NCBI RefSeq assembly: GCF_014279815.1
Contig: NZ_CP047941.1
Location: 372,001 to 436,000 of the forward strand
Source: Synechococcus sp. NOUM97013
Lineage (GTDB): Bacteria; Cyanobacteriota; Cyanobacteriia; PCC-6307; Cyanobiaceae
Direction of reading: 5' to 3'
DNA: 64,000 nucleotides
Shown here piece after piece: positions 1 to 64,000 of the stretch (position 1 is its first letter; each line of letters opens with the position of its first letter). Below the pieces are notes generated by a model. That model searched no databases. It saw nothing but the letters and a program-made list of their open reading frames with translations, and was not told the origin of the DNA. The position numbers were made by a program, and so were the translations under genes.

Positions 1-622
1 TCGCGTTCGTGTGGTGTCCAATCGCAGCAGTGGCCGAATGGGGGTTCTGCTGGCCCAGGCTGCTCGCCTTCGAGGTGCCAGCGTTGATTTGGTGCATGGC
101 CCGCTGCAGGTGCCTGTCTCTTGGCTTGAGGGGCTGCATTGCCATCCTGTTCAGTCGAGTGCAGCGATGGGTGACTGTCTGGACCAGCTCCAGCCCTCTG
201 CCGATGCGGTGTTGATGTGTGCGGCAGTGGCGGATCTGCGACGTGCCGAGCCTGAGGACCCTGTTGATCCCAAGTTGCCAAAAGATTTGCTGCTGCAAGC
301 AATGGAGAGCGGTTGGGAGCTGGTCCCGGATCTGCTCAGGCGGTTGGTGGATCGCCGCCCCGAAGGTCAGCTCATGCTGGGTTTCGCCGCCTTGGCTGGA
401 TCCGAAGAGCAGCTGCTTTCCGGTGGTCGCGAGAAGTTGCTCGCGAAAGGGTGTGATCTGTTGATGGTCAATCCCATCGATCGTCCTGGCCAGGGATTCG
501 AGAGTTCACAAAACGGCGGCTGGCTGCTGGGACCCGCCGATCAGGCTGAGGCGTGCGCCCCGCAACACAAGCTCGCTCTTGCGCACCACCTGCTGAATCG
601 CCTTCGTCGCTTGGCGGCTTAG
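1..622 (+). CDS. coaBC: Phosphopantothenoylcysteine decarboxylase/synthetase, C-terminal part (5' truncated by window)
   Basis: This is the C-terminal, CoaB-like part of the bifunctional coenzyme A enzyme. CoaB couples cysteine to 4'-phosphopantothenate, and the CoaC half decarboxylates the product. The reading frame is open from the first bases of the window, so the N-terminal CoaC domain lies outside. The visible part begins almost at the synthetase signature SNRSSGRMG. It continues with the Rossmann-like CoaB fold, including the AAVADLR stretch and the conserved LPKD, GFAA and NPID segments. It ends with TAG at 620-622. The GTG codons near position 11 lie inside the domain and are not the start. 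The next gene is convergent, and the two stop codons overlap. Confidence 0.9.
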   Translation, partial: RVRVVSNRSSGRMGVLLAQAARLRGASVDLVHGPLQVPVSWLEGLHCHPVQSSAAMGDCLDQLQPSADAVLMCAAVADLRRAEPEDPVDPKLPKDLLLQAMESGWELVPDLLRRLVDRRPEGQLMLGFAALAGSEEQLLSGGREKLLAKGCDLLMVNPIDRPGQGFESSQNGGWLLGPADQAEACAPQHKLALAHHLLNRLRRLAA

Positions 623-924
623 GCGGCCATATCAGCGGGGCCTTGATCGAGAAGATCAATGAATGTGCGCAATTGCAACCGCGGGATGTAAGGCCATCCG
701 CCACTGCGTTCCATGGTCTGCAGCAGGCCGAAAAGCTTCTGGCGATCTTCTGGGAGGCTGGCCCGGAATGCGCCGTCTTGGAGCTCCCGATGCAGTGCTT
801 CGAGCTCCCGCAGCAGCATCAGCAATGTTTCCGGGTCACCCCGGTGCTCCTCTGACAGCTCACGCAGCTGATCGAGCATCGGCTGCAGTGTGTTGTGAAT
901 GGATTGGGTGCCGTTGCTCTCCAC
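619..924 (-). CDS. Conserved small helical protein of unknown function, divergent from psbO
   Basis: This gene encodes about 101 residues of mostly helical, charged protein, with segments such as LDQLRELSEEHRGDP and LMLLRELEALHRELQ. A more conserved-looking C-terminus contains GGWPYIPRLQLRTFIDLL. I do not recognise a named family. I believe similar short proteins occur beside psbO in marine picocyanobacteria, but that is from memory. The frame is open much further upstream, to 1224, but that part would overlap psbO. The GTG at 924 leaves about 120 bp for divergent promoters; an ATG at 1017 is the main alternative. There is no clear ribosome binding site at either start, so the start is uncertain. 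Confidence 0.6.
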   Translation of the reverse strand: MESNGTQSIHNTLQPMLDQLRELSEEHRGDPETLLMLLRELEALHRELQDGAFRASLPEDRQKLFGLLQTMERSGGWPYIPRLQLRTFIDLLDQGPADMAA

Positions 925-1042
925 CGAGAACGCTTCACGTTGTTGAGACGTGCAAAAGGCTAGCCGGAACGGCTGTTTGCCCCTTGTAGGATCCGCCAAA
1001 CCGGTGGATACCTTCATCGTCCGGCCTTTGGGCATCTCCTCC

Positions 1043-1864
1043 ATGCGCTTCCGTCCCCTGCTGGCCTTGGTGCTGGCTTTCTGTCTCACCTTTGTGACCG
1101 CCTGCAGCGGCGGTGCTGACGCTGTCGAACGTGCGAATGTCACGTACGACGACATCCGCAACACAGGCAAGGCCAACGACTGCCCCACCCTGTCTGATTC
1201 CGCTCGCGGCTCTATCGCTCTCACTCCTGGCAGTGCTTACGAACTCCGTGGCATCTGCATGCACCCCACCCAAGTGTTCGTGAAGGGTGAGCCTGCAAAC
1301 AAGCGTCAAGAAGCCCAGTTCATCGAGGGCAAGATCCTGACGCGTTACACCTCCAGCCTCGATGAGGTCTATGGCTCTCTCGTGGTGGGTGAGAACGGCA
1401 TCGCCTTCCAGGAAGAGGGCGGCATCGACTTCCAGCCCATCACCGTTCTCGTCCCCGGCGGTGAGGAGTTCCCCTTCACCTTCTCAAGCAAGAACCTGCA
1501 GGCTGAAGCCGAAGGCGCTGCCATCACCACCAGCACGGACTTCGAGGGCACCTACCGCACCCCCAGCTACCGCACCAGCAACTTCATCGATCCCAAGGGT
1601 CGTGCCCTGACCACAGGCGTCGACTATCCCCAGGGTCTGATTGGTCTGGGTGGCGACTACAAGGAGCTGGAGACTGAAAACGTCAAGCGATACATCGATG
1701 GTCAGGGTGTGATGAGCCTCTCCATCACCAAGGTGGATCCTGAAACCGGTGAATTCGCCGGTGTTTTCTCCGCCATTCAGCCTTCCGACTCCGACATGGG
1801 TGGTCGTGAAATCGTTGACGTCAAGATCAACGGTGAGCTGTTTGGTCGTCTTGAAGAGGCCTGA
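1043..1864 (+). CDS. psbO: Photosystem II manganese-stabilizing protein PsbO
   Basis: PsbO is the extrinsic lumenal subunit that stabilises the Mn4CaO5 cluster of photosystem II. The product is 273 residues, close to the usual cyanobacterial length. It starts with a hydrophobic signal segment (residues 5-19) ending in a VTAC sequence, which could be a lipobox or a signal peptidase I region. The mature-type start LTYDDIRNTGKANDC-like is present (here VTYDDIRNTGKANDC). Cys47 and Cys72 are 25 residues apart, matching the conserved PsbO disulfide. The ATG at 1043 is preferred over an upstream in-frame codon because it puts the signal peptide at the N-terminus. A strong terminator follows 40-65 bp downstream, so the gene is probably monocistronic. 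Confidence 0.97.
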   Translation: MRFRPLLALVLAFCLTFVTACSGGADAVERANVTYDDIRNTGKANDCPTLSDSARGSIALTPGSAYELRGICMHPTQVFVKGEPANKRQEAQFIEGKILTRYTSSLDEVYGSLVVGENGIAFQEEGGIDFQPITVLVPGGEEFPFTFSSKNLQAEAEGAAITTSTDFEGTYRTPSYRTSNFIDPKGRALTTGVDYPQGLIGLGGDYKELETENVKRYIDGQGVMSLSITKVDPETGEFAGVFSAIQPSDSDMGGREIVDVKINGELFGRLEEA

Positions 1865-1906
1865 TTCCAGGTTGGGCTGACCCGTCTCTAGCGATGGGTC
1901 ATTGGC

Positions 1907-1930
1907 AAGGGGGGCACAGCCCCCCTTTTT
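1907..1930 (+). terminator. Rho-independent terminator of psbO
   Basis: GGGGGGC (1909-1915) pairs with GCCCCCC (1919-1925) around an ACA loop and is followed by TTTTT. AA at 1907-1908 can extend the stem against the first two T residues. It lies just after psbO and before sat. Confidence 0.9.
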
Positions 1931-2008
1931 GATGTCTTGATGTCGGATGCCGGTCTTCACGCTGCGGTCTGGGAGAATCGCGCCGATATCCCTCCGCTCC
2001 GGCCTGTC

Positions 2009-3175
2009 ATGACCGCCAGCACCTCTGCTTCCAAGACCGGTGTGATCGCCCCCTACGGCGGCACGCTCGTTGATCTCATGGTGCCGGAGGCTGACCGCAC
2101 CGCTGTGAAGGCCTCTGCGACCAAAACCCTTGAGTGTTCCGATCGCAATGCCTGCGACGTGGAGCTGCTGACGGTCGGTGGCTTTTCGCCCCTGCGCGGG
2201 TTCATGCACCAGGAGGATTACGACGCCGTCGTCAGCGGTCACCGTCTGGCGTCCGGTCAGCTGTTCGGTCTGCCGATCGTGATGGACACAGACCGCGATG
2301 ACGTCGAGGTCGGCGACAAGCTGCTGCTCACTTACAAGGGTCAGGATCTCGCCGTTCTCCATGTGGAGGACAAGTGGGAGCCCAACAAAGTTGCTGAAGC
2401 ACAGGGTTGTTATGGCACCACCTCGATCGAACATCCGGCGGTGCGCATGATCACCATGGAGCGCAAGCGCTTCTATCTCGGTGGCAGCGTTCAGGGTCTT
2501 GAGCTTCCCCAACGCGTTTTTCCCTGCAAGACCCCTGCCGAAGTGCGTGCTGGTCTTCCCGATGGCCAAGACGTCGTGGCGTTCCAATGCCGCAATCCCA
2601 TTCACCGCGCCCACTACGAGCTGTTCACCCGTGCGCTGCACGCTCAGAACGTCAGTGAGAACGCCGTTGTGCTGGTGCACCCCACCTGTGGCCCCACACA
2701 GCAGGACGACATCCCTGGCGCTGTTCGCTTCCAGACCTACGAGCGCCTGGCGGCGGAAGTGAACAACGACAGCATTCGCTGGGCTTATCTGCCCTACGCG
2801 ATGCACATGGCAGGTCCTCGTGAGGCTCTGCAGCACATGATCATCCGCCGCAACTACGGCTGCACTCACTTCATCATCGGCCGCGATATGGCGGGCTGTA
2901 AGTCCTCCCTCAGTGGTGACGATTTCTACGGTCCCTACGACGCGCAGAACTTCGCCAAGGAGTGCGCGCCAGAGCTCACCATGGAGACGGTGCCCTCGCT
3001 CAACCTCGTCTACACCCAGGAGGAGGGTTACGTCACTGCTGAGCACGCCGAAGCCCGTGGTCTCCATGTGAAGAAGCTCAGCGGCACCCAGTTCCGCAAG
3101 ATGCTGCGTGGTGGTGAGGAGATTCCTGAGTGGTTTGCTTTCCGCAGCGTTGTGGAAGTGCTTCGGGCCGCCTGA
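2009..3175 (+). CDS. sat: Sulfate adenylyltransferase (ATP sulfurylase)
   Basis: This enzyme makes adenosine 5'-phosphosulfate from ATP and sulfate, the first step of assimilatory sulfate reduction. The 388-residue protein has the N-terminal PUA-like domain followed by the catalytic domain. The nucleotide-binding motif QCRNPIHRAHYEL is at residues 193-205, followed by VHPTCGPTQ (about 223-231). The second conserved motif GRDMAGC is at 291-297. It has no C-terminal APS kinase domain, so it is the short form. The ATG at 2009 starts MTASTSASK; an in-frame ATG at 1937 would add an unlikely tail right at the psbO terminator. Confidence 0.96.
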   Translation: MTASTSASKTGVIAPYGGTLVDLMVPEADRTAVKASATKTLECSDRNACDVELLTVGGFSPLRGFMHQEDYDAVVSGHRLASGQLFGLPIVMDTDRDDVEVGDKLLLTYKGQDLAVLHVEDKWEPNKVAEAQGCYGTTSIEHPAVRMITMERKRFYLGGSVQGLELPQRVFPCKTPAEVRAGLPDGQDVVAFQCRNPIHRAHYELFTRALHAQNVSENAVVLVHPTCGPTQQDDIPGAVRFQTYERLAAEVNNDSIRWAYLPYAMHMAGPREALQHMIIRRNYGCTHFIIGRDMAGCKSSLSGDDFYGPYDAQNFAKECAPELTMETVPSLNLVYTQEEGYVTAEHAEARGLHVKKLSGTQFRKMLRGGEEIPEWFAFRSVVEVLRAA

Positions 3176-3221
3176 GCTCTCAGGTTCCTATTAACATTCC
3201 TTCACCAGAGGCGGAAGATCC

Positions 3222-5049
<1,828 letters not shown>

Positions 5050-5075
<26 letters not shown>

Positions 5076-5703
5076 CCGATCGGAGAGGTTGATTCGCAGT
5101 CTGCGTCTTCAACCTCTCCTCGTTGTTTTGCGTCCAGACGCCAGCGACTTCCAATCAGCGTTGCCTCACACCCGTCTCTGTCGTCAGCTGGATCAGCTGG
5201 CAGAGGCGGGTGTTCTTCATGTGGAGCTGGCCTGGACTGCCGACCCTCGCTGGGCCGATCTGGTGATGGCCTTGAAGTGCCGTCATCCCCAGTTGCAGAT
5301 CGGTGCTGCCTCGATCACAGAGCTGTCTGCCCTCGAGCGAGTTGCTGAGCTCGACATCAGCTATGCCATGTCTCCTTTGCTGGATCCAGCACTTCAGGTC
5401 AGAGCGGATGCGCTTGATTGCTTGCTGGTGCCAGGTGTGATGACGCCATCCGAGATTCGCCAGGCCAGCAAGCTTGGCTGCCGGTTGGTCAAGTTGTTTC
5501 CGGCCAGCGTGCTCGGTTGCGGGTTTCGTCGCCAGATTGCTGCGCCGATGGGTCCGCTTCCGTTCTTGATTGCGGCAGGAGGGCTGCGAGCGGTGGATCT
5601 GTCCCCATGGCTCCGCGCCGGCTATGACGCCATTGCTCTGGGGCGAACGGTGTTCGAAGACGACCGGCTGGACCCCTCCCTGGGCGCGTGGCTCAACCCA
5701 TAA
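5050..5703 (+). CDS. eda: KDPG/KHG aldolase family protein
   Basis: The product belongs to the class I 2-keto-3-deoxy-6-phosphogluconate / 4-hydroxy-2-oxoglutarate aldolases, which cleave KDPG to pyruvate and glyceraldehyde 3-phosphate. The 217-residue TIM barrel has the Schiff-base lysine in RLVKLFPAS (Lys148), a conserved Glu in HVELAW (Glu59), and the phosphate-binding C-terminal GG and ALGRTVF segments. The start ATG lies inside the last codons of ftsH (26-bp overlap in another frame), which suggests translational coupling. Whether a full Entner-Doudoroff pathway exists cannot be seen here, since no edd is present, and a different 2-oxoacid substrate is possible. Confidence 0.85.
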
Positions 5704-5755
5704 GTGGTAGTCCTGAGACTCATCTGCTACACCTGAGATAGATATTGCGTCACTG

Positions 5756-6412
5756 ATGTCTCAGTTATCCATCAAGTTGAGCGATAAGGCTGATGCCTTA
5801 ATCGCCCAGTTGCAGAAGGAGATCTTCAATCGACGGCGAAAGAAGGTCACCGCTGCCGGTGTTGTCGAGACTCTTGTTGAGAGTGGTGCCCGCTCGCAAT
5901 CCGACAAGCGTTTCGCCACCTCTTGGGTCAATCTGATCCAAGACATCGAAAAGGCGGCCAAGCTTGCCAATGCGCATGGCAGCAAACCGTCGACACTGAC
6001 GGATGAAGAGTGGGTGATGGTGCTCAGCCATCGCAACCGTCAGGCTGCTGCCAAGCCCGCGCGCAAAACCGGTTCCAAGCAGCGCACGGCCCCAACAAAG
6101 TCAGCAACGAAGACGACGTCATCGCGCAAGTCTGCTGCCAAAACAACGACTGCTAAATCAACAACAGTTCGCGGCGCCAAAAAAGCCTCGAAAACCAGCG
6201 CATCGAAGGTTGCTGCTGCAAAGAGTGCCCCAGCGAAGACCGCGTCTGCCAAAACCACCGCATCTGTGGCATCAGCAGGCAAGCCGCGACCCGCGCGGAG
6301 AGCGCGTAAGGCCACCAAGTCCGCGTCAGTTGGCTCAGCAGCCGGCCGCATGGCCAAGGCTGTCGCTCAGCTCGCCAGTGCCAACGGCATCAGCTCACCC
6401 GCACGGAGCTGA
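5756..6412 (+). CDS. Histone-H1-like basic protein with conserved N-terminal domain
   Basis: The product is 218 residues in two parts. Residues 1 to about 95 form a compact alpha/beta-looking domain (start MSQLSIKLSDKADAL, later FATSWVNLIQDIEKAAKLA) that resembles small DNA-binding or ribbon-helix-helix-like domains. I cannot name the family. Residues from about 98 to 200 are a low-complexity Lys/Ala/Ser/Thr tail with repeated AAKS, AKTT and SAKT units, like eukaryotic histone H1 C-termini and bacterial H1-like proteins. The last 20 residues become less basic (MAKAVAQLASANGISS). Binding to DNA or RNA through the tail is inferred from composition only. The gene stands alone between eda and the convergent aroC. 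Confidence 0.75.
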   Translation: MSQLSIKLSDKADALIAQLQKEIFNRRRKKVTAAGVVETLVESGARSQSDKRFATSWVNLIQDIEKAAKLANAHGSKPSTLTDEEWVMVLSHRNRQAAAKPARKTGSKQRTAPTKSATKTTSSRKSAAKTTTAKSTTVRGAKKASKTSASKVAAAKSAPAKTASAKTTASVASAGKPRPARRARKATKSASVGSAAGRMAKAVAQLASANGISSPARS

Positions 6413-6434
6413 TGCGCTGCGTGGAGTGCTCACT

Positions 6435-7523
6435 TCACCAGAGGCTGCACTGGCCTTGCTGTCTCAGCAGATGATCGGCCAGCACCAGATTCACCATCGC
6501 TTCCACCATCGGCACGGCCCTTGGCAGCACGCAGGGGTCGTGACGTCCTTTAGCGGCGAGGGTTGTGGCCTCCCCCTTGTCGTTGATGGTCTGCTGCTCC
6601 TTGCGGATCGTGGCGGTGGGTTTGAAGGCCACGCGGATCACGATTGGCTCACCGTTGCTGATGCCGCCCTGAATGCCACCGGAATTGTTGGTGGCTGTGC
6701 GCAGTCGACCGTCGTCGCTCGGTAGGAAAGAATCGTTGTGCTCGCTGCCTTTGAGTTGTGTGCCGGCAAAGCCGGATCCAATCTCGAATCCTTTGGTCGC
6801 CGGCAATGACATCACTGCCTTGGCCAGGTCGGCTTCCAGTTTGTCGAACACCGGCATGCCCAGGCCCACCGGTGGACGATGGACCACGCATTCGATCAGC
6901 CCACCGCAGGAATCTCCCTCCCGGCCAATGGCCTCGATGCGTTCGATCATCCGGTCCGCCATGACGGGATCGGGACAACGCACGATGTTCGCTTCCACGT
7001 CATCTCTGCCGACGCTGTGAATGTCGACGCTGGCCTCCAGGTCGTGAATGCGTTTCACCCAGGCCACCACCTCGGTGCCGTGTGCCTTGAGCAGCATCTG
7101 TCGAGCGATGGCTCCAGCCGCGACGCGCCCAATTGTTTCGCGCGCTGATGCGCGGCCACCGCCACTGCGTGCCTGAATGCCGTATTTGGCCTGATAGGTG
7201 GCATCCGCATGGGATGGCCTGAAGGCCACTTCCATCTCCTTGTAATCCTGCGGCCGCTGGTCTTTGTTGCGCACCACCATCGCGATCGGTGTTCCCAGCG
7301 TCATGCCATCCATGACGCCGCTGAGAATTTCCACCTGATCGGCTTCCTTGCGTGGTGTCGTGATGCGACTTTGGCCAGGCTTGCGTCGGTCCAGTTCAGC
7401 CTGGATGGCGTCCCGGTTGATTTCCAGCCGCGGTGGACAACCCTCCAGGATCACGCCAACCCCGCCCCCGTGGGATTCCCCAAAGGTGCTGATACGGAAC
7501 AGGGTGCCGAAACTGCTGCCCAA
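6435..7523 (-). CDS. aroC: Chorismate synthase
   Basis: AroC forms chorismate from 5-enolpyruvylshikimate 3-phosphate using reduced flavin, the last step of the shikimate pathway. The 362-residue product has all family signatures: GESHGGGVG near residue 16, [28 protein letters not shown] (about 119-131), and a C-terminal [16 protein letters not shown]. Length and motif order are normal. In marine picocyanobacteria aroC commonly neighbours psbA (my recollection of their gene order), but here about 4.5 kb of other genes intervenes. It converges on the H1-like gene with only 22 bp between stop codons. Confidence 0.97.
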
Positions 7524-7557
7524 TGGAATGCCTTCACTGGCATGAGCGTAAGAGAGC

Positions 7558-8061
7558 TCAGATCAGCGCGTTCAAGGCCCCAGCTGGGTGTTGGTCAGAG
7601 GGACGGTCTCGCAGCATCTCGAAGTCACCAAAGTCGAAGCCTGGCCCGACGCAGCAGCTCACCAAGGAGTACTGACCTTCCGCACGGGCTGCCATCCAGT
7701 GCCCGGCTGGAACCGCATGCACCGGTTGGTGCAGAGACAGCACGGTTTGTTCAGCCACGCCACCTTCTGGTTGCAGTGTCCAGAGGCTCAAGGGCGAGCC
7801 TTGAAGGTGTGTCCAGACTTCGTCAGCGTGGTGAACGGCATGCCATCGGCTGATGGAGCCTGCATCCAGCAGATAAAGGATCGTGGTGATGGCTGGGCGT
7901 TGCTGGCCATCGTTTCGCTGAACCGACAGTGCGCTGCGGTGCAACTCCTTGAACCAGCCACCCTCCGGATGAGGAGTCAGTTGCCACTCGCGGATCAGCT
8001 GATCCACCACTTGTTGGGGTGATCGCGTCGAAGTGGTGGTGTCCGGGGACGAGTCAGGCAT
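7558..8061 (-). CDS. DUF985 / cupin_5 family protein
   Basis: The 167-residue product resembles the DUF985 family, a single-domain cupin of unknown chemistry. Family-like features are [43 protein letters not shown], the [20 protein letters not shown] segment, and [13 protein letters not shown] near the C-terminus. The motif HPEGGWFKE with the HxxHADEVW stretch is the usual metal-site region, but bound metal and substrate are unknown. ATG at 8061 starts MPDSSPDTT; an upstream in-frame codon at 8124 adds 21 residues that look non-conserved. The next gene downstream on the same strand, aroC, begins about 35 bp on, so co-transcription is possible. Confidence 0.85.
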
Positions 8062-8249
8062 CAGTTCGGAGTTTTCGCAAAGCGCATCCGCTTCCAGAAG
8101 AGCCTGACCTCGTCGTGAGTGCAACCCATTGATCCATCAGCTTCTCCGGCGGCGTCACGCGAAGGTTGGGTACCAGAGCAGCAGATCAGGCTGAAGGCAA
8201 CGCTGTTGGGATTCATCGGGTTTCCTGGCGATGTGTTTTGTTTGGCAAC
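8062..8249. other. Intergenic stretch, no gene supported
   Basis: About 190 bp between the DUF985 gene and the transporter gene. Short open frames exist on the plus strand (8119-8343, 8166-8351), but they run antisense into the transporter gene and have no recognisable domain or good ribosome binding site. I see no terminator, RNA gene or repeat. Confidence 0.4.
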
Positions 8250-9137
8250 TCAGTTCGCTTCGGATGTTGCTGGATTGTTGGATTGCAGACCCCGTCGCCA
8301 AAGGATGAAGGGAAGGATGGTGACCGTCATCAGCACGCCGTAGACCGCTGAAGGCAAGCTGAAGCTGTTCAGCTCTCCCTGCGTCAGTGCGGGGCCAAGC
8401 AAGGACCCGACGACGATACCGATGGTTCCGTTTTGAAAGCCCGCTTCAATGGACAGGGTTGTGGTCTGAGCTGTGGGCAGCTGCAGCAAGGCGCCGAGCG
8501 CGAGTCCGATGGTCAGCATGAGCAGATTGAGGCTCAGCAAGGTGGGACCGATCACCGAAAGATTGGAGGTGAACACGTTCCATTGGCTGGTCAGGGTCCC
8601 GACCACGATCAGCAGGAACAGCAGATTGGCCAGTCGACTGGCCGTCGGTTCCACACGTCCGCAGAACTGGGGTGCTTTCTGCTTAAGCCAAACCCCGATC
8701 AGCACCGGCACGGTGGCGATTGAAAACACCTTCAGGCTGAGCGGCAGGATCGAAATCTCCAGGGCTTGATTCGGCATGAACAACGGTGCTGTGACGCCAA
8801 GAATCAGCGGCAGGCTGATGGCTGTGAACAAACTGGCGAGCGCGGTGAAAGAGATCGATAGGGCGACATCTCCACGTGACAGGCGCGTCATCACATTGGA
8901 GGTGATACCACCTGGGCAGCAGCTCAGAATCATCACGCCGACGGCCAGTTGGCCATTCAGCCCGAATAGGCGCAGCAGGATGAAGGCCACTATGGGAAGC
9001 ACAATCACCTGGGCCAGTGCACCGGCCAGCAGTGCACGTGGTTGTCGGAACGCCCGCGTGAAGTCCTCTGGTTTGAGGGACAGACCCAGGCTCAGCATGA
9101 TGAAAGCCAGGCCGACGGAAAGAATGAGTTCGATCAA
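8250..9137 (-). CDS. Bile acid:sodium symporter (BASS) family transporter (TTG start)
   Basis: The product is a 295-residue integral membrane protein with about nine hydrophobic segments, typical of the BASS/NTCP family of sodium-coupled organic anion transporters. Two signatures are clear: LSCCPGGITSNVMTRLSRGD near residues 71-90, and the second Na+-site crossover region EAGFQNGTIGIVVGSLL near 230-247. Substrate cannot be inferred; plant and cyanobacterial relatives move pyruvate, bicarbonate-unrelated organic acids or glucosinolates. The first possible start is TTG at 9137, because an in-frame stop lies two codons upstream; the next Met is at residue 14-15, inside the first helix. Members often act as single genes, and nothing nearby indicates a partner. 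Confidence 0.9.
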   Translation of the reverse strand: MIELILSVGLAFIMLSLGLSLKPEDFTRAFRQPRALLAGALAQVIVLPIVAFILLRLFGLNGQLAVGVMILSCCPGGITSNVMTRLSRGDVALSISFTALASLFTAISLPLILGVTAPLFMPNQALEISILPLSLKVFSIATVPVLIGVWLKQKAPQFCGRVEPTASRLANLLFLLIVVGTLTSQWNVFTSNLSVIGPTLLSLNLLMLTIGLALGALLQLPTAQTTTLSIEAGFQNGTIGIVVGSLLGPALTQGELNSFSLPSAVYGVLMTVTILPFILWRRGLQSNNPATSEAN

Positions 9138-9218
9138 GGACTATCCAGCTGTGCAAAAACTTCGGGGAAGACTAACTGTGGTCCTCCAAACAGCCAATAA
9201 GGCTTGCAATCAAAGTCT

Positions 9219-10553
9219 TTACTGCTTTGCAAGTGCGTCTAAATGCGCGTGAAAATCATGCCAGTCACGACGAACTTGTTCTGCATAAGGTTGTGACACT
9301 GAGCGCACGAAATATTGGAATTCTGAGGGTTGATCATGCGCGATGAGATTGAGTTTATCCTCGAACGTGGATGTTGTTTGATGGTTGGTGAGACGCCGTG
9401 CTGCTCTTCGGTGTTTTAGAGCAAGCACCTCTCCCCACTGCTTCGCCATCAGGAGAAATGCTTTGGAGGAAAGTTGTGTTGTGTCAAAGTCGCGCTTGTA
9501 AGGACAGCGCTCACGGATGGAATAGCTTTCATGTTCGAGGTTGAGCCATCCCAGATGATGATCTGGGAAATCAGAGAGTGCCCTATAGGCATCGGCATGA
9601 CGGATGGCGTGACTTGAGAAGTTCTGGTTGTATTCGTCTGTTTCCTCTTGGCTCATGTATCCATAGGCTGTGGGTTGATGTTGAAGTTTGATGTCCAGGA
9701 TGAAGTCATGCTCCTCTGAATCCTGATCCGTTTCACGGATCAGGGCATAAAAGCGTTGATTACCCAACGAGCCTGTGCCTGCCCCGATGCGTTCAGCAAC
9801 ATCAAGAATTTGCATGCGGCTTTCAGAAAGCTCGAGGCCTGCGGATTCATCGTGGTGTTTTCGATAACTTTTGAGAGCGTCCCTTAATTGTTCACTACGC
9901 TGCCCGTCAAGGGGCTTGACTTTGCTCGGGTTGGGCTTGAAAAGACGATTTTCTGAGCCGATTGTCCATTTTTCGAGCATTTTTCTCCTCGAGCTTTTCT
10001 TCTCAGTTTTTTTTAGAAAATCCGATAGTGGTTTGCAGGTGTTGTTTGAGGTAAACGTGGTTGCAAACAGTTTTTCTGCTTTCACCGTTTTCTGGAAGCT
10101 CTTTAAATAAGAGCTGGAAAATGCATCGAGGGCAGTGCTGATTGTTTCTGTGTCGTAGAGCTGGCGTTCCCAGCAGTCGAGCACGATGCTCGTTGAGAAC
10201 CGCCAAATGTCATATTGATAGTCGGCAACAAGCGAATCGTCGAAATCGTCAAAGCCAAAGCAGACCTTTTCGCCTTGATGCTTGAAGGCGCCCATGTTGT
10301 AGACATGAGAATCGCCTTGAAGCCATGTTCTGGACCATGCAGCTCCTCCGAATTGATGGAGTCTCCAGGACCCTGCAAAATCTGCCCAGAACAAATGATT
10401 GGTTCCACGATAAAAAATATAAGGGGATTGAGCCATCTTCTGAAATTTGATCCGCTTCGGCTCCTCCGGGAGATAAGAATTTTGGGCCCGAATTGCTTCT
10501 AGGATTTTGCCGTTTCGGTCATAGCTTTTTGATTTGCCAATCAGGTCTTTCAT
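9219..10553 (-). CDS. DUF2252 family protein
   Basis: The 444-residue product belongs to DUF2252, uncharacterised soluble proteins with a kinase-like look. Family features are the N-terminal MAQSPYIFYRGT (about 40-51), GDSHVYNMGAFK (about 80-91), and FGFDDFDDSLVADYQYDIWR (about 98-118). The HxxN and DDFDD motifs resemble catalytic-loop and metal-binding acids of aminoglycoside-phosphotransferase-type folds; that comparison is my inference. Base composition is visibly more A+T-rich than the flanking photosynthesis genes, with runs such as TTTTTTTAG near 10010, which suggests a later arrival. It reads away from the decayed psbA end at 10622-10765. Confidence 0.85.
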   Translation of the reverse strand: MKDLIGKSKSYDRNGKILEAIRAQNSYLPEEPKRIKFQKMAQSPYIFYRGTNHLFWADFAGSWRLHQFGGAAWSRTWLQGDSHVYNMGAFKHQGEKVCFGFDDFDDSLVADYQYDIWRFSTSIVLDCWERQLYDTETISTALDAFSSSYLKSFQKTVKAEKLFATTFTSNNTCKPLSDFLKKTEKKSSRRKMLEKWTIGSENRLFKPNPSKVKPLDGQRSEQLRDALKSYRKHHDESAGLELSESRMQILDVAERIGAGTGSLGNQRFYALIRETDQDSEEHDFILDIKLQHQPTAYGYMSQEETDEYNQNFSSHAIRHADAYRALSDFPDHHLGWLNLEHESYSIRERCPYKRDFDTTQLSSKAFLLMAKQWGEVLALKHRRAARRLTNHQTTSTFEDKLNLIAHDQPSEFQYFVRSVSQPYAEQVRRDWHDFHAHLDALAKQ

Positions 10554-10926
10554 GCGGGTGCCTCCTCTGCCTTTTCTGCTGTCGTTCTAGCTAGGAGCGT
10601 TCCAAGGGTTGGTCTTGACGCCAACAAAAATCCCCCTTTGGGGAGAAGACTTCCCGATTGAACCGAAGCTGAATCTCTTTCCGATTTCAACCTCAGGCTG
10701 TTTCGAGCAATCGATGGTTGGAGCTTGCAGAGCCAAAGGGCTGGACTCAGCAGCAGCCCGGTCGACGGAAACGGAAAGAATGAGTCGATCAAGCTCGATG
10801 CAGCCGTTTGCGAGGGAGCAGGTCAAGTGCGGACGCATGAATCCATCAAAATGTCGAGCTGACGGCTCGGTGGGTCAAAAACTTGCTCTTTAAAGAAGAC
10901 GCTCTACAACCAGTGAAAGAAGCGAC
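10554..10926. other. 373-bp intergenic region holding a psbA 3'-end relic
   Basis: No gene is supported here. Two minus-strand frames (10550-10792 and 10587-10838) exist only because of the psbA relic described separately. Outside the relic, the flanks (10554-10621 and 10766-10926) show no recognisable element. Confidence 0.6.
10622..10765 (-). pseudogene. Decayed duplicate of the psbA 3' end and terminator
   Basis: On the minus strand this segment matches the end of the intact psbA at 11987-12115. Two blocks align well by eye. Block 10720-10765 matches 12070-12115 at 42 of 46 positions and encodes the D1 C-terminal extension (AAAESSPLALQAPTI here, [15 protein letters not shown] in psbA). 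Block 10654-10676 matches 12018-12040 at 22 of 23 positions in the 3' untranslated region. Between them the relic has about 14 extra bases and has lost the stop codon. Beyond them a CCCC-AAA-GGGG hairpin followed by ATTTTTGTTG mirrors the psbA terminator tail. Nothing upstream of codon ~340 of psbA is recognisable. Confidence 0.85.
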
Positions 10927-11883
10927 TTATTGGCAAAATTGGGCATTGAGTAAAGATGCCCGTTGGTCGCCGAGTGAAGCCGCTTTGCCAAGATCGACAC
11001 AAGCCTCTGCTTCGTTGCCGAGTCCACTTCTGGCGATGGCGCGGTTGACGTAGAAGTTGGCAAAGTTGGGTGCGATCTGAATCGCCTGATCAAAATCCTG
11101 GATTGCTTCCTGATAGCGGCCAAGATCAGATAGAGAATTGCCTCGATTTCCGTAGGCAATCGCCAGAGTGGGCTGAAGCTTAATGGCTTTCGTGTAGTCG
11201 TTAATTGCAGATTTGTTGTCCCCTAGTGCTCTGCTGATGGCGCCTCGATTCACATAGGCAATTGTGAGGCTTGGATTGATTTTTATGGCCTCGTTGCAGT
11301 CTGAGAAGGCATCTTTGAGTTGCCCTAGATTTAATTTTGCGGCGCATTTGTTGGCATGTGCCATGGCAAGGCCCGCATCTAAGGTCAATGCTTTATTGCA
11401 ATCACTGAGGGCGGATTGGTATTGCCCCAGTGATACCTTGGCGCTGCATCGGTTCAGGTAAGAAGGGGCGAAGGCAGGTCCTTTCTCAATGGCGCGATCG
11501 CAATCCTTTTCGGCCTCAGAGAAATCACCCAGTTTTAACTGAATTGAGCAGCGGTTGTAGTAAGCGATGGCCAGAGAAGGATCAATCTGGATGGCCCTGT
11601 TGCAATCATTCCAGGCTTTTTCGTAGTAGGAAGCGTCGGCCGTGGCTTCGGCAAGCTGGGTGTATGCACCACAGCGATTCATCAGTGCGACTGCATGATT
11701 TGGATTCTTTTGAATGATGCGATCGAAGGTCCGAATTGCGGCTGTGTAATCGCCGGCCAGAAATTCCTGAAAGCCTCGCTCCACTTGCTGATCGCTTTGA
11801 GCATGGCCTGGCAGATGTGCCATGCAAGCTGTTGCGACAACAGCAAGAGAGAGAAAAGATCTAAGGATCAGAGGTGTGTGCAA
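10927..11883 (-). CDS. Secreted TPR-repeat protein with a regular cysteine ladder
   Basis: The 318-residue product starts with a signal peptide (about 1-29, hydrophobic LILRSFLSLAVVATACMA, likely cut after GHA), followed by seven to eight tetratricopeptide repeats of 34 residues. Several repeats carry NRC at helix A and DCN/DCD near helix B. Cysteines at 112, 128, 146, 162, 180 and 196 alternate by 16 and 18 residues; C71 and C94 belong to a longer first unit. Such pairs could form disulfides in the periplasm or lumen (inference). The start is TTG at 11883, since an in-frame stop lies shortly upstream and the next Met would remove most of the signal peptide. The gene sits between psbA and the psbA relic. 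Confidence 0.85.
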   Translation of the reverse strand: MHTPLILRSFLSLAVVATACMAHLPGHAQSDQQVERGFQEFLAGDYTAAIRTFDRIIQKNPNHAVALMNRCGAYTQLAEATADASYYEKAWNDCNRAIQIDPSLAIAYYNRCSIQLKLGDFSEAEKDCDRAIEKGPAFAPSYLNRCSAKVSLGQYQSALSDCNKALTLDAGLAMAHANKCAAKLNLGQLKDAFSDCNEAIKINPSLTIAYVNRGAISRALGDNKSAINDYTKAIKLQPTLAIAYGNRGNSLSDLGRYQEAIQDFDQAIQIAPNFANFYVNRAIARSGLGNEAEACVDLGKAASLGDQRASLLNAQFCQ

Positions 11884-11988
11884 GATCTTTGCTGATATTT
11901 TTCGACTCTATTCATCAATCTGATTTGTGCAAGAGGGATGACTCGACGATTGATCGTTGAATCCCCTCGAGTGGTCCTTAACACACAA

Positions 11989-12017
11989 CAAAAAGCCCCC
12001 TCGTGAGAGGGGGCTTT
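11989..12017 (-). terminator. Rho-independent terminator of psbA
   Basis: Read on the minus strand, GAGGGGG pairs with CCCCCTC around a four-base loop, extended by AAAG/CTTT, and ends in CTTTTTGTTG. It lies about 40 bp after the psbA stop codon. Confidence 0.9.
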
Positions 12018-12056
12018 CCGATTCAACCGAAGCTGAATCTTTTTGAGACTTCAGCC

Positions 12057-13136
12057 TCAGCCGATGGCGGGAGCTTGCAGAGCCACAGGAGTGGACTCAG
12101 CAGCAGCCAGGTCGAGGGGGAAGTTGTGAGCGTTGCGCTCGTGCATCACTTCCATGCCGAGGTTGGCGCGGTTCAGCACATCAGCCCAGGTGTTCAGGAC
12201 GCGGCCCTGACCATCAAGGATGGACTGGTTGAAGTTGAAACCGTTCAGGTTGAAAGCCATGGTGCTGACGCCCAGGGCAGTGAACCAGATGCCAACGACA
12301 GGCCAGGCAGCCAGGAAGAAGTGAAGGCTGCGGCTGTTGTTGAAGGAGGCGTATTGGAAGATCAGGCGACCGAAGTAACCGTGGGCAGCCACGATGTTGT
12401 AGGTCTCTTCCTCTTGGCCGAACTTGTAGCCGTAGTTCTGGGACTCGCTCTCGGTGGTTTCACGCACCAGGGAGGAGGTCACCAGGGAGCCGTGCATGGC
12501 GGAGAACAGGGATCCACCGAACACACCTGCGACGCCCATCATGTGGAAGGGGTGCATCAGGATGTTGTGCTCAGCCTGGAACACCAACATGAAGTTGAAG
12601 GTGCCAGAGATGCCCAGGGGCATGCCGTCAGAGAAAGAACCCTGACCGAAGGGGTACACCAGGAACACGGCGGAGGCAGCAGCCACGGGTGCGCTGTAAG
12701 CAACGCAGATCCAGGGGCGCATGCCGAGGCGGTAGGAGAGTTCCCACTCGCGGCCCATGTAGCAGAAGATGCCGATCAGGAAGTGGAAGACAACCAGCTG
12801 GTAAGGACCGCCGTTGTACAGCCACTCATCGAGAGAGGCAGCTTCCCAGATGGGATAGAAGTGAAGGCCGATGGCGTTCGAGGAGGGCACAACAGCACCA
12901 GAGATGATGTTGTTGCCGTAGATCAGGGAGCCAGCAACGGGCTCACGGATGCCGTCGATGTCGACGGGGGGTGCTGCGATGAACGCAACGATGAAACAGG
13001 TGGTGGCAGCCAGCAGGGTGGGGATCATCAGCACACCGAACCAGCCCACATACAGGCGGTTGTTGGTGGAGGTGACCCACTCGCAGAAGGACTGCCAGCC
13101 ATTGGCGCCGGAGCGCTGCTGAATGGTGGTGGTCAT
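12057..13136 (-). CDS. psbA: Photosystem II reaction center D1 protein (Glu130 form)
   Basis: D1 binds P680, the pheophytin, QB and most ligands of the manganese cluster. The product has the standard 359 residues and five membrane helices, with conserved sites including the YZ-His region, QB-loop [17 protein letters not shown], and the C-terminal [18 protein letters not shown] processing region. Residue 130 is Glu (YMGREWE), the feature of the high-light D1:2 type; low-light D1:1 forms have Gln130. A promoter and a strong terminator flank the gene, so it is probably monocistronic. Marine Synechococcus usually carry several psbA copies; only one intact copy is in this window. Confidence 0.98.
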
Positions 13137-13201
13137 GAGAACGGGAAAGAATGTCTCCGAGGAGACGGTTTATGGAAGGGCAGGAAGCCCTGCCAAGCCG
13201 G

Positions 13202-13231
13202 AGTGTAAAGCAACATTGCGGAACGTGTCCA
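13202..13231 (-). promoter_or_regulatory. Predicted psbA promoter
   Basis: On the minus strand TGGACA (-35, 13226-13231; five of six consensus bases) and TACACT (-10, 13202-13207; four of six) are separated by 18 bp. This predicts a transcript start near 13195 and a leader of about 55-60 nt before the psbA ATG at 13136, a plausible size. The assignment is by eye. Confidence 0.5.
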
Positions 13232-13311
13232 CAGCTTTATGAAGCTGATGTGAAGAACCGTTGAGCCGGCGCTCCGGCGCTCTAGCTGAGGTGCTTGTTA
13301 GCGTCCGAGCC

Positions 13312-14928
13312 ATGGACGGAATCACTCACCAGCCAGCGTTACCAGTTCTGAATGATCCGTCAGATGAACGGGTGCTTCTTGTTCGTCTGCCTTGCAATCC
13401 CATCTTTCCGATCGGCCCGATTTATCTGGCCGATCATCTGCACAAGTGTTTTCCCGGAATGCCCCAGCGCATCCTGGATCTCGCTGCCTTGCCGGTGCTG
13501 GACGTGCACCGCGTGCTGCGCATCACCATCGATCAGTTCCGTCCCACGCTTCTGGTCTTCTCCTGGCGAGACATTCAGATCTATGCCCCGGTGGATGGGC
13601 GTGGTGGCAACCCATTGCAGAACTCTTTTGAAGTGTTCTATGCCCGCAATCCTCTGAAACGGCTGCATGGGGCCCTCGGTGGTCTGCGGTTGATGACGAG
13701 CCACTACGGAGAGTTGTTCCGCAATCAGACGCTGGTGCGCCAAGGCGTCAAACGGGCGCGGCGCCATCACCCCCAAGCCCGCGCTGTGCTGGGTGGGGGT
13801 GCCGTCAGTGTTTTTTACGAGCAGCTGGGGCGTTCACTGCCGAAAGGGACCATCGTCTCGATCGGAGAAGGAGAGCCTCTCCTTGAAAAGCTGATTTGCG
13901 GTCAGTCAATTCATTCCGAGCGTTGTTTCGTTGTTGGCGAATCCATCCGACCGGGGTTGATTCATGAGCAGCCAGAAAGCCGCCCCAAGACAGCCTGCGA
14001 TTACAACTACATCGCCTCGATCTGGCCCCAGCTCGATTGGTACCTCGAAGGAGGCGATTTTTACGTGGGTGTGCAGACCAAGCGCGGCTGCCCTCACAAC
14101 TGCTGTTACTGCGTTTACACCGTGGTTGAGGGCAAGCAGGTGCGCCTCAATCCCGTGCAGGAGGTGGTTAAGGAGATGCGACAGCTCTATGACCGGGGCG
14201 TGCGCGGCTTCTGGTTCACCGATGCGCAGTTCATTCCCGCTCGGCGTTACATCGAAGACGCCAAAGAGCTGCTCCGCGCCATCAAAGCTGAGGGACTGAC
14301 CGGCATCCGTTGGGCGGCCTACATCCGTGCCGACAATCTCGACCCCGAGTTGGCTCAGCTGATGGTCGAGACCGGCATGAGCTATTTCGAAATTGGGATC
14401 ACATCGGGTTCACAGGAACTCGTTCGCAAGATGCGCATGGGATACAACCTGCGCACGGTGCTCGAGAGCTGCCGGATGCTTGCTGATGCCGGATTCCGTG
14501 ACCACGTCTCGGTCAACTATTCGTTCAACGTCATTGATGAGCGCCCGGACACGATTCGTCAGACCGTGGCTTACCACCGTGAACTCGAGCGGATCTTCGG
14601 CGCCGAGCAGGTGGAGCCGGCCATCTTCTTCATTGGCTTGCAGCCCCACACGCACCTGGAGCAATACGGATTTGACCAAGGGCTGATCAAGCCGGGCTAC
14701 AACCCAATGAGCATGATGCCCTGGACCGCACGCAAGCTGCTCTGGAATCCTGAGCCGATGGGAAGCACCTTCGGCCAGGTTTGCCTTGAGGCCTTTGACC
14801 GCAACCCCTCCGATTTCGGGCGCACGGTGATGGATCTGCTGGAACGGGACTACGGAGAAGCCCCGCTCAACGAAGCTCTCCGCGCCTCACTTCATGGTCG
14901 TGCTGCTTTGGCTAAAGCTGTCAGCTGA
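13312..14928 (+). CDS. Radical SAM protein with N-terminal cobalamin-binding-like domain, divergent from psbA
   Basis: The 538-residue product has two domains. Residues 20-215 resemble the B12-binding-type Rossmann domain often placed before radical SAM cores (LPCNPIFPIGPIYLADHL, LVFSWRDIQIY, AVLGGGAVSVF, SIGEGEPLL). The usual cobalamin DxHxxG motif is not evident. Residues 250-470 form the radical SAM core with the [4Fe-4S] motif RGCPHNCCYC (Cys260, 264, 267). The fold suggests methyl transfer, ring chemistry or oxidative modification, but the substrate is unknown. It is divergent from psbA across about 175 bp. ATG at 13312 is chosen; a TTG at 13261 would add 17 residues. Its 3' end overlaps the convergent CPBP gene by 37 bp. 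Confidence 0.85.
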   Translation: MDGITHQPALPVLNDPSDERVLLVRLPCNPIFPIGPIYLADHLHKCFPGMPQRILDLAALPVLDVHRVLRITIDQFRPTLLVFSWRDIQIYAPVDGRGGNPLQNSFEVFYARNPLKRLHGALGGLRLMTSHYGELFRNQTLVRQGVKRARRHHPQARAVLGGGAVSVFYEQLGRSLPKGTIVSIGEGEPLLEKLICGQSIHSERCFVVGESIRPGLIHEQPESRPKTACDYNYIASIWPQLDWYLEGGDFYVGVQTKRGCPHNCCYCVYTVVEGKQVRLNPVQEVVKEMRQLYDRGVRGFWFTDAQFIPARRYIEDAKELLRAIKAEGLTGIRWAAYIRADNLDPELAQLMVETGMSYFEIGITSGSQELVRKMRMGYNLRTVLESCRMLADAGFRDHVSVNYSFNVIDERPDTIRQTVAYHRELERIFGAEQVEPAIFFIGLQPHTHLEQYGFDQGLIKPGYNPMSMMPWTARKLLWNPEPMGSTFGQVCLEAFDRNPSDFGRTVMDLLERDYGEAPLNEALRASLHGRAALAKAVS

Positions 14929-15740
14929 CCCACAAGCAGCAAACTCAGGGCTGTGATTCCCACAACTCCGCCCAAGGGATTCGCATGAAGTCCCCCGGGA
15001 CCAATCAGCCACTCCGGTGCACTGGGCGAAATCTGCAACAGTCCAGCCCGCAGGGCGAACCAACCGCCAACCAGGCCTCCGTGAAGGCCAACACATCCCC
15101 ATAAAGACCCCCCATCCAGTCGACGCTGCACCGCAAGCACCAGACCTAGAAGCATGAGGCCTGTCAGCAGCCCGATCATCGGCAGGACCCCTTGATCGAA
15201 GCGGGTATGCACCAAGCTGAAAATGACCGCCTGACCAATCACTGCGATACGGCTGCCTGCGATTTCGTTCAATTCGCCCCAGAGCCATCCTCGGAAAAGC
15301 AGTTCTTCCGCCAGGCCAACCCCGAAGCAGAGCAAAAGCGCATTCAGGACGTCTCCGCTGGTGAGCTCTCCAAGCCACCGGCCCCATGACCCAAAGATGA
15401 GTGGAACGCTGATCAGCACCAAGAGGCCCACGGAGCGCAGCAATCCATAGGCCAGACAAACAGCGCCAGAGGGCTCTCCCCTGCGACTGCGCAACCCCAG
15501 CGTCAACCAGGGATGGCGACTGTTCCAGCGCTGCCGCACCCAGCTCGGCAGCAGAAGAATGAACAGCAGCAGGCTCTCGATCGTGCCGATCAGCGACAGC
15601 CGTGCCGCCGAGGTTTCAGGCAGCACCTGGGCCAGGGGCTGTGCCAGCAGCCAACCCAGCCCGTAGAGCAACGGAATCAGCAACAGAGTTGCGATCCAGC
15701 GAGGACGTGCCTGGAGCAGCCGTCTCCAGGTCTTCACCAT
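14892..15740 (-). CDS. CPBP family intramembrane metalloprotease (CAAX/Abi)
   Basis: The 282-residue product is a polytopic membrane protein of the CPBP family (CAAX prenyl protease 2 / bacteriocin-processing type). The catalytic motif is EELLFRGWLWGEL, the typical EExxxR, followed by a second motif around FSLVHTRFDQGVLPMIGLLTG with the conserved His and by VGLHGGLVGGW with another. Six to eight hydrophobic segments are visible. In cyanobacteria the family has many members of unknown substrate. ATG at 15740 (MVKTWRRLLQ) is chosen; an upstream codon would add 31 residues without membrane or domain features. It is probably in a short minus-strand run after clpS (11-bp gap). Confidence 0.88.
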   Translation of the reverse strand: MVKTWRRLLQARPRWIATLLLIPLLYGLGWLLAQPLAQVLPETSAARLSLIGTIESLLLFILLLPSWVRQRWNSRHPWLTLGLRSRRGEPSGAVCLAYGLLRSVGLLVLISVPLIFGSWGRWLGELTSGDVLNALLLCFGVGLAEELLFRGWLWGELNEIAGSRIAVIGQAVIFSLVHTRFDQGVLPMIGLLTGLMLLGLVLAVQRRLDGGSLWGCVGLHGGLVGGWFALRAGLLQISPSAPEWLIGPGGLHANPLGGVVGITALSLLLVGQLTALAKAARP

Positions 15741-15751
15741 GACAGGAACGA

Positions 15752-16072
15752 TCAGTTTTCCGGCTCGATGCTGCTGGTCAGGCCCTTGCCCTTCAGCGTT
15801 TCGCAGTAGAACTCCGCCGGCTCGAGATCGCACACGATCACGAGGCCAACCCCGGTGTTGTGGGCTTCCAGCATCACCGCCATGCAGTCCTGTTCACTCA
15901 GCTGAGGAACCACCTGACGCAGAGTGGTGACCACGTATTCCATGGAGTTCACGGGGTCGTTGTGAAGCAGCACCTTGTAGCGGGGCGAGCGCTTGCGCAC
16001 CCGCTCCGTTTCTTTGTCGAGAACCGCGGCTCCACCGGGTTTTGCGCTGGGGGACTCCACTGCCATCGCCAT
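15752..16072 (-). CDS. clpS: ATP-dependent Clp protease adaptor ClpS
   Basis: ClpS delivers N-degron substrates to the ClpAP/ClpCP protease. The 106-residue product contains the core fold with YKVLLHNDPVNSMEYVV (about 32-48), the segment that binds N-terminal hydrophobic residues, and EAHNTGVGLVIVCDLEPAEFY near the C-terminus. The N-terminal tail (about 1-30) is unstructured-looking, as expected. Two Met codons, at 16072 and 16066, are plausible starts. The gene lies between dapL upstream and the CPBP protease downstream. Confidence 0.95.
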   Translation of the reverse strand: MAMAVESPSAKPGGAAVLDKETERVRKRSPRYKVLLHNDPVNSMEYVVTTLRQVVPQLSEQDCMAVMLEAHNTGVGLVIVCDLEPAEFYCETLKGKGLTSSIEPEN

Positions 16073-16118
16073 GGTTTTCAGCTGATTGAAATGTAAAGCG
16101 ACCGAGCTCACGGCGGGA

Positions 16119-17345
16119 TCAGAGGGCCTTGATCCGAGCCATGGCGGTGTCAACATTCTCGCGACTGTTGAACGCCGACAGTCGGAAATAGCCTTCGCCG
16201 GCTGCACCGAAACCGCTCCCTGGTGTGCCCACCACATTCGCCTTGTTGAGCAGGTGGTCGAAGAAGCCCCAGGAATCTATGCCGTCAGGGGTTTTGATCC
16301 AGACGTAAGGCGCATGCTCACCGCCGTAGGTGGTGAGACCGGCGGCATTGAGTTCACGGCGAATGATCGCGGCGTTCTCCATGTAGAAGCCCACCAGGGT
16401 CTTCACCTCCTTCTGACCCGCTTCGGAATACACCGCTTCAGCACCGCGCTGAATGATGTAGCTGACGCCGTTGAATTTGGTGCTTTGGCGACGGTTCCAG
16501 AGTCCCCAGAGTTCCACAAAGTCGCCGTTGGCGGCTTTGCCCTTCAACCCCTTGGGCACCACCGTGAAGGCGCAACGGGTGCCTGTGAAACCGGCGTTCT
16601 TGGAGAACGAGCGGAATTCAATGGCGCACTCCCGCGCTCCTTCGATTTCGAAGATGGAACGGGGCAGGCTCGGATCCTGAATGAAGGCTTCGTAAGCAGC
16701 ATCGAAAAGAATCAGGGCATCGTTGCTGCGGGCGTAATCCACCCAGGCCTTGAGCTGCTCCCGTGTGGCGACCGCACCGGTGGGGTTGTTGGGGAAGCAG
16801 AGATAGATCAGATCGACCGGTTCGTTGGGAATCTGAGCTGCGAAGCCGTTGTCAGCACTGATCGGTAGATAGCTCAGGCCTGCGTAGCGCCCCTCATCAC
16901 CAGCATCACCGGTGCGTCCGGCCATCACATTGCTGTCGACATACACCGGATACACCGGGTCGGTCACCGCGACGCGATTGCCCTCGCCGAGGATGTCGAG
17001 GATGTTGCTGCTGTCGCACTTGGAGCCATCGGAGACAAAGATCTCCTCAGCACTGATGTCGCAGCCCCGAGATTGAAAGTCGTGCTTGGCGATTGCTTCC
17101 CGTAGCCAGCCGTATCCCTGCTCAGGGCCGTAGCCGTGGAAGCCCTCCGCGGTGCCCATCTCATCAATGGCCGCTTTCATCGCTTCACGGCAAGCCAGCG
17201 GCAGCGGCTCGGTGACATCGCCAATGCCCAGACGAATCAGTGCCGCGTCGGGGTTGGCAGTGCTAAAGGCTTTCACCCGACGGCCGATCTCAGGGAACAG
17301 ATATCCCGCCTTGAGTTTGAGGTAGTTGCCGTTGACCTGAACCAC
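16119..17345 (-). CDS. dapL: LL-diaminopimelate aminotransferase
   Basis: DapL converts tetrahydrodipicolinate directly to LL-diaminopimelate in lysine and peptidoglycan synthesis, the route of plants and cyanobacteria. The 408-residue fold-type I aminotransferase starts [20 protein letters not shown], as is typical. It contains [39 protein letters not shown], and the PLP lysine in [15 protein letters not shown] (Lys249). The GTG at 17345 is the best start. The reading frame stays open upstream into the divergent radical SAM gene, but that part would not match the family and would obscure a 63-bp divergent promoter region. Confidence 0.96.
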
Positions 17346-17408
17346 GGAAAAGCCGCTGTTTTGCGGGCATCCTCCTACATACGATGCAGGGAGCCGGGTC
17401 GGCACATC

Positions 17409-20072
17409 GTGACCGTCGCTCTGAACCCATCCATCGCTCCGGTGGCGTTCGACGCGCTTGTCGATGCCGGTATCAACCGGCCAGCCCGCTACATGGGCCA
17501 TGAACTGGGCGTGGAGCCCCGCGACTGGCAGGGAGCACGCGTGCGCTGGGCGCTCACCTACCCAGAGATTTATGAGGTGGGCTCCAGCAACCTCGGGCAC
17601 ATCATTCTCTATTCGATCCTCAATGCCCTTCCGGGCCAGGTGTGTGATCGGGCCTATCTCCCTGCAGCCGACCTGGCTCAACGGCTAAAGGAGCGTGACC
17701 AAGCGCTCTTTGGTGTGGAAAGTCGCTGGCCGTTGAACGCCTTCGACATCCTGGGCTTCAGCCTCAGTTACGAGTTGGGTGCCACCAACATCCTGCAGAT
17801 GCTGGATCTCTGCAGGGTGCCGATCCGTGCTGCCGATCGTGGTGACCGTCCCTTGGGTGACCCGGAGGCTCCGCCCTTGATCTTCGCTGGGGGACCGACG
17901 GCCACCAGCAATCCGGAGCCCTACGCCGCATTCTTTGATTTCATCGTGCTCGGCGATGGTGAGGAACTGCTGCCCGAGATCGGGCTTGTGCTGGCGGAGG
18001 GGAAGGAGGCAGGTCTGAGTCGCTCGGCACTCCTTCGCGATCTCGCCTTGGTGCCAGGCGTCTACGTGCCCTCGCTCTACGGGCCCGGGGCCGACGGGGT
18101 CACCATCGAACCCCTGGAACCCGGACTGCCTCAAAGGGTGTTGCGGCGGGTGGCGACGCCCATGCCGCATTACGCCATGGGTCTGGTGCCTCATGTGGAG
18201 ACGGTGCATGACCGGCTCACGGTGGAGATTCGTCGCGGCTGCACCCGTGGCTGCCGGTTCTGTCAGCCGGGAATGCTGACGCGCCCTGCCCGCGATGTGG
18301 AGCCTGAGGCGGTAATCGAGGCAGTCGAGACCGGTATGCGCAAGACCGGCTACAGCGATTTCTCGCTGCTGTCGCTCAGCTGCAGTGACTACCTGGCCCT
18401 GCCTGCCGTTGGCGTTGAGCTGCGCAATAGGCTTGCGGACCGCAATGTCACGCTGCAGCTGCCCAGCCAACGGGTGGATCGCTTTGATCAAGACATTGCC
18501 CACATCCTTGGTGGCGCGCGCCAGGCGGGGCTGACCTTCGCGCCCGAAGCAGGCACGCAACGCCTTCGCGACATCGTCAACAAGGGGTTGACCGATGACG
18601 ACCTGCTGCAGGGGATCCGAACGGCGATGCAGAACGGCTATCGCAAGGTCAAGCTCTATTTCATGATCGGTCTTCCGGGGGAGACGGATGCCGACGTGCT
18701 CGGCATTGCCGAGACCTGCCGGATGTTGCAAGAGCGTTGCAGGGATCTGGGGCGCCTGAGCCTCAACATCACCATCAGCAATTTCACGCCGAAGCCGCAT
18801 ACGCCGTTTCAGTGGCACAGCGTGTCGACGGCGGAATTCATCCGGCGCCAGCAGTTGCTGAGGGATGCCGGACGGCGATTGCGGGGCGTGCGCTTCAACT
18901 TCACCGATGTCCGTCTCTCGGCCATGGAGGATTTCGTGGGGCGCGGCGATCGACGGCTGGCACCCGTTATCGAGGCGGCCTGGCGCGCAGGTGCGGGGAT
19001 GGACGCCTGGTTCGAAGCGCTGGATCGCACCTATGAAGCCTGGACCGGTGCCATTGCAGAGGCCGGTTTGGATGGGCGATATCGCGAGATGGAGCTGGGG
19101 AGCTGGGGTGCCGTGGCTGCTCTGGAACTGGAGGATCTCAAAGGGTTCTGTGCTCAGCCTCTGCCCTGGGATCACATTGACAGCGGCATCGATAAGTCCT
19201 GGCTTGCGGACGATCTTCAGCAGGCTCTGGCGGCCAGTGTGGTGCCGGACTGCTCGTTTGAAGGATGCAGCAGTTGTGGGGTCTGTGGTCCTGATCTGGG
19301 CCACAACGTGGTGGTGCCTCCACCTGCGGTGCCTGGTGCTGTTCCGCAGCAAGCCCCTCCGAGCGAACGGGTCTGCCGTCTGCGTTTTCGCTTCAGTAAG
19401 ACCGGGGCCATGGCCCTGCTCAGTCACCTCGACCTGGTGCGATTGCTGGAACGCGCATTGCGTCGCAGTGAATTACCAGTGAGCTACACCGGCGGCTTTC
19501 ATCCCTTGCCCCGCCTGCAATTGGCCCTGGCGCTGCCTTTGGGTGTCGAGGCGGAAGGGGAATGGATGGACCTGGAGTTCCTTGAACCTGTGGTTCCTTC
19601 CGAGGTGATGGAGTGTTGGCAAAAAGCACTGCCCCCGGGACTGTGCCTGCTGGAGGCCCAAGAGGTGCCGGTGTCGTCGCCCAAGCTTTCGCAGCAGCTC
19701 CAGGCCAGCCGGTGGCGCTTTGTGCTCTGTGGCACTCCGACTGAGCCTTTGCAGGATGGGGCTCCATGGCAGCAGGCCATCCATGATCTGCTCAACCAGC
19801 AGGAGCTGATCTGGGAAGACAGCGACAAGAAAGGTCGACCACGTCGCCGTGACATGCGTGCGCTGCTCCAGAACCTCCGCCTCGTGGATCTGATCGCAGA
19901 CAATCCTGCTGCTCAGCCCTGCGCCGCCGAACTTGAGTTGACCGCGACCGTCGATTCCCAAGGCCGCAGTCTCAAGCCAGCGCAGCTGCAGATCTGGCTG
20001 GCGCAGCACCTGGGTTTTGAGTTGTCACTGTCACGCGTGCGGCGGATGGAGCTCACCCTCCTGCAGTGTTAA
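17409..20072 (+). CDS. Radical SAM protein fused to a DUF2344 (TIGR03936-like) domain
   Basis: The 887-residue product has an N-terminal region (1-260) of the TIGR03960 type, a radical SAM core with [16 protein letters not shown] (Cys278, 282, 285), and a C-terminal DUF2344 domain starting near residue 655 with [20 protein letters not shown]. Between them an extra Cys cluster, [13 protein letters not shown] (about 613-626), could hold a second metal site. DUF2344 proteins are widely encoded just before RNase E/G, as here. The family is thought to act on RNA or ribosomes, but its reaction is unproven. The start is GTG at 17409, with a second GTG about 11 codons later as an alternative. Confidence 0.88.
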
Positions 20073-20337
20073 ATTCAGGTCAGGACTTCATTCCAGAGGC
20101 TTGAGCCATGGATGCGTCCCGGTCTTCTTGTCCCCTTCATTGTTTGGAACGAGAGGCCTGAGCCTTCGTTCTAGCCGGCGTCACAGCGCTGAAGCGGTTC
20201 GACCATAGGAGTGTTTCACTCCGTGCCATTGAGACCCGCGGGTCCTTTCCAGAAGCAATTTCAATTTCCTCCGTTCGACGGCCCTGATGGTCCGTTGATT
20301 CGGCATTTGTCCTGACGGGCTGCGTCAGTTCCTGTTT
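20073..20337 (+). promoter_or_regulatory. Leader region of rne with two perfect inverted repeats
   Basis: This 265-bp gap has no supported gene. It contains GGAGTG-TTT-CACTCC (20208-20222) and the palindrome GACCCGCGGGTC (20233-20244). Neither has a U-run after it, so they are not intrinsic terminators. RNase E genes are known to autoregulate through long 5' leaders, so structured leader RNA is a reasonable inference. Confidence 0.45.
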
Positions 20338-22296
20338 ATGCCCCAGCAAATCGTCATCGCCGAGCAGCTGCGCATCGCGGCAGTTCTGTCTGATGATCGC
20401 GTTGATGAACTGATCGTGGCGCAGGGCCGCTATCAAATCGGCGATGTTTACCTCGGCACGGTGGAGAACGTTCTGCCGGGCATTGACGCTGCTTTCGTGA
20501 ACATCGGCGAAAGCGAGAAGAACGGCTTCATTCACGTGACGGATCTCGGTCCGCTGCGTCTCAAGAAAGGGGCAGCAGGAATCACGGAATTGCTGGAGCC
20601 TCGCCAGAAGGTGCTGGTGCAGGTGATGAAGGAGCCCACAGGCACCAAGGGGCCACGCCTGACCGGCAATCTCGCTCTCCCCGGGCGCTACCTCGTTTTG
20701 CAACCCAGCGGACAGGGCGTAAACATCTCCCGCCGGATTGGTGCTGAAGGGGAGCGCAACCGTTTGCGTGCGTTGGGTGTGCTGATCAAACCACCGGGCG
20801 CAGGCCTGCTGATCCGCACGGAAGCTGAGGGAATCAGCGAGGACCTGCTGATCGACGATCTGGAGTCACTGCTTCGTCAATGGGAAGCCATCCAGAAAGC
20901 GGCAGAAACGGCATCACCACCAGTTCTGCTCAATCGGGATGAGGATTTCATCCACCGCATCCTTCGGGATCACACCGGTCCTGATCTGGTGCGTGTGGTG
21001 GTCGATGAGGCGGATGCGGTTGATCGCGTCACCAGCTTCCTCGGTCAGGACGGCTCCAATGTGTCGGTGGAAGCGCACAGCGAATCCGATGAGCTGCTGG
21101 AGCACTTCAAGGTCAACGCCGCGATCCGCGATGCGCTCAAGCCAAGGGTGGATCTTCCCTCAGGCGGTTACGTAATCATCGAGCCCACCGAGGCGCTCAC
21201 GGTGATCGATGTCAATTCGGGATCGTTCACACGCTCCGCCAATGCGCGCGAAACGGTTCTGTGGACCAACTGTGAGGCGGCGGCTGAGATTGGCCGGCAG
21301 CTGAAGCTGCGCAACATCGGTGGGGTGATCATCGTCGACTTCATCGACATGGATTCCCGTCGGGACCAACTCCAGCTTCTGGAGCACTTCACCACCGCTA
21401 TCCGTGATGATTCGGCGCGCCCCCAGATTGCTCAGCTCACGGAACTGGGGCTTGTGGAGCTGACGCGCAAGCGTCAGGGCCAGAACATCTATGAGCTGTT
21501 CGGGCGAGCCTGCCCGAGCTGCGGCGGACTGGGCCATGTGGCTGTGCTGCCCGGCAAAGATCTTCTGCAGCCTCTAGCGACGGCCACCGGCTTGGTGCGG
21601 TCGGCAGCTTCAGCCCGAGCGGAGGTCTCTGCCCCTTCTGAAACCGGCGGTGGCCGCCGCCGCCGCGGCGGTCGCGGACGTGCCGGAGCTGCCTCTGAAA
21701 CGACAAGCCCTGCCGACGCACCGCTGGAGGCTCAGGTTGCCGGCGAGTCCACATCGGAGGCGACGGAGCCTGCAGCAGCCAACCGTCGCCAGGATCCAGA
21801 ACTGGTGGCCGTGCCGATGGATGACGATCAGGAAAAGGTCTACGGCTGGCTTGGCTTGAACCCCGTGCTGCTGCTGGATCCCCCGCCAGAGAACGACAAC
21901 CTGATGGTTCGCGTTGTGCGGCCTGGGGAGGATGCCGACACTGTGCTCGAAGAAGCGCGGCAGCAACTGGCCGCGAGTTCAGGGCGTCGCCGCCGTCGCG
22001 GCAATCGTGGTGGTCGAGGCGTTGCGCGCAGCGGTTCTGCATCGCCTACGCCAGCGCCAGAACCCTCAGCCTCCCGCGCGGACGACAAGCCGTTGTTGGT
22101 GGAGATCACACCCTTGGAGGTGGCCCCGCTCATCGAGCTGCCACCAGAGCCGACAGCCGTGGTGGCACCAGAGCCCACCCCGGCTGCTGTTGCGGCACAG
22201 GAACCTGTCTCCGTGGCCGTTACAGAGCCTGAGATGCCAGCGGCTGAAGCACGTCCCGGTCGCCGCCGCCGTCGCTCTTCGGCCGCAGTGGAGTGA
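20338..22296 (+). CDS. rne: Ribonuclease E/G
   Basis: RNase E is the main endoribonuclease of bacterial mRNA decay and of rRNA/tRNA processing. The 652-residue product has the S1-like domain ([26 protein letters not shown], about 32-57) and the catalytic domain with magnesium-binding Asp291 (VIDVNSGSF) and Asp334 (IIVDFIDM). A zinc-link CPSCGGLGH follows at about 392-400. The remaining 250 residues are disordered and acidic/Ala-Pro-rich, with several Arg-Gly patches. The C-terminus [12 protein letters not shown] matches the Arg-rich peptide that in cyanobacteria recruits polynucleotide phosphorylase. It ends in a 4-bp overlap with rnhB (GTGA). Confidence 0.96.
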
Positions 22297-22865
22297 TCGT
22301 CGGTGTTGATGAGGTTGGTCGTGGGTGTTGGTTCGGCCCCGTCTTTGCCGGGGCGGTCTGCCTCACCCCTGAAGCCGCCGACGCACTCTCTGATCTTGGG
22401 TTGACCGACAGCAAAGCGCTGTCTCCAAAACGACGTGCGGCCCTGGTTCCGGAAATCGAGTCCCGAGCCATGGTTTGGGCCCTCGGTCAAGGATCAGCGC
22501 GGGAGGTGGATTCGTGTGGGATTCGTGTGGCAACGGAGTTGGCGATGTTGCGGGCCCTTCAACGCCTTCCGAACACTCCGGATCTGGTGCTGGTTGACGG
22601 TGTTCTTCCTCTGCGTCTCTGGGCCGGTGAACAGCGCACCATTGTCCGAGGAGACAGCAAGGAAGCCTCGATCGCGGCAGCCAGTGTGCTGGCCAAGGAA
22701 GCGCGCGATGCCCTGATCCGCCGCATGGCGCTGCGTTTTCCCGGCTATGGGCTGGAATGTCATGCCGGTTATGGCACGGCTCGCCATCGTGCAGCGCTGC
22801 TCGAATCAGGGCCGACGCCGATGCATCGTCAAAGCTTTCTCACCAAAGTTTTGTCGGCTTCATGA
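22293..22865 (+). CDS. rnhB: Ribonuclease HII
   Basis: RNase HII removes RNA primers and misincorporated ribonucleotides from DNA. The 190-residue product has the DEDD catalytic set: Asp6 and Glu7 in GVDEVGRG, Asp102 in LVLVDGV, and Asp121 in [21 protein letters not shown]. The start is GTG overlapping the rne stop as GTGA, so translation is probably coupled to rne. Its 3' end overlaps the convergent DUF1997 gene by 6 bp. Confidence 0.96.
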
Positions 22866-23408
22866 CCGGGCTTCGTTCAGCCCCACCTCTTGATGCGGGG
22901 ATTGGGCGCACCAGTCTTGAAAATCTCGCACCAGTTGCCGGCCCACCCGGCCCTTGATCGTCACCAGGATGCCGTTGAGGATTGATTCACCGGTGCTCTC
23001 CAAGACACGCTTGGGAATCAGCTTCAGCAGCGGTGGCTGGCTCACCGTGACGCCCAGTCGCGCTTCGCCCTGCAAGCCCTGATCGCTGACCTCCAGCAGC
23101 GCTTCCAGACTCAGCTGAAAATCATCCACCAGGCCCAACCCCTGCAATGTGGCGTCTGTGGCCTGAATGGAAATCGATCCGTCTCCGCACACGGTTTTCA
23201 GTGAGACAACAGGTGCGACCTGAAGTTGAAACACCTGCAGGGTCGTCACGGTGTAGCGATACCGGGAGGGACCGGTCGCTTCCAGTTGCTGGGGGTCCAG
23301 CAAGGCCTTGATCACGCGCTCCTCTTCCTGCAGATAGCGGCGCAGGCGGTCCGTCTGATTCGCGACCGGCAGATCGAGATGCTGACTGGCGCGGAAGGCC
23401 AGGCTCAT
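22860..23408 (-). CDS. DUF1997 family protein
   Basis: The 182-residue product belongs to DUF1997, conserved in cyanobacteria and plastid-bearing organisms and without a known function. Visible features are a beta-strand-rich fold resembling START/SRPBCC-like lipid-binding proteins ([39 protein letters not shown]) and a C-terminal helix around [21 protein letters not shown]; the fold comparison is my inference. The ATG at 23408 is chosen, since residues upstream of it would overlap the divergent pheA. It sits in a 50-bp divergent arrangement with pheA. Confidence 0.75.
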
Positions 23409-23458
23409 GCCCCTTGTGCTGACGCGGCATGATCCTATCGATGCGAGTGCAGGGATCC

Positions 23459-24298
23459 ATGCCGATGCGGGTGGCGTTTTTGGGGCCAAAGGGCACTTAT
23501 GGCGAGCGGGCTGCCAGGGCCATGGTGCGGTTGGAGCAGCTCGGGGAGGCTGATTTGGTGGCTTGCACCGGATTGCGCTCGGTGGTGGAGCATGTGGCGG
23601 ATGGCCGCTGTGAGGCTGCCGTGGTGCCCGTTGAGAACTCCGTTGAGGGAGGGGTCACCGCCAGCCTGGATGCGCTCTGGTCCCATCGTGAGCTCTGTAT
23701 CCGCCGCGCTCTGGTCTTGCCCATTCGTCATGCGCTTCTGAGCAGTGGCCCTCTGGAGGGCATCAGCGAAGTGCTGTCGCATCCACAGGCTCTGGCGCAA
23801 TGCAGTGGTTGGCTGGCCACGCATCTGCCAAAGGCGCTGCAGTTGCCCACCACTTCGACAGCCGAAGCCGCCCGGATGGTGAAGGGCAGCCGCTTTCGTG
23901 CGGCCATTGCGGATCGGGCGGTGGGCGAGCAACAGGAGCTCGATGAACTCGCCTTCCCCATCAATGATGTGGCGGGCAATTGCACACGGTTTCTGCTGCT
24001 CTATCGAGGAGAACCTCTGCGGGAAGGACAAGTGGCGAGCTTGGCATTCTCCTTGCATCGGAATGCACCGGGTGCCCTCATCGAGGCTCTCCAGGGGATC
24101 GCTGGTTTAGGGCTCAACATGAGCCGGATCGAATCGCGTCCTTCCAAGCGTGAACTTGGTGAGTACGTGTTTTTTGTTGATGTGGAACTTCCTGTCCAGA
24201 ACTCAGCAGCGGCGCTGACCGAATTGGCGAGCCGTCTTGAACCTCTCTGTGAACATCTGGCGGACTTTGGTGCCTACCCCAGCTCTGAACTCAATTGA
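23459..24298 (+). CDS. pheA: Prephenate dehydratase
   Basis: This enzyme converts prephenate to phenylpyruvate, the committed step to phenylalanine. The 279-residue monofunctional protein begins VAFLGPKGTYGE, then VPVENSVEGGVTASLD, and the catalytic TRF triplet in NCTRFLLL (Thr176). A C-terminal ACT regulatory domain has SLAFSLHRNAPGALIEAL and the ESRPSKRELGEYVFFVD segment, which binds phenylalanine for feedback control in this family. It lacks a chorismate mutase domain. ATG at 23459 has GGGA at a good spacing; ATG at 23465 is an alternative. Its end overlaps the convergent methyltransferase gene by 25 bp. Confidence 0.95.
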   Translation: MPMRVAFLGPKGTYGERAARAMVRLEQLGEADLVACTGLRSVVEHVADGRCEAAVVPVENSVEGGVTASLDALWSHRELCIRRALVLPIRHALLSSGPLEGISEVLSHPQALAQCSGWLATHLPKALQLPTTSTAEAARMVKGSRFRAAIADRAVGEQQELDELAFPINDVAGNCTRFLLLYRGEPLREGQVASLAFSLHRNAPGALIEALQGIAGLGLNMSRIESRPSKRELGEYVFFVDVELPVQNSAAALTELASRLEPLCEHLADFGAYPSSELN

Positions 24299-25239
24299 TC
24301 AGAACTGAGCCGGAATACCCCGAACTGCATCATCCCGCGCGCAAAAGCCCAGCGCATCAGCATCAGGGTCGGTGTTTCGCGCAATCCCTGAAGCACGGCG
24401 GATGGTCCGAGTCTGAGCACCGCCGCCGGTCGGCGTAGACCTTCATAGATGGAATCGTTCCAGGATGGCAGCGTGGCTTCCGTCCAGTCGCTGGTGTCGA
24501 TCAGGCCGCGACGTTGATCACTGCACTCCAGGTTGTGCTGGAACCCGGGGATGCTGGCAAATTCAGGATGGGCCCATTGGGTCAGCAACTGATGCATGAC
24601 CCACCGTTCCCGTGCATCAAGGGCACCGTCGCGGGGGTCGCGGCGATTCCAGTCGGCGACCGCCAGCGCCCCTCCGGGCCTGAGCACTCTCAGCAACTCA
24701 TCGGCGAACCGCTGTTTGTCTGGCATGTGAGGACCGGCTTCAACACTCCACACGCCATCGAATTCACCATCGGCGAGGTTCAGGTCCAGCGCATCCATCA
24801 CGGCGAAGCGGCAGGACAGCCCCTCCGGTGTCAATTCAGTTGCACGTCGAATTTGGGCCGGGCTGATGCTGATGCCGAGGACGTCAAAGCCGTAATCGCG
24901 AGCCAGGATTCTGGCGCTGCCGCCGATGCCACAGCCCACGTCCACCACCTTGGAACCCGGTGGCAGCCGATCCAATCCACTCCAGTGCACGAGTTCATGC
25001 ACGAAATCAGCCTTGGCTCGCCTGAAATCGCGATGCCTCGGGGGATTGCCGTAATGCCCGAGATGGACATGCTCACCCCAGAGGGTTTCCAGCAATCGAT
25101 CGTCGGTCCAGGCGTCGTAGGCGGAGGCCACGCTTTCGCTGGAGTGGTAAGCCCGATTGCGGCGCGTCCAGAGTGCGTAAATGCCGGCAGCAGCAGCGAT
25201 CCCAACGGCTGTTGGGGCAAGGAAAGTGGGGAAAGACAT
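24274..25239 (-). CDS. MPBQ/MSBQ methyltransferase (plastoquinone and tocopherol synthesis)
   Basis: The 321-residue product resembles the Synechocystis Sll0418 type: an N-terminal membrane anchor (about 7-24), then SESVASAYDAWTDD, WGEHVHLGHYG, the SAM-binding VVDVGCGIGGSARILARDYG, and the distinctive WSVEAGPHMPDKQRFADELL and VADWNRRD. That family methylates 2-methyl-6-phytyl/solanesyl benzoquinol. My match rests on recalled Sll0418 sequence, which agrees over most of the length. The ATG at 25239 overlaps the TGA of the upstream LON-domain gene as TGATG, suggesting coupled translation. Gamma-tocopherol methyltransferase is a weaker alternative. Confidence 0.88.
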   Translation of the reverse strand: MSFPTFLAPTAVGIAAAAGIYALWTRRNRAYHSSESVASAYDAWTDDRLLETLWGEHVHLGHYGNPPRHRDFRRAKADFVHELVHWSGLDRLPPGSKVVDVGCGIGGSARILARDYGFDVLGISISPAQIRRATELTPEGLSCRFAVMDALDLNLADGEFDGVWSVEAGPHMPDKQRFADELLRVLRPGGALAVADWNRRDPRDGALDARERWVMHQLLTQWAHPEFASIPGFQHNLECSDQRRGLIDTSDWTEATLPSWNDSIYEGLRRPAAVLRLGPSAVLQGLRETPTLMLMRWAFARGMMQFGVFRLSSDQLSSELG

Positions 25240-25904
25240 CAACCGTCGTTGCCGGAATCGGCGGAGGAAAGGGTGTCGCGCAGCACCGTGCGAGCCGCGA
25301 GCTGACGCCGCGTTTCATCGAGCATTTCGAACTCCTGTTCGAGCCTGGTGCGGGTGCAAGTGAGTTCCAGCAGTTCCTGTTGTTGATCGGCCACGGGGCC
25401 ACCGAGATGTGCACCGATCCAGAACGACAATTCCCGAGGTAAATCAGGAAGGTCTTCCGGCAGTTCGGTGGGAGAGTCAGTGAGCTTGCCTGTGAGCTCG
25501 ACCACATCACGCAGGGCTGTAGTCACCGATTCGGTGAGCGTGTGCAAAGCATCGATGTTGTCTTCCGGATCGTCTTCGATCCAGCTGACCATGGCACTTC
25601 GGAAGGGTGTTTCTCGGGTCACGTTCAACACCCTGAACCGCTGTTGGCCAAGCGTGATGATGTTGCTTCGGCCGTCCTCGCCGGTCTGGTGTTGAATCAC
25701 TTCCGCGCAGCAGCCAATCGGGGCCATGCTCTGGCTGCGGGGATCCCAACGCACCACGCCAAAACGTCGATCGCTTTCGAGGACGCTCTGCAGCATCATT
25801 CGATAGCGCGACTCGAAGATGTGCAGCGGCAGAACGTCGCTTGGAAAGAGAACGACATCCGGCAGAGGAAAGAGAGGCAGTTCTCTGACGGACAGATCAG
25901 CCAC
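25239..25904 (-). CDS. LON substrate-binding domain protein
   Basis: The 221-residue product (GTG start) is an isolated Lon N-terminal (LAN/PUA-like) domain: RELPLFPLPDVVLFPSDVLPLHIFESRYRMM at the start, then GQQRFRVL near residue 87, and a helical C-terminus. There is no ATPase or protease domain. Such cyanobacterial and plant proteins are annotated as Lon-like or peptidase S16-like, and may bind substrates or act with ubiquitin-like or cereblon-type partners elsewhere; the role here is unknown. It follows rpsJ by about 57 bp on the same strand and overlaps the methyltransferase start by one base. Confidence 0.85.
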   Translation of the reverse strand: MADLSVRELPLFPLPDVVLFPSDVLPLHIFESRYRMMLQSVLESDRRFGVVRWDPRSQSMAPIGCCAEVIQHQTGEDGRSNIITLGQQRFRVLNVTRETPFRSAMVSWIEDDPEDNIDALHTLTESVTTALRDVVELTGKLTDSPTELPEDLPDLPRELSFWIGAHLGGPVADQQQELLELTCTRTRLEQEFEMLDETRRQLAARTVLRDTLSSADSGNDG

Positions 25905-25961
25905 GCAGGAATCAATCGAAGAGAGAAATCCTAGGCAGCTGATCGGGGCATTGTGCTCGGC

Positions 25962-26282
25962 TCAGAGCTTCACTTCGATGTCAACGCCACTGGGAAGATC
26001 CAGCTTCATCAAGGCATCAATCGTCTTGGCAGACGGGCTGTAGATGTCGATGATGCGGCGGTGGGTGCGCGTCTCGAAGTGCTCACGGGAGTCCTTGTCG
26101 ACGTGAGGAGAGCGCAGCACGCAGTAGATCTTTCGCTTCGTGGGAAGGGGGATCGGGCCGATAGCAGTCGCTGCTGTGTTGTCAGCCGTTTCAATGATTT
26201 TGTCGCAGGACAGATCCAGCATGCGGCGGTCAAACGCCTTGAGGCGGATGCGGATCTTCTGCTGAGCGATGGCAGTGGACAT
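25962..26282 (-). CDS. rpsJ: 30S ribosomal protein S10
   Basis: S10 belongs to the 30S head and also acts as NusE in antitermination. The 106-residue product contains the family signatures [55 protein letters not shown] and a C-terminal [11 protein letters not shown]. In this lineage it closes the str cluster after tuf rather than opening the S10 operon. A terminator-like hairpin lies between tuf and rpsJ. Confidence 0.97.
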
Positions 26283-26369
26283 GAAGCGCTTAGAAATCTC
26301 CGAGGGAGATGACGAAAGGTGGATTGTCGAGGTGCAGATCGAACGTCAATTAGACAGTTCGACTCGATC

Positions 26370-26410
26370 GAAAAATAGTAAAGGATGGCCCGGTCGGAAC
26401 CGGACCATCC
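26370..26410 (-). terminator. Hairpin and U-rich tail between tuf and rpsJ
   Basis: Read on the minus strand, GGATGGTCCGGT pairs with ACCGGGCCATCC (26383-26410) around a short loop, with one G-T pair, followed by TTTACTATTTTT. It looks like an intrinsic terminator after tuf; read-through or an internal promoter would be needed for rpsJ. Confidence 0.75.
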
Positions 26411-26430
26411 CCAGAGATCTGGGACTCAGA

Positions 26431-27630
26431 TCACTCGATGATCTTGGAGACCACGCCAGCACCGATGGTGCGGCCGCCTTCGCGGATAGCGAAGCGCATG
26501 CCTTGCTCGATGGCGACGGGGCAGATCAGCTCACCGGTCATCTGGATGTTGTCACCAGGCATCACCATTTCCACGTTGGAACCGTCTTCCGCGGTGAAGG
26601 CGGTGATTTGGCCGGTCACGTCCGTTGTACGGATGTAGAACTGCGGGCGGTAGCCAGCGAAGAAGGGAGTGTGGCGGCCGCCTTCTTCTTTCTTGAGCAC
26701 GTACACCTGACCCTCGAACTTGGTGTGAGGGGTGATGGAACCGGGCTTCACGAGCACCATGCCGCGCTCGATGTCTTCCTTCTGAATGCCGCGCAGCAGC
26801 AGACCAACGTTGTCGCCAGCCATGCCCTCATCGAGCAGCTTGCGGAACATTTCCACACCGGTGACGGTGGTCTTGCGGGTGTCCTTGATGCCGACGATTT
26901 CGATCTCTTCGCCGACCTTGACGATGCCGCGCTCGATACGGCCGGTGGCCACGGTGCCGCGACCGGTGATGGAGAAGACGTCTTCCACAGCCATCAGGAA
27001 GGGCTTGTCGACTTCGCGCTCAGGCTCAGGAATGCTGGAGTCAACAGCCGCCATCAGTTCTTCGATCTTGGCTTCCCACTCAGCCTCGCCTTCGATGGCC
27101 TTCAGGCCGGAGACCTGAACCACGGGGATGTCGTCGCCGGGGAAGTCGTAGCTGGAGAGAAGTTCGCGGATCTCCATCTCCACCAGTTCGATGATTTCTT
27201 CGTCATCGACCATGTCGCACTTGTTCAGTGCAACAACCAGAGCGGGAACGCCCACCTGCTTGGCCAGCAGGATGTGCTCCTTGGTCTGGGCCATCGGGCC
27301 GTCGGTGGCGGCACACACCAGGATGGCGCCATCCATCTGAGCAGCACCGGTGATCATGTTCTTCACATAGTCCGCGTGGCCAGGGCAGTCCACGTGGGCG
27401 TAGTGACGAGTCTCGGTCTCGTACTCAACGTGAGCAGTGTTGATGGTGATCCCGCGCTCGCGCTCTTCAGGAGCGCCGTCGATGTCGGCGTAGTTCTGAA
27501 CTTCAGCCTGACCCTTCTTGGCGAGCACGTTGGTGATCGCAGCGGTGAGGGTGGTCTTGCCGTGGTCAACGTGGCCGATGGTGCCGATGTTGACGTGGGG
27601 CTTGTTCCTTTCGAACTTCTCGCGTGCCAT
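26431..27630 (-). CDS. tuf: Elongation factor Tu
   Basis: EF-Tu brings aminoacyl-tRNA to the ribosome. The 399-residue product has [11 protein letters not shown] (G1, 18-28), DCPGHADY (G3, about 80-87), NKCDMVDD (G4, about 135), and domains II and III including the C-terminal [15 protein letters not shown]. It lies in the cluster rpsL-rpsG-fusA-tuf, about 40 bp after fusA. Confidence 0.98.
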
Positions 27631-27671
27631 TTGTGTAAAGAATCGAGGGGTGAATTAAGGGTGTTTAGAGA

Positions 27672-29747
27672 TCAGGAATTGCCCTGATTCTTGGAGATGA
27701 TGGCCTCGGCCACATTGCGAGGAACATCCTCATAGTGGCTGAATTCCATCGAGAAAATACCCCGACCCTGGGTCATGGATCGGAGCTCGGTGGCGTAGCC
27801 GAACATCTCGGCCAGGGGCACCTTGGCCGAGACTTTCGACGTGCCATCGTCAATTGCCTGACCTTCAACCTGTCCTCGACGGGAGGACAGGTCACCGATG
27901 ATCGAGCCGAGAAAATCCTCGGGGACCTCGACCTCGACTTTCATCATCGGTTCAAGAAGCACAGGATTGCACTTCTTGACCGCATCTTTGAAAGCCATGG
28001 AGCCGGCGATCTTGAACGCCATCTCCGACGAGTCCACATCGTGGTATGAACCGTCGACCATGGTGACTTTCACGTCGATCATGGGGAATCCGGCAATCAC
28101 GCCGGACTCGCAGGTTTCCTTCATGCCCATTTCAGAGGGCTTGATGAATTCCTTGGGGACCACGCCGCCGACAATCTTGTTGACGAATTCGAAGCCGGAT
28201 TCAGGCTCGCCGGGCTCCATTTCGATCACAACGTGACCGTACTGACCCTTACCACCGGTCTGACGGGAGAACTTGCCTTCACCACCAGAAGAGCTGCGGA
28301 TGGTTTCGCGATAGGACACCTGAGGAGCGCCGATGTTGGCTTCCACCTTGAATTCCCGCAGCATGCGGTCCACCAGAATCTCCAGGTGGAGCTCGCCCAT
28401 TCCGGCGATCACGGTCTGACCAGTTTCCGCATCCGTGTTGACGCGGAAGGTGGGATCTTCCTCAGCCAGTGCAACCAGCGCTTTGGAGAGCTTCTCCATA
28501 TCGCCCTTGGTCTTGGGCTCAACAGCCACGGAGATCACAGGCTCTGGGATGAACAGGGTCTCCAGGACGATCGGATCGTCAGAGGAACACAGGGTGTCAC
28601 CTGTGGTGGTGTTCTTCAGTCCGAGCACGGCGCCAAGATCGCCGGCGCGCAGGGCATCAACTTCTTCGCGGTCATCAGCCTTGAGCACCACGAGGCGGGA
28701 GATGCGCTCTTTCTCACCCTTGGTTGAGTTGAGCACGTAGCTGCCCTTCTGAAGCACACCGGAATACATCCGGACGAAAGTGAGCTTGCCGTAGGGGTCA
28801 GCCATGACCTTGAAGGCCAGTGCGCTGAAGGGTGCGTTGTCGTCAGATGGACGGACGGCTTCCTTTCCATCAGGCAGCACGCCTTGAATGGGGGGAACGT
28901 CGATCGGTGCAGGCAGGTAATCGACAACGGCATCGAGAACCAGCTGAACGCCTTTGTTCTTAAAGGCTGAACCGCAGAGAACAGGCACAAGGCCGTGCTT
29001 CAACACGCCTTCACGGATGCCTTTCTTCAGTTCTTCAGTGCTGAGTTCGCCAGATTCCAGGAACTTCTCGATCAGGGCCTCATCGGTTTCGGCGACGGCT
29101 TCCATCAGGAAGTTGCGCCATTCCTCAACCTGATCCTTCATGTCGTCAGGAACATCGGTCACTTCGATGTCCTGCCCAAGGTCATCCTTGTAGATGTGGG
29201 CCTTGTTCTCAACGAGGTCGATGATGCCGCTGAGTTCACCCTCAGCCCCGATGGGGAGCTGGATTGGTGCTGCGTTGGCCTTCAGGCGATCCTTGATCTG
29301 GCCGTGAACCTTGAGGAAGTCCGCACCCGTGCGGTCCATCTTGTTCACGAACACCATTCGAGGCACCGAGTACCGATCGGCTTGCCTCCAGACAGTTTCC
29401 GACTGGGGTTGGACACCACCCACAGCACAGAACACTGCGATCACGCCATCGAGCACACGCATGGAGCGCTCCACCTCAATGGTGAAGTCGACGTGCCCAG
29501 GCGTGTCGATGATGTTGATGCGGTGATCTTTCCAACTGGTGGAAATTGCAGCAGCTGTGATGGTGATGCCACGCTCACGTTCCTGGGCCATCCAGTCGGT
29601 CACTGCGGCGCCGTCATGCACCTCGCCGATCTTGTGAACCACACCCGAATAGAACAGGATTCGTTCTGTCGTGGTGGTTTTGCCAGCATCAATATGCGCG
29701 GCGATACCGATATTTCTGACGCGTTCCAGGGGGAAGTCGCGGGCCAC
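27672..29747 (-). CDS. fusA: Elongation factor G
   Basis: EF-G drives ribosomal translocation and recycling. The 691-residue product (GTG start, GTGGCCCGC) has [15 protein letters not shown] (G1), the [10 protein letters not shown]3 motif and NKMDRTGA (G4), then domains II-V, for example [20 protein letters not shown] and the domain [21 protein letters not shown]. It is the canonical, not the mitochondrial-like or tetracycline-protection, form. It is preceded by rpsG with about 90 bp between. Confidence 0.98.
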
Positions 29748-29837
29748 AGGAGTTCTCCGGGGGTGAGGCGTTAAAAGGCGGGTGAGACTCTACAGGTCAG
29801 CCATGAACATTCGTGTTGATGACTGACTCCGAGAGGA

Positions 29838-30308
29838 TCAGTAGCGGTAGTGGGCGAAAGCTTTGTTGGCTTCGGCCATCTTGTGAGTTTCTTCGCGCTT
29901 GCGAACGGCGCTGCCGGCCTCGTTGGCAGCATCCATCAGTTCACCAGCCAGTTTCTGGGCCATGCTTCGGCCGTTACGCGCACGGGAGAAGCTCACCAGC
30001 CAACGCAGCGCCATCGCAGTGCCGCGCTCCTGGCGCACTTCCATGGGGACCTGATAGGTCGCACCACCGACGCGGCGTGCACGCACTTCAACCAAAGGGG
30101 TGGCGTTCTTGACAGCGGTTTCGAACAGTTCGATGGGGTCACCGCCGGTCCGCTCGCCAATCAGGCTGAACGCATCAGAAAGGATCCGCTGTGCGGTCGA
30201 CTTCTTACCGTGCTTCATCAACCGGGCCACCAGCATGGTGGCGAGGCGGTTGTTGAACTGAGGATCGGGAAGAACCGGGCGCTTGACGGCGGCGTTACGG
30301 CGTGACAT
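29838..30308 (-). CDS. rpsG: 30S ribosomal protein S7
   Basis: S7 is a primary 16S rRNA binder in the 30S head. The 156-residue product starts [20 protein letters not shown], with [18 protein letters not shown] and [18 protein letters not shown] as family signatures, and ends with AHYRY. Length and motifs are normal. It is second in the str cluster. Confidence 0.98.
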
Positions 30309-30385
30309 GGACTGTCAGATCGGGATAAAGAACAGAGATTTGAGGGTGACGGGTACGGGACGGCCCGGAATCGGACCGCGCTGCA

Positions 30386-30760
30386 TCACTCCTTAGGAGC
30401 CTTGGCGCCGTACTTCGAACGGGACTGGCGACGGTCCTTCACGCCAGCGGTATCAAGCGTTCCGCGAATGATGTGGTAGCGCACACCGGGCAGATCCTTG
30501 ACACGACCGCCGCGGATCAGCACAACCGAGTGCTCCTGCAGGTTGTGACCAATGCCGCCGATGTAGGCGGTCACCTCAAATCCGGAGGTGAGGCGCACAC
30601 GGGCCACCTTGCGAAGGGCCGAGTTGGGCTTTTTGGGTGTGGAGGTGTACACGCGGGTGCACACGCCACGGCGCTCGGGACAGGCCTTCAGGGCGGGAGA
30701 CTTGGTTTTCGCCTTGGAGCTCTGGCGCTCAGTGCGGATCAGTTGCTGGATGGTTGGCAT
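30386..30760 (-). CDS. rpsL: 30S ribosomal protein S12
   Basis: S12 lies at the decoding center. The 124-residue product starts [13 protein letters not shown]; an upstream in-frame codon at 30802 would add a tail ([14 protein letters not shown]) absent from the family. The key loops [17 protein letters not shown] and [17 protein letters not shown] are wild type at the lysines where streptomycin-resistance changes usually occur. It opens the str cluster on the minus strand. Confidence 0.97.
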
Positions 30761-30837
30761 CGACGGTCGCGTGGCGGCCGGAGATCCGACCTGGTTCGAC
30801 AATCCATCACCATACCGGGTCGCCTTCCCTGGTCTTT

Positions 30838-31164
30838 TCAGATCCGACTGAAGGCGCTTCCGCAGGCACAGCAGCGCACTTGATCGTTGCTGAGAATCAG
30901 AAAACCGCCCCCGCTGATGTCGCTCCGGTAGTCGAGGGTCAACCCTTCAAGCAACTTGAGCTGCGCTTGGGGTGCGTGCAGCGTCACCCCGTCAGCGCGT
31001 GCGACGGGAGTGCCGGCAAGATGTCCTGGCTGCAGGCGAATCACGTTCTGCTCGCAATGACCCTTGGTCAGATCGAGGTGCATCAGACCTGGGGTGCCAG
31101 CAACAGCGGCCTGGCGGCCCAATTCAGCGGCGGCTGTTGCGGTGATCTGCAGCATGGCTGCCAT
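30838..31164 (-). CDS. HesB/IscA-like protein with altered C-terminal cysteine motif
   Basis: The product, about 108 residues, has the fold pattern of A-type iron-sulfur carriers: ITATAAAEL near the start, a mid-protein Cys in [33 protein letters not shown] and a C-terminal RCCACGSAF. In typical members the second motif is CGCG(S)SF; here it is CCACGSAF, so cluster coordination may differ. The C-terminal similarity to the family is clear but the middle part is weak, so it may be a divergent cyanobacterial paralog. Start codons at 31176 (GTG), 31164 and 31155 (ATG) are all possible. It lies between an NAGPA-domain gene and rpsL. Confidence 0.65.
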
Positions 31165-31206
31165 GGTCTGCGGCACGACGGGTTTTCCAGTTTCGCAGCA
31201 TCCCGG

Positions 31207-32901
31207 TCATGGGCTGACAAAGCCAAGACCGTTCTGAACGCGGGGTGTGACGCCGCGACCGGTCATCAGGGTGTGATTGGCCGCCACCAAGGTGGTGGAG
31301 CTGCCGCCATCGAGATTGAGGGCGTCGCTGATGCCCAGCTGTTGGAGGGCCAGCGTGGTCTCCAGCAGCGTTGGGTCGCTGCCGGAACGTCCCCGCAGCG
31401 TGAACAGCCACACGCGCTTGTCGTCCTGCCCCACAACGGTTCGCGGGGCTGACTGGGAAAGGAACGCCTGACTGAAGCCTTCCTGGCGTCCTTGAAGCAC
31501 CATCCGGCCCCCCTTCAAAAGCAAAGGGCCTCCCGCCAGAACCTGCGGTTGTTGGCCGACTGGGCTTGAAGGGCGCAGGTTGATGCTGACCTGATCGCCT
31601 GGCTTGGCTGGGAGTGGGGCCCCTGCACGGGACACGATCAAGGAGCTGCCGGCTGCAAGAGGGACTCCGCGCACCAGTGCCGCGCGATCGTGCTGGCCGA
31701 TGACTTTCCCGGCACGAATCGAGATCGCTTTCTCTTCGCCGCTGAGTGCTTTGTAGACAGGCCCCCAGGCACGTGTGTAACGACTCAGGCCCCGCTGCAC
31801 ATAACCGCTGTTCAGATGGCCGAGCCCCCAGCGACGTCCGCCAGCGACCTGAAGGGTCTGATCCAGTCGCAAGCGGTCGAAGAGCAGGGGCTGGCCGATG
31901 GACCAGCCGATCGCGCCGCGATTGAGAATCGGGCCTGAGATCCAGGTGCCATCCATGCGAATGGCACCGAGCGGGAGTTGTCGCACGCGATTGAAAAACC
32001 CACCGTTCACGGCAGTGAGCGCGCGTTCTTGCTGCGCCAATTGCGTCAGATACCGAAGTCCTGTCTGGGATCCCCGGGCTGGGAGCGGACGCAGGCTGAG
32101 GCTGTCGCTGTCGAAGGGGGTGCCGGCGCGGTAAACGAGCAGCGGTTTGACACCCACGCGCACGGTTCGGACATCGAGCACCAGTCCCTGCGCTTGTGCG
32201 GCCTTGATCGCTGGGCTCATCAATGCCGCCTGCAATCCATTGCCTGGGGCCACACGGCCTGGACTCCGCGTCGGGTTCAGGCCATCGATCACGATTCGCC
32301 AAGGCCCCGCCAGCGTGAGCGTGGGCTGTTCGCCCTTGCCCTTCAACACCAACGCTTGAGATTGGCGTTGCGCGGTCAGTCCGATTTGCTTCAGCTGTGC
32401 GTTCTGTGCGGGGGTGGTTCTCACCCCAAGCAGCAGATCGTCATCCCTGCGTTGCATCAGCGCTGGGCCGCTCAGGTCCAGCACCAGGCGTCCCGCTGTG
32501 CTGCCCTTGCCCTGACGCAGTGCGAGCACGCGCGGGGAGGAGAGTGTGAGCGACAACACCTTGCCGCTTCTGCTGCTGCCCACCTTCAGAGCTCTGAACC
32601 AGGGGGCGGCATCTACTGCGACTTCATCGTCAAGGGTGCGCGTCGGCAGTGATGCCAGCAGCCGTCGCTCTCCGAACCACTCGAGCGCTTCGCCCGCTCG
32701 CTCCTGAACCCGTTGAAATCCCAGTCTCCCCGTGAGGATGTCGAGGGGAATCCAAAGCTGACGAGGGGATCGCCGGTCGCCACCGATCCAGATCCAGGTT
32801 CCTTCGGTGGTGATGCCACCGATGCGCACCGCATCACCCTGGCTCTGTTCCGCTCTCCGAATCTCAACAGTTGGTGGGGGAGGCGGCGGCGGTATGGGCA
32901 T
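31207..32901 (-). CDS. Phosphodiester glycosidase (NAGPA/DUF2233) domain protein
   Basis: The 564-residue product opens with a poly-proline segment (MPIPPPPPPPTVEIRR), followed by a long variable region (about 20-260) with AMIN-like beta-strand repeats (SLTLSSPRVLALRQGKG, LVLDLSGPAL). The last 280 residues form an NAGPA-type domain: LTAVNGGFFNRVRQLPLGA, QSAPRTVVGQDDKRVWLFTLRG, and LQQLGISDALNLDGGSSTTL. The family hydrolyses phosphodiester-linked sugars in the best-studied case; the substrate here is unknown, and an envelope or exopolysaccharide role is inference. No clear signal peptide is visible before the prolines, so the true start or a non-classical export route is open. It diverges from gltB. 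Confidence 0.82.
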   Translation of the reverse strand: MPIPPPPPPPTVEIRRAEQSQGDAVRIGGITTEGTWIWIGGDRRSPRQLWIPLDILTGRLGFQRVQERAGEALEWFGERRLLASLPTRTLDDEVAVDAAPWFRALKVGSSRSGKVLSLTLSSPRVLALRQGKGSTAGRLVLDLSGPALMQRRDDDLLLGVRTTPAQNAQLKQIGLTAQRQSQALVLKGKGEQPTLTLAGPWRIVIDGLNPTRSPGRVAPGNGLQAALMSPAIKAAQAQGLVLDVRTVRVGVKPLLVYRAGTPFDSDSLSLRPLPARGSQTGLRYLTQLAQQERALTAVNGGFFNRVRQLPLGAIRMDGTWISGPILNRGAIGWSIGQPLLFDRLRLDQTLQVAGGRRWGLGHLNSGYVQRGLSRYTRAWGPVYKALSGEEKAISIRAGKVIGQHDRAALVRGVPLAAGSSLIVSRAGAPLPAKPGDQVSINLRPSSPVGQQPQVLAGGPLLLKGGRMVLQGRQEGFSQAFLSQSAPRTVVGQDDKRVWLFTLRGRSGSDPTLLETTLALQQLGISDALNLDGGSSTTLVAANHTLMTGRGVTPRVQNGLGFVSP

Positions 32902-33000
32902 TTGAAGACGCTAGCCGGGGTGGTCGATCCTTAGGATTTGAGTTTGGGCCGTATGGATGAGATATCCAGTTACGGCATTCGTCCGACTTTTCTGCAGGTC

Positions 33001-36000
33001 ATGACTCACCTTCCCGGTTCCTATTGGCCCTACAGCGACAGTGCTGCGCCTGAGGCCGTGGCCGGTGAAAAAGATGCTTGCGGCGTTGGATTCCTGGCGC
33101 AGCTTCAGGGTGAGGCCAGCCATTGGGTTCTGCAGCAGGCCTTGCGTGGACTGGGTTGTATGGAGCACCGCGGCGGGTGTGGCGGCGATGGGGACTCCGG
33201 CGATGGTGCTGGTGTGCTCTGTCAGATCCCCTGGACCTATCTACGGGAGGTTTGGCCAGAAGCGGCCGCAGCGAAAGGTCTGGGCATGATGTTCATGCCC
33301 ACGGAGGCAAGCTGCCGAGAGGATGTACGCCGCGTCTGTGATGCGGAGGCCACCGCCCTGGGGTTGCGACCTCTGGGATGGCGCACGGTTCCTGTTGATC
33401 CAACCGTGCTTGGTCCCATGGCGCGGGCAACGGCACCTGTTATCGAGCAGTGGGTGCTCGATGGCACTGGGGATGACTCGGCTTTCGAGGGTCTGCTTCT
33501 GCGCTTGCGCCGCAGGATCGGTGCTCGAATCCGTGCCGAGTTCGGTACCGATGGTGGCCATGAGCTTTACGTGGCGTCCCTGAGCAGCCGCACGGTTGTT
33601 TACAAGGGGATGGTGCGCTCCGAGGTCTTGGCGCAGTACTACGCCGATCTCAGGGATCCGCGTTTCGCCGTCAGCTTTGCGGTTTATCACCGACGTTTCA
33701 GTACCAACACACTGCCCCGCTGGCCACTGGCCCAGCCGATGCGTTTGCTGGGGCATAACGGCGAGATCAACACCCTTCTGGGCAACCTCAACTGGGCCAA
33801 AGCCTCGGAAGCCAGTCTTGAGAACGTCTGGGGTGAGGCGGCCGATGACCTGATTCCGGTGGTGAATCCTGCCTTCAGTGATTCCGCCAACCTCGATGCC
33901 ACCTTGGAGCTGATGGTGCGCAGTGGGCGGTCGATTACCGACAGCCTGATCACGCTGGTGCCGGAAGCATTCCGAAATCAGCCCGACCTCGACACTCGTC
34001 CGGATGTGACGGCGATGTACGAATTCAATGCCGGAATCCAGGAACCCTGGGATGGCCCGGCGTTGTTGGTGTTTGCCGATGGCAAGCGGGTGGGGGCCAC
34101 GTTGGACCGCAACGGGTTACGGCCAGCGCGCTGGTGCACCACTGAGGACGGTTTCGTGATCATGGGATCGGAGACCGGTGTGGTGGATCTCAGCGGCAAG
34201 ACCATCGTCCAGAAAGGGCGACTCGGCCCTGGACAGATGGTGGCCGTGGATCTGGAACGCGGTGAGTTGCTCGACAACTGGTCCGTCAAGGAGGACGCGG
34301 CGTGTCGTTTCCCCTACACCGAATGGTTGCAGCAGCACCGCCGCAGCGTGGCTCCGCAGCCCTGGGCCCAGGACCGACAGGTGAGTGAACTCGATCTTCT
34401 GCGCCTGCAGACCGCCATGGGTTTCACCGCCGAGGATTTCGATCTGATCATTGAAGACATGGCGGCTCTGGGTAAAGAGCCGACCTACTGCATGGGTGAT
34501 GACATCCCCTTGGCGGTGCTCTCCGATAAGCCCCACCTGCTGTTCGACTACTTCAAGCAGCGCTTCGCCCAGGTCACCAACCCACCGATCGATCCGCTTC
34601 GGGAAAAGCTGGTGATGAGTCTGGAGATGCATCTCGGTGAACGACGTCCTGCCCTGAAGCCCCAGGCCGAGGCCGCTGCCGTGATCCATCTGGAGACCCC
34701 AGTGTTGAACGAGGCCGAGTTGGCTGCCATCAGCCAGCAGGGGCTGCCGGTGCAGACCCTGTCCACGCAAGTTGCAGTTGAGGCTTGTGCCGGCGGGCTG
34801 CAGCCTGCGCTCGAAGCGCTCTGTCAGGCCGCAGAACAAGCGGTGCGCAGTGGTGCACAGGTGCTCGTCCTCTCCGACCGAGTCGATGCGTCAGGTGCCG
34901 CTGCTCCGCTCACCCCCACCACGGTGGCCATGCCATCGCTGCTGTCCGTGGGAGCTGTGCACCATCACCTGCTTCGACAAAAGCTGAGGTTGCAGTGCTC
35001 CCTGGTGGTGGATACCGCGCAGTGCTGGAGCACGCACCACATGGCGTGCCTAATCGGGTATGGCGCCAGTGCCGTTTGTCCTTGGCTCACTTGGGAGACC
35101 ACCCGACACTGGCTGGAGCACCCCAAAACCAAAAAACGCATTGAGCAGGGCAAGCTGCCCGCCCTGGATGCCGATCAGGTGCAGGCCAATGTGCGTTTGT
35201 CTCTTGAAAACGGCCTTCGCAAGATCCTGTCCAAGATCGGAATCTCGCTGCTGGCCAGTTACCACGGCGCTCAGATCTTCGAGGCGATCGGTCTTGGTGC
35301 CGATGTGATCGACATTGCCTTCAGCGGGACCACCAGCCGGGTCGCGGGCATGACTCTTGCTGAATTGGCCAATGAAACCCTGTCGATGCATGCCAAGGCC
35401 TTCCCCGAACTGAATCGCAGCAAGCTCGAGTTCATGGGTTTTGTTCAGTACCGCAGTGGTGCCGAGTACCACCGCAACAACCCCGAACTCTCCAAGGCAT
35501 TGCACAAAGCTGTAGCCCAAGGCCCTGGCTACGACCATTTCTCCACCTACCAGGCTCTGTTGGAGAACCGACCGGTCATGGCCCTGCGGGACCTGCTGGA
35601 CTTCAAGTTGGCATCCACCCCGCTTCCCCTCGATCAGGTGGAAAGCGTTGAGAGCATCTGCACGCGCTTCTGCACGGGTGGAATGAGCCTCGGCGCACTG
35701 TCCCGTGAAGCCCATGAAGTCCTGGCGGTGGCGATGAATCGCATCGGCGGCAAGAGCAACAGCGGTGAGGGCGGTGAAGACCCAGCCCGTTTCCAGGTGC
35801 TTAAGGATGTCGATGGAGAAGGTCGATCGGCGTCCTTCCCCAGCATCGGTGGACTGCGCAATGGCGATACCGCCTGCTCCGCGATCAAACAGGTGGCTTC
35901 AGGCCGTTTCGGTGTGACAGCTGAATACCTGCGGAGTGGTAAGCAGCTGGAAATCAAGGTGGCTCAAGGGGCCAAGCCCGGTGAGGGCGGCCAGTTGCCA

Positions 36001-37599
36001 GGTCCGAAGGTGGACAAGTACATCGCCTGGCTTCGCAACAGCAAGCCAGGTGTGGCTTTGATTTCACCGCCGCCGCACCATGACATCTATTCGATTGAAG
36101 ATCTCGCCCAGTTGATCCACGATCTCCACCAGGTCCATCCCGCAGCGCCTGTCAGCGTGAAGCTGGTGGCTGAAATCGGTATCGGCACCATCGCTGCCGG
36201 TGTGGCGAAAGCCAATGCCGATGTGATTCAGATCTCGGGCCATGACGGCGGCACCGGCGCCTCACCGCTCAGCTCGATTAAGCATGCCGGCGGCCCTTGG
36301 GAGTTGGGCCTGACCGAAGTGCATCGCGCTCTGTTGGAGAACGGTCTGCGTGAACGGGTGCTGCTGCGGGCCGATGGTGGCCTTAAAACCGGCTGGGACG
36401 TGGTGATCGCTGCCCTCCTTGGTGCAGAGGAGTACGGCTTCGGTTCGATCGCCATGATCGCCGAAGGCTGCGTGATGGCTCGCGTTTGCCACACCAACAA
36501 CTGCCCTGTTGGTGTGGCCACACAGAAGGAGAACCTGCGCAAGCGCTTCACCGGCGTCCCCGAGCATGTCGTCAACTTCTTCTGGTACGTCGCCGAGGAA
36601 GTTCGTCAGCTGATGAGCTTGCTGGGTGTGAGCAGCCTTAAAGATCTGATTGGACGCACCGATCTGCTCAAGGCCCGATCGATCGAGTTGGCCAAGACCA
36701 AGTGTGTGGACCTTTCCAGCCTGCTCGCTCCGATCCATGGTGCTGAGGATCGCTCCTGGCTTTGCCATAGCGCTCAGGCCCATGGCAATGGCCCGATCCT
36801 TGAGGATCAGCTCCTGGCGGACGCTCAGCTGATGGCTGCGGTGGAGAGCCATGGCTCGCTCAGCCGCAGTGTTGAGATCATCAACACCGACCGCAGTGTC
36901 TGCGCCCGACTGGCGGGTGAAATCGCCCAACGCCACGGCAACCGTGGTTTCAACGGACAGCTCGATCTGACCTTCCGTGGCGCTTCCGGGCAGAGCTTTG
37001 GTGCCTTCCTGGTGCAAGGCATGAATGTTCGGCTCGAGGGTGAGGCGAATGATTACGTCGGCAAGAGCATGAACAGTGGCCGGATCACCCTGGTGCCTGC
37101 TGATGCCACTGCCAATCCTGGCGATCAGGTGATTCTCGGCAACACCTGTCTGTACGGAGCGACCGGTGGCGAACTGTTTGCCCATGGTCGTGCCGGTGAG
37201 CGCTTTGGTGTCCGCAACAGTGGTGCCCGTGCGGTCGTGGAGGGCGCCGGAGATCACTGCTGTGAGTACATGACCGGTGGCGTTGTGGTGGTGCTTGGCA
37301 GCACCGGACGCAACGTCGGTGCCGGCATGACCGGTGGTGTGACCTTCCTGCTCGATGACAATGACCGGGTCACTCCCCGCGTCAATCCTGAGATCGTTGA
37401 AGTGTGCAGCATCACCACCGATGCGCAGGCTTCGTTGCTGAAGCAATTGCTCGAGTCGCATGTGGCGACCACTGGCAGTGAGAAGGCTGCAGCCCTGCTG
37501 GCGGATTGGTCAGCGGCCAAGTCGCGGTTCAAGGTGCTGGTGCCACCAAGTGAGCGGGAGGCCATGGGCTTGCTGGATCGGGCTGCTGTGGCGGCCTGA
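33001..37599 (+). CDS. gltB: Glutamate synthase (ferredoxin-type, large subunit)
   Basis: This enzyme makes glutamate from 2-oxoglutarate and glutamine, the ammonium assimilation step after glutamine synthetase. The 1532-residue product has the class II amidotransferase domain with its catalytic Cys27 exposed after cleavage of a short propeptide (EKDACGVGFLA), the FMN-binding synthase domain, and the [3Fe-4S] cluster cysteines 1157, 1163 and 1168 (GCVMARVCHTNNCPVGVA). A C-terminal beta-helix GXGXG domain contains GQSFGAF and GATGGELFAHG. No small NADPH subunit is adjacent, and length fits the cyanobacterial ferredoxin-dependent form (also called glsF). The ATG at 33001 suits the propeptide length; an in-frame start at 32938 would add 21 residues. 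Confidence 0.95.
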   Translation: MTHLPGSYWPYSDSAAPEAVAGEKDACGVGFLAQLQGEASHWVLQQALRGLGCMEHRGGCGGDGDSGDGAGVLCQIPWTYLREVWPEAAAAKGLGMMFMPTEASCREDVRRVCDAEATALGLRPLGWRTVPVDPTVLGPMARATAPVIEQWVLDGTGDDSAFEGLLLRLRRRIGARIRAEFGTDGGHELYVASLSSRTVVYKGMVRSEVLAQYYADLRDPRFAVSFAVYHRRFSTNTLPRWPLAQPMRLLGHNGEINTLLGNLNWAKASEASLENVWGEAADDLIPVVNPAFSDSANLDATLELMVRSGRSITDSLITLVPEAFRNQPDLDTRPDVTAMYEFNAGIQEPWDGPALLVFADGKRVGATLDRNGLRPARWCTTEDGFVIMGSETGVVDLSGKTIVQKGRLGPGQMVAVDLERGELLDNWSVKEDAACRFPYTEWLQQHRRSVAPQPWAQDRQVSELDLLRLQTAMGFTAEDFDLIIEDMAALGKEPTYCMGDDIPLAVLSDKPHLLFDYFKQRFAQVTNPPIDPLREKLVMSLEMHLGERRPALKPQAEAAAVIHLETPVLNEAELAAISQQGLPVQTLSTQVAVEACAGGLQPALEALCQAAEQAVRSGAQVLVLSDRVDASGAAAPLTPTTVAMPSLLSVGAVHHHLLRQKLRLQCSLVVDTAQCWSTHHMACLIGYGASAVCPWLTWETTRHWLEHPKTKKRIEQGKLPALDADQVQANVRLSLENGLRKILSKIGISLLASYHGAQIFEAIGLGADVIDIAFSGTTSRVAGMTLAELANETLSMHAKAFPELNRSKLEFMGFVQYRSGAEYHRNNPELSKALHKAVAQGPGYDHFSTYQALLENRPVMALRDLLDFKLASTPLPLDQVESVESICTRFCTGGMSLGALSREAHEVLAVAMNRIGGKSNSGEGGEDPARFQVLKDVDGEGRSASFPSIGGLRNGDTACSAIKQVASGRFGVTAEYLRSGKQLEIKVAQGAKPGEGGQLPGPKVDKYIAWLRNSKPGVALISPPPHHDIYSIEDLAQLIHDLHQVHPAAPVSVKLVAEIGIGTIAAGVAKANADVIQISGHDGGTGASPLSSIKHAGGPWELGLTEVHRALLENGLRERVLLRADGGLKTGWDVVIAALLGAEEYGFGSIAMIAEGCVMARVCHTNNCPVGVATQKENLRKRFTGVPEHVVNFFWYVAEEVRQLMSLLGVSSLKDLIGRTDLLKARSIELAKTKCVDLSSLLAPIHGAEDRSWLCHSAQAHGNGPILEDQLLADAQLMAAVESHGSLSRSVEIINTDRSVCARLAGEIAQRHGNRGFNGQLDLTFRGASGQSFGAFLVQGMNVRLEGEANDYVGKSMNSGRITLVPADATANPGDQVILGNTCLYGATGGELFAHGRAGERFGVRNSGARAVVEGAGDHCCEYMTGGVVVVLGSTGRNVGAGMTGGVTFLLDDNDRVTPRVNPEIVEVCSITTDAQASLLKQLLESHVATTGSEKAAALLADWSAAKSRFKVLVPPSEREAMGLLDRAAVAA

Positions 37600-37612
37600 T
37601 CGCTCTTGATCC

Positions 37613-37936
37613 ATGCCTTGGTTCGTCAAGCAGGAAGTGTTCACGCCAGCCATGCGGGCACTTCCTGCCGATGAGCGTCGCTCCCACTGTGATGCCCATC
37701 GCGCATGGCTCGATGCTGAGCGGGCGAAAGGCAGGACGCTTTACAGCGGTTTTCTCGTGGATGGCCAGGAGAAGCCCGGAGGCGGCGGCTTGCTGATCTT
37801 TGAGGCCGCGTCCTATGAAAGCGCCCATGCCTGGGTGACGCGCGATCCAATGATTCACCGCGGCCTGGTGACCTGGTCGCTGCATGCCTGGCGACCTGTT
37901 TGTGCCAATGCCTTGCCCTCTTCGCAGGCTTGGTGA
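37613..37936 (+). CDS. YCII-related domain protein
   Basis: The 107-residue product belongs to the YCII/YciI-like ferredoxin-fold proteins. It starts MPWFVKQEVFTPAM, has a conserved His in ERRSHCDAHRAWLDAERAKG, SGFLVDGQEKPGGGGLLIFEA, and AWVTRDPMIHRGLVTW near the C-terminus. Active-site roles in this family are only partly defined (hydrolase or dehydratase-like). It begins 14 bp after gltB on the same strand and is probably co-transcribed. Confidence 0.82.
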   Translation: MPWFVKQEVFTPAMRALPADERRSHCDAHRAWLDAERAKGRTLYSGFLVDGQEKPGGGGLLIFEAASYESAHAWVTRDPMIHRGLVTWSLHAWRPVCANALPSSQAW

Positions 37937-37981
37937 GCTTGCGGCGCAATTTTTCCTGACTGGTCCCTGGCAGGCTTCTGG

Positions 37982-38860
37982 TTAGCGGGGATGGCTGAGC
38001 ATCAGCTTTTGCACCTCGCCAGCGTGGTAACTGCTGCGCGTGAGTGGTGTGCTCACCACCTGAAGGAAGCCCAGCTCACCTTCACCCACCTCGCGGTACG
38101 AGTCGAACTGCTCTGGAGTGACGAAACGGTCCACCGCCAGATGCTTCGGACCGGGTGAAAGGTATTGACCGATGGTGACGATGTCGACCTGATGCGCACG
38201 CAGGTCGCGCAGCACATCAATCACTTCCGCATCGTTTTCTCCGAGCCCCACCATCAGTCCTGATTTGCTGTAGGCCTTGGGCCAGCCTTCACGCACACGC
38301 TTCAGCAGCTCCAGCGATCGCTGGTACTCACCCTGTGGTCTGGCTTGTCGATACAAGCGGGGCACGGTTTCGATGTTGTGATTCAGCACATGGGGCGCCG
38401 CCTCCATCACGGTGGCGAGGGCATCCCAGTTGCCGCAGAAGTCAGGGATCAGCAGTTCGATGGTGGTGAGCGGTGAGCGCTGTTTGACCTGTTCGATGCA
38501 GGCCACGAACTGGGAGGCGCCACCGTCCTCCAGGTCGTCGCGATTCACTGAGGTGATCACGACGTGCTTCAGACCGAGCCTTGCCACAGCCTCGCCGAGG
38601 CGTTCAGGCTCTGTGGGGTCGAGCTGCCGAACGCTTTTGTCGAAGTCGATGTCGCAGTAAGGGCAGGCGCGCGTGCAACCGGGGCCCATGATCAGAAATG
38701 TGGCCGTCCCGCCTGCGAAGCATTCCCCGATGTTGGGACAGCTGGCTTCCTGGCAGACCGTGTTGAGCTTCAGGTCAAGCAGCATGTCTGCAACGGCTCC
38801 GATGCGTTCCCGTTGCGGTGCTTTGACGCGGAGCCAGTCAGGTTTCAGGACGGAGGTCAT
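37982..38860 (-). CDS. lipA: Lipoyl synthase
   Basis: LipA inserts sulfur atoms into octanoyl groups on lipoyl-dependent enzymes such as pyruvate dehydrogenase. The 292-residue radical SAM protein has both clusters: the auxiliary set [12 protein letters not shown] (about 36-47) and the SAM set [10 protein letters not shown] (about 62-71). It has the characteristic [12 protein letters not shown] and [12 protein letters not shown] segments and ends [11 protein letters not shown] with the RSSYHA signature. Length and motif order are normal. A tRNA-Pro gene lies just upstream on the opposite strand. Confidence 0.96.
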
Positions 38861-38878
38861 CTTCTAGAGTCGGGCCAT

Positions 38879-38952
38879 CGGGATGTAGCGCAGCTTGGTA
38901 GCGCACTTCGTTCGGGACGAAGGGGCCGCAGGTTCGAATCCTGTCATCCCGA
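38879..38952 (+). tRNA. tRNA-Pro (anticodon CGG)
   Basis: The 74-nt cloverleaf has a 7-bp acceptor stem (CGGGATG/CATCCCG), a D arm with AGCTTGGTAGC, the anticodon arm CTTCG-TTCGGGA-CGAAG reading CGG, and the T arm with GGTTCGAATCC. The discriminator is A; CCA is not encoded. It reads proline codon CCG. Confidence 0.95.
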
Positions 38953-38967
38953 CTGCATTGGTCGGCA

Positions 38968-40749
38968 TCAACTGAGTGCGGCTCCGGGGTATCCACGGGG
39001 GGTCACCATTCGGCCGCCCATGACCCGACTGCTGCTGTTGCCGATTACCAGCACAGTGAGCATGTCAACGTCAGCTGGCTTGAGGCTAGCCAGCTCGAAC
39101 AGGCTCACGCTCTCCTCCCGTCGTCCAAGTTGGCGCGCCATCACCACGGGTGTTGTTGTCGGTCGATCGGTGAGCAGGATCTCAATGGCTCGCTGAAGCT
39201 GCCAGTCACGACCTTTGGAGCGTGGGTTGTAGAGCGCCACCACAAAATCTCCTGCTGCGGCAGCGTGCAGCCGTCGTTCAATCACCTCCCAGGGTGTGAG
39301 CCTGTCACTCAGGCTGATGGTGCAGAAGTCATGCATCAGCGGTGCTCCGGCTTTGGCCGCCGCCAGTTGCAGGGCTGAGAGGCCTGGGTGCACCTGGAAT
39401 AAAGGCCGATCGCTTTCAGGCAGATTCATCCACAGTTCCAGGGCGAGTCCGGCCATGCCGTAGATCCCGCTGTCGCCTGACGACACCAGCGCAACTCTGG
39501 TGCCCGCACGGGCCATCTCCAGGGCCTGCTGACACCGGTCGCGTTCCCGTGTGAGCTGTCCATCCACCCGCACCTGATCGTGGCGGCGCAGGGGCTCAAG
39601 AAGATCCAGATACAGTCCGTAGCCGACCCACGTCACACACCGACTGAGGGCTTGCCTGGCATCGGGGGTGAGCAGCTCCAAGGCACCTGGCCCACTGCCG
39701 ATCAGATGCAGCTCGCCCCGTTGAGGTGCAAAGGCTTGGCTTGCTTCAGCGATGGCGACCGTGACGGCACCCTGTTCACCAGGTTCGGCATGAAAGATCT
39801 GCTTGGGTTGATGGAGAGGAGCGCCGTCTCCTGCTGCCAGTAGAGCCGCAGCTTCCGCGACCGATGCCGTACCCATCTCCGCTTTCACCACCTCAGATGG
39901 CGTGGGCACGGCAACCTTCGCCAGGCTGGCAGCGTTATGGAGTCGAAAGGGCCATCCGTGCTGTTCGCTTAGGTGAAGGAGCGCTGGCTCATCAGCCTTG
40001 GCGTCGATGCTGCTGATCCCGGCCACCGCTTCAGGCGCCAGTGATGCTTGAGCGAGGACCGATGCGACAGCACGGTCCACCAGGCTCTCGCTGGTGTTGC
40101 GCTCGCAACCGATGCCGATCCAGAGCGTGGCGGGATGCCAGCGGCAGGCCGCGGCGTCAGTGCTAGCCCCGATGCTCAAGGCGGCCGATGGGTTGGCTCC
40201 ATCCAGAAGATTGAGCCGTTGGCTGCCAGCACTGGTGGACCAGAGCGTTGTTCCGCTCTGCTGAGCCAGGCTCAGCGGTTGCTCCATGGCCTGGGATTGC
40301 ATCAGCTGATGCCAGGCGCTGGCTTCGCCTGCGCGAGTCCAACCCCATGCCTCGCCGAAGGCATCCAGTGCCAGGCGACCTTGCGTATTGGCATCACCGG
40401 TGAGAACGGCTCGGCCTCCAAGAGCTGCGGCCAGATCGCGTGCCAGCTGCTCTGCGCCAGCGGCATGTCCACCCAAGAGCGGCACCACATGCTCACCCCG
40501 TGCATCCACCACCACCACCGCCGGATCGGAGTGCTTGTCCTGCGCCAGAGGAGCCACCAGCCTGGTGACGGCGCCAATGGCGCCAATCACCAACAGATTG
40601 CCTCCACGGTTCCAGTGCGCTGACAGCAGCTGCGAAGCCTGGCCAATCTGCAGATCCGCGGGTTTGTCCTGCAGCGCGGTTGCAGCACCGGGTGTCAAGG
40701 CGATTGTCTGGATGTGTTCCATCTGCTGCAGGCGTTGCAGCAGCGGCAA
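38968..40749 (-). CDS. cobJ: CbiG-CobJ fusion: cobalt-precorrin hydrolase and precorrin-3B C17-methyltransferase
   Basis: The 593-residue product joins two cobalamin-pathway domains. Residues 1 to about 340 resemble CbiG, which opens the lactone ring of cobalt-precorrin-5A (GGNLLVIGAIGAVTRLVAPL near the start, LGGHAAGAEQLARDLA, then the WIGIGCERNTSESLVDRA segment). From about residue 345 the CobJ/CbiH methyltransferase domain starts with HLIGSGPGALELLTP, SSGDSGIYGMAGL and ALYNPRSKGRDWQL. The fusion is common in cyanobacteria. The first standard start is TTG at 40749, but coding-like sequence without a standard start extends about 33 codons further upstream, so the start is uncertain. Confidence 0.9.
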   Translation of the reverse strand: MPLLQRLQQMEHIQTIALTPGAATALQDKPADLQIGQASQLLSAHWNRGGNLLVIGAIGAVTRLVAPLAQDKHSDPAVVVVDARGEHVVPLLGGHAAGAEQLARDLAAALGGRAVLTGDANTQGRLALDAFGEAWGWTRAGEASAWHQLMQSQAMEQPLSLAQQSGTTLWSTSAGSQRLNLLDGANPSAALSIGASTDAAACRWHPATLWIGIGCERNTSESLVDRAVASVLAQASLAPEAVAGISSIDAKADEPALLHLSEQHGWPFRLHNAASLAKVAVPTPSEVVKAEMGTASVAEAAALLAAGDGAPLHQPKQIFHAEPGEQGAVTVAIAEASQAFAPQRGELHLIGSGPGALELLTPDARQALSRCVTWVGYGLYLDLLEPLRRHDQVRVDGQLTRERDRCQQALEMARAGTRVALVSSGDSGIYGMAGLALELWMNLPESDRPLFQVHPGLSALQLAAAKAGAPLMHDFCTISLSDRLTPWEVIERRLHAAAAGDFVVALYNPRSKGRDWQLQRAIEILLTDRPTTTPVVMARQLGRREESVSLFELASLKPADVDMLTVLVIGNSSSRVMGGRMVTPRGYPGAALS

Positions 40750-40840
40750 GGCGCTCGCTGAGAGGCCGAGAGCCAGCGACAGGGTGTCCGCCTTGTGCGT
40801 GTTGGTGATGTCAGCGTTCAGGGCGAGAAGCCTCGGGAGA

Positions 40841-42190
40841 TCAGCGCTGGGTGCCGTTGGCGTTCAACAGCTCCCTGGCTGATCCTCCCAGGCTGCTGGT
40901 GGGGGCATTGGTGTTGGACTCCTTCTCTGGGGCGAGTGGTGGTGCAGCGATCGCCTTGGGCTGGCTGGTGCGCTCGCTCTTCGGCGGGTTGGCTGCTGTG
41001 GGTTTGGCGTCGGATGGGTCCGGCGACTCAGTCACCTGTTCGCTGGCGGGCGCGGGCTGCGGTTCCAGCTGGACCGCATCACTGTCGCCCGTGATCGACT
41101 GAGAATCTGGCGTTGAGGTCGTGTCTTCGACGGTGGGAATGGGTTGTGGCTCGGGGGCAGCGGGTTGCTCTGACTGGGTGGGCTGCTCTGTCGTCACGAC
41201 AGCTGTGGACTTGGCTGGTGGCGTGGGTTCTGGAATGGCCTCTCCGAGCAGACGTGCGATCTGCTCATCGGAGAGCTTGGATTGCATCCAAATTGGTCGC
41301 TCTCCTGAAAGGGCGTCTGGGGAGCGGAACTGATTGTTGAAGACCGGAGTGATCGGTTCCCCCATGCCATCCAGCAGCTCCATCTGAACACCACCATTGC
41401 CGGCACCTTTCAACCAAAGGGCGTCCTGGCGGTCGGCCAGAAAGCTGTCGCCGTTCACGCTGATGCGCAGCCTCCATCGTCCATCGCCTTCGCGAAGGTT
41501 TTGCAAAGGCGCATTCCAGATGAGCCAGTCGATCAGCAGCGGCTCGCCGCGTCCCAGTTCTGCAGGACTGACGACGGCAAGCCATGGCGCATCCTGTTCG
41601 GGCTGTGTGCCGATCAGTTCCTGCAGAAGGTCCAGTCGCCATTGAATGCTGGCCCCAGGCGATTTCACGGCTTCGCCCCAGGGCATGGCTGCATAGGCGC
41701 TGAAGCGATGACTCCCAGGGGTGAGGTCCGGCAGGTCAATGCTCAGTCGACCCTCGCTGGCCTGGCTGAATCGCAACGGCGTCTGATCATCGATTTGCAG
41801 AGCCACGTGCGCCCCAAGCCCCAGCTGAGGGTCTTCAGCCAGCGGCCAATCTTCCACCTGAATCTCAATGGATGTGCGGCGATTCTTCAGCAGGCTTCCA
41901 TCGTTTGGACTGATCAGCGTTAGGCGCGGCTGGTGACGATTGAGGGCCTGTTGCAGTTGCTGCACCGCGCCAGGGGGGCTGACTTCCTGCAGGCGACCCG
42001 TCGGCGCGCTGGCATCGACGATGCGATCCTCGCGAGCCCTTGAGCTGTTTTGATCGCCTCCCCATGGCCAGGCCTGAACTGGCGCGGCTGACCAGACGCT
42101 GATCAAGAGCACCATCACGGCTGCCAGCCAGCGTTGAAGGATGTGGTTCCGGCCTGATGCCGTCATGGAGCCGAGCTTGAGTGCAGTCAT
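40841..42190 (-). CDS. Secreted protein of unknown function with Pro/Thr/Glu-rich C-terminus
   Basis: The roughly 449-residue product has an N-terminal signal peptide (MTASGRNHILQRWLAAVMVLL... ending AAPVQA), followed by a soluble domain of about 280 residues with Ig-like or beta-sandwich character (LTLISPNDGSLLKNRRTSIEI, ALQIDDQTPLRF, LRISVNGDSFLADRQDALWL). The last 120 residues are a Pro/Thr/Glu/Ser-rich disordered tail. I do not recognise the family. A cell-surface or envelope location is inferred from the signal peptide. The chosen start is ATG at 42190; in-frame ATGs at 42235, 42199 and 42166 are equally possible, as none has a good ribosome binding site. The CbiG-CobJ gene follows on the same strand. 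Confidence 0.65.
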   Translation of the reverse strand: MTALKLGSMTASGRNHILQRWLAAVMVLLISVWSAAPVQAWPWGGDQNSSRAREDRIVDASAPTGRLQEVSPPGAVQQLQQALNRHQPRLTLISPNDGSLLKNRRTSIEIQVEDWPLAEDPQLGLGAHVALQIDDQTPLRFSQASEGRLSIDLPDLTPGSHRFSAYAAMPWGEAVKSPGASIQWRLDLLQELIGTQPEQDAPWLAVVSPAELGRGEPLLIDWLIWNAPLQNLREGDGRWRLRISVNGDSFLADRQDALWLKGAGNGGVQMELLDGMGEPITPVFNNQFRSPDALSGERPIWMQSKLSDEQIARLLGEAIPEPTPPAKSTAVVTTEQPTQSEQPAAPEPQPIPTVEDTTSTPDSQSITGDSDAVQLEPQPAPASEQVTESPDPSDAKPTAANPPKSERTSQPKAIAAPPLAPEKESNTNAPTSSLGGSARELLNANGTQR

Positions 42191-42235
42191 TCTGGTCATC
42201 GACGACAGGTCGTCACTCGCAAGCGAAATATGCAT

Positions 42236-42584
42236 TATTTAGGCGAATATTTTTTGTCTTTCGGTGATGTTTACTCCCTTGAATCGATCTTGCTTCGCTG
42301 ATATTCAGCTTTGGGAAAACCCTAGATGGAGACAGGCCCGCGGCCGGATTGAACCTTTGTAACTCCCTTGGGTGAGATGAGGGTCTCCGCTCCTATGCTT
42401 CCGCCAGCGGTCCCCTCATCAGGGGCCCCAGCTCCAGTGGCTGTCAGGGGTTTTGATCCTTGAACGCCATTGGTGCCCGGCCGTAGCGAGGTTCGTCCGA
42501 ACTGCGTCCGGGGCCCCGGTGAATCTTCGGATTTGCTGGAGGGGTGTCCCACCACCTCGATCCCGTCCCTCGAGGAACGACTCG
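42236..42584 (+). promoter_or_regulatory. 350-bp leader region upstream of psaA
   Basis: No gene is seen here. The region must hold the psaA promoter, but I cannot fix a convincing -35/-10 pair by eye. A nine-base word ACTCCCTTG occurs twice (42273-42281 and 42362-42370), preceded by TT(T)A or TGTA, and the minus-strand GTTACAAA at 42357-42364 resembles an RpaB-type light-response half-site. GAGGAAC at 42571-42577 is the likely psaA ribosome binding site. Confidence 0.4.
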
Positions 42585-44888
42585 ATGACCATCAGCCCAC
42601 CAGAGCGTGGGAGCACCGCGAAGACTCAGGTCGAGAAGGTCGACAATCCAGCGACCTTCGAGCTGTTCGGAAAGCCCGGACACTTCGACCGAGCCCTCGC
42701 GAAAGGTCCCAAAACCACTACCTGGGTTTGGAACCTCCACGCCAACGCTCACGACTTCGACAGCCACACGAGTGACCTTGAGGAGGTTTCTCGGAAGATC
42801 TTTAGTGCTCACTTCGGCCATCTGGCCGTGATCTTCATCTGGCTGAGCGGTGCCTTCTTCCATGGCGCTCGCTTCTCCAACTTCTCCGGCTGGCTCGCCG
42901 ATCCCACTCACGTCAAGCCCAGTGCTCAGGTGGTGTGGCCGGTGTTCGGCCAGGAAATCCTCAACGGCGACATGGGTGCCGGTTTCCAGGGCATCCAGAT
43001 CACCTCTGGTCTCTTCCATGTTTGGAGGGCCTGGGGCATCACCAACGAGACGCAACTGATGTCTCTAGCCATCGGCGCTCTGGTGATGGCCGGCCTGATG
43101 CTGAATGCAGGCGTTTTCCACTATCACAAGGCAGCTCCGAAGCTCGAGTGGTTCCAGAACGTTGAGTCAATGCTCAACCACCACCTCGCTGGTCTTCTCG
43201 GCCTGGGCTCACTGTCCTGGACCGGTCACCTGCTGCATGTGTCCCTGCCCACCACCAAGTTGATGGATGCCATCGACGCTGGCCAGCCGCTGGTGCTCGA
43301 CGGCAAGACCATTGCTTCAGTGGCGGACATTCCCCTTCCTCACGAATTTTTCAACCAGGATCTCCTGGCTCAGCTCTACCCAGGATTCAGCGCTGGTATT
43401 GGCGCTTTCTTCCGTGGTGACTGGGCTGCCTACAGCGATTTCCTCACCTTCAAGGGTGGTCTGAATCCGGTGACTGGAAGCATGTGGATGAGCGACATCG
43501 CTCATCACCACCTGGCTATCGCGGTGCTGTTCATCGTGGCCGGTCACATGTACCGCACCAACTGGGGCATCGGACACTCCATCAAGGAGATCCTCGAGGG
43601 GCAGAAGGGTGATCCCCTGCTCTTCCCTGCAACCAAGGGCCACGACGGCCTGTTCGAGTTCATGATCAACAGCTGGCATGCTCAGCTGGCCGTGAACCTT
43701 GCACTGCTGGGATCTCTGAGCATCATCGTTGCTCAGCACATGTACGCGATGCCTCCTTATGCGTACATGGCGATCGACTATCCGACTCAGATCGGTCTGT
43801 TCACCCACCACATGTGGATTGGTGGCTTCCTGATCGTTGGCGCTTCCGCTCACGCGGCTATTGCCATGATCCGCGACTACGACCCCGCCAAGCACGTCGA
43901 CAACGTGCTCGACCGGGTGCTCAAGGCACGCGATGCCATCATCAGCCACTTGAACTGGGTCTGCATCTGGCTGGGTGCCCACAGCTTCGGTCTGTACATC
44001 CACAACGACACCATGCGTGCTCTGGGTCGTCCCCAGGACATGTTCAGCGACTCCGCCATCCAGCTGAAGCCGATTTTCGCTCAGTGGATTCAGGGTCTGC
44101 ACGCCTCCGCAGCCGGCAGCACGGCGCCTAACGCTCTCGCCAGCGTCAGTGAAGTGTTCAACGGTTCGGTGGTTGCCGTCGGCGGCAAGGTTGCCGCTGC
44201 GCCGATCCCCCTCGGCACCGCTGACTTCATGGTGCACCACATTCACGCCTTCACGATTCACGTGACGGTGCTGATTCTTCTCAAGGGTGTGCTCTACGCC
44301 CGTAACTCCCGTCTCATCCCCGATAAGGCCAACCTCGGCTTCCGCTTCTCTTGCGATGGCCCTGGTCGTGGCGGCACCTGTCAGGTGTCTGCTTGGGACC
44401 ACGTGTTCCTCGGTCTGTTCTGGATGTACAACTCCCTGTCCGTCGTGATCTTCCACTTCTCCTGGAAGATGCAGAGCGATGTCTGGGGAACGGTGAGGCC
44501 TGACGGTTCCGTCCAGTACCTCTCCAATGGCAACTTTGCCAACAGCGCCATCACCATCAATGGCTGGCTGCGTGACTACCTGTGGGCACAGGCCGCACAG
44601 GTGATCAACAGCTACGGATCCAACACGGCCGGCTACGGAATCATGTTCCTTGCAGGTCACTTCGTTTGGGCCTTCAGCCTGATGTTCCTGTTCAGCGGCC
44701 GCGGCTATTGGCAGGAGCTGATTGAGTCCATCGTCTGGGCTCACAACAAGCTGAAAGTGGCTCCGGCCATCCAGCCCCGTGCGCTGTCCATCATCCAGGG
44801 CCGTGCCGTGGGTGTTGCCCATTACCTCCTGGGTGGCATCACGGTGACGTGGGCCTTCTTCCACGCCCACATCCTTGCGGTGGGCTGA
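42585..44888 (+). CDS. psaA: Photosystem I P700 chlorophyll a apoprotein A1
   Basis: PsaA forms, with PsaB, the heterodimeric PSI core that binds P700, A0, A1 and the FX cluster. The 767-residue product starts [10 protein letters not shown] and has eleven hydrophobic helices rich in His ligands. The FX-binding loop is [19 protein letters not shown], holding two of the four cluster cysteines; PsaB supplies the others. The C-terminus ends [11 protein letters not shown] at 42585 is the family start; the frame stays open upstream, but that part is not conserved. psaB follows after 22 bp. Confidence 0.98.
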
Positions 44889-44910
44889 CCTTTCCTGACC
44901 TTTCCCTCTA

Positions 44911-47127
44911 ATGGCAACGAAATTTCCTTCGTTCAGCCAGGGTCTGGCACAGGACCCGACAACCCGCCGTATCTGGTACGGGATCGCCACGGCTCACGAC
45001 TTCGAGAGCCATGACGGAATGACGGAGGAGAAGCTTTACCAAAAGCTCTTCTCCACCCACTTCGGTCACCTCGCGATCATCGGCCTGTGGGTTTCGGGCA
45101 ACCTGTTCCACATCGCCTGGCAGGGCAACTTCGAGCAGTGGGTCGCCGATCCTCTGCACGTAAGCCCTATCGCTCACGCAATCTGGGATCCCCACTTCGG
45201 TGAAGGCGCCATCACGGCGTTCACCCAGGCGGGAGCTTCCTCACCGGTGAACATTGCCTACTCAGGCCTGTATCACTGGTTCTACACAATCGGCATGACC
45301 ACCAATGCCGAGCTGTACCAGGGATCCATCTTCATGATGATCCTGTCAGCCTGGGCTCTCTTTGCCGGTTGGCTGCACCTTCAGCCCAAGTTCCGGCCTT
45401 CCCTGGCTTGGTTCAAGAACGCTGAATCGCGCCTCAACCACCACCTTGCTGTCCTCTTCGGCTTCAGCTCGATCGCCTGGACCGGTCACCTGGTTCACGT
45501 CGCTATCCCTGAATCCCGCGGCCAGCACGTCGGCTGGGACAACTTCCTCAGCGTGATGCCCCACCCCGCTGGTTTGGGTCCCTTCTTCACCGGCAACTGG
45601 GGTGTGTATGCCCAGAACCCTGACACCATGGGTCAGGTGTTCGGTACTGCTGAAGGATCCGGCACTGCGATCCTCACCTTCCTCGGTGGTTTCCACCCTC
45701 AGACCGAAGCCCTCTGGCTTACGGACATCGCCCACCACCATCTGGCCATCGGCTGCATCTTCGTGATCGCCGGCCACATGTATCGGACCAATTTCGGCAT
45801 CGGTCACTCCATTAAGGAGATTCTCGAAGCCCACAATCCTCCGAAGGGCACTCCCGGAAACCTCGGTGCAGGTCACAGCGGTCTGTACGACACCCTGAAC
45901 AACAGCCTGCACATGCAGCTGGGTCTGGCTCTCGCCTCCCTCGGCGTGGTCACCTCACTTGTTGCTCAGCACATGTACGCCATGCCGTCGTACGCCTTCA
46001 TTGCGAAGGCCTACACAACGCAGGCTGCTCTGTACACCCACCACCAGTACATCGCCATCTTCCTGATGTGCGGTGCCTTCGCTCACGGTGCGATCTTCTT
46101 CATCCGTGACTACGACCCCGAAGCCAACAAGGACAATGTCCTGGCCCGGATGCTCGAGCACAAAGAAGCGGTCATCAGCCACCTGAGCTGGGTCACTCTG
46201 TTCCTCGGTTTCCACACCCTGGGTCTCTACGTCCACAACGACGTGGTCGTGGCCTTCGGTACCCCCGAAAAGCAGATCCTGGTTGAGCCTGTCTTCGCCC
46301 AGTTCGTTCAAGCCGCTTCCGGCAAGGCGATCTACGGCTTCGATGTGCTGCTCTCTAATGCTGGTGGCGCCGCCGCCAATGCCAACGCTGCCTACATGGG
46401 CGGTTGGATGGATGCCATCAACGGTTCCCGTGGCAGCAACGATCTGTTCCTGCCCATCGGCCCTGGTGACTTCCTGGTTCACCACGCCATCGCACTGGGT
46501 CTCCACACCACCACCCTGATCCTTGTGAAGGGTGCCCTGGATGCCCGTGGCTCCAAGCTGATGCCCGACAAGAAGGACTTCGGCTATTCCTTCCCCTGCG
46601 ACGGCCCCGGCCGTGGCGGCACCTGTGACATCTCCGCTTGGGACGCCTTCTACCTGGCTGTCTTCTGGGCGCTGAACACAGTGGGTTGGGTCACCTTCTA
46701 CTGGCACTGGAAGCACCTCGCCATCTGGCAGGGCAACGTTGCTCAGTTCAACGAGTCCAGCACTTACCTGATGGGTTGGTTCCGTGACTACCTGTGGCTG
46801 AACTCATCCCAGCTGATCAATGGATACAACCCCTTCGGCAGCAACAACCTTGCTGTCTGGGCTTGGATGTTCCTCTTCGGTCACCTGGTGTGGGCCACCG
46901 GTTTCATGTTCCTCATCTCCTGGCGTGGTTACTGGCAGGAGCTGATCGAGACCATCGTCTGGGCTCATCAGCGCAGCCCCATCGCCAACATGATGGGCTG
47001 GCGCGACAAGCCTGTGGCACTGTCCATCGTTCAGGCTCGCGTTGTTGGTCTGGCTCACTTCACCGTGGGTTATGTCCTCACTTACGCGGCATTCCTGATC
47101 GCATCGACGTCGGGCAAGTTCGGCTGA
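44911..47127 (+). CDS. psaB: Photosystem I P700 chlorophyll a apoprotein A2
   Basis: PsaB is the second PSI core subunit. The 738-residue product starts [24 protein letters not shown] and shares the eleven-helix plan of PsaA. Its FX loop is [18 protein letters not shown], giving the second cysteine pair. The C-terminus ends ASTSGKFG. It is co-transcribed with psaA, and a strong terminator follows 45-77 bp after its stop codon. Confidence 0.98.
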
Positions 47128-47437
47128 TCCAGCTGATGGTCCTCTGAACACCAACGTCGTTTCTCGAAATTCCCCCGTCCGGCTCTGCCAGGCGGGGGTT
47201 TTTTCTTGTTTGCGGGGTTCGCCTCAGATGGTTCGTGTCAGACAGTGAGGCCCAGCGCGTGTCTCAGCTGATCTCGCTACGACGGCTTGTTCATCCATGC
47301 TGCATTGCAGCCCCCACCCAAGCAGCAAGACCGGCATCAGGCTGCACGCTTTTGGTCAGGATCTCCTATTCAGATCGGCCAAGGCCATGGACCATCATCT
47401 CGCCAAGACATCGCCCGAAATGTTGGTCCTTGCTGGA
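47128..47437. other. 310-bp intergenic region after psaB
   Basis: Apart from the psaB terminator I see no supported gene. Two plus-strand frames (47235-47474, 47297-47482) lack a recognisable domain and run antisense into the bicupin gene. Confidence 0.4.
47172..47204 (+). terminator. Rho-independent terminator of psaA-psaB
   Basis: CCCCCG (47172-47177) pairs with CGGGGG (47193-47198), extended inward by GG/CC pairs with one mismatch around a CTCTG loop, and ends in TTTTTT (47199-47204). Confidence 0.92.
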
Positions 47438-48364
47438 TCAGTTGCTGAACAAAATGTCGAGTGTGCGCAGATAGGTGTGTAGTCCAGCGTCCTGGATGGG
47501 GAGCACGTAGGCATCAGCTCCGGATTCGTTGTGATGGGAATGCCAGTAGCCCGGTGGCGTCACGAAAGCAGCGCCAGCGACCCAGTCCTCTCGGTGGGGA
47601 TTGCGGATCCCACCCTGGTCATCTAGTTCTGTGCCGATCAGCGTGTAACACCCCGGTTCGCAGCCGACGGCGAAATCCAGGGCGATCGACTGGTGGCGGT
47701 GCGGTTTCTGTTCCTGGCCGGCGGGCAGGATGCCGAGCATCGCCCAGAGAGTGTGGGTGACTGTTCGAGTCTGTGGAAACGCAGCGTTCCCCAGCAGCAC
47801 GCTGACGCGATTGGCGCGGGCGCCACTCGGGCTTGCCGCGATTTCCGCCAAGCGTCCCTGGCTGTCGAGATGGCTGTAGAACGTGGGCTCAAATCGGGAT
47901 TCACTGGGCGTGACGCCCAGATGGCGCAGCAATGGCGCGTCGTGCACCCAGTAGAGAGCACCCTTGCCGCGACTGGTGTGAATGGCATCGCCGCCTGCGG
48001 GTAAGACGAGCATGTCGCCTTTGCTCCAGCTGAAATGCTCGCCGCAAGCTTCGGTTTCGCCTTCGCCATCGGCCACGAAAAACAGCTGGCTCGTGGCCAC
48101 CGCCGCTGTTCGCAATTCGGTGTCATGCACGCGCACGAAGTTCGCGCAGAGCGACGGACCGGTGGCTGGTCCGTCGCAGTTGAGCTCCGCGCTGAGGTCG
48201 AGTGGCAGCACGGCACTGCCACTCTCCTCGAAGAATCTCGGTGAGAAACTGCGATAGGGCACCACAGAGGTGAGGCCGCTGCGGATCGGATTCGCTGCTT
48301 CGCCGTAAGAAAAGAATTGCGCCTGTTCTGAGGAAGCCCGCCGTTGTGTTGTGCTGATCACCAT
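47438..48364 (-). CDS. Bicupin protein, possibly gentisate-dioxygenase-like
   Basis: The 308-residue product has two cupin domains. The first (about 85-150) contains AATSQLFFVADGEGETEA and SWSKGDMLVLPAGGDAIHTS, the second (about 205-300) has LPAGQEQKPHRHQSIALDFAV, where the HRH could bind metal, and GAAFVTPPGYWHSHHNES. The layout resembles gentisate 1,2-dioxygenases and related bicupins, but I cannot confirm the dioxygenase residues, so the substrate is open. ATG at 48364 is chosen (MVISTTQRRAS); an upstream GTG-type start would add 25 poorly conserved residues. Confidence 0.75.
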   Translation of the reverse strand: MVISTTQRRASSEQAQFFSYGEAANPIRSGLTSVVPYRSFSPRFFEESGSAVLPLDLSAELNCDGPATGPSLCANFVRVHDTELRTAAVATSQLFFVADGEGETEACGEHFSWSKGDMLVLPAGGDAIHTSRGKGALYWVHDAPLLRHLGVTPSESRFEPTFYSHLDSQGRLAEIAASPSGARANRVSVLLGNAAFPQTRTVTHTLWAMLGILPAGQEQKPHRHQSIALDFAVGCEPGCYTLIGTELDDQGGIRNPHREDWVAGAAFVTPPGYWHSHHNESGADAYVLPIQDAGLHTYLRTLDILFSN

Positions 48365-48518
48365 GGCGCGGCTTCTTTGAACAACAAGGGCACCCACACT
48401 ACAAATCGCTGCATCCAGGGGTTGTATGCATTGCGTCATGGTTCCGACTGGAGTCAGTCATGGCTCGGACGCATCCTTGATGTGGACTGAGAACCATCCA
48501 GGTTCTGTCCTCCTTTCC

Positions 48519-48812
48519 ATGTCGATGCCCTCATTTCCACCAAGGCTCGAGCTTGTCGTGTTGCTTGCAGGCGCTGTGGTCGGTTACAACCTCACGCTGC
48601 AAATCCTGCCAAGTCAGCGCATCAACCTGGCGCAGCTCGAGGTGCAGGACCGACTCGATCGTGGAGAACCCAGACCCTTGGATGCCACCAGGACGTCCAT
48701 GCCGGTCACCCAATCCGATGCGGTTGCAACCGCCATGGCTTTGGGTTCAGGTGTCTGCACGGTCCCAGCGGGGGGCGGACCTGCCTTGAACGAACGCTTT
48801 GAACCCTGCTAA
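48519..48812 (+). CDS. Small single-pass membrane protein of unknown function
   Basis: The 97-residue product has one membrane segment (LELVVLLAGAVVGYNLTLQIL, about 9-29), followed by a soluble tail with DRGEPRPLD. No family is recognised. The chosen start MSMPSFPPRLELV puts the helix near the N-terminus; an upstream ATG at 48426 would add 31 residues. It could be a lineage-specific gene, but a chance frame cannot be excluded. Confidence 0.45.
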   Translation: MSMPSFPPRLELVVLLAGAVVGYNLTLQILPSQRINLAQLEVQDRLDRGEPRPLDATRTSMPVTQSDAVATAMALGSGVCTVPAGGGPALNERFEPC

Positions 48813-48855
48813 TGGGAGTGCTGGCCCTGGTGTTCAAATGAATGACCTTGGGGGT

Positions 48856-51800
48856 TCAACCATCCAGCTCTGGTGTTGCAGGTGCCACACCACGCCAGCG
48901 TTTGATAGAGAAGTAAATGGACGGCACCACAAAGAGCGACAGCAGGGTGGATGCCAGCAAACCGCTGAACACCACAGTGCCGATGCTGATCCGGCTCGCT
49001 GATCCGCTGCCTGTGGCGAGCAGCAGTGGTAGAAACCCTGCGAGGGAGGTCACGGCGGTGAGCAGGATCGGCCGCATCCTGTTGATGGCGGCGCCTTCAA
49101 TGGCTTCGAGCAGACCAATGCCCTGCTGGAGGCGTTGATTGGCAAACTCCACGATCAGGATTCCGTTTTTCGCCGCCAGGCTGACGAGTACCAGCAGACC
49201 CATTTGGGCGTAGACATCGAGGCTGAGACCACGCAACTTCAGACCGATCAGAGCACCCAGGAGTGCCATCGGCACAGTGAGCAGAATGATCATTGGATCA
49301 ACAAAACTTTCGTAGAGGCCTGCGAGCAGCAAGTACACCACCGTGAGGCCGAGGGCGAACAGCACCCAGGACACTGACTCCGCGCGGGTCTCCTCTCTGG
49401 CTAGGCCCGTGAAGGCCAGGGCCAGATTGTTTCCGCCGGTGCTTTCGCTCAGTGCTTCGAGTAAATCGATCGCCTGGCCGCTGCTGATGTTCTCCTTCGG
49501 TACAGCCGTGATGCTGATCGAGCGATTTTGATTGAAATGGTTGATCGTGTTGGCTCCGGTGTCACGGATCAGGCGTGCCACGTTTGCGACTGAGACCAGT
49601 TCACCGCTGCGGTTGCGCACCATCAGACTGGTCAGATCATTGGGCGTGCTGCGATCCCTTCCCTCCAGCTGGATGTAGATGCTGCGGATTTCTCCGCCTT
49701 CAAAGGTGTCGTCGATGTAGCGACCGCCGATGGCGGTGCCGATGTCCCTCAGCGTTGCTCCGACTGGTAAGTCCAGTGAAGCCATCAAACTGCGGTCAAT
49801 CTCCAGGCGCCATCGTGGTGAACTGGCATCGAAACGGGTGCTGACCCGTTGGAAGCTGCCAGTGGCTTCAGCGGCCTGAATGAACTGCTGGGCCTGTTCT
49901 TCAAAGGCTTGCAGGCTCAGTTGGCCACCGCTTCGGTCGAGCAACTCCAGTTGCAGACCCGACTCACTGCTGAATCCCCGCACGGTGGGGGGTGTGGTCA
50001 CGATCACCCGTGCATCACTGATGCGCTGACGCAACGCACGGTTCAGCCGTTTTTTTATGGCTTCGCTGCTGTTCTCGCGTCCCGGTCTGTCCTTGAGCGG
50101 TGCCAGACGCAGATAAAAGGAACCGGCATTCTCTCCGCTCTGTCCGAAGGAGCTTCCTGCATAAAAGTTGCCGCTGCGCACCAGCGGTTCCTCCGCGACA
50201 ACTGACCGAATGCGCTCCATCACCGCTTCGGTGCGCTCCAGGCTGGCCCCGTCCTGAAGAGTGAAATAGCCACGCACCTGCCCTTGGTCTTCATTGGGAA
50301 TGAAGGCTGTGGGAATGGTGGCCAGGCCAATCCCTGTGATGACCAAACCAGATAGCAATAGGGCGATCACCAGGCGACCGCGTGGGAGCCACACCGCGAG
50401 TAGACGGCTGTAGGTCTGCTGGACCTGAGTCATTCCACGGCGCAGTCCGCGACTGAGTGTCTGCACCGGTCCCGGCAACCGTCCGCCTCCAGGCCCAAGC
50501 ACACGCGCGCAGGCCATGGGCGTGAAGGTGAGGGCATTGAAGGTGGAGAACAGAATCGCGCCGCAAATGGCAAGAGCGATCGGTTGATAGAGACGGCCGA
50601 TGGATCCTGGGATCAGCAAGACCGGCAGGAACACGGCTGCCAACACCAGTGAGGTGGCGAGCACGGCGCCACCGAGCTCAGCCATGGCATCTTCAGCGGC
50701 CCCTTGTGGTTCGTCGCCGGCTTCAATGCGGCCAGCGATGTCTTCACTCACCACAATCGCGTCGTCCACCACGATGCCCGTGGCCAACACGAGGCCGAAC
50801 AGGATCAGGCTGTTCAAATTGGAACCGCTCAGCCGAACGACGGCAAGACTGCCGATCAAGGCGACAGGCACGCTGAGACCAGGAATCATTGCCAGTCGCC
50901 AACGCCCCAGAAACAGCACAAGCACGACGAGCACCAGCACCACCGAATCGCGAAGCGTTGCGGTGGTGCGATCGAGGTTGGCCTGGACGGTGTCCGCCAC
51001 ATCAACAATCACTTGCATCGTCAGCCCCGGTGGGAAGCTGCTTTCCAGTCGCTCCAGCTCATCCCTGACCGCCCGGCTCACCGCAAGAGCGTTGGTCCCG
51101 TCACGTTGATAGATGCCCATGGCGACCGAGCTCTCTCCCTGCAGGTTCAGGGCTCTGCTGCCGTAGTTGCGCTGTCCAAGCTCCACACGACCAACATCCT
51201 TTAGCCGCACCAGCCCTCCACTCTCTGTTCGCTGCACGACCATGTCTTCGAAGTCGCGAATGCTGCGCAGGCGCCCTTCTGCATCCACGGGCAGGCTGAA
51301 CAACTGACCGCCGGGGGCCGGAGCTTTGCCGAGGTTGCCGACTGCCGCCAGAACGTTCTGTTCTGCCAATGCGGCACTGATGTCGTTGGTGGAAAGGTTG
51401 AACTGCTCCAGTCGGTTGGGATCCAGCCAGAGACGGAACGCCAGTTCGCTGCTGCCGAACACCCGGACATCCCCAACTCCAGATGCGGAGCGCAGGCTTT
51501 CGCTCAGGCTTTGATCCAGCCAGCCACCGAGAAAGATTGGCTCATACATCCCGGCCGGGGCGCTGAAGCCAAGGATCAACAGCAGATCGTTGCTGGATTG
51601 GCTCACGGTCAGCCCCTGACGCGTGACGGCCTGGGGCAGACGGCGACTGGCGAGGTTCACCTCGTTCTGCACCTTGATGGCGTTGAGCTCGGGGTCCCCG
51701 GACGCAAACCGCAAACTGAGGCTGGCGCCTCCTTGTCGGCTTCTGGAGGTCATGCTCTCCAGCCCATCGAGACCGTTGAGCTGCTGTTCCAGCACGGTGG

Positions 51801-51993
51801 TGACGCTCTGCTCCACCACCTCAGCCCCAGCCGCCGGAAAATTGGCGCGCACACTCACGCGTGTCGGAGCCAGTGGCGGAAGATCCTCGAGGCCTAGCCC
51901 TATCAGGGACACCACACCGGCGAGGAGCACCAACAGGCTGCAGACGATCGTGAAGACGGGCCGTCTCAGGAATGGCTGGGAGATGGACCGCAC
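48856..51993 (-). CDS. RND family efflux transporter (HAE1/AcrB-type)
   Basis: The 1045-residue product is an inner-membrane proton-driven efflux pump. It shows twelve membrane helices, with a first helix right after MRSISQPFLRRPVFTIV, two large periplasmic loops, and the proton-relay Asp pair in GIVVDDAIVVSEDI (about residues 405-406). Typical conserved pieces are FIPNEDQGQVRGYF (start of the second half) and LAAKNGILIVEFANQ. No membrane-fusion or outer-membrane partner lies beside it, so partners are probably elsewhere. The start is GTG at 51993. It lies next to psaL by position only. Confidence 0.93.
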   Translation of the reverse strand: MRSISQPFLRRPVFTIVCSLLVLLAGVVSLIGLGLEDLPPLAPTRVSVRANFPAAGAEVVEQSVTTVLEQQLNGLDGLESMTSRSRQGGASLSLRFASGDPELNAIKVQNEVNLASRRLPQAVTRQGLTVSQSSNDLLLILGFSAPAGMYEPIFLGGWLDQSLSESLRSASGVGDVRVFGSSELAFRLWLDPNRLEQFNLSTNDISAALAEQNVLAAVGNLGKAPAPGGQLFSLPVDAEGRLRSIRDFEDMVVQRTESGGLVRLKDVGRVELGQRNYGSRALNLQGESSVAMGIYQRDGTNALAVSRAVRDELERLESSFPPGLTMQVIVDVADTVQANLDRTTATLRDSVVLVLVVLVLFLGRWRLAMIPGLSVPVALIGSLAVVRLSGSNLNSLILFGLVLATGIVVDDAIVVSEDIAGRIEAGDEPQGAAEDAMAELGGAVLATSLVLAAVFLPVLLIPGSIGRLYQPIALAICGAILFSTFNALTFTPMACARVLGPGGGRLPGPVQTLSRGLRRGMTQVQQTYSRLLAVWLPRGRLVIALLLSGLVITGIGLATIPTAFIPNEDQGQVRGYFTLQDGASLERTEAVMERIRSVVAEEPLVRSGNFYAGSSFGQSGENAGSFYLRLAPLKDRPGRENSSEAIKKRLNRALRQRISDARVIVTTPPTVRGFSSESGLQLELLDRSGGQLSLQAFEEQAQQFIQAAEATGSFQRVSTRFDASSPRWRLEIDRSLMASLDLPVGATLRDIGTAIGGRYIDDTFEGGEIRSIYIQLEGRDRSTPNDLTSLMVRNRSGELVSVANVARLIRDTGANTINHFNQNRSISITAVPKENISSGQAIDLLEALSESTGGNNLALAFTGLAREETRAESVSWVLFALGLTVVYLLLAGLYESFVDPMIILLTVPMALLGALIGLKLRGLSLDVYAQMGLLVLVSLAAKNGILIVEFANQRLQQGIGLLEAIEGAAINRMRPILLTAVTSLAGFLPLLLATGSGSASRISIGTVVFSGLLASTLLSLFVVPSIYFSIKRWRGVAPATPELDG

Positions 51994-52032
51994 TGCTTCG
52001 ATCTCAAACGCAGTGGCAGTCAGACAATAAAG

Positions 52033-52067
52033 ATCCCCTCCAACAATCGCCGATGGTTGAAGGGGAT
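52033..52067 (-). terminator. Terminator of psaI-psaL
   Basis: On the minus strand ATCCCCTTCAAC pairs with GTTGGAGGGGAT (12 bp with one G-T pair) around a loop of about 11 nt, followed by CTTTATTGTC. The U-run is weak, so termination strength is uncertain. It lies about 40 bp after the psaL stop. Confidence 0.65.
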
Positions 52068-52103
52068 GGAATGGGAATTGGGTTTAAAAACAGTTCCCGG
52101 TAA

Positions 52104-52595
52104 TCAACCGACGCTCCAGACGCCAGCAGCAATCTTGAACAGGTCCTGAACGTGGACGGTGTTGCAGAGGAACCAGGCGAACACAGCACCACCACAGCCG
52201 CCGAGCCAGAAACCACTGGTGAAATCAGCCCAGCCCATCCGAGTGAACAGATCAGCGGGAGGATTCTCGACGGTGGGGTCGGAAGGCGGAACGTTCGGCT
52301 GGGCACCCGGCTGGTTGTAGAGCAGGAACAGCAGGGTCAGGATGTGCACAGCACCGATGGCAGCCAGCAGACCTGCTGTCTGGGCGTATTCGGTGTTGCG
52401 AAGGGGGCCGCAGATCGTGAAGGGGCCGTAGAGCAGGTAGCCGAACGCAGCTCCGGTTTCGATTCCACGGAAGTTGGCGGAGATCCCTGGCCGATAGAGG
52501 GGCAGGTTGTTGATCAGCGCCTTAATGAAATAGCCACTGTTGACGGGTGTCGCCAGGTTCCCAACACAGGGATCAGACGCTGGAGTGACGGTCAT
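52104..52595 (-). CDS. psaL: Photosystem I reaction center subunit XI
   Basis: PsaL sits at the center of the PSI trimer and is needed for trimer formation in cyanobacteria. The 163-residue product starts with a soluble segment ([32 protein letters not shown]), then has two or three helices, and ends [10 protein letters not shown]. Length is normal for marine picocyanobacteria. It follows the psaI gene by 40 bp on the same strand. Confidence 0.96.
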
Positions 52596-52635
52596 TGGAT
52601 GAAAAAGCCGAGGTTGAAGGGTTTGCAGCCAGCGA

Positions 52636-52752
52636 TCACTCAGCTGCTGTAATCACACGTCCAACGAGAACGATGAATACTGCGGGAAAAACAATTCCGA
52701 TGATCGGCACAAAGATCACCGGCAGCCATGCGGCTGCAAATTCTCCAGTCAT
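52636..52752 (-). CDS. psaI: Photosystem I subunit VIII (38 residues)
   Basis: This very short gene translates to [20 protein letters not shown] followed by [18 protein letters not shown]. It is a single membrane helix with a conserved WLP start and GRV end, as in PsaI. PsaI sits beside PsaL at the trimer interface of PSI. The order psaI-psaL on one strand supports the call. Upstream of the ATG there is no room for an N-terminal extension of similar character. Confidence 0.9.
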
Positions 52753-52866
52753 GGCAGCGGCCAAAAGGTCCGCCGTTACTGTAGGGACTGCCTTTCTGCT
52801 GGTCTCAGACCAGGCTGATCGGCGACATAAAAGTTCAATCCATCCGGCCTTTGCCGTTCAGTGCCC

Positions 52867-53361
52867 ATGAATCAGCTCCTTGCAGGTGGTGCCGCACTCG
52901 TGCTGATGGCTGTGCTTTGGGCCCTGGGCCGTCGGCCTGGAAAAGTTCTGCTGCGCAGCACGGATGCAGCGTCCGTGGCGGCGATCAATCGGGCACAGCT
53001 GGGTGTGGTTGAAACCGTGCTGACCAAGGCGGACGGCACGTCCCCAGCCGAACCTGGCAAGGTCAAAATTGCAGCTGTTCAGTTCGAGCCTCCCGCCGGA
53101 GTCTCGGAGCGCATCGCTTTGGAACGTCAGTTGCGTCAGGCAATGGATCAAGGCGATCCCCTGCTCAGACTTGATGCCATCGTCACAGCCGGTGCCTGGG
53201 GGCATGGGAATGTCCTGCCGCTCTTGCGCCGTGGTTTGCGTGATGCGGACAGCCGTGTGGTCGAAGCCGCTGCGGCGGCGATTGCGCGACACCGTGGAGC
53301 CACCAAGTTGCCTGCAATTCAGGCGGCTCGCCCGCCCCGCAACGTGGCGCGGATGCGGTAG
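52867..53361 (+). CDS. Membrane-anchored protein with HEAT-like C-terminal repeat
   Basis: The 164-residue product has an N-terminal membrane anchor (MNQLLAGGAALVLMAVLWALG), a linker with IAAVQFEPPAGVSERI, and a short HEAT-like pair near residues 95-148 (LRLDAIVTAGAWGHGNVLPLLRRGLRDADSRVVEAAAAAIARH). Function is unknown; a protein-protein contact role is inferred from the repeat. GTG at 52861 is an alternative start two codons upstream. It overlaps the convergent glycosyltransferase by 43 bp at its 3' end. Confidence 0.7.
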   Translation: MNQLLAGGAALVLMAVLWALGRRPGKVLLRSTDAASVAAINRAQLGVVETVLTKADGTSPAEPGKVKIAAVQFEPPAGVSERIALERQLRQAMDQGDPLLRLDAIVTAGAWGHGNVLPLLRRGLRDADSRVVEAAAAAIARHRGATKLPAIQAARPPRNVARMR

Positions 53362-54281
53362 ATCGGCCGCCCCTGGCTTTCGTGATAAGTGCGAATCAGG
53401 AGCTCCGCTAATAGGCCAAAGCAGAACAACTGGATGCCCGCCAAGCCCAGCACCACGGCCATCGTCAGCAAAGGACGGTTGCCGATGTCGGCTCCCATCA
53501 GCTTGATCACCAGGAGGTACGAGCTGGCGACAAGACTGGTGGCAATGGCAATCAGTCCCCCGAATCCGAACACGTACATGGGCCGGGTGAGGAAGCGTTT
53601 CATAAACCACACCGTGAGCAGGTCCATGAGCACGCGGAAGGTGCGGTCAATGCCGTATTTGCTGGTTCCGTACTGTCGGGCGCGGTGATTCACCTTCACC
53701 TCGGTGATGCGAGCCCCTTCGATGAAGGCCAGTGCGGGGAGGAAACGATGCAGTTCCCCATAGAGGCGCATGTCGGAGAGCACGTCACGGTCATAGGCCT
53801 TCAGCGAGCAGCCGTAATCGTGGAGCCGCACGCCGGTGACGCGGCCGATCAGTTTGTTGGCCAGCCGTGAAGGGAGTTTGCGTTGGAGTTCCGCATCCTG
53901 GCGATCGAAGCGCCAGCCACTTACGAGGTCGTAGCCCTCACGCAGCTTGTTCAGCAGGAGTGGAATGTCGGCGGGATCGTTTTGAAGGTCACCATCCAGA
54001 CTCACGATCACCTGCCCCTGGGCCACATCGAAACCAGCGGCCATGGCCGCGGTTTGGCCGTAGTTCTTCCGTAGCAAGACGCCCACCAGCTCGGGAACCT
54101 CGGCACTGATGCGCTCCAGCACGTCGGATGTTCCATCGGTCGACCCGTCGTTGACGAGCACTAGCTCAAAGCGCTCACCGGTCGGTCGAAGCGCTGTCAG
54201 GAGCTGCTCCACCAGCTCCGGCAGGCTTTCCTCCTCGTTGTAGAGGGGAACCACGACCGAAAGGTCCAGCCCAGCCGTCAT
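53319..54281 (-). CDS. Family 2 glycosyltransferase, dolichol-phosphate-mannose-synthase-like
   Basis: The 320-residue product has a GT2 domain with LSVVVPLYNEEESLPELVEQ at the start, NDGSTDGT (about 47-54), the metal-binding region SLDGDLQNDP (about 94-103), and two C-terminal membrane helices (about 230-252 and 268-290). This matches the GtrB/DPM1 type, which moves a sugar from a nucleotide donor to polyprenyl phosphate. The sugar and acceptor are unknown. It faces the HEAT-like gene convergently and is upstream of the envelope genes at 54-57 kb. Confidence 0.9.
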   Translation of the reverse strand: MTAGLDLSVVVPLYNEEESLPELVEQLLTALRPTGERFELVLVNDGSTDGTSDVLERISAEVPELVGVLLRKNYGQTAAMAAGFDVAQGQVIVSLDGDLQNDPADIPLLLNKLREGYDLVSGWRFDRQDAELQRKLPSRLANKLIGRVTGVRLHDYGCSLKAYDRDVLSDMRLYGELHRFLPALAFIEGARITEVKVNHRARQYGTSKYGIDRTFRVLMDLLTVWFMKRFLTRPMYVFGFGGLIAIATSLVASSYLLVIKLMGADIGNRPLLTMAVVLGLAGIQLFCFGLLAELLIRTYHESQGRPIYRIRATLRGGRAA

Positions 54282-54363
54282 CGAGATCCGATCGATTTCA
54301 GAGCAACTTAATCGGCGTCAGCGAACACACCTGCAGGCCCGAGCTTTGCGTCCTGTCCATTTC

Positions 54364-55104
54364 TCAGGGCAAGGTGCTCCCGTCATGGCAGCGGGTGACC
54401 CGCCCCGCACCGCGCAGTTCCGCTCGGTAGTGGCTGGCCACAGGATGACCATCAGCAGGGTCAAGGCTGTCGATGCCAATGCCGTTGCGGCCATGGTCAC
54501 GGCCAGAGCTGTGCATGTATCGACCATCTCCCAGATGGATCCCCACATGGGTGCAGCGCTCCGGCTGGCCGAAGAAAATCAGATCACCCGGTTGCAGCTG
54601 GGTTGGATCCTCAGGGCTCACAGCCACCGGATGGCAGAACCGTTCCTGTTGGTAAGCATCACGAGGAAGCCAGATCCCGGCGCTGGCAAATGCGGTCTGA
54701 ACCAGGCCGGAACAGTCGAGATCAGGACCGATCGTCCCTCCCCAGAGATAGGTGTTGCGGCGCTTCGAGGCCCTGTCCAGCCAGGCGAGAACGTCGCCAA
54801 GGCGAGCCTGGATGGCATCGGCGCTGAGCAGATGGGGGTCCCAGGCAGAGCAGGCAACGGCCTGTCCATCCAGCTCGCTGAGGGACAGCCAACAGGGATA
54901 TCCGTCCTCCATCAGCACCACGCGCATCCGGTTGTGTGCGTCGGGCTGTAAGGGTTCGATCACCTCGCAACGCCGACCTGCTGCTGCCTGGGTGGCCAGG
55001 CCTTCTCCATGGTTTTGGGCGTAACCATTGAGGTCACGACCCAGACTCCAGCAGCTGCCGGCGCGGATGAGGTCCGGTGCGATCGGGGTGCCTAGGGTCG
55101 GCAT
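54364..55104 (-). CDS. NlpC/P60 family peptidoglycan hydrolase with SH3-like domain
   Basis: The 246-residue product has an SH3-like N-terminal part (about 15-95) and a papain-like NlpC/P60 domain with the triad Cys131 (PDLDCSGLVQTAF), His186 (THVGIHLGDG) and His198 (RYMHSSG). This family cuts D-Glu/mDAP linkages in peptidoglycan. A clear signal peptide is not visible, which is unusual for the family, so the enzyme may act from the inside or be exported another way. ATG at 55104 is chosen; a GTG at 55110 would add two codons. It diverges from the beta-lactamase-like gene across 17 bp. Confidence 0.88.
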   Translation of the reverse strand: MPTLGTPIAPDLIRAGSCWSLGRDLNGYAQNHGEGLATQAAAGRRCEVIEPLQPDAHNRMRVVLMEDGYPCWLSLSELDGQAVACSAWDPHLLSADAIQARLGDVLAWLDRASKRRNTYLWGGTIGPDLDCSGLVQTAFASAGIWLPRDAYQQERFCHPVAVSPEDPTQLQPGDLIFFGQPERCTHVGIHLGDGRYMHSSGRDHGRNGIGIDSLDPADGHPVASHYRAELRGAGRVTRCHDGSTLP

Positions 55105-55121
55105 TGCCACAAGCCATTGCC

Positions 55122-56018
55122 ATGGCGTTCTACCGCCCCGAGCAGGGGATGCAGGGTCATCTCGCTGGGTTGATCGATCGGTTGGCGGATGATGGCCGTC
55201 CCGGCCTTCATGACCAGATCTCTGTCACCTGGGTCCGTTACGACGACTCTTCCCCCACCAGTGGCAGTGGGTTGGGTGCTGGATGGGCTGATCAAAAACA
55301 GCGTTATCCCGCCAGTGTTGTCAAGTTGATCTACGCGGTTGCCGCGGAGCATTGGCTGCAGCGAGATCTCATTCCCGACAGCGAGGAGCTTCGCCGCGCG
55401 CTGCTCGACATGCTCGCTGATTCGAGCAATGACGCCACCGGGCTCATTGTCGATCTGCTCAGCGGTACCACCAGCGGTCCGACGCTGCGCTCGCCGTTTC
55501 GAGAGCAATGGGAACAGCAACGCCTCGTCGTGAATGACTGGCTGCAAACCTTCGGCTGGCCTGAGCTGGAGCACATCAACTGTTGTCAGAAAACCTGGGG
55601 AGATGGTCCCTATGGCCGTGAGAAAGCGTTCTACCGGGATGACAACAGCAATCGCAATGCACTCTGTACAGCCGCGGTCGGACGCATGCTCGAGGCGGTG
55701 ATGACCGATGCGGTGCTGTCACCCCCCGCTTGCCAGCGCTTGCGTGATCGTCTGCTGCGTTCCCTGGATTTCACCGCACGCGCCGCGGATCCTGAGAATC
55801 AGGTGGATGGATTTCTCGGAGGTGGTCTGCCGTTGGAGTCTCTCCTCTGGAGCAAGGCCGGCTGGATGAGTCAGGCCAGGCATGATGCGGCCTGGTGGGT
55901 GGTGGAGGATCAACCGCCAACGCTTTTGATCGTGTTCTCTGAAGGCAGCAAACAAGCAGCAGATGAAGCGTTGCTGCCCGAAATCGCCAAGGCAGTTGCT
56001 GCTTATCAGGCCGTTTAG
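55122..56018 (+). CDS. Serine hydrolase of the class A beta-lactamase fold
   Basis: The 298-residue product has class A beta-lactamase-type motifs: SVVK (Ser65-Lys68, SxxK), SSND at about 101-104 in place of SDN, and KAG (245-247) in place of KTG. Residues around FREQWEQQRLVVNDWLQTFGWPE have a family look. No signal peptide is seen, so true beta-lactamase secretion is doubtful; a peptidase or transferase role is possible. Adjacent NlpC/P60 and alr genes suggest cell-wall work, which is inference. Confidence 0.78.
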   Translation: MAFYRPEQGMQGHLAGLIDRLADDGRPGLHDQISVTWVRYDDSSPTSGSGLGAGWADQKQRYPASVVKLIYAVAAEHWLQRDLIPDSEELRRALLDMLADSSNDATGLIVDLLSGTTSGPTLRSPFREQWEQQRLVVNDWLQTFGWPELEHINCCQKTWGDGPYGREKAFYRDDNSNRNALCTAAVGRMLEAVMTDAVLSPPACQRLRDRLLRSLDFTARAADPENQVDGFLGGGLPLESLLWSKAGWMSQARHDAAWWVVEDQPPTLLIVFSEGSKQAADEALLPEIAKAVAAYQAV

Positions 56019-56036
56019 GGCTTGTGTTCAATTCAA

Positions 56037-56125
56037 CGGAGAGGGAGGGATTCGAACCCTCGACAGAAGTTGCCTCCTGTAACTCCTTAGCAGGGAGCCG
56101 CTTTCAACCACTCAGCCACCTCTCC
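56037..56125 (-). tRNA. tRNA-Ser (anticodon GCT)
   Basis: The 89-nt minus-strand gene has a 7-bp acceptor stem (GGAGAGG/CCTCTCC), anticodon loop CTGCTAA reading GCT, a long variable arm as in class II tRNAs, and the T arm GGTTCGAATCC. The discriminator is G; CCA is not encoded. It reads AGC and AGT codons. Confidence 0.95.
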
Positions 56126-56159
56126 AGCGGCCCGACCACCATATCAAGCTGTCGTCCGA

Positions 56160-57341
56160 TCAGACCACCAGTCGCGGCAGGCGATGTTTGAAGCCGCACA
56201 GCACCTCCCAGGGGATCGACTGTGCCAGCTCCGCCCAATCCTGTGGGCGAATCACCTCTTGACCGTCTTGCCCCAGAAGTGTGATGACGTCCCCGACCTC
56301 GACATCCGGATGATCGGTGACATCCAGCACCAGCTGATCCATGGTGATCGAACCCACCTGAGCCAGGCTGCGACCGCGGTGCAAGGCATGAATGCGCCCT
56401 GACAAACAACGGCTGACGCCATCGGCGTAGCCAATCCCAATCACTGCGAGTCGACTGGGGCGATCGGTGATGAAGCGGTGGCCGTAACTCACGCCAACGC
56501 CGGCATCCACCTCCCGGATCAGGCTCACGCGTGCTTTGACCGCCATAGCGGGCTGCAGATCCAAGCTCTGCTCCAGGTGGGCACTGGGCGCGTGGCCATA
56601 GAGGGCCAGGCCGACCCGCACCTGATCGTGATGCAGCGAGGCATGGCGGAGCGTTCCGGCTGAGTTGGCGAGATGGCGTTCCAGGCCGTGGGCTCGATGG
56701 GCACGCGTGACCGCTTCAAATCGCTCGTTTTGCATGCGGGTGATGCGCTCGGCATCGCCGTCCAGTTCCCCATCAGCCAGTGCTAGATGGCTGTAGACCG
56801 CACGTAGGTGCAATTGGTCGAGCTGAAGGATGGCGTCGGTCAGGCGTTCACCGTCCTCCCAGTTGCAGCCAAGACGGGTCATGCCCGTGTCGATCTTGAG
56901 CTGCACTGTGAAGCGGCGACCGCTGCCGCTGGCGAGGTTCTGACAAAGCAGGGCTTCGCGCATGCTGCTCAATGTCGGCATCAGTTGCCAGTGCAGACAG
57001 GCGCGCAGCTCCTCTGCCTGGGTCAGGTTGCCAAGCACCAGCACAGGCAGTTCCAGTCCCGCTCGGCGCAGTTCGATGCCTTCCTGCAGGGTGGCGACGC
57101 CGAGACTGCTGGCTCCCCCGCAAATGGCAGCGCGGGCCACGGTTTCAGCCCCATGGCCATAGCCATCGGCCTTGACCACTGCCATGAGAGCGCAGTCATC
57201 GGCCAGCAAGCGTTTGATGGCCCGTGCATTGGCTTCCACGGCCGCGGCTGATACCTCCATCCAGGCGCGCTGGCGCGGATCAGCTCCAACAACGCTTTCA
57301 GGACCTGAAGCGCTGTTGGGCTCGGCGGACAAATCAGGCAT
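56160..57341 (-). CDS. alr: Alanine racemase
   Basis: Alr makes D-alanine for peptidoglycan from L-alanine. The 393-residue PLP enzyme has the PLP lysine in AVVKADGYGHG (Lys57), a family IDTGMTRLG segment, NSAGTLRH, and the second catalytic Tyr in GVGVSYGHRF, with the C-terminal GSITMDQLVLDVTDHP. ATG at 57341 is chosen; a GTG at 57365 would add eight residues. It is next to a tRNA-Ser gene on the same strand. Confidence 0.95.
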   Translation of the reverse strand: MPDLSAEPNSASGPESVVGADPRQRAWMEVSAAAVEANARAIKRLLADDCALMAVVKADGYGHGAETVARAAICGGASSLGVATLQEGIELRRAGLELPVLVLGNLTQAEELRACLHWQLMPTLSSMREALLCQNLASGSGRRFTVQLKIDTGMTRLGCNWEDGERLTDAILQLDQLHLRAVYSHLALADGELDGDAERITRMQNERFEAVTRAHRAHGLERHLANSAGTLRHASLHHDQVRVGLALYGHAPSAHLEQSLDLQPAMAVKARVSLIREVDAGVGVSYGHRFITDRPSRLAVIGIGYADGVSRCLSGRIHALHRGRSLAQVGSITMDQLVLDVTDHPDVEVGDVITLLGQDGQEVIRPQDWAELAQSIPWEVLCGFKHRLPRLVV

Positions 57342-57415
57342 GCGAGCCAGGGTAGTGAAGGTCACAAAGCTGCCTCTGTGACCCCATTAGCATGCCGTGA
57401 AACCAGAGGGCTGGC

Positions 57416-57913
57416 ATGGGCCAGGTTCTTGTCCTCAATGCGTCCTATGAGCCGCTGAACATCACCACGTGGCGGCGTGCTGTCGTGATGATGATCAAAG
57501 GCAAGGCTGAAAGCCTTGAACACGATTCACAGCGACTGGTGCGTTCCGACCTGCACGTCCCTACGGTCATCCGTCTGCGTCAGTTCGTGCGGGTGCCATT
57601 TCGTCGCATTCCCCTCACTCGCCGCAACCTCTTCCAGCGGGACAATCACACCTGTCAGTACTGCGGCAGTCGTGAGCAGCTCTCGATCGACCATGTCATT
57701 CCACGCAGTCGGGGTGGCCAAGACATTTGGGAGAACGTGACTACCGCCTGTACCAGTTGCAATGTTCGCAAGGGCAGTCGAACGCCTGATGAAGCAGAGA
57801 TGCCGTTGCAGCGGGCCCCTCGGCGCCCATTGAGCAGTCTGAGTTTCGAGGCGGTTCGTCAGATTGATTCGGGTCGGCACCGTGAGTGGGCGAAATATGT
57901 CATCGGTGCCTGA
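57416..57913 (+). CDS. HNH endonuclease family protein
   Basis: The 165-residue product has a helical N-terminal part (MGQVLVLNASYEPLNITTWRR) and a C-terminal zinc-bound HNH domain with paired cysteines Cys80/Cys83 (HTCQYCG) and Cys112/Cys115 (ACTSCN). The motif core is SIDHVIPRSRGG with Asp92-His93 and Asn107. Such cyanobacterial HNH proteins are widespread single-copy genes, not homing nucleases inside introns. Its biological role is unknown. It is convergent with prfA (11-bp gap). Confidence 0.88.
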   Translation: MGQVLVLNASYEPLNITTWRRAVVMMIKGKAESLEHDSQRLVRSDLHVPTVIRLRQFVRVPFRRIPLTRRNLFQRDNHTCQYCGSREQLSIDHVIPRSRGGQDIWENVTTACTSCNVRKGSRTPDEAEMPLQRAPRRPLSSLSFEAVRQIDSGRHREWAKYVIGA

Positions 57914-57924
57914 TGGCCGCGATG

Positions 57925-59022
57925 TCAGTCGTCGGACTGTTCGCTCAGTGCTTCCAGTTTGCTGCGTTGTTCTTCCGCGACGCAGGCATCAATCACATCC
58001 TCCATCTGTCCTTGAAGCACTGGATCAAGACTGAAATTGCGACCCAGTCGATGGTCGGTGACGCGGTTGTCTTTGGCGTTGTATGTGCGGATTTTTTCGC
58101 TGCGATCTCCAGTGCCAACCTGGGCACGACGGGCTGAACTCTCACGTTCATTGGCTTCAGCCAGCTGTCGCTCATAAAGCTTGGCCCGGAGGATCTCCAT
58201 GGCCCGTTCCCGGTTCTGCAACTGTGACCGTTCCTGGGTGCAGAACACCCGGATGCCGGTTGGCTTGTGCAGCAAGTCAACGGCGGTTTCCACCTTGTTC
58301 ACGTTTTGTCCTCCGGCACCACCTGAGCGGGCTGTGCTGATGTCCAGGTCACCGGGATCAATCTGGACTTCCACAGGATCCGCTTCCGGCATCACGGCCA
58401 CGGTTGCCGTCGAGGTGTGCACACGTCCCTGAGACTCTGTCGCGGGAACCCGTTGCACCCGGTGCACACCGGCTTCGAATTTCAGTTCGCTGAAGACGGC
58501 GTCACCCTTCACGGACAGAATCAGCTCTCGATAGCCCCCCAGGTCTGCTTCGCTGGCGCTGACCGGTTGCACGCTCCAGCCTCGACGGCTGCTGAACCGC
58601 TCATACATCCGTGCCAGATCTCCCGCCCAAAGACAGGCTTCATCGCCACCGGCACCAGCTCGGATTTCGAGCATGACGCTGCGTTCATCACGAGGATCCC
58701 GTGGCAGCAATGCCACTGTCAATTGTTGAATCAAGGCGTCGTGGCGTGCATCCAGTGCCTCCAGCTCCTGCTGAGCCAGCTCCTCCATCTCCGAATCTCC
58801 GCGGCTGTCGCGGAGCATTGAACGCGCCTGGTCTCGTTCGTGAATCACGGTCTTCAGAGCTGCGTAGTCCAGCACCAGAGGTTCCAACCGTGAACGCTCC
58901 TTGGCGATCGTCTGCAGACGTTCAGGATCTGCTGCCACATCAGGGTCAGCGAGCTGACGTTCCAGGTTGTGGAAACTGCTGGTGGCCGCGTCGAGGCGAC
59001 TGTTCAGGGTTGAAGGATCCAT
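57925..59022 (-). CDS. prfA: Peptide chain release factor 1
   Basis: RF1 ends translation at UAA and UAG. The 365-residue product has the stop-recognition PAT triplet in [14 protein letters not shown] (RF1 type, not the RF2 SPF) and the catalytic GGQ in [10 protein letters not shown] at about residue 235. ATG at 59022 starts [11 protein letters not shown]; a GTG at 59028 is the alternative. It comes last in the ribosomal-protein run, about 110 bp after rpmE, with a terminator between. Confidence 0.97.
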
Positions 59023-59072
59023 CGCCACGGGTGCACTGACTTGAGCGGGAACGGACAGGAGAGATCAAACAG

Positions 59073-59111
59073 AAAAAAGCCCCGAAAGCAGAGCGAGTTC
59101 TGCTTCCGGGG
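59073..59111 (-). terminator. Terminator after rpmE
   Basis: On the minus strand CCCCGGAAGCAG pairs with CTGCTTTCGGGG (one G-T pair), followed by CTTTTTTC. It sits between rpmE and prfA, so prfA probably has its own promoter or depends on read-through. Confidence 0.88.
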
Positions 59112-59133
59112 TTCTGGATCAATGGCCTGAAGT

Positions 59134-59391
59134 TCAGGAATCGGCCTTGGCGTCGCTGGCCTTGTCGTCGGATGTGGCGCTGGTGCTGCCCATCCCGTAT
59201 TTGCGCATGAAACGATCCACACGACCTTCGGTATCCAGAATTTTCTGGGTGCCGGTAAAGAACGGATGGTTGCCGCTCCACACATCGACGTGGATTTCGG
59301 GTTGGGTGGAGCCAGTGGTCATCACCACTTCCCCGTTGCAAATCACCTTGGCATCGGGATACCAGGTGGGATGAATGTCGGACTTGGGCAT
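59134..59391 (-). CDS. rpmE: 50S ribosomal protein L31
   Basis: The 85-residue product starts MPKSDIHPTWYPDAKVICNG and has the EIHVDVWSGNHPFFTGTQKILDTEGRVDRF core. It has a single Cys (VICNG) and lacks the zinc-binding cysteine set, so it is a zinc-free type. A short Ser/Asp/Lys tail follows the conserved part. It follows rpsI by about 8 bp. Confidence 0.95.
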   Translation of the reverse strand: MPKSDIHPTWYPDAKVICNGEVVMTTGSTQPEIHVDVWSGNHPFFTGTQKILDTEGRVDRFMRKYGMGSTSATSDDKASDAKADS

Positions 59392-59399
59392 GACAGAGA

Positions 59400-59804
59400 T
59401 CAGCGCTTGGAGAACTGGGGAGCCTTGCGAGCTTTCTTGAGGCCGTACTTGCGACGTTCCTTCGCCCTGGGGTCACGGCTGAGGTGGCCTTCAGTCTTCA
59501 AGGGCTTGCGGTTGTCAGCGGACAGCTCGCACAGTGCACGGGCGGCACCTTGCTTGATGGCGTCAGCCTGGCCGGTCAGTCCACCACCACGAACGTTCAC
59601 CAGAACGTCGTATTCAGCGGTGAGACCCAGGGTCTGCAGCGGAGCCTTGACGGCTGCGATGTATGCAGGGTTGTAGTTCAGGTAGTTGTCGCCAGGACGA
59701 CCATTGATGGTGATCGTGCCGTTGCCGGGGACGAGGCGAACGCGGGCAACGGAGGTCTTGCGGCGACCGGTGCCCCAGTAGACGACGGAGTTGGAAGTGC
59801 TCAT
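59400..59804 (-). CDS. rpsI: 30S ribosomal protein S9
   Basis: The 134-residue product has [19 protein letters not shown] at the start and ends with [24 protein letters not shown], the C-terminal tail that contacts P-site tRNA. Its ATG overlaps the rplM stop as ATGA, so translation is probably coupled. Length is normal. Confidence 0.97.
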
Positions 59805-60253
59805 TGGGCAGAAGCGGCGGGATCGAGCTGCAGGGGCTGGGGCTGCTGGGCGGCGTGGGGATGCTCTGCACCCTTGTACACCTTGAGCTTGCGGAACATC
59901 TGGCGTCCCAGTGCGTTGTGGGGAAGCATGCCTTTGATGGCTTTCTCCACGATGCGCTCGGGCAGTCGCTCCTGGAGGTGGGCGAAGGTCTCGACCTTCA
60001 TGCCACCGGGACGACCGGAGTGACGCCGATACAGCTTCTGCTGTGACTTGTTGCCACTGACACGCACCTTGTCGGCATTCACGACAACGACGAAATCGCC
60101 GGTGTCCAGGTGGGGGGTGTAGCTGGCTTTGTTCTTGCCGCGAAGCACGGAAGCCACTTCGGTCGCCAGGCGGCCGAGGGTTTGATTCTCAGCGTCCACC
60201 AGGTACCACTGGCGTTCGATCGAATCGATGGAAGGGACGGAGGTCTTGTTCAT
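59801..60253 (-). CDS. rplM: 50S ribosomal protein L13
   Basis: L13 is an early 23S rRNA binder. The 150-residue product starts [34 protein letters not shown] and has the [16 protein letters not shown] and [19 protein letters not shown] signatures. Its C-terminal end has a Gln/Pro-rich addition. It is followed by rpsI with a 4-bp overlap. Confidence 0.97.
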
Positions 60254-60406
60254 CGCGCCGGCATGCCGGTTCGGTTATGCCCCGTCGCATGACGACGAAG
60301 CTGGGCAGGGAGCATCAGTGACGCCGTGGCGTTCTGACCAGAGCTCAAAGATCGACTTTACCTGTCCGTGGTGCACCCCTTGATCAAGCAAGGAGGAACC
60401 GACCGG

Positions 60407-61276
60407 TCAGGCTTGGTGTGGCCAGGGTGGTGGATCCGGGGGCGGATCTTCCGAGGCCAGAAAAAACGTCGGTTGACAATCGTACCAGCCGCCCTTGCTG
60501 AAGATCTCCTCGGGGTACCCAGCGCGCAGCAGGCACAGACCTTGGGGTGGTGCTCCATCCTTCACTTCATGGCGGCGCCGTTCCCGCCAGCGTTGCTCAA
60601 AGTGTTGCAGGGTCAGTCGGTGTTCTCCCACAGCGACCAGTTGGCCCATCAGCAAGCGAACCATGCCGTAGAGGAACCCACTGGCCTGGATCTCGACGTG
60701 AATCAGATCTCCCGCACGCTGGATGCACACGTCCTGAATCGTGGTTCGGGAGTGCGACCTTCGACTGCCGGCTCGCTGGAACGCTGCGAAGTCATGGCTG
60801 CCAAGAAGGCCTTGTAGTGCCTGCTGCATCACCTGTTCATCGAGGCGGGCCTGATAGCGATGCCAGCTCCACGGTGCAAGAAACAGGTTGGGGCGGCGAC
60901 CGTTGTAGATGGTGTAGCGATAGCGCCTGTAGCTCGCGGAATAGCAGGCATGCCAGTCGAGCGGGCGCTCGACAGCTTCACGCACCCGGATCGAACCAGG
61001 CAGTCGCCCGTTCAGTGCAGGTGCCCAGCGGCTGGCGGGGATGGGGCCACTGCAATCGAAATGCACCACCTGGCCAGCGGCATGAACGCCGGAATCGGTG
61101 CGTCCGGCGGCGACGCTGTGCACCGGCCGATGAGGATCGAGGGCTGCAATGGCGTCGTCCAGCACGCCTTGAACGCTGGTGCCCTGACGCTGCCGTTGCC
61201 AACCGCAAAAAAAAGACCCCTCGTACTGAAGGCTGAGGGCAATCCGTCGTGGACGATTGCCGACAGGTTCAGTCAA
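60407..61276 (-). CDS. truA: tRNA pseudouridine(38-40) synthase TruA
   Basis: TruA forms pseudouridine at positions 38-40 of tRNA anticodon arms. The 289-residue product has the catalytic Asp61 in [15 protein letters not shown], family segments [18 protein letters not shown] and [20 protein letters not shown]. The start is TTG at 61276; no ATG or GTG precedes the conserved N-terminus ([15 protein letters not shown]) in frame. It follows rplQ by about 45 bp on the same strand, a common arrangement. Confidence 0.94.
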
Positions 61277-61320
61277 GGAGTCAGTTTCGGAGCGCTTTGA
61301 AATGCTGATGCCAGACAGTC

Positions 61321-61671
61321 TCAGACCAATTCGATGATGGCCATCTCGGCGTTGTCACCACGGCGACGAACCGTGCGAGTGATCCGGGTGTAGCCGCCCT
61401 TGCGATCGCTGTAACGCTCAGGAGCCTTTTCAAACAGAGCGTGCACCAGCTGTTTGTCGTAGACGTAGCCCAGAACCCGGCGACGGGAGGAGAGGCTGCC
61501 TTCCTTGGCAAGCGTGATCATCCGTTCTGCTTCATCACGCAGAGCCTTGGCACGTGCCTTGGTGGTGGTGACGCGACCTTCGCGGATCAGCTGCGTGGTC
61601 AGGCCACGCAACATGGCTTTGCGTTGGTCAGCGGGGCGACCCAGCTGCGGGACTCGGCATTGGTGACGCAT
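61321..61671 (-). CDS. rplQ: 50S ribosomal protein L17
   Basis: The 116-residue product starts [21 protein letters not shown] and contains the [22 protein letters not shown] signature and RDGGYTRI-like (here [17 protein letters not shown]) C-terminal motif. It follows rpoA by about 40 bp in the same operon. Confidence 0.97.
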
Positions 61672-61710
61672 GGTTCTGTCGGGACTGAAGACGTAAGGAC
61701 GGGAGTGAGA

Positions 61711-62649
61711 TCAGGCGCTGGTGCGGCTCTGAGGGATCTGGATGCCGATGCGCTCGAGAGCCTCGATTACTTCGTCAGCAGACTTGGAACCGAAGTTCTT
61801 GATTTCCAGCAGATCCTCGTAGCTGAAGCCCATCAGATCGGAAACTGAATTGACCTGTGCGCGCTTCAAGCAGTTGTAAGCACGCACCGACAGATTCAGC
61901 TCCTCGAGAGGGATCTGGGCTTCTGCTGTGGGTTCCGGTTCGGCGGGAACCTCTTCCACCATGGTCACAGTGGCCAGGGGCTGGAAGAGTTCAATCAGCT
62001 GATTGGCCGATTGGGCGATGGCGTCATCGGGTGTGATGGAGCCATCGGTCACCACCTCCATCCGCAGCCGCTCGCGGGCGGAGCCTCCTTCTGCGACAGC
62101 GGTTTCGTCAATGGTGAAATTCACACGGTGGACGGGCATGAACACCGCATCGATCTGGAGAAGATCGATGGCGCTGGTGTCTTCGCTGTGGCGATCAACA
62201 GGGCGATAGCCCACGCCACGCTCAACGTGCACTTCAAGCTCGAGGCTGTAACCCTCGCTGACGGTGGCGATCACCCGCTCTCCGTCGACAACTTGAACCT
62301 GTGAGGAGAACTGCAGATCCTTGGCTTTCACCGTTGCGGGCCCGGCAATCACCAGACGGCCGATTTCCAGTTCGCTGGTGCGACTGTTGACCGTGATCTG
62401 CTTGCAGTTCAGCAGGATGTCGAGCACATCTTCCCGAACGCCGGGAATGGTGGCGTACTCGTGATTGACACCAGCGATGCGCACGGCCGTTACGGCTGTG
62501 CCCTCGAGGTTGCCCATCAGCACCCGACGCAGCGAATTGCCAAGCGTCGTGGCTTGACCACGCTCCAGTGGGCCGATGAGAAACACACCGGTCTGGGAGC
62601 GATCGTCAGCGATCTGATGCTCGATACGGTCGATCTGGTATTGCAGCAC
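61711..62649 (-). CDS. rpoA: RNA polymerase alpha subunit
   Basis: The 312-residue product has the N-terminal dimerisation domain ([25 protein letters not shown]), and the C-terminal domain that contacts DNA and activators ([22 protein letters not shown] and [19 protein letters not shown]). The start is GTG at 62649. The gene lies in its usual place between rpsK and rplQ. Confidence 0.98.
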
Positions 62650-62693
62650 GGTCTGAGGCGGGGGAGAGAGGGACCTGAACAGGGACGCGTTGA

Positions 62694-63086
62694 TCAGACG
62701 CGACGACGCTTGGAACGGCGGCAGCCGTTGTGGGGCAGCGGAGTGACGTCGCGGATCAGCGTGATTTCAAGACCTGCAACCTGAAGGGCACGGATGGCGG
62801 TTTCGCGACCTGAACCAGGTCCACGCACCAACACCTCGATCTGACGCATGCCCTGTTCGAGGGCGCGACGAGCAGCCGCTTCAGCTGCGGTTTGGGCGGC
62901 GAAGGGTGTGCCTTTGCGAGCACCCTTGAAGCCACTGGCACCAGCCGACGACCAGGAGATGACCTCTCCGGTGGTGTCGGTGATCGACACGATCGTGTTG
63001 TTGAAGGTGCTCTGGATGTGGGCAACGCCGTTGGGGACGTTGCGCTTGGCCTTCTTGGGACCTGATTTCTTGACGGTTTTGGCCAT
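62694..63086 (-). CDS. rpsK: 30S ribosomal protein S11
   Basis: The 130-residue product has [39 protein letters not shown] and [16 protein letters not shown] signatures and the C-terminal [11 protein letters not shown] tail. It follows rpsM by about 57 bp. Confidence 0.98.
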
Positions 63087-63143
63087 GGGCCTGCAGTGAG
63101 AGAGGGCTTATGGAACAGAAAGATCCGATCTGCCGCGGAAGGC

Positions 63144-63509
63144 TTACTTCTTCTTGCCAGCCACGGTTTTGCGGGCGCCGCGGCGGGTGCGGGCGTTGGT
63201 GCGAGTCCGCTGACCACGCACAGGCAGGCTCATGCGGTGACGACGTCCACGCAGGCAACCGATGTCCTGCAAGCGCTTGAGAGCCATGCCCTCCTGGCGA
63301 CGCAGATCACCTTCGATGGTGAAGGCTTCGGTGGCACCGCGCAGTTTCTGCACATCGCCATCCTCGAGATCCTTGACTCGAGTGTCTGGGTTGACACCAG
63401 TCTTGGAGAGGATGGTTTTGGCCCTGGTGGGACCAATTCCGTAGATGTAGGTGAGGGCGACTTCGATCCGCTTGTCGCGGGGAATGTCGACACCAGCAAT
63501 CCGTGCCAC
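63144..63509 (-). CDS. rpsM: 30S ribosomal protein S13
   Basis: The 121-residue product (GTG start) has [33 protein letters not shown] and [18 protein letters not shown]-like (here [20 protein letters not shown]) segments, and a Lys-rich end. It sits between rpmJ and rpsK. Confidence 0.98.
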
Positions 63510-63583
63510 TGAGCTAACAATCGAGGGGGAACAGGTGCCGCCGAAAGGCGGCGAGGGGGGCGATCAGAATCAGTCGTCCAGGG

Positions 63584-63697
63584 TCAACCCTGGCGCTGCT
63601 TGTGCTTGGGGTTTTCGCAAATGACCAGGACGCGGCCGTGGCGACGAATCACCCGACACTTGTCACACATTTTCTTGACCGAGGCGCGCACCTTCAT
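63584..63697 (-). CDS. rpmJ: 50S ribosomal protein L36
   Basis: This short gene encodes 37 residues: [20 protein letters not shown] then [17 protein letters not shown]. The zinc-binding set is Cys11, Cys14, Cys27 and His32. It lies between adk and rpsM, the usual place. Confidence 0.97.
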
Positions 63698-63743
63698 GGT
63701 GTGGCTCTCCAAAAATTCCAAACAGCTAACGTACCACAGCGGG

Positions 63744-64000
63744 TCAAGCAAGTACCTCTTCGATGCGCTGGGTGATCGCTTCGACGCCTCCGTGCGCTTC
63801 GACTGAGACCAGCAGGTTTTTCTCGCGGTAGTAATCGATCAGCGGGGCTGTTTGCTCCTGATACACCGCGAGCCGGTTGCGGATCACGGCTTCGTTGTCA
63901 TCCGCACGGCCACGGCCCAGAAGACGTTCGATCAGCACTGCATCGTCGAGTTCCAGCAACACCACGCTTTCAATGCTCTGGTTGAGCTCCAGCAGGAGGG
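63744..64000 (-). CDS. adk: Adenylate kinase, C-terminal part (5' end outside window)
   Basis: This is the C-terminal part of adenylate kinase, which interconverts ATP, ADP and AMP. The visible 85 or so residues run from [19 protein letters not shown] to the stop at 63744. The LID area reads [20 protein letters not shown], the short-LID form without the zinc finger, followed by [16 protein letters not shown]. The frame is still open at the window edge. Position next to rpmJ agrees with the ribosomal superoperon order. Confidence 0.93.

Follow-up and report, generated by a model that had tools for sequence, protein, structure and literature searches.

Probable stranding of a psbA 3' end by an inserted TPR gene at the aroC-linked psbA locus of Synechococcus sp. 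NOUM97013

The stretch of DNA analysed here, referred to as the window, comprises 64,000 nucleotides of Synechococcus sp. NOUM97013 (genome G000; G000:C1:372001-436000). Its aroC-linked psbA locus contains an intact psbA gene, an ORF encoding a D1 protein of 359 aa (12057..13136, reverse strand), which is preceded by a PhotoRC-I leader motif (13153..13195, reverse strand; Rfam RF01716, 64.5 bits) and followed by a 3' UTR and terminator (11986..12056, reverse strand) delimited by alignment, fold and stem. The fixed 5' neighbour of psbA, present at 18 of 18 such loci, is a radical SAM gene on the forward strand (13261..14928; NF045585 rSAM_slr0320, E 7.6e-294); it is of the slr0320 type, a family named for photosystem II high-light acclimation. 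Downstream of psbA, and like it on the reverse strand, lie a TPR-repeat gene of 318 aa (10927..11883; Pfam TPR_1, E 2.4e-46), the segment that is the subject of this report, a DUF2252 gene (9219..10553; Pfam PF10009) and a sodium/bile-acid-type symporter gene (8250..9137; Pfam PF01758), the last of which directly follows psbA at the aroC locus of G002, G004, G011 and G023.

The segment at 10622-10768 (reverse strand) is a 5'-truncated, decayed psbA 3' end that lies 1.35 kb from the intact psbA and retains about 18 codons together with the 3' UTR and a terminator that has weakened. A repeat finder divides it into two blocks shifted by 14 nt relative to each other: the stranded 3' UTR with its decayed terminator (10622..10696, reverse strand), 80% identical to 11986-12060, and the final ~18 psbA codons (10712..10768, reverse strand), 88% identical to 12062-12118, from which the stop codon is gone according to the alignment. 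The first-pass annotation had recognised a decayed psbA end near the intact gene, with the TPR gene between them, and this is real: its identity counts of 42/46 and 22/23 came out the same when recounted by eye, and alignment against shuffled sequence, the check that it proposed, gave a local alignment score of 122 with the intact psbA, far above all of 2000 dinucleotide shuffles (mean 16.7, sd 2.6, maximum 32). A whole-genome search with the intact psbA 3' end as query also recovers the remnant (E 2.2e-24). Chance similarity as the origin of the psbA-like segment is refuted by this score together with flanks that are collinear with a related genome (see below), and its probability is practically nil.

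The remnant retains a terminator-like stem of 5-6 bp and the same TTTTTGTTG tail as the intact gene, as had been described from the sequence. Its predicted fold is no better than that of shuffled sequence (z -0.68), against z -5.4 to -6.2 for three intact psbA copies, and the remnant contains no Rfam-type RNA element, the three matches other than PhotoRC-I being far under their gathering scores. It is 82% identical to the D1:1-type psbA of the same genome and 75% to the neighbouring intact psbA. An ORF of 83 residues (10587-10838, reverse strand) crosses the remnant in the psbA frame together with a spacer relic next to it; this chimeric ORF is probably meaningless.

The best match to the remnant outside the window, among 31 genomes of the genus searched, is found at 369226-369416 in G013 (E 8e-45), the closest relative, where an intact psbA 3' end continues into the DUF2252 gene with no fragment present. 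At this locus G013 has the order psbA, DUF2252, symporter with a single psbA, and has neither the TPR gene nor a duplicated psbA end there; the gene-order comparison between aroC and psbA that the first-pass annotation had suggested yielded in G013 a locus without the inserted TPR gene. Collinearity with G013 holds separately for window positions 6002-10768 and 11986-14500, and the two tracts abut or overlap in one G013 psbA 3' end (L037), so that the window can be described as this site plus a 1.35-kb insert and a duplicated psbA end. Since the psbA-DUF2252 junction of G013 is also the best match to the remnant, these alignments are best read to mean that the segment once formed the 3' end of the aroC-linked psbA itself and was stranded when the 1.35-kb insert cut it off. 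The sequence between the stranded terminator and DUF2252 (10564..10621, reverse strand) aligns with the psbA-DUF2252 spacer of G013 and is probably the native spacer.

An ortholog of the inserted TPR gene (84% aa identity) occurs in G013 only, so that the gene is present in 2 of the 31 genus genomes; at the family level, 2 of 400 genomes carry it at E<=1e-60. It is located behind the aroC-linked psbA in G000 and behind the D1:1-type psbA in G013, and the window genome's own D1:1 locus consists of psbA followed by gap2, without a TPR gene. Window positions 10864-13124 are collinear with the G013 D1:1 psbA-TPR region at 88.8%; this includes the psbA-TPR spacer (11884..11985, reverse strand), which by alignment is of the kind seen behind the G013 D1:1 psbA, and a 3' flank of the TPR gene (10864..10926, reverse strand), which by sequence match is common to the G013 D1:1 locus. 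Nucleotide identity between G000 and G013 is 86.0% for the TPR gene, 87.3% for the symporter, 89.1% for DUF2252 and 87.5% for upD11. As the divergence of the TPR gene is close to that of the other three, relocation fits better than two recent acquisitions, and the comparison fits a TPR gene that was present in the common ancestor of G000 and G013 and then moved. On the far side of the TPR gene in G013, sequence comparison found no psbA piece, a point against the reading preferred below as regards one border there.

Both junctions of the insert can be reconstructed. Behind the remnant lies the psbA-DUF2252 flank of G013, and behind the intact psbA lies the flank that G013 has between its D1:1 psbA and TPR gene. 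Adjoining the remnant on its upstream side, 10771-10833 is similar to a psbA-symporter spacer followed by the symporter start, with a score of 61 against at most 27 in 2000 shuffles. Its first part (10771..10807, reverse strand) is a relic of the symporter 5' end, matching 9115-9152 (E 1e-4), and its second part (10808..10833, reverse strand) a relic of the psbA-symporter spacer; the whole of 10771-10833 matches 9154-9217 of locus L053 in G023 (E 5e-9). At the other border of the insert this relic symporter start is fused to the psbA piece, and the two sequences set side by side have a TCGRCCTGGCT-type microhomology at their junction (10757..10768, reverse strand). The approximately 30 nt at 10834-10863 had no match among the sequences fetched. 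An origin of 10771-10807 from the 5' leader of psbA was considered and rejected, as only a short motif is common to it and the psbA leader, and the symporter start and spacer match better. Joining a psbA-TPR-symporter arrangement with a psbA-DUF2252-symporter arrangement, in one step or via a tandem duplication, would give junctions of the kind observed.

The DUF2252 gene has a different history. It is present in 2 of the 31 genus genomes, and it lies directly behind psbA, without a duplicated psbA end, both in G013 and, at 70% identity, in G090, a member of another genus. Judged from its position in these genomes, DUF2252 is probably a separate and earlier arrival than the TPR insert at the same psbA end. 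The first-pass annotation had proposed, as one possibility, that recombination at the psbA 3' end brought in both genes; the proposal is supported for the TPR gene, given the uninterrupted site in G013 and the TPR gene behind another psbA there, and is not supported for DUF2252, which stands directly behind psbA in G013 and G090.

Our preferred reading, to which we assign a probability of about 0.78, is that the native psbA 3' end was stranded when a TPR cassette was inserted by way of psbA. On one side, psbA 3' homology would have let RecA-type recombination between psbA copies of near-identical sequence bring in the cassette; on the other, the join would have been closed by the short microhomology of symporter start and psbA 3' end, whether in a single step or through a transient tandem duplication. 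Cut off from any active psbA, the stranded end would then have escaped gene conversion and decayed. The order of events, the involvement of RecA-type recombination and the choice between one and two steps are all inferred from the sequences. Conversion is also suggested for the intact gene: the tract at 11980..13279 (reverse strand) is 100% identical to the G000 psbA copy at 2027.6 kb, 1300 bp without a difference. This second copy is followed by a 68-residue metallophosphatase relic (L040 7371-7574), at a position where the gene is intact in G013 and G002.

A 14-nt block in the UTR bears on the source of the psbA part of the remnant. The block is present in the remnant and in the D1:1 psbA of the window genome, and is missing from the two identical G000 copies and from the three G013 copies. 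It also occurs in a solitary psbA end of G002, whose intact copy at that locus is without it. As the remnant has this block in common with the D1:1 psbA, its psbA part could be of D1:1 type rather than native; such remnants would either keep an older UTR or have psbA parts derived from a D1:1-type copy. Later conversion of the intact copies is an alternative explanation for the distribution of the block.

Besides the window, solitary psbA 3' ends were found in G002 (L062), G004 (L041), G005 (L048) and G013 (L039), each on the far side of cargo located behind a full psbA. From gene content, we take G005 to be RS9916, G002 to be WH7803 and G001 to be CC9311. The solitary end of G013 turned up only in a fetched stretch and was absent from the genome-wide list, so more may have been missed. 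The ends in G000 (window position 10768) and G004 (L041, ~12934) begin at the same psbA base, at about codon 342, and a deletion border in G002 lies there as well. The partial psbA of G005 shares 99.5% identity with a psbA at another locus, against 93.3% with the two adjacent copies, which points to exchange between loci. No solitary psbA 5' end was accepted: the G007 fragments adjoin 100-N gaps and were therefore not counted as remnants, and psbA pieces at contig ends of draft genomes were set aside. Of 16 such pieces checked, 15 lie at the edge of a contig or close to it; the remaining one, in G017 (C44 8341-8369), is internal to its contig and matches the 3' coding end of psbA over 29 nt. 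G025 carries a solitary psbA 3' end of 44 codons (L063 6727-6930); the 13 kb fetched there contain no psbA, and the end has a gene for a fatty acid desaturase on its downstream side and a tRNA-like ORF on its upstream side. Two divergent psbA genes, in G003 (1328157-1329224) and G019 (1263466-1264533), share 81% identity with the window D1, and comparable copies of 72-83% occur in other genera.

Outside the genus, no solitary psbA 3' end was found in 40 psbA loci of 12 genomes. One candidate (G160, L163 5963-7038) proved on inspection to be a psbA copy that is frameshifted close to the end. Copies of psbA broken by frameshift or deletion were seen in three genomes of other genera (L163 5963-7038; G111 2611962-2613037; G118 1919331-1920309).

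A second psbA in tandem, lost in situ except for its 3' end through deletions that proceeded from the 5' side, with the TPR gene between both copies, would leave a similar picture, and the first-pass annotation had named a lost tandem copy as one possible source. Tandem psbA copies with cargo between them do occur, at this psbA locus or another, in G001, G002, G004, G011, G012, G022, G023 and G024, and the solitary 3' ends, with lengths that vary from about 75 to 413 nt, look as if shortened stepwise. Against this, no psbA leader or 5' coding sequence precedes the remnant (only one PhotoRC-I motif is present in 9000-13500), the symporter start is found there instead, and G013 has a single psbA at this locus. 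We regard decay in place as unlikely; a tandem stage may nevertheless have been passed as an intermediate. An integrase or transposase island with the psbA 3' end as attachment site, by analogy with islands at tRNA genes, would account for the anatomy of an intact gene and a 3' fragment around cargo, which is the trace left by integrase-type integration. This is very improbable here, given that 5000-16000 contains no tRNA, that no recombinase was seen among the ORFs between psbA and aroC, that the repeat is long and imperfect, and that the solitary ends are of unequal length.

A cyanophage psbA that recombined at this site and left a fragment, an exchange that had also been raised at first pass, is extremely improbable. 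Cyanophages carry psbA, and 508 phage records match the 3' region of the intact gene, but, among the 20 of 24 records listed, phage matches to the remnant are confined to 56-61 nt of coding sequence, most of them at 77-79%, and do not extend to the UTR or flanks. The TPR and DUF2252 proteins were not found in the viral contigs searched, and the best matches to the remnant are Synechococcus genomes.

The stranding of a psbA 3' end by an inserted cassette was set in the context of the three loci at which psbA occurs in the genus. The aroC locus has the radical SAM gene upstream and aroC downstream (both 18/18), the third locus a small putative lipoprotein gene upstream and DUF389 downstream (both 18/18), and the D1:1 locus a DUF697 protein gene upstream (19/19) with HIT (14/19), KatG (11/19) and gap2 (11/19) downstream. 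The gene content from psbA to the far anchor is variable, and several downstream families are found at more than one locus: metallophosphatase at D1:1 (7/19) and the third locus (6/18, one being the relic of the window genome); HIT at D1:1 (14) and the third locus (5); the symporter at the aroC (6) and third (1) loci; SBP/glycine-transporter-like genes at the aroC (2) and third (2) loci; PyrF/E-like genes at all three (3, 1 and 1); and, at two loci each, SDR (1 and 2), FUSC (1 and 1) and TPR (1 and 1). An unsupervised count over 4.5-kb flanks of 55 loci from 19 genomes placed 7 of the 32 families found downstream at two or more psbA loci, compared with none of the 21 families found upstream, the upstream zero being partly given by construction, since the locus classes are set by the upstream gene (three marker families). 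The difference has a one-sided Fisher p of 0.022, calculated over genomes that are not independent. The count omitted 11 psbA-derived ORFs and four additional psbA copies that lacked a marker gene (G008 L097, G024 L091, G025 L078 and L079), and at 7 of the 55 loci the upstream flank was shorter than 4.5 kb. The far anchors aroC and DUF389, each present at 18 of 18 loci, give independent support to the locus classes. Genes resembling mpeZ, involved in chromatic acclimation, are located behind the D1:1 psbA in G008, G009, G025 and G028 and at the aroC locus in G005, and are accompanied by fciA/fciB in G009 and G025.

Repeated psbA recombination would explain why the same downstream genes are found at different psbA loci between strains. 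We give about even odds to a wider reading, in which the psbA copies of marine Synechococcus act as a dispersed homology platform maintained by gene conversion, the three loci retain their 5' neighbours and far 3' anchors while whatever lies from the psbA 3' end to the anchor is swapped among them as cassettes, the chromatic-acclimation island included, and solitary 3' ends are worn right-hand arms that keep older versions of the 3' UTR. If this pattern is true, a highly expressed, conversion-homogenised photosynthesis gene would serve as a docking site through which ecologically relevant genes move inside a strain and from one strain to another, with no need for a dedicated mobile element. 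Outside the genus (40 psbA loci, 12 genomes), the upstream radical SAM and lipoprotein genes are each present in 12 of 12 genomes and the DUF697 gene in the 10 genomes with a fetched D1:1 locus, while 5 of the 40 loci have no marker; in G101, G127 and G039, the third psbA is followed by genes of DUF985 type (43-51%). A family-wide version of cassette exchange is disfavoured for the metallophosphatase, as none of the 25 out-of-genus loci fetched for its relatives has a psbA within about 1.5 kb.

Islands inserted at the 3' ends of tRNA genes regenerate the gene end on one side and leave a fragment on the other. Unlike these, the psbA locus of the window has no tRNA (5000-16000) and no integrase was seen, and the process at psbA would depend on homology and not on a specific site. 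The psbA family of marine Synechococcus, as Garczarek et al. are said to have reported in ISME J in 2008, comprises one D1:1 and several D1:2 copies that are kept alike through gene conversion and form recombination hotspots; the window genome, likewise, has several psbA copies.

The closest known system, in the excerpts of Humily et al. 2013 consulted (PMC3877281), is the CA4-A island of RS9916, which is preceded by a complete psbA and followed by a partial psbA. The same excerpts state that the location of the island varies between clades, that psbA and hli form hotspots of homologous recombination within the genome, for which Garczarek et al. 2008 is cited, and that the partial psbA is 100% identical to the complete copy (PMC3877281). 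Like this island, the window locus consists of an intact psbA, cargo and a partial psbA, with the full psbA (12057-13136) on one side of the cargo and the partial psbA, in the same orientation, on the other; as in the island, the cargo is missing from the same site in a relative (G013) and lies at different locations in different strains. Unlike the island as excerpted, the window cargo is a single TPR gene, the remnant is about 18 codons long and 75-82% identical against the 100% of the paper, and both the uninterrupted site in a relative and the other location of the cargo are known. Even in G005, likely RS9916, we find 93.3% identity to the adjacent copies, and complete identity would characterise a young case and is no mark of the island type as such. 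The window instance, its empty site and its 3' polarity were not found in the literature searched, in which no further paper on such psbA islands turned up, and the 3' polarity of psbA cargo exchange may be new. What the window adds is a dated, reconstructable psbA insertion, for which the empty site, the cargo inserted there, the other location of that cargo and the two junctions are all available, and the wider pattern, if true, would explain why the CA4-A island is not found at one fixed location (PMC3877281). As far as these excerpts go, the psbA hotspot and a partial psbA beside an island are already published (PMC3877281), and the case in the window is a decayed instance of that kind.
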